The notes under the pieces were generated by a model. That model did not search any database and was not told where the DNA came from. It worked only from the letters and a program-made list of their open reading frames with translations. The translations under genes were made by a program, and so were the position numbers. From Owenia fusiformis (Eukaryota > Annelida > Polychaeta > Sabellida > Oweniidae), in NCBI GenBank assembly GCA_903813345.2, contig CAIIXF020000003.1, positions 27,171,248 to 27,235,247 on the forward strand: a stretch of DNA of 64,000 nt. Reading direction: 5' to 3'. Positions within the stretch are counted from its first letter, which is position 1. Each line of letters starts with the position of its first letter. Below, one piece after another: positions 1 through 64,000 of the stretch.

Positions 1-86
1 TCTATTTTCCTGATATTGCGCTTAGTGCTTTTTATGATCAAGAAACCCAGAGCTTATTGTTGATGGAAGATGATGGCCGGAAATAG
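1..86 (+). other. possible partial exon at window edge
   Basis: Reading from base 3 gives 27 open codons (ending ...MEDDGRK) before an in-frame TAG that overlaps a good donor (ata|GTAAGA at about 86), so this could be the 3' part of an exon. A second frame is open from about 70 to 212 and ends shortly before an AATAAA at about 247, so it could instead be the last exon of an upstream gene. I do not recognise either peptide with confidence and cannot join it to COG7. Unresolved. Confidence 0.2.
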
Positions 87-1401
87 TAAGAAAACATTGA
101 AACGCTTATCTGAAGTTAGGAATGCGTTCCAGAGCCTTCCCTCTGGCGTGAATCTATTTGAATCTTCCAAAATGTTTTTTGATCATGCAGTCAGACATGC
201 TATTCATGTTTAAAACAAATCCCATGCAGGGAATTTTATAGAGTGCAAATAAACTTGTTTTTGAATTTTGATACCACTAATACAATTTCACATTAAGGTA
301 GCACTCTTGAATTTTATTTTCACTTTATTTTCACTAAGCCAAAAGGTTATTCTTCTTGGATTAAAAACAATGACCAGGAATATGATACCAATAACTCAAA
401 TAATCAGAAATGAAATACATGCATATGACTGAACATTGCCATTTAAATCTTCATTAGCTGTCACAGCACTTGTTTACTTTCACTAAGTTTATTATACATT
501 CCAGGACAGTATTCTGTCCATTTTAGAATTTTCTCATTTCTCTGTAGAACTGCCTTCAAGACATAGGAGCATAAGTCAGAGGTAGTTTAGAGCAGAAATC
601 TTCAAGGAGGAACGTTAAGTGCAGCAACAACCCATTGGGCATTATTTTATCCTAAGTACATTATTATCTTTGTCCCTATATATTCCCCTCAATAGGCTAG
701 GTTCAGTTCTACACTCATTTTTAATCTATGATATGTTCTATTTTTTCCCATTGTGTTTCATTGTTATTCAGTTTTGTTCAGAACAGAATAGTACAATATG
801 ATATGATACAATGCAATATACATTATACAACTACAATGTAATATGATAAAATATATTACTCTATAACAATTTAAAACAGTATAATACAAAACAATACATA
901 TACAAAATATTGGGATAAACAATACAATACAGTTAATTTGAATACATTGGATCAAATCCTATGCTATACAATACAATACAATGCAATACAATACAATACA
1001 ATGCAATACAATGCAATGCAATTTATAACATTAACTGTTTACTATAATAATATATTACACAACATTTGAGTATACAATATCACATAAAATAAAATTACAA
1101 TAAAATACAATTAAAATATGATACAATTGCAATAAAATACAATTACAATAAAATGTACAATATAAAGTGGAATACAATTCATGTGTTACAGAATGTATTG
1201 CAACAATAGATAATACTATGAATAAATATATATGTAATACATTGATAAATGATTAGTCTGTATTTTAAGTATAATGTGTTGAATGAATATGATTATCAAG
1301 CAATAATAATAATGATAATCAGACATATGAAACTGTTTTGTACGTCTCTTGAGATAGTAAGTTCTATTTTAATGAAATTGTTTATTATATTTTTTTTGCA
1401 G
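87..1401. other. non-coding stretch with low-complexity ATACA repeats
   Basis: No supported exon. From about 785 to 1180 the sequence is dominated by imperfect repeats of ATACA/ATGCA (densest at 961-1022), the kind of simple repeat that produces spurious short reading frames. The stretch ends in the polypyrimidine tract and AG (1400-1401) of the first clear COG7 exon. Confidence 0.6.
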
Positions 1402-4400
1402 GCGAATGAAAGATGTCTCCAGTTAACAAATGGATGCGGATATGTTGGCTTACTAGATGCATTGCAGGTATGTCATCATTAGACATGTTATAACAGAGGT
1501 TAAGTTGGAAAGAACACAAATGCAAATGTTTAACAATGCCTTATAGAGTATGAAGGTGCAAAGAAAAAAGATTTCATAAGATCCCCATATCAACAAATTG
1601 ACAGGAGGACAGTATTCCCTGGGACTCCTAGTATACATATGTTTACAATCAAGATCTTCCAAATGCATGTAACTCAATATTTTTAGTTTCTTCATTCTTA
1701 ATGATATGTGACAAGAATTTATCCATCTTTGTCAAACTGAATTGCTTTCCCAAAAAGTATATTTTATTTATTTCATGTATCAACACTCAACTTTTATTTT
1801 TAGGTGTTTTATTTATGTTTTCAAATGTTGCCCAGTGTGCTTTCTAGCAGTAATGATCAATTTTTAATATATTATTTCAGAAATACTTTTCTGCATATGT
1901 GATGGAATTCCGTAGAGTTTTGACTAATTTACGAGAAAAGTGTAAGATTGACAATCGTAGTGAGGCTGATGATTGGTCATTTTTTCAACACTCTTTACGA
2001 ATGATACAGACTTGTGGTAAGTGAATTTAGCAAATAAAAACATAAAAATTTTGTACTGTAGAAATTCTATTATACCTGATAGTATATAAATTTCAGTTAT
2101 CTTGAACTGAAACTCTTAGAAGCTTCTATTTGAAGGAACTTGACTTTTACAGTATGTTGTCTTGTTTTGAAACATGACCATTGTAAACTTGTCATGATTA
2201 TATTTAAGCATTGCAAGATTTTTCATAACCATATTTACGTATTGCATAATTTTTCATGACCATATTTACGCATTGTGGCATTTTTCATGACCATATTTAC
2301 GCATTGTGGCATTTGTCATGACCATATTTACGCATTGTGGCATTTGTCATGACCATATTTAATCCTTACATGTTTCACAACCATGTTATTTTAGGAGACC
2401 TCATCCTGCACTTAGATGAATTAGATGGCGCTGTGATCAGCAACCTATTAATGTCTGCCGGAAAATATTGCGTACCACTCTCTCCGTCAACTATCAAAGA
2501 ACTGGACAAAAGGTAATTATACATTTCAAGTGGAAACAAATGAGACATTTTATAGCCCTGGATACAAGCTAAATAACCATTGGCATTTTGTCACTAAGCT
2601 CAGCATGAATAAATAGGCTTACCTTGTATCTGAACACTCTTTCATACAGTGAAACCTGTAAAGTGGAACACCTCTAGAAGTGGAACACCTCTGTGAGTGG
2701 AACACTTTTCAGAGTCCCAAGACCAACTGACTTAATATAAATGAACCTCTGTTAGTGGAACACCTCAAATGAAACAAAGGTGTTCTTCTTAAACAGATTT
2801 TTCTGTACTTATACAGTTATATGCAAGACTATGTAAAATGTCGGAAGGAGTCTACTTTAAAAAAAACATAAGAATGTTTTCCTCCCTTAATAATCTTAAA
2901 AACGATTATATGTTGAAGATTTAAGATGTAGAAATGTCCCAATTCCAAAGATTTGAAAGAGAATTGTTGCTTATTAATCTATTGATATAACCGAAATATT
3001 ATGTTATTTTGATGAAATAAAGTCCAAATTTTGTGGGAATAGGTATGTGGGCAAAAGAAAAACTGAAAATTTTTGAAAATGTGATATAGAAGTTTGTATA
3101 ATCATCTCAACTATTAGGATTGATTTTTACAGAGGCACAACTAATCAGACACCGTTCCACAAGTTCACAAGTCTCTATCTAGAAGACCCCAGCCAGCAGT
3201 TGGCCTTGGAACATCTTATCACACAGGTGGAAGAAGGTAAAATGTTTATATGTAATAGGCATATTTTAACTCTATATCTATCTATTTCTAAAAATGTTAA
3301 GAGTGAAATTGGGAGAGGCATCACATAGGCTTGAGGCTTGATGCAGGTGTAGCTATTTTCAAAGAGTGTATATATTGGTGAACTGTTAAGTTGCAGGAAC
3401 ACCTGATGAAAGTGTTCACATTGAGAGGTGTTTACATTTTCATGTCACCACCAGAAGTGGTGACATATTGTTATAGTCTCCAGCTATTTTGTGGATGGTG
3501 TTCGGCAGTTGGTGTTTGATATTTGGTGGTTGGTGTTTGGCATCTGTAACAAATGGCAGGTTGTGACATTTTGCATGTTAATGCCTTGTAACAAAGTTCT
3601 GATATGGGAGTCAATGACACATCAAAATATGGAATCTAAAAGATATTTACAATCTGAAATGTTCATCCATTAGAGTTGCTCACTATAGCATGGATATTTA
3701 AAAATGTTGTTGTAAAATATAAGTGGTATCCATTGAACACTAAAAGCTTTTATACCTGCTTACCACATAGAAAGCAATAGACCTGTTTATGCTCAAGTTT
3801 TATGAAGATCAAATCAATATTTTAGAGATTCTACTCCTTTTGAGATTTAATTTAATTTGTAGCTCCATGTATATTCTGTTTTCCATTTTAGGTGACACAC
3901 CTTCAGTTTTACCTGAGATAAAGCAAGAGTTTTACAAACTTAGCGAGCTTGTACATAAGTTAGCATTCGACATAGCATTTGCTCCTTTGAAGCATGACCT
4001 TGTGGGGTTGTCAACGATGGAGATATGGACATCCCAAAGTGCTGGTGGTGCCGTTACATCAGACTTACCTACTTTTAGTCTTTCTCCTCAAGAATATATT
4101 ACAAAGGTAAAATCATGAAGTAGAATGCATGATTTTATGTTTTCACATGATATAGTGGAAAAAACATTAAGAAATAATGTCATTAAATCATATGGAGTAA
4201 AGTCCATACTTTGTGGTATATTGAATATATTTTTTAAAGGGTTTATTTTGATTTTATTTATTTTGTTAAATCACGTTGAATAATTCGTTGGGATTTTGAT
4301 TTGGAATATTAGGGTATAAATTGTGAAAATATTTCGGTTATTTTTTAATGACAAGTGTATTGATTTTTCATCTTCAGATTGGTCAGTACTTGATGACTCT

Positions 4401-7390
4401 ACCACAGCAGTTAGAGCCATTCACCATGCAGGACAACCCAGCATTGATTGTTGCCTTAAAGCATGGCAAGCTACCATTCACAGATATACAAGGTACACTT
4501 TTGTGTAAATAAGGTTTCATTTACAAATAGGATAAACTTTTTTTGCATATCAATTCTATATTTGTTAAGAATATTTACTTTTTTGTTTTATCATATCCAT
4601 ATTGTCATTCATATTTTGTGTCTCATTTTTGCATACTATTTCAAATTGCAGAAGTGCCTGAACACATAGCTGATGTGTGGTTGGACTCTATATCAAAGGG
4701 CACTATGCACACCTACTGTGAGGAGATCACTCACATTTTGCATCTTATCTTTCACATATTTCACATTACAGAAGTGCCTGAACACATAGCTGATGTGTGG
4801 TTGGACTCTATATCAAAGGGCACTATGCACACCTACTGTGAGGAGATCATTCACATTTTGTTTCTAATCTTTCACATATTTCACATTACAGAAGTGCCTG
4901 AACACATAGCTGATGTGTGGTTGGACTCTATATCAAATGGCACTATGCACACCTACAGTGAGGAGATCTTTCACATTTTGTATCTTATCTTTCACATATT
5001 TCACATTACAGAGGTGCCTGAATACATAGCTGATGTGTGGTTGGACTCTATATCAAAGTGCACTATGCACACCTACTGTGAGGAGATCATTCACATTTTG
5101 CATCTTATCTTTCACATATTTCACATTACAGAGGTGCCTGAATACATAGCTGATGTGTGGTTGGACTCTATATCAAATGGCACTATGCACACCTACAGTG
5201 AGGAGATCTTTCACATTTTGCATCTTATCTTTCACATATTTCACATTACAGAGGTGCCTGAATACATAGCTGATGTGTGGTTGGACTCTATATCAAAGGG
5301 CACTATGCACACCTACAGTGATTCACATTTTGTAACTAATCTTTCACATATTTCACATTACAGAGGTGTCTGAACACATAGCTGATGTGTGGTTGGACTC
5401 TATATCAAAGGGCACTATGCACACCTACAGTGAGGAGATCTTTCACATTTTGTAACTAATCTTTCACATATTTCACATTACAGAGGTGTCTGAACACATA
5501 GCTGATGTGTGGTTGGACTCTATATCAGGCCTGTCAACTGTCCCGCAATTTGCGTATTTGTCACGCATTTGCTGAAGAATTTGAAGTCACGCCAGTTTTT
5601 TTTGCGTGACACAAAATGTCACGCAAATACGCATTTTTCCTGGTAATTGTCACGCAAATATGTTTCTGTAAAAAAAATTTCAAAATATGTTTATGATACG
5701 GTAAAAATACGAACGTCGGAAAAAAAACGAACGCAATTTGTTCGGATTTGTCACGCGGATCCCGTATATGTCACGCATGTTCATTGGAAATTTTCGTACC
5801 TCCCCCCCCCCCCCCCCCCCCCCCCCGTTGACGACATCGCGAGCGTAGCGAGCGCGAAAAATTTGAGGTGATAAAAGTTTAGCAAAGGTGCTCAAACTTT
5901 GGCCAAAGGTGTTTAAAAGTTGGCCAAAGGTGTTCAAAATTTGGACAAAAGTGTTCAGATTTGGACTTCGGTGTCCAACATTTGTAAGTCACTCATATTA
6001 GGTGGTCCCAAGTTGACAGCCCTGCTATATCAAAGGGCACTATGCACACCTACAGTGAGGAGATCTTTCACATTTTGTATCTTATCTTTCACATATTTCA
6101 CATTACAGAGGTGCCTGAACACATAGCTGATGTCTGGTTGGACTCTATATCAAAGGGCACTATGCACACCTACAGTGAGGATATCTTTCACATTTTGTAT
6201 ATAATCTTTCACATATTTCACATTACAGAAGTGCCTGAACACATAGCTGATGTGTGGTTGGACTCTATATCAAAGGGTACTCTGCACACCTACAGTGAGG
6301 ATATCTTTCACATTTTGTATATAATCTTTCACATATTTCACATTTCAGAAGTGCCTGAACACATAGCTGATGTGTGGTTGGACTCTATATCAAAGGGCAC
6401 TATGCACACCTACAGTGAGGAGATCATTCACATTTTGTATCTAATTTTTCACATATTTCACATTACAGAAGTGCCTGAACACAAAGCTGATGTGTGGTTG
6501 GACTCTATATCAAAGGGTACTATGCACACCTACAGTGAGGATATCTTTCACATTTTGTATCTAATCTTTCACATATTTCACATTACAGAAGTGCCTGAAC
6601 ACATAGCTGATGTGTGGTTGGACTCTATATCAAAGGGTACTCTGCACACCTACAGTGAGGATATCTTTCACATTTTGTATATAATCTTTCACATATTTCA
6701 CATTACAGAGGTGCCTGAACACATAGCTGATGTGTGGTTGGACTCTATATCAAAGGGCACTATGCACACTTACAGTGAGGAAATCTTGAAGGTGAACACA
6801 ATAACAGCTCATGCTACACGCCAGATGATAACAGATATAGGTAAGACTAACCCCATAGCTAACAGAGGGGACTTAAGACACTACTATGATTTCTACCAAG
6901 AAATTTTTTAGTCAAATTCAATAATATTATTCACATTTTTTGTCAAAATTGATCAAATAGATACTTGTTTTCTTGGTAAAATCCTCATATTATTTTTCTG
7001 TCTTCAGTTGAATATTTGGGAGGAAATAGCCTCAGAGTGTGAATATGACTCCTTTATAAAGCTTTCTTATATTAAATAAATATTCTCTAATGAATACTAC
7101 TTTATGCATACAATCACTCTCTGTCATTCAGATATCATTCCATGTGATAAATCCCATATCGATTCCCTTATATATTTTTGTGAATGTAGCATTAATATCC
7201 AAAACAAACTTCACTTGCAGATTATCTTTGTAATGTGCTGGATGATCTGGGTCTTCACCCCACTGAGAACTTGAAGAACATAGAAACGCTTCTGAAGGCC
7301 CCACAAGATGACTTCAATGAGCTTACAGAGAAAATGCCTGTTAGATTGTATAGAATGATAGCTGGTATGAGAGACCTCAGTATAGATTGA
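1402..7390 (+). CDS. COG7: conserved oligomeric Golgi complex subunit 7, C-terminal part
   Basis: COG7 belongs to lobe B of the COG tethering complex, which captures retrograde vesicles at the Golgi. Exons with GT-AG borders: 1402-1467, 1881-2016, 2395-2512, 3133-3236, 3892-4106, 4378-4492, 6709-6840, 7221-7390. Joined, they give 351 residues plus stop with all phases closing. Family landmarks include ERCLQLTNGCG, IGQYLMTLPQQLEPF, HGKLPF, ADVWLDSIS and the C-terminal block LDDLGLHPTENL, matching roughly the last 45% of the 770-residue human protein. The N-terminal half must lie upstream of the window or be missing. The seventh exon has about 14 competing acceptors because its 5' part is tandemly repeated (4606-6785). 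Acceptors at 6109, 6229, 6349, 6469, 6589 and 6709 all stay in frame to the stop, whereas those before 5364 run into a stop at 5371-5373 if the array is not spliced out. Confidence 0.93.
2189..2366. repeat. 31-bp minisatellite in COG7 intron
   Basis: About six head-to-tail copies of a unit around TCATGACCATATTTACGCAT TGTGGCATTTG (31 bp). Copies at the 3' side are nearly identical and those at the 5' side are decayed. It lies just before the acceptor of the exon at 2395. Confidence 0.8.
2647..2805. mobile_element. pogo/Tigger-like MITE, 159 bp
   Basis: Begins TA|CAGTGAAACCTGTAAAG and ends ACAGATTTTTCTG|TA, a TA target duplication with the CAGT...ACCTG terminus typical of pogo/Tigger elements. 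GTGGAACACCTC is repeated three times inside. It lies in a COG7 intron. Confidence 0.55.
3441..3578 (-). repeat. dispersed hairpin-ended repeat, copy 1
   Basis: Starts (as read on +) with the palindrome TGTCACCACCAGAAGTGGTG followed by ACAT, then an interior rich in TTGGTGTTTGG, and ends GTGACATTTTGCATG. Related copies lie at 22859, 27836, 38411 and 45643. This one is inverted relative to them. It lies in a COG7 intron. Confidence 0.75.
4606..6785 (+). repeat. tandem array of a 120-bp acceptor-plus-exon unit in COG7
   Basis: Unit starts downstream of TTACAG at 4652, 4772, 4892, 5012, 5132, 5252, 5364, 5484, 6109, 6229, 6349, 6469, 6589 and 6709. Each unit holds about 46 bp of intron end (pyrimidine-rich, TTTCACATTACAG) and about 74 bp of exon start encoding EVPEHIADVWLDSISKGTMH. 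The unit is 40 codons and open throughout, so reading across the intron part yields ITHILHLIFHIFHIT. The first copy's intron part is diverged, marking the ancestral junction. The last copy diverges after GAGGAAATC and continues into unique COG7 exon. The copy at 5252 lacks 8 bp (next start at 112 bp), which breaks the frame, and the copy at 5484 is split by a transposon. Confidence 0.95.
5528..6024. mobile_element. hAT-like non-autonomous element inside the COG7 array
   Basis: Flanked by an exact 8-bp duplication CTATATCA (5520-5527 and 6025-6032). Ends are GGCCTGTCAACT on the left and AGTTGACAGCCCTG on the right, an imperfect inverted repeat; the left end may lack two bases. The interior has repeated TGTCACGCAAAT motifs, a run of about 26 C (about 5801-5826) and a repeated GTTCAAA(A/C)TTTGG stretch. 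No transposase is encoded. A decayed relative is at about 17840-17935. Confidence 0.8.
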
Positions 7391-8347
7391 AGATGATGTA
7401 TAGACAGTATCTCAACATATCCTCTGGCCCATGTTTTTTAGTTCCTAGGCTCTAAATTACAAGGACCAGCGGCTAGATATTAGAATCTATGGGGATCAGG
7501 CCTGAATATATAACTAAATAATGAAGTAACATTGGAACTTTACTGCTCTGACATTTAAAATCTTTGTTTCTTCATTGATGGACACTGGAAAAACATTGAT
7601 GCCAAAGGAGCGACATTTGGGGGTATGAAAAAATCTGTTCTATCTTTTGGCTGCATATGAACTGAGTTGCATACATTATCTTATTGGTATGCAGTGTTAA
7701 GTGACTGTCTCTGAACCAATTAGATTTTAGATATCTAGGTTTCTACAATATAAGGTTAGGAATAAACATTTGAATTTAATTTGTATTTTGTAAAATAATC
7801 CATGGGAGTATAATGTTTATTTATTTGCTGTATATAAGGTACTGGTAAACCAAGAGGGGAAATATATTTAAAATATGTATATAGCAAGTATATAAACTAA
7901 TATAGAATAAACAAAATAAATTATTTTATGTCTGTTGTTTACTTTATTTACAAGTTAAAATCTCTCATTCCAAATGTACATGTAAATGTAGTATGCAAAT
8001 TAATTAGTATTTCGAGCTCCATAATATAGAAGCCCTTTATATTTTACTCTCGATTGTTACAAACATTATTACAGAATTCAACTTACAAAATTTTTATTTC
8101 AAGAAAGGTTTCTCGCAATGCTCCCTTTTGGTAATTTCACTCACCACTTGAACTTTGCTAACCTTGGCTTTGCTAGGCCTACAGATAAAAAACAAATTCT
8201 CATTTGTACGTTCCAGTCCTACTAAAAATATATTTCTGAAGGCCTTATTTTTGTTAATGTACTTGTTGATGAAATTGTTGTTGTGTTGTGTGTGGTAAAT
8301 ATGGTACAGTTATTGTACCAAGACGTACACTTAATGCTACCCACTTA
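7391..8347. other. COG7 3' flank, no gene seen
   Basis: AT-rich sequence after the COG7 stop. Candidate polyadenylation signals (AATAAA) occur near 7760 and 7905-7920. Nothing else coding is supported. Confidence 0.5.
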
Positions 8348-8757
8348 GGGGAGGCATCAAAAGTTCGATGTCGGATCGGAAACTAAATAAATCTAGTTTT
8401 GACTCTGACCCCCCCCCTCCCCCCAAAACTAAATACCATGAAAGTTGATCGCTGACTTCCAGTTCGAGAATTTGAAAAATTATTGCTAAACACGATCTAG
8501 TTTTCGTTAATTCCTATCCTAATTTGCGGCTTTTAACAACTATTGATAGAATAGAATCCTTTGGAATGATCTTGACAAAGAAAGCATCAGGCAAAATCTT
8601 TATTTTCAAACCATTCGAAGGCATTCTGAGTCGAAATTGCCAAAAATTTGAAATGTTGAAATTTGTCGGATAGCAAACTGAAATGGGTTTGAACCCCCTC
8701 CCCCCTAACTAGATTTATTTAGTTTTCTATTCGACATCGAACTTTTGATGCCTCCCC
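8348..8757. mobile_element. Harbinger-like MITE, 410 bp
   Basis: Inverted termini of about 45 bp starting GGGGAGGCATCAAAAGTTCG. The right end is its complement, ending TTTTGATGCCTCCCC. Flanked by TTA at 8345-8347 and 8758-8760, the 3-bp target preference of PIF/Harbinger elements. The interior has C-rich runs (ACCCCCCCC) and no transposase. Confidence 0.75.
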
Positions 8758-9536
8758 TTAATGTACACTGTTGTACAGTTTGTATAGAAGAGAATAATGT
8801 ATCAAATCTTCAATGCTTATAATTTATATTAATTTAAGAAACATGTAGAGGTGGATTAGTATCATTCTAAAAGTATGACTATCATTGAGCCAATATTGGC
8901 TCCCTCTATAAAAGAACCCAATCATCCCTTAGCTTCTGGCCTCAGGCCAATCACAGTTAGCCGAGATACCATAGTTTGAAGAACTATGAATACAGCTTTC
9001 TGTATGCAATTATTCCACCAATATATATAGGCCTATTGTAATTGAAAGTATATAGAAAGGAAGTAATTGTGCAGAATTTAAGTCTACTTGGGGGAGTACT
9101 CGTATATGCACTCGTCTCATGAAACAAGTAGAACAGATATTTGCTGATACTTCATTACAAAAACTATGACTTGAAATGTAAGGTTTTCACGAGTTCTTCC
9201 ACTTCAGTAATGATGTACTGGATCTGACTCAAGTCAAACAATAACACATCTGAAGTCAAACACTAATGATGTCATACAACAAAAATGTTATACACTAACA
9301 ATGTCCTCAAATAATCCTCAATGAATATTCAAAAGTTGTAACTGTAGAATAACTATGTTGCTTGCCTGTAGTGTCATTCACTTATGATTGCATTGAAACA
9401 TTCAAGTCTTTTTGTTGTAAAATGACAGTATGTTTTCTTGCAAATACAGTATGGTGACTCTGGCTAATGTCAAATACATGTACATGTATGTATGTATGTT
9501 GTATGCCTGTAGTGTCATTCACTAATAATATCATCG
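8758..9536. other. spacer between COG7 and borealin, nothing seen
   Basis: No exon, inverted repeat or array recognised. It contains the 3' flank of borealin; a short TATG run lies at about 9485-9500. Confidence 0.4.
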
Positions 9537-12500
9537 CTATGAAACATTCACATCTTTTTGTCGTAAAATGGCCGCTAGTTTTTCTTGTAGCAGTAAAATA
9601 TTGGCTCTGGCTTGAGGGTCCATTTCTGGGATATCAACATCTTTCACATCTGTATCTGAGGACAGCTGTAACACCTGTAATAAACAATAAGCAGATGTTA
9701 AGGACACAACTATGCTGTTGAATAAATATAGTTGATGATGCAATGAACTTAATTTTCTATGATGCCACCCACTTGTCGAAGTTTGCCTGTTCAATTTGAA
9801 ACAATGTATCATTAATTTTTATTTGAAAAATAGTTATATTCTAAAGGTTTTGATACATATTCAAATGTTACTGTGGCTAATGGCTATGGTTAAGTCATAG
9901 TATCTGTTATCCAGACCAGGTAAAAAGATTCAGGTTTCAGTTTGGACAAAACTCATCAGACATTTAAAAAACAATATTTATTTCAAGTCGCTGCAATGTT
10001 TAAAATATCTCTAATAGCGAACAGGAAGAAACATCGTAAGTAAGTTATCTTTGTTTTCATTTTTGAGTGCAACATCGTATAACATGACATGGAGGAATCA
10101 TAAAACTGAATCTTACATAAATATTAAGGTTTTATACTTACATTTCCTTCTCCCACTGAGACATAGACTTCAGCCACCTTAGACGTTGTACATGTTCTTC
10201 TTGCATTGGACAGTGGACTTCCTGTGAGGGACATAATTCTCTCCCCTGGTTTAGGTTCTCTCACAAGCCCCGGAGTCTGGGGTAACCTAGATGAAACAAC
10301 ATTGTACAATTTTATTTTTATTATATCATAATACTGTACATCGATATATACAGTATATTACATTTATTTCTACTATCATGGTATTTCATTAATTAAAATC
10401 TGAATTTAACAAACAAGACACAGCGATAAATATCCCACTTTGAATTGCACGCCCAGTGGCACAAGACAACGACAATATAGCGTTTTTTAAAGTGCAATAA
10501 AAAGCAGTGCAATGAAAAGCAGTATGTTATACTGAAAACGTGTCCATGATTCAGAAAAGCATATGAAACACAAATGAAGTACTTGTTTTACATTCTCCTG
10601 CTTCAGCTTTACACAATTGCAAATAGAATTCGCATTATTATTAGGATCATATATTAACATCAATTATTCATTATATTCAACATTTTGGATGCTGAAATGG
10701 AAACAGAATAGGCTGTTTGTGAATGGCTCCTTACCTTGGGTCAAACTTAGGTGTGACTGCAGGTGTGTCAAAGCCAACCAATGAGGGTCCACCCTTGAAT
10801 GCTGGAGTCTTAAACTGGGCTGCTGCTGCTGTTTTAGTTCGCCTAGAAGAAATGATAAAAAATAGCTAAAGACGAGTACAACATTTTGGTCAAAACACTA
10901 ATACATGCCTATCAACCTCATGTTCTGCTGGTCCAGGTGGGATTTATAAAAAAATATGGAGCTGCACCACAGTTTTAGATTTAAATAAATGATATTATGC
11001 AAAATGTTCAGAAAAGTATTGTGGCGGCATACCTTGATGACTTTGCAGTTGGAGCAGATGGGGCAATATTGCTACTCTGGCTCTCTTCAAGCACACCCTT
11101 CTTAGTCTTCCTGGCTGCTCTCTGAAACATTCAAATAATACTACAGAGTGAGCCAAAATTGGAAACTTTTAAATATTAACTGGAATACAAATAAATATCA
11201 GTGCATATTTTTATCATTTAACAAAAATAAATGTATCAGTATCTGATTTCCTGTAGATTTAGCTGCAATTTTAATTAAGTTATACATCAAGTGAAAATAT
11301 TCCAATATATCATGCCAACTCTGCGCTACATGCTATGGTAGACTTTAAGTTAAACACAAATTTTCTAAATGCAACACTTCCACCTGCAAATACACATTGT
11401 GCTAAAAAGGACATCAATATTGACATCAACAAATACAAATTGTGCAAAACATGACATCAACATTGCCATCCACAACTACACAGGTTAAAGTATGATTTTT
11501 AGTGTTGTCATGTATGAGTTAGATTCAGTCCAGGATGCGACTATATGCCAGGACTGCTAATCAAAGGTAGACTTTCTTTAGTGGCCATGTGGTTTCTTCA
11601 CTTATTAATGGGAAACGTTTACACACTAGTAAAGCAAGGTATAGATTTTTCTTTAATTTTTTCTTTAATTAATACTGTATTTAAGGATCAGGATAAGAAG
11701 CCCAGTCAATTATAAATCTGCGAAGCATGTTCTATAGTTTCAATTCCAAACAAACTAGCCCCATATTACAAAACACCAGCAAAAGCAAATAAACATGATG
11801 GGACTGACGAATATTAAATAAAAATTAGCAACCAAAGCAGGCACAGATATACAAGCATTTAGACACATACATATAAACACAACACAATTAATTGTATGTT
11901 CAGCATTCTGCAGGATTTTGTTGGCAAAATTGGGAAATGAGAAGATATTTTAATAAAATATTGTGACTGTCTGTTTTTATTTTGAAGCTAATTTTAGTGT
12001 GTATGTTTCGAGGCAAGAAATGCTAGTATTTTCACCATAAATGCAGAATGTTTTACAGGCAATTAATTGTCATGGTTTATATGTAATTACAGTTTTTCCA
12101 AGTGCCGGTGAGCTAACTGCTGGAGCCTCTTGCTGATTTTTTCCTTTTCGCTGTAATAGTGGTACATAAACAATGTTACAGAGGTTGCGATACAAGGTCC
12201 TCGGAGAAAAACACAAAATTTGTTTATATCATTTTTGGAACACTATGAGATTTTGTAAACGATCCACTCTCCTTCAATACCAGTTAACATTAAAGTACAA
12301 GTTCATGCATTTTGCTTGTAGTGTAAAAGTTCTCTCACTACAATATCCAAAAATCAAAAATGGCCACTTTAAATTTATCCAACACGCCCAAATCTATCAG
12401 TTCTGGATTCTTATTTTTTATATTATGCAACATCTCTTAAAAGCGGTTTGTCTGGTAATGTGCAGACAAGGAAAAAAGTCGCCCTATATGATCAAAGCTG

Positions 12501-14834
12501 ACAACTATCTCATAACTTTTTCAAAAAACAAGAAGTGATAGAAACTCTCTAAAAATATTTTTAAATAAGCTTACCTTTCTCAGTGGTCGTTTTGAAGCTG
12601 GTGTGGCTTGCTGTTGTTGGTCTTCATTCTCTTCTGATATAGTTTCATAATTACTATGTACTGTTTTTATCTTGGCACTAGAATTATAATTTGCAAACAT
12701 TATAGGGAGGCCAGTTCAGGCTTATGTGTTTATGGAGGCTAAGAGGCCAATTTAGATTGAATCATTAATATCAAAATGTTCATGTAACATGTAATTACAA
12801 CACCATATTCATATTATATCAAATTGCAAAAATGTGGAAAATGCCTTCTATTATCTGAGATATGCAATTTGTACAGGCCTGTTAAAGTTTCCAATAAGTT
12901 TCCATCAAATTAATGTAACTCTCACTTGCTCACTTGTTTCTTGTGACACCCCACCCCTCCCTCCCAACCCCTCACATTACTATCAATAACCATCCATGAT
13001 TACTGTAATTAATCCTCTATTGTAATTTAAACTACCTAGAATGCCTATGGCGATTGGTAGTAGATATTTTGTGTATTTTTTGATTATGAAGGAAATAAAT
13101 ATGTTTAAAAAAAATCTGAAATATACAGACCTTTAGAATAAAATAAACAATTCTATTTTCAAAACTTGATTTAATTCACATCTAATTCCATTCATATTTT
13201 ACTTAATATTGTATCTTACAGATCTTAGAAAAATCTTGAAAAAATGACATTTCAGTAAGCTTTAACCATGAGTTATGACCTTGAGAAATGACCTTGTTTG
13301 ACACCTCACCTCACTTGGTCTTTATGATGATAAACTTGACCCACAACTGTGGCTCTAAATTTTGACCCACAAACAAAATTGAAAGTATCACTATTTTCAA
13401 TAATATGATTGATCAATAAATGTGATCCAATGACAATTGTAATACTCATATGTTATTACACTTACCTTGTACTTGCTATTGCAGAATCTACATCTTTTAC
13501 AATGTCCGAAATCTCCTCAGTTTTACTTGATGTATTACCATTGCCACCACTATCTGAAATGTTCAATATTTCAAAATTAAATTTCTGCTCTGTCTGAATA
13601 GTTTTCAAAATCACAAGAAAAAGCAGTGTGACCTTCATACATCATTTCAATACAGTTTACTTTTCTCTTGAAATTTGCATTGATAATGAGTTGAAATAAA
13701 AATGGCACTAGTATTTGGTGAGTTCTCATGATGACCCCAATATACTCATTTTTTAAAAAGGGTCAAGTTATCAAATTTCCAAAATAGTTCAAACTACAAA
13801 TATATTAATAAAGTTTCACCAATGTCATAAAACAGGACAATTGAATGAGATCAACGTAATAAACTAATCATAAAATCATTGTGTAAGTTGCACAATGATG
13901 TAAAGAAACCCTAAAACATGGAAAGCTGAAACTGACATTGCTACTTCTAAACTTACTGAAAAATTCCAGTCTATTCATCCCACGTATATGCTGCAAAAGA
14001 CAAATACAATGCGACATTAATAATAATTTAATAAACTACAATGCATGAAGGACAAATGATCCTCACTTTGAAAAATTATGTTTGAAATGCAAAGTAAGAT
14101 GGGCAAACCAGATTCGAGTCAGCGACGACTCTGGGGAATAGAGTTACCAGTAGTTTTACCTGCTCAACTATTATTTAAAATTCAATTTTCCCTATTCGGA
14201 TTTAAATTTCTAAAAATACCATAGTAACCTTATTTTACAAATAAATCGTAACTGAATATACTACAATGTACATGTACTGCTTTTGCTTTTATGCTGGGAG
14301 GCCATCCACTTACCATTGGGAGTTTGATAAGCTCTAGTCTAAGAGCATGATTGATACGCTTGGCTATAGTCTTGGCATCTGATCTCATGGACTTCACCCG
14401 AACTTTAACTGCAACACAATCAACAGATCAAGATTAGAAAACTTCAAGTAATTGACATGAGTGAAGAGAAGAAGAAAGTAGAACATTTTTCAAAGTCTGC
14501 TGACTTGATACCCTTTGATTTAACTATGAACCTCTGTAAGAGAAACATGAACAATTTTAAGCTGAACCATTTAAAAATGTTTCACTGTATGTATAAGGAC
14601 ATTTTTTTAGTTAAATGATGCATCTTTTTAACAAGAGAAATCTCTCTTATTTTGACTCCAGAGAGGGTGAGCAATAGCATGGATTAAGTTGTTACCTTCA
14701 TTGTCATAATCTTCCAACAGTAGCTTGAGCTTCTGTCTCCGATCTTCAATGGATAGATTCTTGCCTTCATCTCCAGTGGGGGTACACGGTTTGTCATGGT
14801 TGTTCAGGGCCTTTGTGTGCCGTCTACGTGGCAT
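9537..14834 (-). CDS. CDCA8: borealin, chromosomal passenger complex subunit
   Basis: Borealin joins survivin and INCENP in a three-helix bundle that targets Aurora B to centromeres and the midzone. Ten coding exons (in transcript order): 14832-14834 start within 14696-14834, then 14314-14408, 13957-13990, 13466-13553, 12575-12677, 12091-12150, 11033-11121, 10735-10842, 10142-10286, 9537-9674. Total 999 nt, 332 aa, all phases consistent. The N-terminus is basic (MPRRRHTK), followed by the conserved bundle helix (LKLLLEDYDNE... RINHALRLELIKLPM... GMNRLEFF). The middle is Lys/Ser-rich and disordered. The C-terminal domain has TPAFKGG, LPQTPGLVREPKPGERIMSL and SPLSN, then a final helix (MDPQARANILLLQEKLAAIL) as in vertebrate borealin dimerisation domains. 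Slightly longer than human (280 aa). An upstream in-frame ATG at 14861 lies near a likely 5'-UTR splice acceptor, so the start at 14834 is preferred. Confidence 0.93.
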
Positions 14835-15569
14835 GTTGCTTTCTTGAGTTTCTATCAGCAATATTAAGACTGAAATAGTTCAAACAATCTTAATTAATTC
14901 TGACCAAATAATAATATGCCATTGGCCAGCCTCGGTACCTTTTTTAATATGTACATATTTGAATTTTCCTGAATCTGAATTGAGTATAGTTCAACCAGTC
15001 AAACCCTCACGGGCCTTAATTACTTATTTGTCATGTCCTGCTGGCCGTACAGTACAGGTCTGACAAGACAAGAATATCAGAATCAATAAAAGGCTTGGAT
15101 CAGCAGAGTTAAGGATACTGAACTGAATACTGAACTGAATTGGGGCGTTTTGAGCCATAGTGCCACAAAATTGTTTTCAATACTGTTCATGCTCAAACGT
15201 TTCATACAGTATCAATGTCAACAGAGACGGCATTCTTTCTAACGCTGTACTTTTCCCCATCCCATGTAAATCATTTTCCTACGAAGTAACTAGTCGGGGA
15301 CGCTTCAGATCTGATGAGTTAGACTTTCGGGGTTTTGACTTTCAAAGTCAATATCCATAATGTCCATAATAGAGGTCTAGACTAGGCCTATATAGTAGTG
15401 AAACCAGAAACAATATATCCATGCAAATGGGAGATGACATTATCATTCCTACTCCTAGGAAGAGGGTTATCCAGTTACTATCTCCTGCACAATTTTTTTC
15501 ATGTCAATTTGAACAGGCTATTATCGTAGGCCTAAAAATTATTTGAAAATCGTGGATTTTTAATTTTAA
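14835..15569. other. borealin upstream region / 5' intron
   Basis: A minus-strand acceptor-like sequence (GCTGATAG|AAACTC, about 14851) sits 17 bp before the ATG, so this is probably an intron between a 5'-UTR exon and the first coding exon. No other feature supported. Confidence 0.4.
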
Positions 15570-15973
15570 GGTTCAGCTGGAAAGTAACATTTTGGTAAAA
15601 AATTGCTATACCTGCACATGTTATTTTCTGGTACATAATTAAGTATGAAGGCATGTGTGTATTTCCTTGCTTTTTTCAGGAAAGTATCATTACACTGTCT
15701 ACTTTTAGTAAACCTGGAAACAGGTCAATGGTAGCTCCTGTGTTGTCTGGAAACTTTGAAAGAAAATTTGGAAAAACAGGAAGTGTGAAATATCAGAATT
15801 CCCTGGAGTTCCCTTTGAACGCCTACCAGATATTCTAAAAGAAGACAATGTAATGATACTTTCCTGAAAAAAGCAAGGAAATTGATACATGCCTTCATAC
15901 TTTATTTTGTACCAGAAAATAACATGTGCAGGTATAGCAATTTTTTACCAAAATGTTACTTTCCAGCTGTACC
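15570..15973. mobile_element. TTAA-flanked foldback element, 404 bp
   Basis: Near-perfect inverted arms of about 130 bp (15570-15700 with 15843-15973), with outer ends GGTTCAGCTGGAAAGTAACA and its complement ending CCAGCTGTACC. Flanked by TTAA at 15566-15569 and 15974-15977, the target of piggyBac-type transposition, although the terminus is not a classical piggyBac CCC end. Confidence 0.75.
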
Positions 15974-16129
15974 TTAATCATTCGTCCTTTTCATTTTCTG
16001 GCTTGAATCAGAGATTGTAACACATGAAATGTGTGTTATAACCAGCATAATCATTTAGACTTTGACTACAGAATAGTGATTTAATCATAATATCCATAGA
16101 TATTGTGAGTTTTGGACAAATAAATGAAT

Positions 16130-16265
16130 GTTTATTTACCTCACAGATCCGCCAAAATTTTGAACTTTTTGGATTGTCCAATCAGCGATTGAGAAATAGT
16201 CACGTGATTTCAAGATGTCTGCGCCCATGTTTCAAAAAATATTTTTGAAATTGAAGTGAATTTAC
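16130..16265. promoter_or_regulatory. candidate promoter upstream of borealin, possibly shared with AIRIM
   Basis: On the minus strand this has GTCACGTGAT-type E-box sequence, an inverted CCAAT box (GCTGATTGG), TTCAAA (CHR-like) and TTTTGGCGG (E2F-like) within about 70 bp, followed by a donor-like GAG|GTAAAT at about 16140. CCAAT plus CHR/E2F-like elements are common in mitotic gene promoters. The placement is an inference. Confidence 0.3.
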
Positions 16266-16555
16266 TTCAAAAGTACCGTGTATAAGTATAGTTTTACATG
16301 TTGACATTGATCTGTATAGTACCACGCATAGACACAAAGACAATTAGTCGAATGGTTTCTTTTATATCTCTCATTGTTTAATGATTTCCTATTAAAAATG
16401 TATTATCGCCCACTTGGATAGATTTTTCTAAATATTTTTTCTATGCATTACAATCCACATAAACTGCAACTGTGAATTCATTTCCACGTATGGGTATTAT
16501 TTTATTATTTGTGATTTATATATGGATAAGAATCTCATGAACTAAAGTACAGCTA

Positions 16556-16792
16556 CAGTTGGGGACATAAATAAATGACAGGTGGATTTGCTGAAGTGAG
16601 GATTTCCCATGTTAAAAATAAGAGAATTTACAAGAGGCCATACATCAGTGGATGAGATTATACAAAATGTAAAATATACAAATTTTAAGGGATATATATC
16701 TAGACAATATTGGAAGTTATGGGCTTTCAGACCACCATAATTAGGAAATGGTGATCGAAAATCGACCTGTCATTTATTTTTGTCCCCAACTG
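16556..16792. mobile_element. TA-flanked mariner-type MITE, 237 bp
   Basis: Termini CAGTTGGGGACATAAATAAA and the near-complement ending TTTTTGTCCCCAACTG, about 30 bp each, flanked by TA on both sides (16554-16555, 16793-16794). No coding capacity. Confidence 0.8.
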
Positions 16793-16852
16793 TATACAGG
16801 GCTGCCCTTAGACTATATCCTATTTAGTCTGAATTATATTCAGACTATATTA

Positions 16853-17330
16853 GGGGCGGGGTCAAAATATCGATGTTCATATGGAGACGAAAGTACTTTC
16901 ACGAGGGGGGGAGGGGGTTTTTGGGCACTTTCGTTGACCAAAAAAACATCGATAATTCGGATCTGATATACAAAAAATAATTGGACTTACCCACTTTTTC
17001 TGGCGCTATGTTCTGATAAAAAGGCTTGTTTTCAATAGTTCGTGAGCTTTTTTGTGTGATAGGTCCAAAATATCGGTAGATAAAGACGATAATTCGATCA
17101 TTTTTCAAATAAATTCCATACTTTTCCCTCCTCCTTTTGAAGAGTTCAATGCAGTTAAATTGCGAACGTGTGTTAATGTAATCACGGGTTCCAAATCATT
17201 TGACAGTCACTGAAAATCAATGTTTTTTTGAAGTGACCTAAGCTTTCGTCTAGAGGGGGGTGGGGGGGGTTGTTCTCCAAACGAAATTACTTTCGTCTCC
17301 ATATGAACATTGATATTTTGACCCCGCCCC
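16853..17330. mobile_element. MITE with GGGGCGGGGTC ends, 478 bp
   Basis: Inverted termini of about 45 bp: left GGGGCGGGGTCAAAATATCG then ATGTTCATATGGAGACGAAAG; right is the complement, ending TATTTTGACCCCGCCCC. Flanked by TA (TTA left, TAA right). Internal G-rich runs (GGGGGGGAGGGGG and GGGGGGTGGGGGGGG) lie just inside each arm. Harbinger- or mariner-type by its flank; no transposase. Confidence 0.7.
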
Positions 17331-17839
17331 TAAGGCACCTATGTTAAAGTTTGGTAATTCTAAATATTTGTTTACATAGGAAGTGCTATTCAAAATGGCC
17401 GATTGGGTAAAATTAATTTGCAAATTTGTTACTTCAACTAGCTTTATTTACACTTGACAATATGCTGTGTTACTTTTTATTGCATTTAATTGTACCTTAC
17501 TATTTATTTGAAATTTTGTAATGTTTATTTTATTGAAGAAATGGTTCCTCTAATTCATAATTTTGTGCAAAAAAGTTCACTGCAATTTCCACAGGAAAGT
17601 AGAACATCATAACAGACTGACTTCTAGTCAGTCTGTTGGATACATACTAGGGGTGCCCTGGCAGAATTATCTCATAAAGTCCTTTAACACCCGACCTTAG
17701 GCCTAATTAGGTTACATTGTGAAACACTGCCAAACCGTGGCGCGACGGTGAAGATATTATTCTCAGGAAAAAAAACGAAAACATATACCCATTTGTCAAC
17801 ATTCCACATTTCCTTGGTATACACAGAGTAAGGAGCTGC

Positions 17840-17935
17840 ATTATGTGTGATTGTCACGCATTTGCTGGAGAAATTGAATTCACACATCAATTTTGCGTGT
17901 ATGATAAAATGTCACACAAATCACGCATTATGTTG
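17840..17935. mobile_element. decayed relative of the 5528-6024 hAT-like element
   Basis: Contains TTGTCACGCATTTGCTGGAG, TTTTGCGTGTATGATAAAAT and GTCACACAAATCACGCATT in the same order as bases 5560-5635. Ends are not clear. Confidence 0.5.
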
Positions 17936-18110
17936 ATATTTAAAAAATTTGGTTTTTATCAAATTTGGTTCGAAATATTTTGTATCTACCCAATGCCATA
18001 CCATACCCCGCTCCATATACATGTAACAAGTGTAATCCATTTTCATTTGCATCCTACTTCATCAAATTTTAGGAAACATGATCTTCATGTACAGTCTGTT
18101 ACACTTCTTT

Positions 18111-18387
18111 AAAGCAATCAGTCGAACCTAAAAATAAGAAATCTAAAGACTATTGTGCATAATACATGGAAAAAACATATTCATACTGCACACAAATGAC
18201 ATTTGTATATTTCAGATTATTTAGTTTTTAGTGCAATAAGCCTGTCCCCTCTTGTCTATCCGCCATGCTATTATTTTTCAGAAAATATATAAATAAAAGA
18301 GGTTACAGACTATATAAGCCAAATTCACAAGCAATCCAAGATAAACAAATGTCAGATTTCTTATTTTTAGGTTCAACTGATTACTTT
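18111..18387. mobile_element. inverted-repeat element, 277 bp
   Basis: Left end AAAGCAATCAGTCGAACCTA followed by AAAATAAGAAATCT is repeated as the complement at the right end (about 35 bp, three mismatches). No coding content. It lies upstream of AIRIM. Confidence 0.6.
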
Positions 18388-18603
18388 GATGCAGTGTGAC
18401 TGTATATTCTGAATCACTGTTCATTCAACCATCAAGCCTTACAGCCTTTGTCCAGTATGGTCTAGCATATTTCATTAGGCAAAATTGGACCTTACAATTG
18501 TGGATTAAATCATTCAATCTCATATTTCAGGTGGTGAGATGATTGTCAAAAGTTCAACGCATTGATTTAATGAGGATTATACCAGATTCAGATAAAAACC
18601 AAT

Positions 18604-19954
18604 ATGCAAGCTGAGTCAGCCATTCTTAGACAGCTCCAGAAATCTTTTAAAATAGTCAAACATCAATACGAAAAATACAATAAGGACATAGAAGAGACAC
18701 GACAGTATGTAGAGTCCATAGTGAATTTATCTGAACAGTTGATTGCTATCAAGGATGTTGAGATGGATAGCACCCCATTAGAAAAGTTCCCTGATGTTAA
18801 AGATAAACTGTCAGGAAAACTAATGATGTCCATAGAGCACCTGATAGAGAAACTAGCATTGAGTCTGTAAGTATATACGAGGGTTGTCTCATAATATTTA
18901 TTTCAATCACCTTTTGCAACAAATATTTATTGTTGACACTTTTGCAGTCAGAGGTTCAAATTTGGATTTGTTATGCTTTGTTTGAGCTTTCATGTTATGA
19001 TCTTGTATAATTGCAAAATTGTAGTGTTATGATCTGGTTAATATAGGGTGATCATGAAGTTCTGGGAATTTGTTTGTAATTTTATTATGAACCAATTTAC
19101 TTGTAATTTTCAGAAAGAAGGGGAAGTGTATTATGAGCGGCATAAAAAGTGTCATTGTGATTATGTCACAATGGATAATTATTGTTACTATGGCAACATG
19201 AAAAATGTATAGTACATTTTTCCTTGATGTTTTTATTATTTGTCTCACCAGGCATAACCAAGAAATGTGTGTCAGGCATATTACCCAATGTCAGACTTCA
19301 ACAAGCGAATTATGTCGTCAACGTTACTCTGCTCAGTTAGACATCCAGGCTGCTATGGAGGGACAACCACTAAGGCCATCTATAACTGACATGTTGCTAT
19401 GGTTACAGTCTATAGAAGTGGCAGTTCGACTGAAGTATCCTTTGAAAATGGCCACAAATTCTGCAACCTATTCTCTATTCAATGAACACATTAAAATATT
19501 ACATATATGGTGAACAACAGTGATACAAAACAAACAAAAAAATTTATTTATTTTTTCAAAAATGCCAAACTGCCTCGCGGCCTCACTAAAAAAAATTGTA
19601 CACTCTTTAAAGTTGTGAATATTGGTTTAAGTTTTTATAAACATATCCTTAACCTATGACCAGCTATGGGGAAAGAGAATTGGCCATGAACACAGTTGCA
19701 TACACATCAGAGGATAAAATGCATATTCTGCAAGATAAATGGAGTATTGACAAACAGCTTGATAACTCTATGTTAGGTAAGGTTGAAGCATGCTGTAAAG
19801 GAATGCTAATCTTAAAAACAATTTGATGATGACATACGAGATAAAGGAATGCAAAACTCAATTCTTACATTTGAATAAATTTTGACAACAGTTGTTTTAT
19901 TTGTTTTCAGAAATTATGGCAAGGCTCATGTATTTCCTTCCTGAGAAGTTATGA
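18604..19954 (+). CDS. AIRIM: AFG2-interacting ribosome maturation factor (C1orf109 family)
   Basis: In vertebrates this protein acts with the AFG2/SPATA5 AAA-ATPases in cytoplasmic 60S subunit maturation. Four exons, 18604-18866, 19252-19434, 19664-19776, 19911-19954, give 603 nt and 200 aa, against about 203 in human; all phases close. Landmarks: an N-terminal helix (LRQLQKSFKIVKHQYEKYNK), the block EKFPDVKDKLSGKL...LIEKLAL, then PLRPSITDMLLWLQSIEVAV, the family's SV.DMLEWLQDIE signature, and a C-terminal KWS...MYFLPEKL. A strong acceptor (TATTTCAG at about 18530) precedes the start, suggesting a spliced 5' UTR. AATAAA at about 20504 may be the polyadenylation signal. I do not know of a functional link to its neighbours. 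Confidence 0.88.
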
Positions 19955-20802
19955 TAGAAATAGAGCAGTGTGAGAAAATGGAGGAACTCTAGAAGAAAAT
20001 CAATACCTAGGGAGATGGAAACCTGCATGAAATGAGTTAACCAACCAGAGTGTCGAATTCAACACCCTTATACCCATTGGTAGGACCTATTTGTAGGACT
20101 CATCTATTGACACAGGGTCAAGAACTGTAAGGATAGGGTGACTTGAACTCCAACCTTCCTGCTTTTTAACTGACTGAGTGTGTTGATATATCATGAACCT
20201 GAGAGAGAAGTTGACAAATTGCTTTGACATGAGTTACCATCAGAGAATATTATTCACATATCAAATTAAACAGAAAACTTGGGATAAAACACAACTATAG
20301 ACAATAGAGAGGTTTCACAATGACGGGTTATGGCTAAAACATATCCGCAACTGCATCTCGATTTAATTGAACTGTGACGCACAAATCTGGTGAATGTGTT
20401 ACAGAATTTAGATATGCTGAGCTAAAAATGTTGACCAAAACCTCTCTTAAATGTGTAAGTGAAAAGCTTTTACATGTACAGTGTAGTAACTAGGGTAACG
20501 CTTTAATAAAGTAACAGAACTTGATTCACTTGCGTCTTGTTAAATATTTTCTATTTTTAGTCTTTTTTAACACTTTTTACATTTACATTTCTTAAAATAT
20601 TATACTCAATCCTATTTCACATTTTCAGTTTAAGATTTACATTTTATATTGTTAGTACCTCAGTGTAAATACTCGCATCTGATTGGTCAATTAGCGGTCA
20701 ACATTTTTGCCTGTACCTCACCTGTGCATCATGGGATATCATATTATTGACCGCGTATGTTACTGTACTACACTTGTGAATTATGGGGAATATGACGTCA
20801 CA
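19955..20802. other. AIRIM 3' flank, no gene seen
   Basis: AT-rich sequence with an AATAAA near 20504. From about 20660 it contains TGATTGGTCAATTAG and a TGACGTCA (20793-20800) immediately before the small reading frame at 20803. Confidence 0.4.
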
Positions 20803-21006
20803 ATGTTTACAGAAAACAAAATTGAAGACGGACATTTTGTAAACGTTGATGAAAGTGATATTTTGACTTTGCTAGACGACGAGTATAGCAAAAATACAAA
20901 TAGAAACGCAAAATTAACATTAATTTACTACAGAGAGTCTAGCTACGACTGTCTTCTGATTTTCTTAACAAATTATTGCTGGCGTGGTTCGGAGAAAAGA
21001 TTGTGA
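20803..21006 (+). pseudogene. fragment resembling the N-terminus of Crypton-type recombinase-derived proteins
   Basis: A 67-codon frame contains FVNVDESDILTLLDDEYSKN followed by TNRNAK. The pattern (acidic helix, then SKNT.R..K) resembles the start of animal proteins derived from Crypton tyrosine recombinases, such as the DUF3504 group. The frame then degrades and stops; no recombinase core follows. Family assignment is from pattern recall and weak. Confidence 0.3.
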
Positions 21007-21072
21007 AATGAAGCCATGATTGACGACTGTCGTCTATATGTGTAACTATTATTAGTTTCTTCTGACTAACAA

Positions 21073-21252
21073 AACAATTGTAGACCTCTCCATTCGGTCA
21101 ACCGTCAAAATAATATACCTCGACTGTAAACCTTGAAACTACTGTTGACCTCGACCTTCGGTCTCTGTCAACAGTAGTTTCTCGGTTTACAGTCTCGGTA
21201 TACAATTTTGCCGGTTGACCTCTGGAGAGGTCAACAATTGTATACTGTTCGG
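21073..21252. repeat. nested hairpin
   Basis: ACAATTGTAGACCTCTCC pairs imperfectly with GGAGAGGTCAACAATTGTAT, and inside it GAAACTACTGTTGACC pairs with TCTGTCAACAGTAGTTTC. The whole segment can fold into one long stem. It may be the end of the element that carries the 20803 fragment. Confidence 0.6.
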
Positions 21253-21478
21253 TATCCAGTTCTAATGTTATTTGTTGAAATTCAAAGAACATATAAAGTG
21301 TCAGTGGCCGAATCCACACATTGTATCATCTTATGAGCAAGCAAACATATTGATATTAACTTTACACTATATGGAGTTAAAAATGAAAAGAATTGCAGAA
21401 ATATATCAATTTGTATGATCATCATATAATTTATGACTATTTAACATTTCAATCATTTCATGGCTGACTTATCAGTCA

Positions 21479-22014
21479 CACTGGTGATCCACTCGATTAC
21501 GCTGGTTACCAAAACGAATCGTTTTGGTAACAAAATGTCGGAACATCCGGAAGGTACGATTTTCTCGTTTCCTTATTTAACACGTTGTAGGCAGAATTAC
21601 CAAGACATTTTCTAACACAAACGTGTATCAGTATCATATGTTTAAGAAAGTGTACATATTTGCGAACAAATAGTTCAGAAGACAACAGAATCGTCGATTT
21701 ACTTCCTCACTTAAGTTACATAAATGGTTTGGGTTAAAAGTGCAGATCTTAACTGTTTTTCGAAAAACCGTTTATGTAACTTGAGTGAGGAAGTAAATCG
21801 ACGATTCTGTTATCCTCTGAGCTATTTTTTCGCAAACATGTACATTTTCTAAAACATATGATACTGCTGTACGCTGTGAGAAAAAACGTCGTGGGGATTC
21901 TGCCAACAACGCGTGAAATAAGGAAAAAAGAGAAATCGTGCCTTCGACGTTCCGACATTTTGTTACCAAAACGGTTCGTTTTGGTAACCAGCGTAATCGA
22001 GTGGATCACCAGTG
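21479..22014. mobile_element. large near-perfect foldback element, 536 bp
   Basis: Outer ends CACTGGTGATCCACTCGATT and its complement. Arms extend almost to the centre (about 250 bp each), including GTTACCAAAACG, TTGTTACC and GACGATTCTGTT blocks seen in both orientations, with a loop of about 40 bp at 21730-21770. No open reading frame of a transposase. No clean target duplication found. Confidence 0.8.
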
Positions 22015-22081
22015 AGTCAGTTACTCCAGTTTTTTATCCTATATTCTACCAATTTTCTAGTGCTTTTTCTACAAGAAATTC

Positions 22082-22508
22082 GAGTGATTGCCTACTTGGT
22101 TTGATTATCATAAAAATTGAATATTTCTTTCATGTCCGTTCAAACAACATGGCTGCTGTACCTATGGCATAATGTTAATGATGATCAACAACATAAAATA
22201 TGTAAAATATGAACCTTTTTTGTAATTGGAGTGATTTCCTTCTTCGTTTGATTATAATAAAACTTGAATATTTCTTTCATGTTCATTCAAACAACATGGC
22301 TGCTGTACCTATGGCAGAATGTTTCTGATGATCAATAACATAAAATATGTAAAATATGAACCTTTTTGTAATTGGAGTGATTGCCTACTTGGTTTGATTA
22401 TAATAAAAATTGAATATTTCTTTCATGTTCGTTCAAACAACATGGCTGCTGTACCTATTGCGGCATGTGTTACTGATGATCAAAAACATAAAATATGTAA
22501 AATATGAA
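22082..22508. repeat. three tandem copies of a 146-bp unit
   Basis: Units start with GAGTGATT at 22082, 22229 and 22375 and share TTGAATATTTCTTTCATG and AACAACATGGCTGCTGTACC. Copies are over 90% alike by eye. Confidence 0.85.
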
Positions 22509-24225
22509 CCTTGGAGTTGTCATGAAAAGGTGGTCCAGTACTTTTAAAGCCCTTTAAGTATATATCAGCATATGAACAAATATTCAGATATAATTCATGT
22601 ATGTAAACTCAAATGTTGACAGTAGGCTATTTCAACATTTCTATTCAGTAGACATAATAAAAACAGATAAAATATACAATATCACAGTTATCTGTTGAGC
22701 TATACAAAAACTCAAAATAAGTAGAAAACTGCAAAATAATAAAAAATGAATGCAAACACTTTAAGATGTAAGTGTTCATGTACGGGTGTTCATAAAAAAT
22801 ATCTCATAAGATTGTGAAAAAAATGAATTTCATGAATAAAATCTAAACAAGGCATAAACATGCAAAATGTCACTACCTGCCATTTATTACAGATGCCAAA
22901 CACCAATTGCCGAATGCCATCCACAATTAAGTTGGAGACTATAACAATGTCACCACTTGTGGTGGTGACATAAAAATATTGACTTTACAAATGTGACCCT
23001 GTGAAAGACAATGATTTTCTCAAATTGTAATTCAAGATATTTTCTAGAAATCCAGTATGTTCCTGTGACCAACCTTGGAAATATTTCAATTGAAAAAATA
23101 CAAGACCAAAGGATCAACCGTGAATAACTTTTCTGCGTCCACTAACATTGTTGCATCCGAGTTCATGAATATGATAGGGATCCTAATACGCTCAACCACA
23201 TCATATGTTTGAATATGCATAGAATAACTACTCCAAAGGACATGGTATAACCAGAGCGAAGTACACAATACAATCGGGTCCAAGCTCCTGTCTAATGAAA
23301 TAATGGAGATTTCAAACCTTTGAAAATATTAACTGATTTGATTGATATTAACTTTCTCATGAAAGATCCACAATTTTTTTACAGACCAGTCAATGTGAAA
23401 AATTAGGCGAACTGGAACATAATTACCTCAATTCTGATTCTGTTTCAAGAATTATTATTCAACAGGAATTAATAGCAGATACATCAAAGTGGGGAGGTAA
23501 CAGGAGGATCCTTCTAACTCACACTTATGTGCTAAATTGCCACTCTCACAAAACAAAGCCATATGCCTATATTTTATATTATCAAAGAAAATCTAAACAA
23601 ACTGCAAAGAAAGTAGAAATAACAAAAAAGTTTATTACAGATCAAACTAAAATTATATTTCATACTTCATTAGTACAATTTTTGAAAATATCAGAAGGGC
23701 TCAATTTCTCAATATGAGCCAGGCCACAGGAAAGAGGGTCTCATCACAGATTTTGTAAGAATTTTTTTGTTTATCTTAAAAAGCACAAAGAGATCTTTCA
23801 AACGAGCCATGGCACATGTCTCAACAATTTTTCCTTGCAGATATAGACCAAAAGACAGATTAGAATTTACAACATTTTCTTCTTAATCTTGGTCACATTT
23901 TTGGCTTTTGTATTCCAATTTTAATTTCTGTGATAAGACAAGTTTTCCTATGTTTCGGCTCATATAACAATACAATATGATTTATCAGTTTATGTCAATT
24001 ATTACACTATGCTTGCAATTTGTCCTCATGTCAGGCTTCTTAAAGACAGGGGATAAGTTTCTTTAGTCCATATAAACAAAGTTTCAATTTTCTCATAATA
24101 AATGCTGAAAACTGCAAAACTACTTTCCAAACCATATATAAGATGTGAATTTATTTTTTGATTGGCATTTAGTTAAAAGATTAAAGCCCTTTGTCTTATG
24201 TATTATAATTTATAACATTTGTCAA
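22509..24225. other. AT-rich stretch without a gene
   Basis: Apart from the dispersed repeat copy at 22859-22973, I see no exon, inverted repeat or array. Short frames here have no recognisable content. Confidence 0.4.
22859..22973 (+). repeat. dispersed hairpin-ended repeat, copy 2
   Basis: From CATGCAAAATGTCACTACC through CAAACACCAATTGCCGAATG to the terminal palindrome TGTCACCACTTGTGGTGGTG. Confidence 0.75.
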
Positions 24226-24341
24226 AATGACACTATATTACACTCATTGTGTGATGATGACACTATATTACACTTATTGTGTGATGATGACACTATATTA
24301 CACTTATTGTGATAATGACACTATATTACTCTCATTGTGTG
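24226..24341. repeat. 30-bp minisatellite
   Basis: Four copies of ATGACACTATATTACACTTA TTGTGTGATG, starting at 24226, 24257, 24287 and 24314. The last copy is shortened. Confidence 0.8.
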
Positions 24342-24786
24342 TTGCACATATCGCAGTATACATGGAGTCGTTTTACTATTTACAAAATTTACAACGAGTA
24401 CCTATTCAGTCAAGAATTTCTTGGTAGTCACGTATTAAAATGAAAAAAATTAAGAGATAATGAAAAGAAAAAAACGAGGAATAAATCTCATAAACAAAAT
24501 GTCAAATTCTTAATTGTATAGTGAGGCTAATGCAAAAGAATGTGCAAGTTTTGAAGGAAAATATGCATTAGATAGCATGCCCAGAGGAGCTGTATATTGG
24601 TTTACAGTGATTCTTCGATTTCATTCAAATTTGTCTATTCCACTTAAATTCCACTATTCCATATAAATACTCTATTGCACTCAAAAACCTCAATTACACA
24701 CATACTGAATCCTTAATTCCACACAAATTCTTCCGTTTCTCTCAAATTCAAAACAATCCATCATAGAATTTATTTTTCATAACTGA

Positions 24787-25487
24787 GTTAAGTTGCTAAT
24801 CCATGACTTAATGTGCAATGAATAACTAAGTCTGCATCCAAAACAAGAGTTGGCAATTCATTACTGAATTAGCAATCCATAAATGAGTTGGCAATCCATG
24901 ACTTAATATGCAATCAATAACTGATTCTGCAATCCAGAACAAAAGTTGGCAATCCATTACTGAATTAGCAATCCATAAATGAGTTGGCAATCCATGACTT
25001 AATATACAATCAATAACTGATTCTGCAATCCAGAACAAAAGTTGGCAATCCATTACTGAATTAGCAATCCATAAATGAGTTGGCAATCCATGACTTAATA
25101 TACAATCAATAACTGATTCTGCAATCCAGAACAAAAGTTGGCAATCCATTACTGAATTAGCAATCCATAAATGAGTTGGCAATCCATGACTTAATATGCA
25201 ATCAATAACTGATTCTGCAATCCAGAACAAAAGTTGGCAATGCATTACTGAATTTGCAATCCATAAATGAGTTGGCAATCCATGATTTAATATGCAATGA
25301 ATAAATGAATCTGCAATCCAAAACAAGAGTTGGCAATTCATCACTGAATTTGCAATCCATAACTGAGTTGGCAATCAATGACTTAATATGCAATCAATAA
25401 CTGAGTCTGCAATCCAAAACAAGAGTTGGCAATCCATTTCTGAATTTGCAATCCATAACTGAGTTAGCAATCAATGACTGAATGTTT
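24787..25487. repeat. higher-order minisatellite (19-bp motif, 96-bp unit)
   Basis: A motif of 19-20 bp beginning GCAATCCA is repeated about 36 times. Five consecutive variants form a 96-bp higher-order unit that repeats almost exactly at 24945, 25041 and 25137, with more diverged units at the edges. The 96-bp length is a multiple of three, which explains an open minus-strand frame of 182 codons; I do not regard it as a gene. Confidence 0.9.
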
Positions 25488-27458
25488 GGCAAAAGTTGCT
25501 TTATACAGTATACTTTATACAAATACACTTAAAATATTCTACCCGTTTTTGTTTCTTTTTACATACTATTGCAATATTTCATTCTTTCGAATAAAATTCC
25601 TTCTTAATGCATTATCTTCCAGATAAATAAAATTCAATAGAGAATTCTACACTTTTATAAATACTTATATTTGTTTGTATCCTCTTCTTACACCAAATAC
25701 TCCAAGGTAATACCCTCAAAAATGTAGTTCATTGTTGCAAATAAATATTTTAAGTCACACAGTGATAAATATCGAACTTTGAAGTATGAAGAGCAAAATG
25801 GCTGCCATGTAACACGCCAGTCACATTTGTGCAGGACGCCAGCTGATAAGTAAGAATGCGAAGTAAGCATGCACAAAACCAAATCAAAATCTCGGCACTA
25901 GTCTGTTATTGCATCTGTAACATCTGTAAGAATTTCAACGGAGAAGCAGTTTTCCTGGAATTTTGATAACAAGATTTATGTGGCGCCTGTCTCTAAGACA
26001 TGTAAGATAATGAAAATAAAGCACTTTTTAAAAGTGTGATAAAAAAAGTACAGTAGTTACCCAAAATCAATGTCATGGCAGTCACGTTCAAAAACATAAA
26101 TAAATTCAGAAAGTTGAATCGATGAGGCTTTTGTTAATTCCAGAGCCATTATCTTAAAATATCAAATTAAATTATTGATTTGCAAAATATATTTGTAGGT
26201 ATTTACAGTAACTATTGATGAGTATCATAAAATACAACTGAATTTTACAACATTTTAAAGAAACGGCCCCCTGATTCTTGCGAGAATTGTTGGGATTTAG
26301 TCTGATCATTTTTTAGCAATACCTCTCATCCAAATAACATGCTCTGATGTTACACCTTTTAAAATACATTACTTTATACATTACATGGTAAAACTTACCA
26401 TTCAAAAATATGGCGTAACTAAATGAATCTGAATTCTCAGTCACACGTCATAAAACACTCACATCACATACAATAGTAATTATTATATAATACAGTTTTA
26501 TCTTAAACTTGTAAACTAAAGCATATAGCAGCATTCATGAGATATGTGCTTGTTGTACGTCATATAATGTACAGCGCAAACATAAACTTTCCTTATTTTG
26601 ATTGGACATGTGGCAGTTACACACCACATTAACATAAAATGTACATATACTTATGTCGTTACCCAATATTCCGACTGCCCGGTATCATCTGGCACATACT
26701 TTAAGTACTGTATAAAAGGCTCGTTATGGTCCATGTACATGTGTGTATACATGCCATTTAGTCAAATCATTCTATTCAAATCTTAATCACTTCCTTATGT
26801 CTTTGGTCAAATTGAGTGTTTTTCTGCCACAAGATGGCATTGTAGTCTCCAATAGATGGCCTAGCATCAGACTATGCTCACTAGAGGGCCTTAAAAATCA
26901 AATTATGCTCACTAGATGGCCTTGTATCTAGTTATGCTCAATAAAGATGGCTTTTGTCAGATCCATGTATCGCAGCAGATAAGGATGATTAGAAAAAGGG
27001 CTTGGAAGAAGCAATGGTTTGCTGTGAATCACATTTCAGATTCATTAAACCATGATTCATTGCAATACAAGACATACTATAAGTGGTTACCAGATGTTAA
27101 ATGTACATAGCAACCACCAGGTCATAATATATATATTGTCTCTTTAGTAACTACTCTCTGTGACAAAAGTATGGAGCTTACCATAGAATCGTGATGTTAG
27201 TGGCTACCAGTGACAATATCAATATATGTGGTGATAAATGTACAAAGTTACCATTTAACATTATATACTTGGTTGCCATAGCTACATCATGTATACAATT
27301 GTCATAGAGACTCAATATTTATCGTTACCCTCTTAAAACTATAGTACATAGTTGCCAATGAAACAGAATCTTCACAGTGACATAATCTACATGGTTTCTG
27401 TATACGATATTATTTGCTGACAGTCAATCTATATGTGGTAACTGTGAGACTGCTCCTG
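25488..27458. other. 3' flank of ZCCHC14, no gene seen
   Basis: Non-coding sequence downstream of the ZCCHC14 stop. At about 26830-26945 there is a decayed repeat of about 35 bp (TATGCTCACTAGATGGCC, ATAGATGGCCTAGCATC). Nothing else recognised. Confidence 0.4.
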
Positions 27459-30400
27459 TCAGTCAGAGTCTGATTTTGGCTGGTAGTTCAGATGATAGTG
27501 ACCTGAAAGAGAGATGTATTGAAACTATTAACCATAAAATAAAGAAGGGTATTTAAGAGCAATTTTATTCATCACTAAAGGACAATATGTTAATGATTTA
27601 ACAAACTTGGAACCAGAATTTTTCTCCTTAATTTAAAGTGCAAATTGTCACTTTATTCTATTTTTTTTATCCTAATACAAAAAAATGTCCAAAGCTGGTC
27701 ATATTTTAATTTATGTAGTGTATGTCATATGATTTTACATGTTTCACTATACCAACAGCCTGCAGTGGTTAGTTCTCACATTGCATCTAAAAACCTAATC
27801 AGATCTTGACACTATCATACTGCAGTCACTGTTAATGCAAAATGTCACCACCTGCAGCCTGTTGCAGGCACCAAACATCATTTGTTACAGACACCAAACA
27901 CCAATCACCACCAAACACCAGCCATTTAACACCATCCACAAAAAAATTGGACACTATAACAATATGTCACCACTTCTGGTGGTGGCATAATAACATCTTT
28001 TAAGTGTGAAAATAAAATTTCTAAATATAATCAATTACCTTGTGATGTCACAGAGTCCATTGTCTTCTGAGTACATTCTGACGCCCGATGTCCTGCCACG
28101 CCACAGTTATAACATGACAGCCTATGTTTCCCATGGGGCTTTTGGGCAATGCTATGATAAGGCATATGGGGTAGTCTAAAATGGCCTGGGGGAGTTCCAG
28201 GTGGTCTCGATGGCAAAACGTTAACATTGTGACTGTGTTGATTGTACATAAGATCCTGACTAAGGCCATTTGGGAGATGTCCATGATGCATAGGACTAAA
28301 GGGAAGCCCAGCTAGGTGATTCACTAGTCCGTTAGAAGTCGGTGGGATGAAATTAGGATGCGCCATATAAGGCAGAGGTTGTCTGATAAATGTTACGTTA
28401 TATGGTGCGTAATTCGCGGCATTATGTTGCCCGTTACATCCACAGTTACTACAAGATGGCTGGCTTCCATGATGTCCCGACTGTCCCCCGGGAGGAGTTG
28501 CAGTCATGTTGCGGTGATCAGTACCAGGGATCATAGGGGGTGGCAACATTTGTACACCAGGGGGCACCACTGGATGGTTCCAACCAGAATGAGGCACAAC
28601 TGCAGAACTATGCGGCAGATGTTGCGGGAAACTTTCAAAATTTTGAACATTTTTTGATACTGATACAGATTCCCCTTCATCTAGCTTCTTTGTAGTGTTA
28701 TCGATGTTATCTACACATTGTGCAGTATCCGAGTCTGTGGAGACAGTGCTTGGAGATGAGACCCCCACAGGAGGTGGACCTGAGGGTGGTATTACCCCTT
28801 GGGGAAGCAACATGACCCCTGGGGGTGGGCAACCTTGAGGGGGAATGACCCCAGGGGGTGGCCCACTTGGGGGTGACATGATCTCTTGGGGTACTATATT
28901 CCCTGGAGGTGGGCAACTTGTTGAGGGTATGACCCCTAGGGGCTTATCACACGCTGCCTGAGACACAGTAATCATTTGGGGAGGTTCTTGGCGTGCTGGG
29001 CTTTCAGCCCTTGGGTGACACTGGGTGGGGGGCACCAGCTCGGAATCTCGGAACTGGACATTTTCTATTGAGTTTATCATAGGATTAGCAGACTTCTGAA
29101 TGGGTGTAAATGTCACAACACTTTTATAAATAGGTGGCTGCCCATCTGTACTGATATTCAGCTTGTTTTTATCATTCAGTTCGTCAGCTACTGGCGCTGG
29201 AGGCACTTGTTGTTGTACAGGATACCCAGGGATAGATGGCACTGTAGTCACATAAGAGGAGCTGCCTGATCTAGTGGCGATGATGTCTGGTGATTGTACA
29301 CCTGCACAGACCAATGGTGATGCTGAGACGCTTACACTGTTCATTGGGGGTTTACTGATATCAGCTACAACGTCACTTACTGTGTTGGTATTCACAGAGT
29401 TAGGGTTGCCACTGGCTACAGAACTGCCCGACTGGCTGACAGGGTTTGGAGTGCCATTTAGAGGTACCTTTGAGGTCATATAATTAGTAGGGGCATTGGT
29501 CTGGTGACCAGCGGGCTTAATTGCAGGCCTGGGCATGCGAACTTGCTGCTGTTGCTGCCATATCATAGGATGAGGCAAGATTTGTATTGGTACATGTGGG
29601 TTGACATGGCCAATCATTTGGGGTCTCATCGCCCTAATATTGCCACCAGGGGGCATTGAAGTATGCTCACACGAGGGTACCATGTTTCTTATTTGGCCAC
29701 TCTGTGGCACTACAGAGACAGACTGCTCACTAGATGGCAACATCATTGTCCGTATTTGGCCACCAGGGGGCATGTGCTCTCCTGGAGGCAATATATTTCT
29801 TATTTGGCCACCAGATGGCATATTTACTATAGTTTGTTCACCAGGGGCCAGCACACTAGAGGGAGCTGTTGCTATGGTGACTAGTGATTGATAACTAGTT
29901 GATATAGTCCTATCTGAGGGAATAAGCACTGAAACTGAGTTCTGAGTTGGCACATACTGGCTAGGCGCATTATTTAAGAATTGACTAGTCAATGGGGCTG
30001 ACCCATCCACCATGTCTACACAGGGGTTATTAGTCTGACTGCTACTATATGCCTCGAGTTGATCCAATGAGTTGTTTAGAAGTGTATGCAAGTCTTCCCT
30101 TCCTCTATTTGTGGGGCTTTGAAGTTGAGAGTCTGAAAAAGTGAAGTATACATTAATAAGATAATACATATTAAATGTCTTATGTCTTAGCTTCACTGTG
30201 GTGGAACTATGTTCATGTAGCGATGATTCACAAATGGATGACTTTTCTTAAACATATGATGCTAAAACATGTTTATCCCAAAAAGGTTGTGAATTTGCGT
30301 AGTAACGACTATAGACACAACATAGTAACTAAGTAATATCTCAAGCACAGTCAGTTCAGTTTAACAATCCTGACTACCTTTCTGTGATTAAAAAAAGAGT

Positions 30401-33400
30401 CAAGGTTTTATCGACTACCTGAATCTATGAGTTCATCTTGGCTATCTCCAGACTTTACATGTTCAGGCACAGGGCTAGCAGCTGGACTAGAGTATTCTGA
30501 GCACAATGATGAACTATCGATACTACTTGCAACTGATGGCTCCATCTGCTGGGGAAATAGTTTCTGAACTGGTGCAAGAAGTCCGCTTGGCTGAAGGTAT
30601 CCTTGCGCAATATTGTACACAGGGGGAGACATTAGTTGACGCGAAGCATTTTGTGGAGAGCGTTTGAATACTACGTGACCATTGGGGTCGAGCATTGAGA
30701 TCCCATTCACATTTTTGTTTTCTCTAAAGGTAAAAATAAATTAATTTAAAATGTAACAGGTGATGAAGAAACGTTTTAAAAATCAGACTGTGATATAAAG
30801 TGATTGCGTAAAAAATTTTGAATAAAAATGAAAATTCTTAAGTTTTGTTCTGAAACAGAAAGATTTTACGTTTCTTTATCAAATAAACACATGCCTAACC
30901 TGACGTAAAAATTAAATATTGCTTATCATTTCTTACTGTCATCTTTCTCATTCTTAATTGGTTGAACATGAATCACATGACAAAAATATTCGGTGAATTT
31001 TTTTTTTCGGGGAATACCTGTCCCTTTCAAAAGTAATATGAGAATACACATAATAGTAACAACAAAACAAAATATTTGTAAAATAAACAATTCAATTATT
31101 CTCTTAACTTACTTGATGCAGTTGATTTCTCGCCGCAGTTTCCCGATTGCACCTTCTGTAAGTCCCTGATTTTGAAAATCTTTGTCTGACAAGCGTAAGA
31201 GCTGAAATAATTTGTGATAAATTTCTGACTGACATTTATGTTGATCTGACCATGGGCTTTCAAGAGAGTCTTTATACAAAAAATTACCATTTTATTATGA
31301 ACAAAATTAATAATATGTTCTGAGACTTTGTAATATCAACACCAAGAATGATGGATGAAATAAATAAATAAAAATATAAACACATAAATATATTCCAATT
31401 GTAAACACCAAAGTTTAAAAACAAAACATTTCCTTGTTGCTTAGTACCATGTTGTAAATAAGTTTATTAAAATAAAGTTAGAATTGATTCATAAATATCC
31501 ATACTAAATACTGAATGATCAGTTGAGCTAATAAAAACTGGCAACCATTTAATCATTTAACTTTAAGAATGAAATATTGTGACAGTGTATTTGTTAGAAT
31601 CTAGCATAAATACCTCTTCAAATGTGTAAGTACTGAGTCTGTCTGCGTATTTGTGAAGACGTATCTTCTTCAGCCACTGCTGTATTGCGTTACCTGGCCT
31701 TGGGGAGGACTGAGGGGAGTTCCCTGGGGGTAGTACCGGAGAACTACCGCCACTAGTTAGCACCATTGGAGAGCAGAGGGAGGGGGAGATATGTGGAGAA
31801 GAGAGTGGGGAGGGGAGAGGAGATCCATGGGGTGAAGGCGAACTTGCCACAAACGTATATGTGTGTCTGAAAAATAAATTCAAAACTTACAATTCTGAAA
31901 AAGAGGACATATAAAGGAATGACTAACTAATTATTTAATCAGTTTATTTTGAATTAAATTGTGGTAAGAACAATGAGGCCTGCAGACATGGTAAATGTAA
32001 ATAAAGAGACGATAAAAAACATACCTATGGTTTGTGACTAGGGTGTTGACATTGTTGATTGGCGCAGATTGTTGCACTGGATCAACCATCTTACCAATAG
32101 GGGGAGTTACTGAAACAATACACAAATCATTGACTTCAACATGTTTCAAAATAATTTTGGAATAATGGAGGAGGAGTTTTTTTAAGTCATTGTTTATTTT
32201 TGAATTAGACCATATAGTTTGGGATATTTGGGGTTTTGTTATCCTTATGACCAATATTCCTCAATGTATCTTTTTGCTGTGCTTTGTAATGGGTATCTGT
32301 ACCATCATAAGTATGGACTTAAATAAACAGAAATTATCTGCAATTCTATAAAAATCATATTTACTGTTCATGAGTAGCCAAAAACTTAAAATACAATAAA
32401 GACATATAAACCCCATCTCTTCATGTTTGGTCGCAAATAAAATATTGCAAACCATAGAAATGATTATTCCAGCAAGCTGTAAAACGTAATACAGGGTATT
32501 CATAAACTCTCTTTACACTTTACACAGACTATGTAATTGCAAAGACACTTTATGGACACCCTGTATATTTATTTTATTTTAATATTACATATAAAACACT
32601 CAAAGCAACTTTGACTATAGAATTATATTATCAACTTGATATAGTAACATTACCTGGCTTGATGGGAGAGTCACCAATCTGAGAGTTATAAATCGTGCAT
32701 GTTTTCACTTGGCCTGTCGGGCTGATTATGCTGCCATCTTCAGGGGGTTCTAAAAAGCATGAATCAAATGTTTAATTAGAGTTATGAGAAAGGACAAATT
32801 AACATCTTGAATATAAAAGAAACATGATAATATTATAAGCTCTTAATTTTGCCAAAAATTTATTGGCTCTGACTGGCTGTTCCGAAGAGAGCATTATATA
32901 CAGTATAGCATTTGATTGGTTACATGTAAACCTACCAGTGTTATATACTGGCTCTGATTGGCTGTTCCGTAGAGACTTGGCATGATTTATAGCATTTGAT
33001 TGGTTACATAAAGACCTACCAGTGTTATATACTAGCTCTGATTGGCTGTTCCGTAGAGACTTGGCATGATTTATAGCATTTGATTGGTTACATAAAGACC
33101 TACCAGGGGTATATACTGGCTCTGATTGGCTGTTCCGTAGAGACTTGGCATGATTTATAGCATTTGATTGGTTACATAAAGACCTACCAGGGGTATATAC
33201 TGGCTCTAATTGGCTGTTCCTTAGAGACTTGGCATGATTCATAGCATTAGATTGGTTACATAAAGACCTACCAGGGGTATATACTGGCTCTAACTGGCTG
33301 TTCCTTAGAGACTTGGCATGATTTATAGCATTTGAGTGGTTACATGAAAACCTACCAGGGGTATATACTGGCTCTAATTGGCTGTTCCTTAGAGACTTGG

Positions 33401-36400
33401 CATGATTCATAGCATTAGATTGGTTACATAAAGACTAAAGACCTACCAGGGGTATATACAGGCTCTGATTGGCTGTTCCTTAGAGACTTGGCATGATTCA
33501 TAGCATTTGATTGGTTATTAACTGGAGATGATTTGGCAGAACTGCTGCTTGTTGTCTGGTCATCAGTCATCCCATTGAAGAATGTCACCACATGGTCACA
33601 TTCCATGATATATGAGGGCAGAGCAGCTAGTTGTCTGAAGCAGAAATTGTCATCTGAAATTCCTCTGTTTATAGTACATTCAGTAACAATCTAAATCACA
33701 TTATATATCATAATATGACTGACAGTATTCTGATTACAGTTGCCATGCCTTAATTGATGCATTGATGCAACTGTATTAATAGATACAAAATTACAACTTA
33801 AGGTGGTTCTAACTTTTTGTGATCACCCTGTATATCCACTTACTGTGTATACTCAACAACCAATGACTTGATGTGATCCAGTGATTCCTCCTTCAGTGCA
33901 CGCTGCTTGCTGTGCAGACTTTGAAAGTATGGGATTTTCCGTTTCTGACGATGTGCTCCAGCTTCTTCGGGAAACAGTTTCAACAACTAAAAACAAAAGA
34001 TGAACATCTTATGTTTATGTATTTTTTGATGCTACGAAGAGTAAAATTGGTAGAGAATAAATGGTTTAATAAATTAGTAAAATGGTAGAGTTAATTGGTG
34101 GGACAAATATAACCAATGCACTGTGGCCCTTCATTTAATAGTGGAATAAAATGGCCGATTAAAATGATGTAATTAATTGTTTCTTGGATGAAAAGATTTT
34201 GGACCGGATAATTTAATCATACATGTTATTAATCTATTACCATGTCATCATATGTGCCTTAAGATTAATTCTAATGTAATTTTAAATGGCTCACCTTTGT
34301 GTGAAACTCATGTAGGTCCTGGTAAGTTTTACACACCTCTGAGATGTCTCCATTGTCCCAGCTCACCTGGAAATACATGAAATATACTGTAAGTGTATAA
34401 CACATTGAATTCACAGTCGAGCAATATTTGTAGATTTGAACATATTCTTTTCACATATTCATGTTTTCTTGATTTTTGCAAAAGCTGCAATGTGCCAAAT
34501 GTTTCATGTTATACAGTATACAATTTTAAATCTGTGGCATTTCGAATTAGTGATGTTACATTCACACAATTATATGCAGATTTAAGATGTCCATAAATCA
34601 TATGTGTTTTACAGTTATGATTGATTTGCAGTTTAACCTGTCTCATCTGAATGCCACTCAGAATTTTAAACATGGAAGTGATTACAAAATTAGTGTTTAC
34701 ATGAAGGATTACCATAGTAAGAGACTTGGCTAGATTGTAAATTGTAGATTTATTTTCCATGTCATTTCTCTCTTGAAGCTTTCCTACCTGGCTCATTTGT
34801 TGTCCGTTTGAAATATTGCCATATATGGGCAATGGATAAAAGTTCTGACCATATCTGAACAGTTTTGTTGAATAGTGATCGCTAATTCTCATTAGAAATC
34901 AAATTTCCTCGGTACTGTTTCTTCTAGCCGCTTATCTTATTTGATTAGTTTTGTTTTAATATAGTGTTTGGATATACACCTTAGCAAAGGCAGTGCAACT
35001 CAATGAGTGTACATCAATAAAATAGAACACAAGCATCTTTTATAATGCAGACTCTAGTGGTGGGACTCGCCCGAATTTTCGGACTCGATTATCGGGGATC
35101 AAACTGACGACGATTAATCGAATAAATTCGATTTTTTCCAAAGTTTTGAAGGGAATCTCCCAACCCGCTGCCAACCACTTTTTTTATGTAAATCATCGAT
35201 GTTATTGTAAAAACAAATAAAGTGCAATGTGTTACATACCTTCAAACATGTTTTTTGTTTATTTTATCAACTCTAAAGGCGAATAACAAATAAAAAAGAC
35301 GCCCGGAAGTAAAATTTCGAAATGCATTTAATTATTTTGCTATATTAGCGGTTCCAGCTATAGAATTTGCAGCACCGCAAAGGTCAACTTCGAAACGAGG
35401 CTCTGACCCTATTATCCTACTGTAGCATTTCGTCCAGAGCTCACTGAGATAAGGTTAGATCCCGGAAGTAAAAGAAATGAACAAAACAAATTGTTTTCTA
35501 CATGTTATTTTACGTTTTATTAGCTGATTATAGATCAACATGTAAGTACTTTTATAGTAAATAGTGTTCCTGACTCGAATTGACGTAACCCAACTCGAAT
35601 GGTACACAATTCGAGCCGAAATCGGAGGTGAAAACAAAAATCGAATTTCAAATTTTTTCCCCCAAACGAGTGATTATTCGAGTTGCCGATTTATCGTAGC
35701 ACCACTAGCAGACTCTCACCTTAAATATGTAATTTACATCCTGGTAAGTCATTTTGAATATCTGAGCCTCTACTGATTGTCTTAAATTAGGTCCAGCTCA
35801 TTTTAATTTGCTCAACTTTGACGTATGAAATTTCTGAATCCTCCAGTGTTAATTTTTAATATTCACTCCAATCTCTGTTGTATTCTTTCTGAATCTTAGT
35901 CCGGGGAATATACATAGATATAATTTATTGATCCATTCTAAAAACCTTTGTTAAAATTCCAATTTAGATTTCTAATATCAACTTATAATTGATATTTAGT
36001 CACAAAATCTAACTTTGTAGTTGTATTTTTTAAGTAAATGCGTATTGCGAAATCTTTAACAAAAACTTCATTCAAAAGGCGACAGGCATTCAAAATTAAG
36101 TTATCATAACATAGTCCAAATGCTTAAACGCTGGTGCCTAGAGCAAGAAAAACAAACACAATATATTGATTTTTAAGGAAGTATAGTTTAACTTTTTAAG
36201 TTCATTATCTGATTTTGAATATACTATTCTTAAATGTGTCAGTTTAAACAAGGTTATATTTCATGAACTGATATAACAAAAGGGTGTAGGAGATAAAAAC
36301 TTATGTAGCATATGAATGATATTTATATTGTTATAAAAAACCAATGTCAAAAGTAAGTGATACTAGATCTATAGACTAAAGATTAACTAACTTTTTTCTC

Positions 36401-39400
36401 ATAAAATAATGATAGCCTAGACAAATTCCATTTGTTTACAAAAAAATGTATATAAGAGTTACTGTTATGTTCTTTGTTATGGCAAAGTCAATGTAAGATG
36501 TAAATTATACAATGTCTATAGGCTATTGTAAATCTTTGTTGATTTAAACAGGTACAAGGTGATCTCAAAAATATAAGTAATTAGCTGACAAAAGTAAATA
36601 TACAAGTTACTAGTGACTATGTTTCAACATTAAGTTAATTTTCAGACTTTTTTAACACAGACACACATTTAACTAAGCTCTGCGCCATGTAAGTTGGTGC
36701 ATGCTATCATCTCAATGATGCATCCTAAAGTCTTGATGGCGCAGATACAATCATTAAAACTCCTGTGGATTCATAGATATAAACTTTAAAAGCAACGTCA
36801 TAAACTTTTATTTACTTTGTCAACAGAACAAAGTTATGTTCACATAAACTGCAGAGTATTGACCGTGAATACAATAGATTTGTTGACAACAATAAGTAAC
36901 GAAAGAACAAATAAAGTTTACAGAAACCTAAATTCAAGGCTACAATCTCTTTACCTTATAACCCTACACAAGAGTTCACCCATATCAGATCAGAATACAG
37001 AATAAAAAAAAATGAAAATTCATTTTTTACCGATAAGGGACTGATATTCACTTCCCATTCAAACTCTCATAATAATGAAGATAGAGTTCTTACAAAGTGG
37101 CTGCATATTGATACATATTATATTATTGGTAAATACATTCAATGAAGCAAGGAATCCAGGAGTCACTGTTTTCAAATACGTCAATGATGGTACTGAACTA
37201 TGGTTCGAGTTATACAGCATGTTTGATAGCTTCATTAGGAAGTATTTAGCCAAAATAACTTTGTAACAAAAATTGTTTGAGTTGTTTCATAGGCACAAAA
37301 TCCTTCATTACATTCAGCACTTTGTGTTCTATTTTGCTTCATGATGATACAAAAAGCTTTGAAATGAAGGATTTATGAAATGTCAAACAGGTACAAACTC
37401 CTTCATTACAAAGCATTTTGTCATCATGTTACCCTGTTGAGTAATGGGTGCTCAACAACATATAATTTTACTCCATTCCTTTGAATATAACATAAGAGTG
37501 ACCTACCTGTATGTTAAACTCATAGTGATTGTTGATAAATCTACAACACTCAACGGCAATCTCCTCAACGCAAACTGGAACAAATAAAATAACATTTAAT
37601 AAAATTCTTGTCCCTTCACTGTATTACACAATATTAGGTTTCCCTCCATTCACCTTATATCGGGTGAATCAGGTTTAGTAGGGAATATTGTTAGCTCATA
37701 TCATTCTTTGCCCTATCTATTTTCCAAAAATTAAGTCCTCTACCCTTTCTATCACAAATACAATTGTATACCGATATACTGTATAATAATATAATGTAAA
37801 TATATAATATAATTGTACAGGGTGGTCAAAAAAAAAAACCTAATACCATTTTCCTCATATCTTTTTCATTTTAAGAAATAACTCCCTGATATTTTACACT
37901 TTTGTACATCATTCAATTTGCTACCAGCCTACTTTATTTCATGACCATCAGATTAATAGTTACAATGTTACAGTACTTTAAAGAACATGCCCAGAGGTCA
38001 CTATTGCATTGTTGTGGGGAAACCTTTACTCATCATCTAAAATGTCCCTACCTTTGGGGATATGGCAGAGGTAGAGGATATGAGAATGAACTCAGGACAA
38101 TTGTAAACTTAAAAAGTGAGATCATTTGTATCATTCAGGCCATACCTGCAGAGGAATGCATTCAGGTCATTGACAACTGTGCTGTTTTGCCTACAGCGCG
38201 ATAATGGCCAAATCTGAAGCATGTTATTCAAAGTGCTGTAAAATTGTGACTATCAGTCTGATGGTCATGAAATATGGTAGGGTGATAGGAAATTGAATGA
38301 TGTACAAATGTGTGAAATATCAAGGAGTAATTCCGTAACATGACAAAGATATAAGGAAAATGCAGGGTTTCCATTTTTTTGACCACCCTGTACTGTAAGG
38401 TATTTTAAAACATGCAAAATGTCACAGTCTACCATTTATTACAGACACCAAACACGGTGAAACACTTAAAGTGAAAGTCATTGAAAACTCTATTTCATAC
38501 ATAATTCTTGTAATAATTGGCACATAAGTTTTCTTTGCAACTTTATCATTTATATTTGCTCTGTATGTAACATGGTTTTGATTAATACGATAATAAAAAC
38601 CTTTAAACCTAAAAATACATAATTCTATACAAACCTGGTTTGTGTATGATAGATCCATCTGTTTCAGTCCCTGTGGTCACCAAGCCACCCTGACATCTAT
38701 CACATCCTTCAGTCTGAAAAATAATACGGAATATTTAAAAACATCTTAACACTGGGAGCAAAAGGATATCTAGGTAGAAAGTTACATATGTATCTGATAT
38801 CAAAACAACTTTGCGTAATTAGTCAGAGCACTAATTTGCTTCCGACACTTGTAATTGGGCTATAACTGATATCTACACACTGATAAAAATCATATAATGT
38901 CACAAAAATGGGAGATCACAAATATGTATTTGCTAGGGGGTCCACCTTGAATTCTCGAACTTTCTTAAGTTTCATATAAATAATAGTCCTTCTACCATAC
39001 CGCACATGTTTGGGGTGTTTAATTTTTCAGGGGTTGCATAAGGCGATTTTCTCCAGTTGCCTTTTCCAAAATCTCCCATTGTTTTGAGGAATTTTAGCCT
39101 AAAATTTGAACATTAATGTCCAACAATGAAACTAAATCAAACTCCAGTAAAACCTGTCTAATCCGAACGCCATTGGGACCGGCTTAAAGCGCTCAGATTA
39201 GACGGTGTTCACATTTCGCGGTTTTTATTATAATCAAGACCAAGTTTTTTCCCAAAGTTTTGATATCATAACAATATTTGAGAAATTTTGTATGAAACAT
39301 GTGAAATTTAATGAAAAATGTTCAGATTAGACAAGTTAATTTTTCAAATATGACTGTTTACTGTTCAAATTGAGAGGTGTTCACATTTCAAGTTTTTTTA

Positions 39401-42400
39401 AACATGAGAGTCTGATTTTGTTTCTTTAAAAGAGTGCTTCATACACTCTGACAGAGTGGGATCAGTTATTTTGAAATATTTATTATCATCCCATAAAATA
39501 AGAACCCAGCAGCATGAGGTATATTTGAGAAATATTTCAGGGCCAGTTAAATTACAACTACATTGTGTATCAGTGCTTTCAGTAGGCTTGATCAAAAGTG
39601 CTTCCCTGGGACGGATTGATTTTCCAAAATTGCGTTCCCCCTCAAAAAAGTGCGTCCCCATAAAAAAGGTTCCCGGGAATTCAAAGTCACATTTTTGCAC
39701 TGAACGAAAAAGATTGATGAAAAGTTTGCATCAGTTTTGTTATTTTTTGGCCCAGATCAGTGTTCTACACAAGTCTAGTAGGTCATTAAATGATGCAAAT
39801 ACCTTCATTTGAAAGAGATTAGTAATATTCAACCATTAATACCATTTTTCTTCGCGTATTTCAAAGCAATTTGCTATTGATTTTGATCGCTCCGAAAGCT
39901 TCACTAAGAGCAATCTCCGTGAAGTTCCATTATTTGGTTTATTTTTTGCGCATGCGCAACAAATCCAGCAATTTGATTAGTTAAAATTATTAAGACGGCA
40001 AAGACGCATGCACGATTAATAATCCCGGCCAATCATAGGACTCGTACCGATTACCGCTCGGAAATCAACTACAAGTGATTGTCCTATCACATACCTCATA
40101 CTATATTGATCGGAAATCAACTTCCGGGAAAGAAACTCCGAAAGAAAATTTTATTTCTTTTAGAAATAGAATATCCTTCGTTTATTTAGCAGATTTTGAC
40201 CAAATAAAAGACTGGAGGTAAGATCTTTATCAATACATTCATCCAGAGTTGATTTTTTGATATGACCTGCACTGCGTCCAAGTGACCCCTCATTTTCATT
40301 GTTTGGGGTCCCTATATTAAAAACCGGGTCCTCTCCATTATGGGACGGCGTTAATGAAAGCACAGTGTATTCAATGGTACTTCAATCAATGGGTAGATCG
40401 ATTCCTATTGACATGTACAAGCAATTCTGAACTTCGCAGAACTCATTTAATTTTATCAACCACACCTTATATTATGACAATATCAATGTTTGTTTGTACT
40501 ATTGTTGTACTGTTTGGGAAAACATGAAAAATTAACTACTATTTTAACCAAACGGATCCGAGTCTTTGTTCATGTCATCTCAAATAGATATACCAATTTC
40601 TAAAAAGTAGATTGGTTAAGAAAGCCTCAAGAATTCAAGACCAAAATTAACATTAGCAAAATTTAACAATCCATGATCAATTTTGCTTGTAGAAATCACT
40701 CCAATGGCTTACTCTATAAAAATTCTTGTTAAACACTGATTTTCTTGCATTTCCACACAATATAGTCATTAGACAACAACCAAAATAATTTTCTTCCATT
40801 CTCTTTCCTCTATTTTCTCCTCAAGGATATGCTTCAGAACATGACTGGCATGACATTTGAACTGAAAATGAGATAAATTATGATGCTCTGGTACATGTTG
40901 TACACGCTTGTGTATTTCAAGGTCAGCAGAAAGATCAATCAATAGATTCGTTAAGTTTTGTATTTTTAGTAACTTTTCTCTACTCCTGGAGTGTGTATAA
41001 TGTATTCACACTTAACTCAAAGATATATTAACCTAAAGTGAGGTAATTCCAATTTCTAGTATATCATAAAGATTGATTACTAGACTCAAGAAGTCATTCT
41101 CTAAAAGGATTTGTTCATGAACTACCAGTTGTCAAACTAGAGTCCGTAAATCCTGTATAAATCTGGTAGAGTGATCATCTTAATTCGCTATTCAAGAAAA
41201 ATATCCCCAGTGTAGCCAGGTGTTCTTTAAAGACAGAGAAGTGTTCATTAACAACCAGTGACATAACATTAGTCTGTAAATCGGAGTTATAGTGAATACC
41301 TTGTTTTAGAAAATCTCCATGTTGGGTACTTTCTACCTTTCTATTTATAACAGAATTACATGAATCAATGACACGCAGATTGTAAAAATTCTTGTTAAGT
41401 GGTATATTGATCACAGAAAAGTAGATAGGTAGCCATTGTATTCTTTACTAGCAATTCCACATAATCAGATTGTCTATATTAAAATCATATTATGAGAAAA
41501 TCCTTTAAATAAGCTGTTTGTTAAAAGTACATTTTTATTGTCTAATAAATTAATCAATCACAAGCAATTGTTTAGTTAGCTTAAACAGCTTTAGTCTTCT
41601 ACAAAGAGTATATTTAAACAATATCTCCTGTTTTTATCAATACAGTAAATCCTGTACACAGTGATTTCCCCAGGATTTTTTTTCAGGTGGGTGCAAAATT
41701 CTCATTTCCACAATTCAGACCAAAATTGATCAAAATATGCCAATTTTTTATGATTTTTTTTCATTTTCAAGTGGGTGCAAATGGATTTTCAGGTGGGTGC
41801 AAGCCTATTTCCAAAAATCTCAGGTGGGTGCATGGAAATCTATGGAGCATAAATAAATTAGGGACAAAAAAATTGATTATTGAGAGATGTTCAAAATGGA
41901 CAAGTGAGTGTAGTGTCACAAAATGTGTTCACCAAGCACAGAGATGCAATTTTACGTCAGTAGAATGTTAGTAGAATATGTGCTGAGAAGTGGTGTTCAT
42001 TGGATACAGGTGTTCACTATACACAGGTGTTTTCTGGACATAGGTGTTCACTGTATGTAGTTATTAAGACTATATTCAGATATTCAAAATGAATGCTTTC
42101 TCTATGTCATTAGTCACATGTGTTAATTTTACTTCAAGAATTCCTCCAGAGACTGAAATCTTTAGGTTGATACAATATTGCTTTGACAAGGTATAAATTA
42201 ATTAAGTTAATTAACATGCTTTTCTAATAACACCCTTATGTTTCCTGACATATGCATGAACTTGTAGCAAATAATAAATCAGTAGACTTCATTTAATTCT
42301 CACGAAGCCAAATATGTACAAATCAATTTTAATGCTAGTATTCTAAAAGGTTTAAAATGGAACGTGCATGTTAAGTGAACCGATAATTGTGATCAATACT

Positions 42401-45347
42401 TGTACTTTTAATTGTACTGCACTTATAAAAATAACAAGATATATTTTAAGACTATTATTAAGAGACACTTTGCAGAATAAGCAATACCATTTTAAGCATT
42501 CCTGAGTTACTTACATCCTACATCACCCTAACAACATAGCAACTTTGTGAATCAAGAAATCCCAGTAAAATGTGAACAGTCAGCATTTGTAAATACACTA
42601 TCAGTTTCTACTAAAACATGTAATACAGACACAGAGCTATGAATCAACCAACAGGTGTTAAACAGTTAAATTGAAAATACTAAAAGAGATTACTACAAAA
42701 TATGATATAGAACCTAATGTGGTAAAGTGAATCAACCACATGTCACCTTGACACAACAAATATTTTCTGCAATCATATTCAATTTTTGAATCATGGTCTG
42801 AGCTGAATAGCCTGAAAGCCCAATATTTTGGATGTAAAGCCAGGTGTAAAGTTTCAACATTGGCTCTATCTCCTTGTTTCAACTGTAGGCATATAATTCT
42901 ACAAATCAAACAATGAGGAATTTTCTAATTTTGCTTTAAATCTAAAATAGGTCAAAATAGATTTTCAACTAAGTGCAATTTTCAAACTGGACAATGCTTA
43001 AAGATCACTGTAGTTCAATACAGAAGAAAAAATGTGTAGATCTGTTCTTTATATCTTGTCAATATGACATTATGATACAGTAAAGTGTCAAAACACAGTA
43101 AGTTGTTTTGGACTTGCAGTACAGTAGTAAAAAATTACATTCTACCCGAGTTCCAGATGTATCTAACAAATACTGGTATTTCCTTAATGAACCTACGCAT
43201 TATTGCACGCTTATGTAGTTTCATTTTCAGGGTAAATTTTATCCTTTTCTGTCTGATAGCATGTTGTGAGCACAGTCACATTTCAAGAAAATCCCAGTTC
43301 ATATTTCTCTAGGGAATTCATTTTTTGTTAAATAAAGACAAACTTTCAGCTTTTGTCCTGACTCCTGAGTATTTCAAAATATTCTCATTTTATCTCTGGC
43401 TGGACCAACTGTCCCACTATCATAGCATAAAAACACTCCTGAATATGAGAGTTTTTTCATATACATGTGTATACCTATTACTGACTTACAGTCCTTTTGT
43501 GAAGTTTTCAAATAAAATTGGTAAGTATTCTTGTCTCGTCTACTAATCCCCTGATCATATATACCTGTAACCTATTATCTTGGTAGATGTGGTACCTTGG
43601 TAGATGTGGTACCTTGGTAGATGTGGTACCTTGGTAGATGTGGTACCTTGGTAGATGTGGTACCTTGGGAGATGTGGTACCTTGGGAGATGTGGTACCTT
43701 GGTAGATGTGGTACCTTGGTAGATGTGGTACCTTGGTAGATGTGGTACCTTGGTAGATGTGGTACCTTGGTAGATGTGGTACCTTGGTAGATGTGGTACC
43801 TTGGTAGATGTGGTACCTTGGTAGATGTGGTAGCTTGGGAGATGTGACAAAATGCACTGTTTCTGAATGTCAATCATGATGCTTTATGTTGAATCATGCT
43901 CTCCAGATTTTACTATTTTTTATGGCTGTACAAAATATTTGCAATAAAAATATCAAAAAAAGTTAACAATACCCTTCTTTCAGTTAAGACCCCATTGTTT
44001 CCATACAAGAATTATAGAATGACCGCCACATTAGGTTAATAAATAATTCTAAAAAATGGTCCAAAATCATAAATATTAAAAAATGGTCTCTAATGTTTCT
44101 TAAGTATATGCTGTCATAATATATTAATGCAATGTTAATTAAATTTGAAATTGAAATTTTTCAAATACTTTGATCCTTTTCTTTTGTTTAATTCATTAAA
44201 CATTAATAATCCCCTCTCAACCTTTTTTCATTCAAATTCAATGTCGAAATTTTAGAAAATACTGCCATTTATCAAAATATTTTTTAAGTCAAATTCAATG
44301 TCAAAATTTTAGAAAATACTGCCATTTATCAAAATATTTTGTAAGTCAAATTCAATGTCAAAATTTTAGAAAATACTGCCATTTATCAAAATATTTTGTC
44401 AGTCAAATTCAATGTCAAAATTCTAGAAAATACTGCCATTTATCAAAATAATTTGTAAGATACAATACACAATATAGTACTATACTTATTACTATCTGCA
44501 GAAGCTATTATTATCTTCTTGCTGATAGCGAATCAGATGCTTACATGACCTTGTCCTCTTTAGGTAACCAACAACTTCAAAAATAGACATGTGAGAGACC
44601 TTTTCTAACCTCAAATATGACGTTCATAACTGAAAGTCATCAAATCTGATGTTATAATTGATTAATTATTGCTTTCTGATTAATATAAACAAAATAAAAT
44701 AATCTGATCAGTCTATTAATATCTCCTAAGGACTCTTTTATTTCATTAACTGGGGTAATGATGAGAAACGATAAAAAAGGATTTAATAATAAATTAAAGG
44801 AACCCGTTTCTGAGGTATTGAGGTATGCTTAAAGCCATTGCTCGTATCGAAGTGACTTGTATAGTCAAATGAACATCAAAGTCAAAATGATCTAAAAACT
44901 GATCAATTCTACCAGACTCATTTTGCCAGTGGTGACTTCTTGTAAAAAAGCATAATCAAGGAAGTAATTTGAGGATTAACGATTTTTGGTGAAATATTTT
45001 GAATTTCAAACGTTGAATATAGATTTTCAATAAATGTTCTACTTTTGAGGACACTGACATCTATCAAGTTACAGGCCTGTAGCATGATTCTCTGTGATGA
45101 TTTCTTACTATTAAATATTTATAGTTATATACTGCTGAGTTAATATAAAGTACTAAATATAAAATATGAGTGGCTTATATATACGGTTTTATATAAGGTT
45201 TTATTGTAGGAAATTATTTGTATGCAGTTGGTGTATTTGACTTGAGTCACACTTTGACTTGAGAAAAAAGCCCCTTCATGCAGAAATATATTGTTTATTA
45301 TATTAACAGACATACAATTGCTTCATAATGACCAGGCCCATAGCCCC

Positions 45348-45380
<33 letters not shown>

Positions 45381-46884
45381 CTACTGGCTTGACAACTTTG
45401 ATCAACTGTAAACGATAAATTAATACTGGCATGTTCCCTACAGTGTGGTTTACTTGATTACTGATCAAAACTGCCACAATCTTGAGGAGCTAGTTAATTA
45501 TGCTGCTATGAGCTCTATTATTAATAAATAAAATTAGTTGTTTCTGTACTGTGACAATACAGAACAAATCAATATTCATGACTGACCTTCTATCCTTGCA
45601 TAAGAATGTTTGTCAGCTTCTTACACATTCAATAAAGCATTAGCATGCACAATGTCACCACCTGCCATTTGTTAAAGATGCCAACAGCCGAATGCCAACT
45701 GCCAAACACCATCAACAAAAATGTTGGAGACTGACAATATATCACCACTTCTGGTGGTGACACAACAATATAACATCAGAATGAGATAACCCTTCATGAT
45801 GCACTACTCAATTAGTGCATCACAGTATAACTGGAAGTAGCGCGAAAGTACCGCTGGACTTCAGTGCCGGTATTGAAATCAGATGCTGGATGTTGTATAA
45901 AGACAATAGTATGTTAAGAAGATACATTTTCTTACCTCTCCCTCAATGAACTATAGCTACACTCTAATTTTGCATTGTTCTTTTGTAAAACAACATCAAT
46001 TGGCAAGAAATTTTACTAGATTTTCTACCCAGAAGTGTTCAATTCATTGCTCTTGAAATGCTCTTCAAAAATGGAGGCCGAAATGTAAACATCGCTACAT
46101 TAGTTTTATAACAGCTTAATTCTAAACTTCTCTATATCAGACTCTCTATGATAGGTGGAACTTGAGGCACATAAAGGTCAGAATTAGAATAAAAGGCAAA
46201 AAATAAGGTTTTTATTGGGATTTTCAACATTTCAATTTAATGAATCACAGTTTTTGATTTTTGCAGCACCTTGCAGCACTATACTCAATACTTCCAAATG
46301 ACAGGGACACCACTAAGGCCTGGGAATGGCTTCACTGCACATAATTTCTTCTGAACCTAAGATGTATATACTATATTAGTATATCAATCTACCTGTACAC
46401 CTACCTGTAAAAAGTCCTTGCAGTGATTTTCTATAGACATTTGTTGCTCAAATAGACGCTGCCGCTGGTCAAATGTAAATGCTGGATGGTTTGTGGCCAT
46501 AATGTACATGAGCAAAAGCTCCTTTGCACTGTGATCATTAAGAGGTATCATACTAACACAAGACGTGAGGTACGTCAAAATATTGAATAGTGTATTCGAA
46601 CAATCACTGTTCGTTGAATGTACTAATGCTAGAGCTACACTAAGTCTGTGCCTGACTATTTCGTCTGTCACACGTGTCAAATGTTTTAAATCTATAGCAT
46701 CATTTGATTTAATCTCTGCTTGTCTCAAATAGTGGTAATCCTTTTTAGCCAAATCCTCCACAACTGATCCAAAAAACCTGAGTTCCAAGGGGAGGCACAT
46801 ATGTAGCAATCCACACACAAAGTCGATGCGTTTCGGGCCAGATAAATTTTTGAACCATGTGTAAACCTCATCCTTGCACACCAT
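27459..46884 (-). CDS. ZCCHC14: zinc finger CCHC domain-containing protein 14
   Basis: Vertebrate ZCCHC14 is a SAM/zinc-knuckle protein that binds RNA stem-loops and recruits TENT4 poly(A) polymerases. Thirteen exons in transcript order: 46405-46884, 38635-38713, 37507-37574, 34295-34366, 33844-33986, 33447-33634, 32654-32749, 32025-32109, 31614-31866, 31113-31201, 30419-30723, 28039-30132, 27459-27502. Total 3996 nt, 1331 aa, every phase closing. N-terminal domain at about 1-160 (VYTWFKNLSG, LPLELRFFGSVVEDLAKKDY, NHPAFTFDQ). PX-like segment about 187-310 (HYEFNIQVSWDNGDISEVCK). SAM about 460-518 (IQQWLKKIRLHKYADRL). A long Pro/Gly/Ser region follows, then a CSNCGC motif and a zinc knuckle at about 1293-1306 (CYNCGVAGHRASEC). 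The tail exon ends YQPKSDSD, as family members end in a short acidic tail. The exon at 33447 is followed by repeated copies of its donor. The donor after 38635 (GTTTGT) is weak. Confidence 0.93.
27836..27990 (+). repeat. dispersed hairpin-ended repeat, copy 3
   Basis: From AAAATGTCACCACCTGCAGC to the terminal palindrome TGTCACCACTTCTGGTGGTG. The interior has several CACCAAACACCA. It lies in the last intron of ZCCHC14. Confidence 0.75.
28820..29850 (-). repeat. degenerate PGG-type coding repeats in ZCCHC14 exon 12
   Basis: Two clusters in the same exon. One is near 29625-29840 (MPPGGQIR, PPGEHMPPGGQIR, PQSGQIRNMVP, MPPGGNIRAM). The other is near 28750-28915 (PPPGVIPPQGCPPPGVM, PQGVIPPSGPPP). 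They encode intrinsically disordered sequence. Confidence 0.7.
32492..32563. mobile_element. 72-bp TA-flanked mini-MITE
   Basis: TA|CAGGGTATTCATAAAC ... TTTATGGACACCCTG|TA. Ends resemble those of the 52036-52606 and 37818-38390 elements. It lies in an intron of ZCCHC14. Confidence 0.6.
32870..33516 (-). repeat. tandem array of an 84-bp exon-plus-donor unit in ZCCHC14
   Basis: Each unit encodes NQSNAINHAKSLRNSQSEPV then YTP, and ends in CCTG|GTAGGT, a full 5' splice site. Last exon bases before the donor lie at 33447, 33356, 33272, 33188, 33104, 33020 and 32936: exact 84-bp steps except the first (91 bp, a 7-bp insertion). The unit is 28 codons and open when read through. A decayed eighth copy trails to about 32870. 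Splicing from the donor at 33447 to the acceptor of 32749 keeps the ZCCHC14 frame. Reading past it meets a stop after about six codons because of the 7-bp insertion. Confidence 0.95.
35055..35707. mobile_element. hAT MITE with perfect 8-bp target duplication
   Basis: Starts TAGTGGTGGGACTCGCCCGA and ends TTATCGTAGCACCACTA. Flanked by GCAGACTC at 35047-35054 and 35708-35715. Interior rich in ACTCGAAT/ATTCGA motifs in both orientations. No transposase. It sits in an intron of ZCCHC14 and looks recent. Confidence 0.88.
37818..38390. mobile_element. TA-flanked MITE with CAGGGTGGTC ends, 573 bp
   Basis: Ends CAGGGTGGTCAAAAAAAA and its complement TTTTTTTGACCACCCTG, with TA at 37816-37817 and 38391-38392. 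Inverted arms of roughly 130 bp include TTGTACATCATTCAATTT and CATGACCATCAGA in both orientations. An internal frame of 100 codons has no recognised content. It lies in a ZCCHC14 intron. Confidence 0.8.
38411..38458 (+). repeat. dispersed hairpin-ended repeat, copy 4 (truncated)
   Basis: Only the first part is present: CATGCAAAATGTCACAG, CCATTTATTACAGACACC, AAACAC. The hairpin end is missing. Confidence 0.6.
39145..39402. mobile_element. pogo/Tigger-like fragment
   Basis: Left end CAGTAAAACCTGTCTAATCC, then GAACGCCATTGGGACC. Later copies of the same motif in both orientations (CAGATTAGAC, TTGAGAGGTGTTCACATTTC). Right end not clean. Confidence 0.5.
41645..42053. mobile_element. possible CAGT-ended element
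   Basis: Left end CAGTAAATCCTGTACACAGTG. Right end region GGTGTTCACTGTA, preceded by two more GGTGTT(C/T) blocks. The interior has four copies of CAGGTGGGTGCA or AAGTGGGTGCA. Boundaries are approximate. Confidence 0.35.
43579..43846. repeat. 17-bp minisatellite, about 15.5 copies
   Basis: Near-identical copies of TGGTAGATGTGGTACCT. Variants TTGGGAGATG occur twice in the middle and once at the end. The unit is not a multiple of three and has no stop on the minus strand, so three overlapping 100-121 codon frames result. They are artefacts of the repeat. Confidence 0.95.
44226..44458. repeat. 57-bp tandem repeat, four copies
   Basis: Units share AAGTCAAATTCAATGTCAAA, TTTTAGAAAATACTGCC and ATTTATCAAAATATTTTG. 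The first copy is slightly diverged. Confidence 0.85.
45643..45765 (+). repeat. dispersed hairpin-ended repeat, copy 5
   Basis: CATGCACAATGTCACCACC, GCCATTTGTTAAAGATGCC, ending ATCACCACTTCTGGTGGTGA. Confidence 0.75.
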
Positions 46885-48330
46885 CGTGTAACCAGCAAAC
46901 CTTGTTTTGCTACAATTCCTCCATAAAATGGTGCATTTTTATCCTAAAAGTGAAAAATTCAGATCCAATTTTAAGTTCTTTATCCGGGCATTTTTTACAG
47001 GATATGAATAAATTCTTAATTTTGATTGGTCGATGTGTGAACTGTCAAACACTTTCACTTTCAGTTTGTCATGTTTAGGTCAACCGCGCTGCATACAGCC
47101 ATGGATAAGTCATGGTAATAATCAATGACGATGCTTTTCAGATTGTAATGTTTCACAGGAATTTCATGTTAAAAGCACTGTGATAAAAATACATTCAGTG
47201 AAATTCAACACATGCCCCGGATTTGGTTGTGCCAAATGAAATTGTCATCAGTACCACGATATTCTCATTCCCCGGGATTCTCACTCGCCTCGACTACTGT
47301 CGGGCGTCGGCTTGCCATGCCAAGGGCCTTACCCAGGTACCCAATATACCCGAGTCAATATATGAATTCATATTCGTGGGTGAGACTGCATTTCAGAATC
47401 CTAGAACTCGGGATTTAGGCTAGTGTGTCACAGTAGCTGGCGATAGCGGCCTATTTGGTGCAGACTGTAGGCCTAATTGTGACGCTAGTAAGGCCTACTA
47501 CATCCATCTAGATCTAACGGACGGTAAAATAAACGGTTTCGCCAACAAATGTTTCTGCACCAGATTGCTTGCCATTTGCAGATTACCACCAGATATAGCC
47601 TATAGAAAGAAAAGTTAATTGTGTTCTTAGAAGTTAATGGAATGTTCATGATTGTGCTGCTGGGGATCACTGGTTGGGAATGTTCACCGCTTAGCTGTGA
47701 TGGCATCCTCCGTATCGCAGGGTTACAGAATCATACCGTAGGGGTGATAACTGGATGTGCTTTGTGATTGCTATGATAAGTATTATCACTGTTGTCCGAT
47801 TATTTAAGCTTTGTGATTGTGGTAAAATTGCCCGAATGTTGCTTCTGGGAGCGGGGCACGACGGGTCCCCTCAGAGCAATCATTTTAAGGGGCTTGCGAA
47901 TAGCAGGGTTTTTGTCCGCTTGAACCCATGTTTATTGAAACGAGAGAGATTGTTTTCTGGACGGTATTGTTTTGAAATAAATTACTAAATCGCAAATGTG
48001 CTTGTTTTCGTGTGCCATGGTGCAAAAAGGCCTTTCTATTCAATTGAGACTAGCCTCCTACTTTGAATTGTTCAGAAGTGGGGCAAGAAGTGCCACTTTA
48101 GGGGAAAGTGCCGCCGTTTGAAACAGGCGCCTGAAATGAAACAAAATAGAATTTTTCTAGCTAATTCCACCAACATAAATCTTCACATGGACGTGGGTGA
48201 ATTACCAAGAAAAAACTTGGCGTGCTCTGCTTGAATCTGATAACGTAATTAAAAATTTATTGTCTTGCCAAGAGCATGCACATGAAATTAAACATGGAAT
48301 ACTTCATATTATTCTTTAGATAAATCTTTT
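46885..48330. other. upstream of ZCCHC14, no gene seen
   Basis: The 5' UTR and promoter of ZCCHC14 should begin here. It is less AT-rich around 47210-47480 and 47840-47890. No clear core promoter elements recognised, and no second gene. Confidence 0.35.
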
Positions 48331-48396
48331 AAAACCTACAAGTTTTGCTTCAAACATGACAACGTACACCTAAAGTACACCCGTATATTTTGTCAC

Positions 48397-48478
48397 GGTA
48401 CGTTGTCGATGGTTAGGCGTGATTATGATGTCACGGGTTTCCGAAAACATATAAGACGCCTAACCATCGACAAGGTAC
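48397..48478. repeat. hairpin with 23-bp stem
   Basis: GGTACGTTGTCGATGGTTAG, then GCGT, pairs with ACGCCTAACCATCGACAAGG, then TAC. Confidence 0.85.
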
Positions 48479-48601
48479 ATTATCACATGCTCTGTAAAAT
48501 TCCAGTAATCTGATTGGTTGATTACCGTGTGAGTTTTCCCGTCTCACACGGCCGTCTCACACGTTACTAGAGGCAACCAGTGATGATCAATAGCAACGAT
48601 G

Positions 48602-48693
48602 TGACGTCACTGATTATATCACTTCTAGCTAAGGAAAACAGTATGACGTCATACTATTTCACAAACAAGTACGAATACAACGGTACGACGTCA
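48602..48693. promoter_or_regulatory. cluster of three CRE-like sites
   Basis: TGACGTCA at 48602-48609 and 48644-48651, and CGACGTCA at 48686-48693, with spacings of exactly 42 bp. The palindromic CRE binds CREB/ATF bZIP factors. A further TGACGTCA precedes the fragment at 20803. They lie inside a repeat element, so the sites may belong to the transposon's own promoter. Confidence 0.45.
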
Positions 48694-48811
48694 TATTGTT
48701 TCAAAGCGAAATCAAAAATTATAATAGTTACCAAAAGTACACATACTGAACACAATCATAACTGACCAAATCAAAATGCTTCAAAATTCCTAGACATGTG
48801 ATAAAATCGTC

Positions 48812-48950
48812 ATCACACGTTTCAGCTTATGTGATACAGGAAATATTCCACTCGGGTAACAATGTATCACCACTCAAGCTTCGCTTTCGTGGATGATACA
48901 GTATTACCTTTCGTGGAATATTTCCTGTATCACATGCTGAAACGTGTGAT
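48812..48950. repeat. long hairpin, about 60-bp arms
   Basis: ATCACACGTTTCAGCTTATG, TGATACAGGAAATATTCCAC is matched by its complement ending GCTGAAACGTGTGAT, with an inner loop around CAAGCTTCGCTTTCG. Confidence 0.9.
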
Positions 48951-49013
48951 AACTGATAGTGACAAAATATACCGTTCACTTTAGATGTACGATGTCACTA
49001 TTTAACAGATTTG

Positions 49014-50318
49014 AAGCAAAGACAATGATGCAGGTGTGATGTAGGTTTTAAAAAATTAACCTTGGGAATACTTGAAAGATTTCATGTTTAATTTCGCTAG
49101 TATTCGTTTAGGAAGACATTTAACTTTATAATAACGTTAAAAGATTTTCGAACAGTGCTCTATTTTTTTCGTAGTCAATCTACCCACGAGAATTGATCGG
49201 TTGGAAAATGTCGGTTGGGTTTTTCACATTTCCTTTGATCATTTTTCCCCTGTTGCCTAAGAGTGTCCGGCGATTATTTTTATGAAAATATGTTTCTCTA
49301 TACTACACAATTAAGGACGGGTGGAGATTAATAAATATTCAAGCATTCATAGTAATTAAAAAAAATCAGAAATGTGCGTTGTCAACTAGAATGTACGTTG
49401 TCCCTGAAATTGAAATTCATGAGATGTAAGTATTAAACAATGTAATGATTTCATTTCAAAATTCATTAAGGTTTACATCCATACAACAGGTGATCTTTAA
49501 CGAACATGTTCAAGTATCCTTTTTGCTTTTTTATTTTATGAATGTATTGTTGTGGTGCTGGTTAATTTGTGCCCATTTGGTGTTACAATTTTCATGTAGC
49601 TTCCAGCCCAAACTCCAATCCAGAGTCTCGGAGTAGAATATATTGAAGACTAGTACTGCCACGGAGTCTCCTTCCAGCCTGGTTGATTATTTGGCGTCTG
49701 TAGGCCTACCTTACGTTTTGTTATTTAGATTGATGGATAGATCTATTGATCTATACTAGCTTATTGGATATGACTTTTAAAAATGCCGTTTATGATATAT
49801 CTGGACAGTTTCAATCGTTCAATCTAATTTCAGTAATTCTGTAATTGCTCTGTTTCAATTTTAAATGCATCTGTTAGTGTTATGAAAAATACGTTGTCTG
49901 CATTAAGGTTAACTGTGAATTGAGTAAGTTCAATGGGACAACGTACATTCGAGTTGACAACATACACTTATGATTTTTTAAATTATAGGCAAAATGTTAA
50001 TACTTATTAAATCTTCAACAGACCTATTAATTGTGCTGTTTTAAATAAATATATTCTCATAAAAATCTTCGACACTCTTAGAAGACAGCGAAGGATCAAA
50101 GGAAATGAACGTGTAAAAACACATTTTCCAACCGACCAATTATATAGGTAGATTGACTACGAAAAAATCGAGCACTGTTCGAAAATCTTTTAACGTTATT
50201 AGAAAGTTAAATCGGTCTTCCTAAACGAAAACACAAAAAATCAAACATGAAATCCTTAATGCATTCCTCAGATTATTTTTTTTAAAACCTACATCAAACC
50301 TACATCATTGTTTTTGCT
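49014..50318. mobile_element. 1.3-kb foldback element with about 400-bp inverted arms
   Basis: Arms about 49014-49410 and 49930-50318. Shared blocks include AATAACGTTAAAAGATTTTC, GAACAGTGCTC, TTTTCGTAGTCAATCTACC, GGTTGGAAAATGT and CGTACATTC/GAATGTACG. The arms differ by many substitutions, so the insertion is old. The unique middle has no recognised coding sequence. Confidence 0.8.
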
Positions 50319-50394
50319 CCATTCGTCCGAAACCCAATCGTCCTAATCCCAATGGTCCGAATACCATTCGTCCGAAACCTAATGAACCGAATCG
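50319..50394. repeat. five copies of a 15-bp unit
   Basis: CCATTCGTCCGAAAC, CCAATCGTCCTAATC, CCAATGGTCCGAATA, CCATTCGTCCGAAAC, CTAATGAACCGAATC follow one another exactly, directly at the right end of the foldback. Confidence 0.9.
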
Positions 50395-51045
50395 TCGATA
50401 TGATTTGAGGAACCACACGGAAATGTCATGGTCGAAGAGATATATTTGCATAACGTTTTAGCTCAACGTATCTAAAACCTGCATCACATGACCAAAAACT
50501 GTCAAAGCCATCTCTTTTATTGGTGCAACCAGTGGGTAACGGCAAACACCTGAACACGAAGCGTTTGCACGTTACATATTAACGCATCTAATTTTAACAT
50601 ACCGTTGAACACAAATCGAGTTTCAAAATGGTGTTTTTAATTATGAAATGGAATTTAAATCGCACATCCTCGTTCACGTTTTTGAAAAGGAGAAATATAT
50701 TTGAAAACATCTCTTGATTATTTACGCTTGAAATATTAGCGTGTTGGAGATTTCCGAGTAAAATTGACACGCGTGTTTACTCAATATCATGAAAAAAATA
50801 AATGCAGTATCATCTGTCAATATTCAACAAGAAAAATGCATTTGTAGTTGGTTCAGTTCATGATAAAAATTGACAAATAACACATTATTGAAAGTAAGGG
50901 TAAACAGGCCCACGCGGAAATTCAGCAATTTTAGCCATACCGTGTTCACGATTACTTCACCATTATGAAACAGAAAATCAAAATTATCAGTTACACGTTT
51001 GGTAAGGATATTGAAAACCGTCAATAGACCAGAAGTTTATTTCAA

Positions 51046-51467
51046 GTGTTCTTTGTTTTGCGTCCTGGCAAAATTCAAATCATACAAGGGTAAAAGGAAA
51101 ACAAACACAAAATCAAGAAAAAACAAAAAATTGTTTGCTGAGAAATGAATACATTTCAAGGGCGGCATTAAAAGGGATGACATACCAATGTGAAGTGATT
51201 ACAAACACATATCTATACATTTTATACAAAATATATTTAAACATATAGCTATTATTCAAGGGTAAAAAATTCGAAAATAAACAATGTATACGAAATTAAT
51301 CAATAACACTGTCAATTTTGAGGCACAGCAAATTATCCCCCATTTCATCCGATTCTGATTGAACGAAATGCGATGGTACTTTCAGACTCTTGTGATTGCT
51401 ATTTGGATGTGTTTGTTTTTTCTGATTTACTCAAAATCGTGCAAGCAAGGGGACGCAAAACAAAGAA
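51046..51467. repeat. 17-bp perfect inverted repeat, 420 bp apart
   Basis: TTCTTTGTTTTGCGTCC (51046-) and GGACGCAAAACAAAGAA (to about 51467). May be the ends of a small element; no flanking duplication seen. Confidence 0.4.
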
Positions 51468-52035
51468 TCTATTTCTTATGGCCTAATCAATATGCACAAA
51501 TTTTACCGAAATTGTAAAATATAATACAACAAAAAATAATGCATGTTCAGGGCGCTGATATAATATGGCTTTAAACTACAGTATTAATTATTACAATAAG
51601 GATACTGAAAATTGTTGATTAAAAACGTAGCCATTTTAATAAAGGGAATTCAGTGAACTGGAGAAACACATCTACAATGAAATAACTTGGGACTTACCCT
51701 TTATCCTACAGTTCAAAATATTTTACCATCTTCTTCCAAACATATTTAAATAAATATCAGAATTTTTTTCATACTAGTATAAGTTTCAAAAATTATATGG
51801 TGCATGAGAGTTAACATTAGGCTGGGTAAAGAATATATCATAATCAAAAAAAAATAATCAGTAGTCTAACTCTTTCCCTTACTGCAGAATTTGATTATGT
51901 TTTTTTTATTATTTCTGGGGGTTTGCAAAAATCAACATTTTGAAATTCCTATTTATCCATTCTCCTAACATTGGAACTTTTGCAAATATTGTCAATTGAA
52001 CAGCATCGCCAAACAATATCCAACACTACCATATA

Positions 52036-52606
52036 CAGGGTGTCAAATAAGTCGCGTCCCCCCTGCTACAGCTAAAACCTTAACATCATGAACACACGGT
52101 ACCTAGTGTGATATACCATTGGAAAGATCATCCAAAGTTATGTTAACTCACAAACTCTCAAGTATTTTCGATGAAATTTACCTATATTTTTATGATGTCT
52201 TTTATAGTTAACGTGCCCTCCTTTAAGTAGCTTTTTGGGTCAAAATGACAAGGATATGACCCCAGAAATATGTGAAAAAGTTAATATGTTTTGCATTCCA
52301 TTTGTTACAAAAAGGTTTTCACCACTTTCCTTGCACCTCTATTTTCGACACATCTAACCCTATCCAGAAATTGGTTAAATTCATCGCCATTAACATATTT
52401 AGTCATCTTTTGGTCCCTTGATCTTTCTTATACCCGATTCTTAAAATCCTGCCAAATACGCCAAATTGCCATGTTTCTAGGCATATGGTCACCTCAATTG
52501 ATACAATGTAAAAATTTGTGAGATTGATTGACATGTGTCAGATATTTGCCAATCAACATAACTTTGGAAGATCTTTCCAATGATATATCACTTATTTGAC
52601 ACCCTG
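52036..52606. mobile_element. TA-flanked MITE with CAGGGTGTCA ends, 571 bp
   Basis: Ends CAGGGTGTCAAATAAGT and ACTTATTTGACACCCTG, perfect over 17 bp, with TA at 52034-52035 and 52607-52608. Second inner pairing: GATATACCATTGGAAAGATC with GATCTTTCCAATGATATATC. Length almost equals the 37818 element but the sequence is a different family. Confidence 0.85.
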
Positions 52607-52608
52607 TA

Positions 52609-53479
52609 GTTGTTTTCTGACTAAATATAATGAAATAAAAAAGTAAGATTTATGTTCATTTGAATCATACAAAGGCATTTTCAGTGCTTTTTCTATATTT
52701 TGACTTATTATCTACTTATTATCTTAGAAACTGAATTTTGAAGTTTTTACAAGATTTTACTAGATTTACAAGATTTACAGTCTACCTCAACTTTTGACTC
52801 AACTATCGATGTATCTGTTTACCTAATCTTCAAATGACCATTATCATTCAAAATATCAATAGGCTATTTTTATCTCTCTATCTCCTTCTACAGTAAACAA
52901 CATTAATAACCTGTAAAAAATAATATGTGAAAATAAAGATTTATTTTTAAAAAAAATAGGCTATTTTCATAACACACAAAATATGTTGGTGTCAAACACT
53001 TTTTTATTTAAACATATAGAAGGTTGGTTGTCTGTCACCGTATAAATATTGCCTGACTTCAGATAAAGAATCCTGAGAATATTTATTACTATCATATAGT
53101 TCTGGTTCTGTCATTTCCATCATTATAGTTGTATATTGTTCAATAAAACATACATTTTCTGTGATATCTTTTTTAAAAATTTATTTAAATATATTATGAA
53201 AAGTACAAAACATCAATGTAATCACACCACCAAATACTATATAGATATCCAAATGTTAATGACATCTCAGATGAACTTAGTACGCTCTATTATTATGTAG
53301 TACTAATCTTGAAGAAAGTCTGACAAGAAGTTTTTCTGAAATGTTGATAATTAGAAATGAATATATTTTCGAAAAACTTCTCTAAAATGGCTGATACTAG
53401 TACACACAAAAAAATCAGAAAATATTGTTTGTTAGGCTATATACTAATCATAAACAATGGTATGCATTTTCATGATTAA
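52609..53479. other. 3' flank of the zinc-finger gene, nothing seen
   Basis: AT-rich, with AATAAA/TTTATT signals in both orientations and no exon. Confidence 0.4.
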
Positions 53480-56400
53480 TCAAGATAGTACTTCTCCAGT
53501 ATGTGTTTTTCTGTGCATTCTCAATGATCCCTGAACTCTGAAGCATTTTGAGCAGAATTCACATTGAAATGGTTTTTCTCCAGTGTGAATCCTCCTATGG
53601 TTTCCCATCTGTACCTTTTCCCTAAAGGATTTGGGACAATATTCACATTTGAATGGTTTCTCACCAGTATGAATCCTTCTATGAACCATCAATGTAATCA
53701 ACTGTCTAAAAAATTGTGAACAAAATTCACATTGAAAGGGTTTCTCACCAGTATGAATACGCACATGATTCAAAAAAATTCTCCGCTGAGAAAAAACTTT
53801 AGAGCAATGTTCACATTTGAATTTCTTTCCTATAGTACTAGATATAGTATGCCATTTCATGTGTTTTTTCAATGATGTCTCAAATTTAAATTGCTTGGAG
53901 CAATGTTCACATTGAAATGTATCACCATCTGCATGTAATTTCCTATGTTTAATTAATGAGGCCTCATTAGTAAAATGCCTTGAACAATGTGAGCACTTAA
54001 ACTTTTTATGCTCAATATGAGTTTTTGTGTGGAGTAAAAGTTCCTTCTTCATTTCAAAAGACTTCAAACATGTTTTGCACTTATATCTTTTTGTGTGCAT
54101 TGCTAAGTGTTTTCTTAAGGAAGTTTTAAGTCTAAATTGTGATGGACAATATTCACACTTGAATGGTTTTTCATCATTGTGTATTCTTCTATGATAATAT
54201 AAGCTTGCTCCCGATCTAAAACATTTTGAACACTGTTCGCATTTGTAAGGTTTCTCTCCAGTGTGAAGCCGTCTATGAACTACCAAACTACTTTCATTTT
54301 CAAAACATTTTGAACAATGTTCACATTGAAATTCCTTTGTGTGTAATCGCATATGGCTCTTAAGGCGATCTTTCAGAGCAAATTGTTTTGAACACTGTTC
54401 ACATTTTAATAGTTTTTTATCACTGTGTATTCTTCTATGATAATATAAGCTTGCTCCCGATCTAAAACATTTTGAACACTGTTCGCATTTGTAAGGTTTC
54501 TCTCCAGTGTGGAGCCGTCTATGAACTACCAAACTACTTTCATTTTCAAAACATTTTGAACAATGTTCACACTGAAATTCCTTTGTGTGTAATCGCATAT
54601 GGCTATTAAGGCGATCTTTCAGAGCAAATTGTTTTGAACACTGTTCACATTTGTAAGGTTTCTCTCCAGTGTGAAGCCGTCTATGAACTACCAAACTACT
54701 TTCATATTCAAAACATTTTGAACAATATTCACACTGAAATTCCTTTGTGTGTAATCGCATATGGCTCTTAAGGCGATCTTTCAGAGCAAATTGTTTTGAA
54801 CACTGTTCACATTTGTAAGGTTTCTCTCCAGTGTGAAGCCGTCTATGAACCACCAAACTACTTTTTTGAGTAAACTGTTTCAAACACTCTTCGCACTTAT
54901 ATGATTTCTCTCCCAAATGTACTCTTCTCCTATGAGTTGTTAAATTGTACGCTTGCTTGAAACATTTTGAACAATATTCACACATGAAGGGGCTTTCTCC
55001 CGTGTGAACTCGAATATGATTTTCTAATTCAAAAGATGTCAGAAAGTATTTTGGACAATGCTGGCAATGGAAGAGTTTTTCACCTGTATGTATTCTTCTG
55101 TGAAAGTTGAGATAATGTATGGTACTGAATGCTCTGTTGCAATCAACACATATGAATGTCTTACCCATATGAACATTCTTTTTGTGGTTACACAAACTTG
55201 AACTTCTTGTAAATCTTTCTGGACATGCATCACATAGATATGGTTTTTCTCCAGTATGAATTCTCAAGTGACGTTTTAGGCCATCTTTCCTAATAAAACA
55301 TCTCATACAATATCTACATACAAGTTGTTTCTCTTCATGTCTAGATTGAACATGAGTTCTTAAATCTTGTCTAGAAGTAAAGACATCAGAGCACAGTTTA
55401 CAATCAAATAATCTACATGATCTATGAGCAGAATTGAAATGCATTTTCAAGTCTTGCCTAGAAGTAAAAACTTCAGAGCACAGTTTACAATCAAATAATC
55501 TACATGATCTATCAGCAGAATTGAAATGCATTTTCAAGTCTTGCCTAGAAGTAAAAACTTGGGAGCATTGTTTACAATTAAATCTATGAGCAGAATTAAA
55601 ATGGGCAATCAAATCGTCTCCACAAGTAAAGGGTTGTGAGCAATGTTTACATGAATATGGTTTTAAACTATGCTTCATAGAATGTGTGGCTAGCTGCATG
55701 TTTGTTTCAAATCTATTTTTGCAAAGATTACACTTGAAGTGCAGGTACCTCTTTAAATGATTCCTCATTCTAAACACAGATTTCAATTTCTTGTTGCATA
55801 AACCACATTTAACGTTGATCTTATGAGAAGTCATCAAATGAGTCATCAGGTCAATTTCCTTAAAGTAGCTGCTTGTACAAATATCACACTTAAAGTGTTT
55901 GTATGTTTGTTTATGATTCCGAAAAGTCACCATTGTTCTGAAATTCTTGTTGCAAACTTTACAAAGTGTCTTCCTGCCATGAATGGTTTGCTCTCGACCT
56001 TTGTCAAAGGGGCCCGATGGCTTTTGTTCGAAGTAATAAACTCTGTAGAGCTCTGAAATGAGGAAATAGAAGTTAATGTTTCAAGAGTCTATATGACAGT
56101 ATTTTTGTTACTATTTTGTTAATATTGTCTTTTATGCAAACATTTTTATTTTGTTCAATTAAAGCCCCATTTTTTCAAACATAGGGCAGCAATCTTTAAA
56201 AGTGGGCTAAAAGTTATTTTGTGTCTTTTTTCAGTAAAAGTACAGGACACAGGGTGAACAAGATTGCACCATTGAATTTAATACTAAGAAGGATGAATAG
56301 ACTTGAGTTTGACAATATTATGATGATTGTGTCATAATCAATGTAAATTCCAGACAAAAGTTTGCATAGAAATGCAAAGTATACTCTACAGACAAGACTT

Positions 56401-59233
56401 GAGGGCAAAATCAAAATGGCCACCTGAGAATTTTCCCAGAATAACTTACAAGACACAGTGTGAGCAGTATCGCACCTTTGAATAAAATAGACAGTTTTTG
56501 GATGAATGGATGGATTCATGGATGGGTGGATGGGGATGTATGCATGGAAGGATGGGTTCATGGTTGCATGAATGGATTGGCGTATGGATGGATTCATGGA
56601 TTGAAAGATTCATGGATGGATGGATGGATTCATGGATGGAACAATGGATTTTTGGACTGACAATTGGATATATTGGACATATAGATGGATGGAAAATTGA
56701 ATTGATACATGTATGGAAAAACAGAGGAATACTCCGAACAGACAAAAGGATGAGAAGGGGACTCCATTTCGCTCACAATGTGTTAACAAAAAAAAGTTGA
56801 GAGGTAAATTGGCAAATACCTGTGTCTGGAGCTTTTGAATTGGCTTGACTCTGTGCATTAGATAATAATTCATCATCAGGATGAGACTTCACATCAACAT
56901 TATCAGTGTGAATATCTCTGACTTCTCTGTCATCTTTAAACACATTGGTTTCTCTGGAGACACTGTCCAACTGAGTTACATTATCGTTATCTTGCAGTTT
57001 AAGGGCAATATGCAGGTCCCTGAAGTCCTTTTTATCTTGTTCATTTAAAAGAATGTATTGCATTAGGTCTTCTGAAAAAACAAACAGTTTTATTTTTAAA
57101 TGTTAATAACAATGCTTCTTTTTCAACTTGACAATCTGGTATTTAATGTTTAACTTCTGTGTTTTCTGACACAAGAATTTTTCTTGATATTTATGACCAA
57201 TATACAACTTAAAGAACTTATCCCATTTATCATGCCACATGACCATGTTGACTTTGTCAATTGATGTGAATCATGTCAATAACCATACTGATCTTTATTA
57301 CCCTGCGTGCAGAGTCTAGTTAAACTAAGAGGAAGCTCTCTTTTAAGAAGTGAAGTCAAATGAATGCAAAGGGTAGATCTTTATCCTTTCCTTCTAAAGC
57401 AATTTAAAGCATTGGACAGTCATGTATATGTATTTAATATATTCTTTAAATACTTAAGAAGATAGTAAAAATGCAATATCAATGCAATGATAAATGAAGA
57501 TAGTTTGATGAGAAACCATTCCTTAAACCTGTGAAAAGAAAGTGTCTTAAGCATTTCTCAAAACAAAAAATATTTTACATACTACCAGTGAGTGATGACT
57601 CATATCGTTTTGAACAAGGACGTAGTTTTCCATCTTCTTTCATGATATTGCAAAGACTGTCTCGCTGGTCTTCTTCTGACAGAACTCCACTAAGTACCGG
57701 GACTCCCTGCATGACACCATACTGTTCCTGAGACTTTGAGTGGCTATTGAGGTCACCACTTTGTGACATAATCTCCATTTTGTTTTCCATATTTGAGGTG
57801 GATGTAGGAATTAGAAGATTGTTGATATCCCATAGTTCATGAGGTATAAAAGCAATATCTTCTGGATTTGGACTGGATTTTTCTATTTTGCTTGGCACAT
57901 TTTTTGACATAGGTTCAACAGTATTTTTAGTTCTTGCTATCTCTGTGCCATTGATTGCTGAAGATTTCACGTTGACACTGGATGCCAAAGTCTGACTGAC
58001 TGTTTGCTTTGCTAAATTTACATTATTGCCAATTACAATAATTTTTTTGCTAGTTTGTTGAAAACGTTTATTTGAGTCTCCCTCAGGTTGACTATGATGA
58101 AAGAGAAGACTCTCCTCATTAGCATAATTATGTTCTTCTTTTATATTAACAACAGGAGTATCTAAAGCACTCACACATGAAGATCTCTTTTTTGGTTTAG
58201 AAGGTAAAAATTTGGCATTTTCTGAGATTTTTCCACACACTGAACACGTGTCTCCTGAACTAGTAACAGGGACTGCGAGTACACATTCTACGCTTCTCAC
58301 TAAAAGTTTTTGGGTATCATTTTTTATAGGGTTGGTATTTTGGAATGTAGCATTTTGAAGTGAATTGATTGCATTCCCTACTTTTAACTTCCTTCCGCGA
58401 CAGACTGAGATGTGATCAACAACTGCTAGTACAGTAAGAATTCCATCTTGTGATGATGTATAATGGTCATCCACATCAAAGTCATTCAGATTTATAGGTT
58501 TATCTGCAATCTTCAAAGACCACCTGTCGCCTCTAAATTCAACTTTCTTCTCAACATTTAAATTATTGATTTTGAACTCGATAACTTTAACAAGGACGAG
58601 GGTAGACTCAGTTGTAGAATCAACATTCCAGCCAGTTGCTTTTATAAATGAGGTGTCATTACCAATGTTAAAAGGTTCATTACTGTTATGATTCCTCCAT
58701 TTTAGGCTATACGGAATATTGCTTGCTATGACTTTTGCCGATATTCCAATTTGGAAGTACTTTATCACTAAACGTCCAAAAGTTGTTAGATCCACACGAG
58801 GGAGACCACAATTGTGTCTATCTTTATTGCACTTGGAGATTATTTCTTGGAGAGTAATGCCATCATCTGAAGAATCTCTCTCAAGGTTGTGCTCCAGCCT
58901 GGAAAATGAGGTGAGAATAATTATTTAGGCCTATTTAGCAGTGAACCAAACCCTAAAATTAAGACATATACATGTAGAATCTCATATGGACTTTCAGATA
59001 AAACAAGATATGGCAACTTTGTTAATTTCAGCTCATGAGTGAGGTTGGGTAATGGCATTCACAGGTTGCCCAGGAATGGAATACAGGGATTTCAAATGTA
59101 AAACAATGCACTGTATACAAGAGAGGACACAGCTCCCAAAATGATTCAAAGAATGTAATGAATGATTTAAATGGGTAAACCTGCAAAAACTTACTTCATG
59201 ATATCGCAGTACTTACCAATTCAAAAGTGTCAT
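53480..59233 (-). CDS. RFX-like N-terminus plus C2H2 zinc-finger array protein
   Basis: Probable nuclear DNA-binding protein. Exons in transcript order: 59217-59233, 57586-58898, 56820-57071, 53480-56052. Total 4155 nt, 1384 aa, phases closing. The start MTLLNW is completed across the first intron. Residues about 3-70 (LLNWLEHNLE ... TLQEIISKC ... [14 protein letters not shown]) follow the pattern of an RFX winged helix (WL..NYE ... L...Y...C ... FGKLIR..F), but the RRLGTRG.SKYHYYG block is absent. Residues about 75-540 have a folded-looking stretch, then low-complexity acidic and Ser-rich sequence. From about 550 there are about 30 C2H2 fingers, most with TGEKP-type linkers. One has lost its last His (NSADR) and several share identical recognition helices. 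I cannot name an orthologue. Confidence 0.85.
54140..54860 (-). repeat. recently duplicated finger-coding segments
   Basis: A three-finger block at about 54181-54426 is repeated with only a few differences at about 54427-54672 (offset 246 bp, 82 codons), and a two-finger version follows at about 54673-54836. Helix sequences such as [20 protein letters not shown] and [10 protein letters not shown] recur unchanged. Confidence 0.85.
56496..56650. repeat. GGAT/GAATGGAT microsatellite
   Basis: Imperfect run of ATGGATGGATTC-type units in the intron between the third and fourth exons of the zinc-finger gene. It creates spurious frames on both strands (WMDGWMDS; PSIHPSMN). Confidence 0.9.
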
Positions 59234-61298
59234 TTTTGTAATCACATTTGCACGTCAACTATGTTTTACAATCACAGACATCTGATCTCATCTAGTTGGC
59301 TCTAAAACATGTAAGATAGTGCAAATTTATCCTGTGCCAGGACTTTCCCCACCTTCACAAATGGCGCTGTGAGCAGGGTCATATGTGAAGGTGGGGAAAT
59401 CACAAAAACTAAGAATATAATTGTATCGGCTTAAAATGTTTTTATTCTCCAATGTCACAAAGGACCAAAAACACTCCTGAAACACAGGAGTACAAGATTT
59501 GTTTAAGGTGCAGTGGTACTTAACAGGAAATGATTAAAACAGAAAGTAACAATACCATGCTTGATTTCAAACATTTTTTGAACCAAGATAACAGAGTTCT
59601 GTATTGACCTCAAGTCAGTTTAATTAGTTCCACATGTCATTTACATGACCAGGATCACAATGTGTATGGTCAGAATGACCCCAAATATGATGAAATACCT
59701 TTTTCAGCCCTCTGAAAATGCGACTGAAAAATAGCTAAAAGTAGGCGCTTAGGAAAGGTCACTGAACAGAATCTTTTGAAAATGTGCTCAATATATTGCT
59801 CTAAATGATCTTTGAAAATTTGATGTCATTCATAGAAAAAGAAAAAATGAAAAGAACTGAACTGAATAAGCCAATATGCGATAAATTTATTGTTTAGTTC
59901 AGTTTAGTTACCGTTTGAAGAGCTACGGGTTTATTAAACATTTATGTAGTGTTGCATTTGCACAAATGATAGATATGTATGATATTAAGATATACAACAA
60001 GGCTTTTTGAACTATAATCCCCAAATCCGATGAAATCTTTAGTTGGAAATGCCGTCCGGTTCCAGTGACTTCACTGATTTCCCACAAATTGCTCAGACGC
60101 CATTGAAGATCGAAAAAATATTAATAATGTAATTTTGAATCTCCGATTATCTTTCTGATTATTGAATAGATTGGATCATATAACTATGCTCGAGCGCTAG
60201 TAGAATATCGGAGGCTGAGAAACTGTCATTTTTGTCAAGATTCACGCTAGTTTTATCAGAATTTGTTGAAATTTTGTTCAAGCAATCTTCTGCCAATATG
60301 AGTGCTATATGCTATGATGTAATCCTCGACCAATGAAATTAGCGGATCATGACCTTTGACTTTGCAATCTCTGGAGGTTTCATTCAGAGAAATAGACTCG
60401 TTCGGCGGGCCAATCAAAATTTTCCCTTCCAAAGCGATGCATCATGGGAGATATTTATGTTAATTACCATCTGAACTCTTATCGTGAATATGTCTATTGA
60501 AAAGCGATCTATTTTCCTTTTTATGACCGCCATTTTTGTTTCAGACAATTTTCTAAAATTATACAATTATAGCAACATTACATGCATTATGAAAGAAGTT
60601 CTAAATATACATTAGAAATAACATCTTACAGTATAACTATGACAAATCGTGTGTTAATCTCTCGAAATGAGAAGAAATAGATTTTATCATAAAATTTATG
60701 GAAAGTTTGAAAAATGCAAAATAATTCTGAAATGAAAATGTAAATTGGTTACATCTTATAACAATGTCTCTCACAAAAGTAGCATAAAAACATAGCTCAA
60801 AACATAATGTTACATATCTTTATCATTTCATACATGTACAACCTCTGCTTATGCAGGTATCGTCTCAAAATCATTCAGATATTGAAAATACATACGATGC
60901 AAACATGGCCGCCCAACACTGTACAAAAAGACCTTTACATGTAGGCTATTCCCGGGAAACATTTTCCGCACTATCACATTTTAAGACTTTTAAGGATAAT
61001 TTAGTCAAAATAGACTTCGAATGTAACTTTTATTTAAATTGCATATCGTTGAATATTAGCATATACTGTAATAACAAATATTTTTTTCTCTTGAAACATA
61101 TAAGACAGAAGCTCTTTATTTTAACACCATCCCAAACATGTATCAAATGTCTGTGAAGAATGTAAGATCACAACCCAATCACAATTACATGTACACGGTA
61201 CGCTTTGTTCAGTGACCCCTTGGAATATATATGATATCAGGGGTGATAAATGACCAGTACTCTGCAAACATGAGATTTTAGGTAAGGAAAAAAATAGA
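59234..61298. other. upstream of the zinc-finger gene, no gene seen
   Basis: Contains a short hairpin at about 59342-59400 (TTCCCCACCTTCACAAATGG with TATGTGAAGGTGGGGAAA). A CCAAT-containing, less AT-rich patch at 60380-60450 (TTCGGCGGGCCAATCAAAAT, GCATCATGGGAG) could be the promoter. A 101-codon frame at 60851 has no recognised content. Confidence 0.4.
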
Positions 61299-62521
61299 CA
61301 TGTTATTAAGGATATATTTTAGCAAAGCGTTTGATAGTGTTCCGCATGAACACTATCTTTTTCTTAAAACTGAAATCGTATGGAATTCAAGGAACAATAC
61401 TCACATGGATAAGATCTTTTCTAATTAATAGATTTCAAAGAGTACTAGTAAATGGAGAAGCGTCAGAATGGGCCCCTGTTGTATCAGGTATCCCTCAAGG
61501 GACCTGCCTTGGGCCATCCCTATTTTCTATCTTCATAAATGACCTCCCAGATGCTACAAAGAACAAAATACTAATGTATGCAGATGATGCTAAACTGTAT
61601 GGTTGTGTACAAAACCAGGAAGACAAAATACAATTACAATCGGACTTAGATAAAATGACAAAATGGTCAAAAGATTGGCAACTCCCCTTTAATACTGACA
61701 AGTGTAAAGTAATGCACTTAGGAAACAAAAATGATAATCAGGAGTATACCATGGACAATAAAACCCTACAACAGACACTGTTAGAAAAAGATCTTGGAAT
61801 CAACATAGACAATCAACTTAAGTTTCATAAACATATCGACATACAAGTAGCCAAGGCAAACAGCATCCTCGGATTAATAAAAAGGACATTTTCTCATCTG
61901 GACAAAACCACCCTACCACTTCTCTACAAATCCCTCGTTAGACCCCACCTTGAGTATGGAAATAGTATATGGAGTCCTTATACAAATATAGACATCATTA
62001 AAATTGAAAAAGTACAAAGAAGAGCCACCAAGTTAGTACCAACCTTAAAAGACTTAAGCTACTATGATAGGATGAAACAACTAAAACTCCCCTCCCTCCA
62101 ATATAGAAGAACTAGAGGTGACCTAATACAAGTATTCAAGATAGTGAATGGTTATGACAGAATCAAACTCATGGACATTGCACAAAAATCAGAAAATAAG
62201 ATGACGAGAGGGAATACAGAAAAATTAAGCCATAGATATAGCAGACTCGATGTAAGAAAAAATGTATTTGGAAATAGAATCGTCAACACATGGAACAATC
62301 TTCCCCAATCTGTAATAGACACCACAGATATAAATCAATTCAAGAATGGAATTGACAAGCACCTGATGAGACAGAAATTCCTTCACCACAACTAACCCAT
62401 GTCCAGTGAGCAATTAAACAACGCCCCCCTTAACATGATATGAAAATAATACATAAAAAGATCTGGATTATACAGGACTATCCTTCTTCCAGAATTATAG
62501 ATATAGATATAGATATAGATA
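61290..62521 (+). mobile_element. 5'-truncated LINE copy with ATAGAT tail
   Basis: Truncated 5' end at about 61290, RT remnant, about 100 bp of 3' UTR, then (ATAGAT)n at 62493-62521. Short tandem tails rather than poly-A are usual for CR1/L2-type LINEs. Dead-on-arrival structure. Confidence 0.8.
61299..62395 (+). pseudogene. non-LTR reverse transcriptase fragment
   Basis: Reverse transcriptase of a LINE in the CR1/L2/jockey assemblage. The first part reads YFSKAFDSVPHE (61312-61350) in one frame; from about 61365 the homology moves to the next frame (LKLKSYGIQG) and continues to the stop at 62395, so there is a frameshift. Visible blocks: SGIPQGTCLGPSLFSIFIND, MYADDAKLYG with the catalytic A.DD, TDKCKVMHLG, EKDLGINID, LVRPHLEYGNSIWSP, EKVQRRATKLVPTLKDLSYY, RRTRGDLIQVFKI, LDVRKNVFGNRIVNTWNNLP. 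The endonuclease and N-terminal RT blocks are missing. The active-site motif survives, but the copy cannot be autonomous. Confidence 0.9.
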
Positions 62522-62530
62522 ACAGGTTAC

Positions 62531-63046
62531 ACTGGACGGCTTTGTATAAAAAAACTCCTACGTCATACCTGAGACTAACATAAAATATTTTATGTTAGTC
62601 TCAGCTCATACCCACCTACCCACCTACATTGAACATGATGCAGTCATCAGAGGGTTCAATTATTAAACATCAAAATAGCTCAAATTATTAACATTTCTAC
62701 AATGCCGGCTTTATTTTATGACTAGAAAGATGACAGATCCATAATTAAAGGCATATGGATGCATTTTAATGTGTAATGACCCCAGGGGAATAAATAACTA
62801 ACGACCGTGAGCATAGGTCCAACAAGCCAGATAAAGAAATTGAAAAAAAGTGTGCTAAATTCGATGCCCCGAGTGGAAATCGAACCCAGCTGGGATGTAG
62901 TAACGACTTGCTATATAATTCATCATAAACTAAGATTTTAAAAACTAAGATCTTTAAAATTGAACCCTTCAAAGACTGTATCATGTCCCAAGTACATGGG
63001 TAAGTGGGTATTAGGTAGGAGTTTTTTTACAAAGCCTATACTGGAC
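62531..63046. mobile_element. inverted-repeat element directly after the LINE
   Basis: Left ACTGGACGGCTTTGTATAAA, AAAACTCCTAC matches the complement of right GTAGGAGTTTTTTTACAAAG, CCTATACTGGAC. Contains a perfect 32-bp palindrome at 62571-62602 and a Pol III B-box-like motif. Ends approximate. Confidence 0.6.
62860..62940 (-). repeat. tRNA-like fragment, possible SINE head
   Basis: Minus strand carries GGGTTCGATTTCC at 62875-62887, close to the B-box consensus GGTTCGANTCC, preceded by ATCCCAGCT and an A-box-like TAGCAAGTCG. It does not fold into a full tRNA by eye, so it is a decayed tRNA or tRNA-derived SINE rather than a gene. Confidence 0.35.
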
Positions 63047-63440
63047 TACTGGACTAGGTGGCTTGAGTTAAAGACTCTGTTCAAGCTAGATCATTTAAAA
63101 AAATTCCTTAATTTAAGGGGTATTACATAGGGGGCGCCACCTATACAAGGCTGTAAAAAAATTTGCCCGTCAGTGCCAAACCGGCACAGTTCTAATTTTG
63201 AAAGTCAATTACATATAGATGAAGAAAATACAAAGACATAGCATACATCCTAGAAAACAACCACTACTTGGCAAATTCTGGCTGCGGGCCTGGGATGTTT
63301 CATATGTCTTCATCCCTTCCCTCAAAGATGTAGGGATAATACATCATCATAAAGATTTTTTTGAAACATCATTTTTGATTCTTAAAGAATTGGATTTATG
63401 TTATTGCTGTTTTTTAATCCCTAATAGCAAAAAACAGCTA
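63047..63440. other. stretch without a recognised gene
   Basis: A plus-strand frame of 75 codons at 63219-63446 has no recognised domain. No repeats seen. Confidence 0.35.
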
Positions 63441-63625
63441 CAGTAAAACCTGTATATCTGAACACCTGGCTAATCCGAACACCTTCCAATTTGAACACTT
63501 TTTTCGGTCCCATTTTTTCTTCCCATTGACTCCCATGTTAAAAAAACCTTGAAATCTGAACACCTCCTAATTTGAAAAGTGAACAACCAGATTTGAAAAA
63601 GTGACCTGTCTAATCTGAACATTTT
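63441..63625. mobile_element. pogo/Tigger-like fragment
   Basis: TA|CAGTAAAACCTGTATATCTG, then several (T)CTGAACACC and CCGAACACC blocks. Inverted counterpart not clean. Same family as 39145. Confidence 0.55.
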
Positions 63626-63789
63626 TATCAGAAATCAAATGTCTGGACATTTCAATTAAAGCCACATATTGAGTCAATGTTATAGTTGTTATTTATCTTT
63701 ACATATATACAAATGCAATCAAAGAACTAATTCTCCTAATTAACTTATTTATATTTAGTCTCAGTGACATCCCTTATTTGTGAAAAACA

Positions 63790-64000
63790 ACAGGGTGTTT
63801 GGGAAAGGTGTGAATACAGGAGTTAATTGGTTTATCCAATATTAAAAAATAACTGAATGTTTTATTTTTGGATTAAGAGAAAGGTGTGAATCAAGAAGAT
63901 AATTGATTTATCATTATTGGAAATTACCTGGATGTTTTTGATTTGGATTAAGAGAAAGGTGAGAGTCTGGGAGAGAATTGGTTTATCCTTATTGTAAATT
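63790..64000. repeat. 77-bp tandem repeat running off the window
   Basis: About 2.7 copies sharing AGAAAGGTGTGAATC, ATTGGTTTATCC and TTTTGGATTAAGAG. Confidence 0.75.

Follow-up and report, generated by a model that had tools for sequence, protein, structure and literature searches.

The closest described counterparts of the locus reported here are the amphioxus 'mirages', in which an exon-intron boundary is present in tandem copies. In the available portions of two papers such copies are described in Adh3, in the globins BflGb6 and BflGb9, in TnC and in PGBD5, with length polymorphism and with splicing that is reported or suggested to be undisturbed (PMC3087553, PMC3902484). The array that we analysed in the COG7 gene of the annelid Owenia fusiformis has the layout of BflGb6, in that the end of an intron and the start of the following exon are repeated together. 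As far as those portions describe them, the amphioxus mirages also share with the arrays reported below units of 10-160 bp and an edge copy that lies outside homogenisation. Copy number is larger here, with 14 copies in COG7 and 18 at a kinesin exon against 6 and 3 in the two amphioxus BflGb6 haplotypes described there. Unlike the amphioxus mirages, the COG7 array has a transposon inside it, the host is an annelid, and the frequency of such arrays was measured across gene families. The assembly has three above-cut-off matches to Eryth_link_C, an annelid haemoglobin linker domain, which point to an annelid and not to amphioxus; searches with COX1 and GFP gave no match, the GFP result being uninformative. 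A limited literature search found no clear case of a mirage outside amphioxus; in earthworm metallothionein, the accessible part of one report describes duplications of the fourth exon that are absent from the transcript (PMC12783039), and these may be related. Tandem copies that span a boundary are therefore the known part of this phenomenon, and its frequency and lineage seem to be the new part.

Internal tandem repeats at exon-intron boundaries of human genes can change splicing, according to the available part of a further report (PMC2812944). The human repeats, on that partial account, occur in paralogues that arose by recent duplication, and new introns can form from them, whereas at COG7 the normal acceptor of a single conserved gene has been multiplied. 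Zhuo et al. reportedly described, in 2007, introns derived from tandem arrays. The COG7 array resembles NAGNAG and other alternative 3' splice sites in that several AGs compete for one donor, but differs from them in that a whole 3' splice site, with its own branch-point-like and pyrimidine sequence, has been copied at 120-bp distances. According to the accessible part of one transcriptome-wide study (PMC9225289), the choice between competing 3' sites separated by 20 nt or more is made at the first step of splicing, and on this distinction whole 3' splice sites 120 bp apart would be selected at that step.

The array at the COG7 acceptor

The window, meaning the whole 64,000-nt stretch that we analysed, corresponds to C3:27171248-27235247 (contig CAIIXF020000003.1) of the 498-Mb Owenia fusiformis assembly, and its features are listed in Table 1. 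When joined, the COG7 exons give one open frame to the stop codon, passing through 1402-1467, 1881-2016, 2395-2512, 3133-3236 and 3892-4106 and ending with the three exons in the table. The Pfam COG7 profile (PF10191) covers the last exons as 567-635, 634-673, 680-720 and 721-771 without insertion, and use of the last acceptor restores a continuous COG7 domain. When the assembly was searched with this profile, 13 of the 17 matches followed the order of the profile along C3 between 27111501 and 27178619 (E 2.9e-11 to 0.28; profile positions 1 to 771, over 67 kb), and the remaining four lay on other contigs with E values of 0.247 or worse. Given the ordered matches on C3 and the weakness of the other four, this appears to be the sole COG7 gene in the assembly, and the search revealed no second copy, processed copies included.

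Table 1. Features of the COG7 array, in window coordinates, and boundary arrays found elsewhere, in assembly coordinates
Feature	Position	Strand	Description
COG7 exon upstream of array	4378..4492	+	Pfam COG7 positions 634-673; donor GTACAC at 4493
Whole tandem array	4605..6785	+	120-bp units, 14 acceptors, transposon-interrupted; from sequence reading, TRF and unit measurement
First intron tail	4605..4651	+	divergent edge copy outside homogenisation; 37/47 aligned columns agree with consensus
Five copies	4652..5251	+	acceptors before 4652, 4772, 4892, 5012 and 5132; frameshift and stop from each
Copy 6	5252..5363	+	112 bp; frame-shifting 8-bp deletion
Copy 7 and first part of copy 8	5364..5525	+	exon starts 5364 and 5484; frame from 5364 stops in array, frame from 5484 stops inside transposon
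Target-site duplication CTATAT	5520..5525 (left copy); 6025-6030 (right copy)	+	
Transposon in copy 8	5526..6024	+	499-bp non-autonomous DNA transposon; ends CAGGCCTGTCAAC / GTTGACAGCCCTG
Five copies	6109..6708	+	acceptors before 6109, 6229, 6349, 6469 and 6589; open and in frame into exon
Authentic COG7 exon	6709..6840	+	132 nt, last acceptor; Pfam COG7 about 680-720; donor GTAAGA at 6841
Last COG7 coding exon	7221..7390	+	stop codon included; Pfam COG7 positions 721-771
L068, kinesin exon	C2:23265900-23270300	minus	18 acceptors 158-159 bp apart; 17/17 extra copies meet a stop
L128, UCH-family exon	C9:8171400-8173900	minus	11 acceptors 150 bp (50 codons) apart; 10/10 extra copies open and in frame
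Further boundary arrays (kinase, kinesin, UCH)			L024, L037, L053, L096, L100, L103, L107, L119, L140, L156, L162

The repeated unit spans the exon-intron boundary and is made up of about 44 nt from the end of the intron, the AG, and about 76 nt from the start of the exon. The AG is kept in 14/14 copies and 11 of the 13 spacings measure 120, the other two being 112 (an 8-bp deletion) and 625 (the transposon). TRF gives a match of 93% and 95% within the two halves of the array, which rules out a chance origin, and a 250-bp piece of the array compared with the whole assembly returned 13 matches, all of them within the array. We rejected mutually exclusive exons as an explanation because only the last copy has the remainder of the exon and the donor GTAAGA. 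Other minisatellites lie in the same window at 22077-22512, 24791-25483, 32864-33517 and 44232-44459, with periods of 147, 96, 84 and 57. On the minus strand, at 53480-55933, an 817-residue open frame overlaps internal repeats of 246, 162 and 87 bp, and by eye it has the look of a zinc-finger gene.

The transposon is present in high copy in the genome and has 13-15-bp inverted ends, a poly-C tract and 6-bp target duplications. A genome search in which 40 of 1885 candidates were scored gave at least 29 other near full-length matches (93-99%), and the three other copies that were read all have identical ends and 6-bp target duplications. Given that the element sits inside copy 8, its insertion is younger than the array.

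Sequence diversity over the 12 intact copies (those at 5252 and 5484 being left out) was 0.050 in the exon part and 0.066 in the intron part, the latter over the same copies minus the first, and the exon part is thus hardly more conserved. The upstream copies show 11 distinct codon variants, eight of which are nonsynonymous, where 78% would be expected from the sequence, and these coding changes look neutral. The last copy departs from the consensus by three silent changes and no replacements (probability 0.01 if neutral), a figure built on small numbers and on events that are not independent, since one of the three changes also occurs in several upstream copies. Inner intron tails differ at 0-6 of 44 sites and the first tail at 10 of 47 aligned columns, and the exon part of that first copy resembles the others. 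It is as if the edge copy had escaped an exchange by which the inner copies homogenise, as in other minisatellites.

The original prediction of about 14 copies of a 120-bp acceptor unit ahead of the COG7 exon was borne out, with 14 acceptors read and measured, and all six acceptors from 6109 through 6709 proved to be in frame and open into the exon, as it had proposed. It had further held that acceptors before 5364 lead to a stop; these do, but so do 5364 and 5484, such that eight of the 13 upstream acceptors (4652 to 5484) run into a stop and five are open in frame. In six of the eight the stop results from the copy-6 deletion; of the other two, one stops at a TAA in the following copy's intron tail and one inside the transposon. 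The extra 40 residues that each copy would add include an intron-derived hydrophobic stretch (for example IFHILYIIFHIFHIT; mean Kyte-Doolittle hydropathy 1.84).

Boundary-spanning arrays in three gene families

Each copy contains only a short piece of exon, which makes repeated profile matches a weak guide to such arrays; the COG7 profile search listed the repeated exon start once only. We excised the exon regions of three families and compared each region with itself, a procedure that worked on the COG7 array as a control. The kinase sample comprised 60 of 145 listed matches, part-domain and chosen by eye before their flanks were seen; the kinesin sample comprised 59 of 144 listed matches taken in order of E value, with matches containing at least two stops and repeated C2 matches dropped; and the UCH sample comprised 37 of 73 listed matches, namely every match that lay beyond the C9 tandem array and contained no more than one stop. 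Names such as PAK-like, MAP2K-like, GSK3-like (L007), KIF4-like (L068) and USP-like (L128) were assigned by eye, the searches themselves giving the Pfam family only.

Arrays touched 3/60 kinase matches (all three boundary-spanning on reading), 6/59 kinesin matches (five including the boundary) and 3/37 UCH matches (all three including it). Boundary-spanning arrays, verified by reading of the sequence, are thus found at 11/156 exon matches, about 1 in 14 (95% interval 3.6-12.3%), where the matches are not all independent, as several come from one gene (for example L100 and L107) and some regions overlap. By boundary the count is 13/312 (2.2-7.0%; 7 acceptors and 6 donors), and both counts miss arrays lying between a profile end and an exon end where the two differ, and stand apart from two large arrays seen directly in the match lists (L068 and L128). 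With those two added to the 11 sampled exon matches, the arrays show the recurrence in several genes that is expected of mirages. Three further candidates were not counted, namely L105, where the array overlaps the match by 3 bp and the splice site lies outside it, L125, where the array starts at the donor and has no exon part, and L070. We also rejected L007 (C10:2256896 and 2257074) as a mirage, as it consists of two tandem kinase exons that have diverged and that each possess an acceptor and a donor. These two exons, at L007:2401-2711, encode the same segment of the catalytic loop, lie 47 nt apart and are perhaps mutually exclusive.

The arrays vary in form. L096 has a 33-bp unit in 19.6 copies (TRF) before a kinesin exon, L100 has 11 donors 53-57 bp apart and L119 has 7 donors. 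Arrays occur at both exon ends in L024 (kinase) and L156 (UCH), the latter being one exon flanked by 7 acceptors and 9 donors. The exon 3' boundary is repeated at L024, L037, L100, L119, L140 and L156, as it is in amphioxus BflGb9 according to the available text. In the donor array of L037, around 451-828, the same inserted element, whose ends resemble inverted repeats, is present in two of the units, and turnover of that array seemingly continued after the insertion. The extra copies of L068 show 2/8 distinct variants that are nonsynonymous where 75% would be expected (probability 0.004), with two of the silent variants always occurring together, and this pattern would fit either frequent refreshing from the authentic exon or translation of some copies. 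The L128 array repeats the NTCFMNC region, which we take to be the catalytic cysteine box, and its copies show five replacing and four silent variants.

We examined the reading frame of the extra copies in 15 arrays, with L096 left out and with COG7, L068 and L128 coming from outside the sample. The AG or GT is kept in 92/97 extra copies. An open, in-frame product is available from 23/97, which fall in four arrays (COG7 5/13, L128 10/10, L037 3/6 and L100 5/10), and the other 11 arrays have no such copy. Frequent use of the extra copies would break many of these genes, which argues that the copy adjacent to the exon, the last acceptor or the first donor, is the one normally used across the arrays.

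Across the first 119 regions, tandem arrays occupy 7.3% of the flanks (600 bp to each side of the match), 10/238 match edges (the L105 edge included) and 2.1% of matched exon, so that in these regions exon edges are straddled a little more than half as often as nearby intron is filled. For the 37 UCH regions the corresponding figures are 5-22% of the flank, depending on the 100-bp bin, and 4.9% of the exon. Neither the first 119 regions nor the UCH regions showed an excess of arrays at exon edges that would imply a splicing-linked mechanism.

Splice-site choice and competing explanations

In the 13 inner COG7 copies the AG is preceded, at a distance of about 25 nt, by TATCTAATC or a near variant of it, which by consensus we take to be a branch-point-like sequence; the first copy differs there. 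Each inner copy therefore looks like a whole 3' splice site, and possession of its own branch-point-like sequence would place the choice at early 3' splice-site recognition rather than in a scan from AG to AG. The intron from the donor at 4493 measures 159 nt to the first acceptor and 2216 nt to the last. Given that coding continuity requires 6709, exon definition would be the natural mechanism. The available part of the transcriptome-wide study reports that under intron definition the upstream 3' site is strongly preferred, and that this preference is significantly reduced with exon definition (PMC9225289).

These observations make it highly probable, in our judgement, that the COG7 array is a boundary-spanning minisatellite, or mirage, spliced mainly at the exon-proximal acceptor 6709, and this is the likeliest of the readings that we weighed. 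A segment that joins about 44 nt of the intron's end to about 76 nt of the exon's start is tandemly repeated before the COG7 exon; the inner copies are alike, as if they exchanged sequence, whereas the edge copy has diverged, and the transposon later landed in one of the copies. The proximal acceptor would mainly be used through exon definition, with a 132-nt exon and a good donor close behind it, and the upstream copies would leave with the intron, giving a normal COG7 protein. Exon edges seem to constrain array turnover in this genome only a little, and boundaries have been multiplied in this way at many other acceptors and donors. Against this reading, the first acceptor lies so close to the donor that the upstream preference of intron definition would favour 4652, five upstream copies are open and in frame, and the mostly silent variants of the 18-copy kinesin array are unlike simple neutral drift.

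An alternative is that acceptors 6109-6589 are also used, so that COG7 would gain between one and five 40-residue repeats. This would agree with six open, in-frame acceptors (the authentic one included) and with the UCH-family array that is in frame at 10/10 extra copies, but we regard it as unlikely, since the repeat is in part intron-derived and strongly hydrophobic, would interrupt a domain whose profile is continuous, and shows no coding constraint across copies, while 11/15 arrays have no frame-compatible extra copy at all. The original prediction had offered an isoform ladder, and as a selected feature such a ladder is not supported, given the stops from 8/13 upstream acceptors, the hydrophobic 40-mer, the neutral-looking changes and the mostly out-of-frame extra copies of the other arrays; its proposal that the array is a natural test of splice-site choice is supported. 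It had also described the unit as exactly 40 codons, which agrees with a spacing of mostly 120 bp but would carry no special meaning: if the exon-adjacent copy is normally used the length is due to chance, which gives such a length in some arrays. Retention of the AG in all upstream copies, and a first acceptor only 159 nt from the donor, could instead point to a regulatory brake, in which the eight stop-containing acceptors make part of the COG7 mRNA unproductive and so set its level. Such a brake could be compatible with a mirage; it is nevertheless quite improbable, as the copies have diverged so little that chance alone would preserve the AG in most of them, the COG7 array gave no sign of selection, and arrays of this kind would be expected to be unstable in copy number.

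The copies might also be tandem micro-exons, each a 66-nt exon closed by a GTGAGG donor with 54-nt introns between. ACA/GTGAGG is present at +66 in 9/14 copies, with a tenth after the transposon, and short introns may exist in this genome, as the 47 nt between the tandem kinase exons of L007 suggest. Three copies have the weaker ACT/GTGAGG, however, and one lacks the GG. The authentic exon itself holds ACAGTGAGG, a possible donor in most copies, which must be skipped there to make COG7; the putative donor therefore cannot be in strong use, and the micro-exon explanation is very improbable. We attach an equally low probability to an assembly artefact. Tandem repeats can be mis-assembled, and an amphioxus mirage was aberrantly assembled in a draft, according to the accessible part of that report (PMC3087553), but the COG7 copies differ from one another except over a few identical stretches, a transposon interrupts one of them and a deletion marks another, the 2.2-kb array lies within a 34.9-Mb contig, and similar arrays occur in many genes.

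Extending the reading of COG7 as a mirage to the genome, we see even chances that about 7% of exons have a multiplied splice site, acceptors and donors both, in up to about 18 copies, with the exon-adjacent copy nearly always used. In such a genome gene predictors may misplace exons. Choice among equal splice sites is usually tested with built constructs of few copies. The natural arrays described here offer 2 to 18 near-identical sites in ordinary genes and on both sides of exons, and in many of them differences between copies tag the individual sites, such that RNA from Owenia fusiformis would reveal if the copy nearest the exon is chosen in every case and how fidelity falls as copies become more numerous. 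If our reading is correct, the genome would provide a natural experiment on exon definition, at genome scale and in a non-chordate. Its independent arrays, which differ widely in copy number, would by extrapolation run into the thousands and would form standing raw material for new exons and introns.
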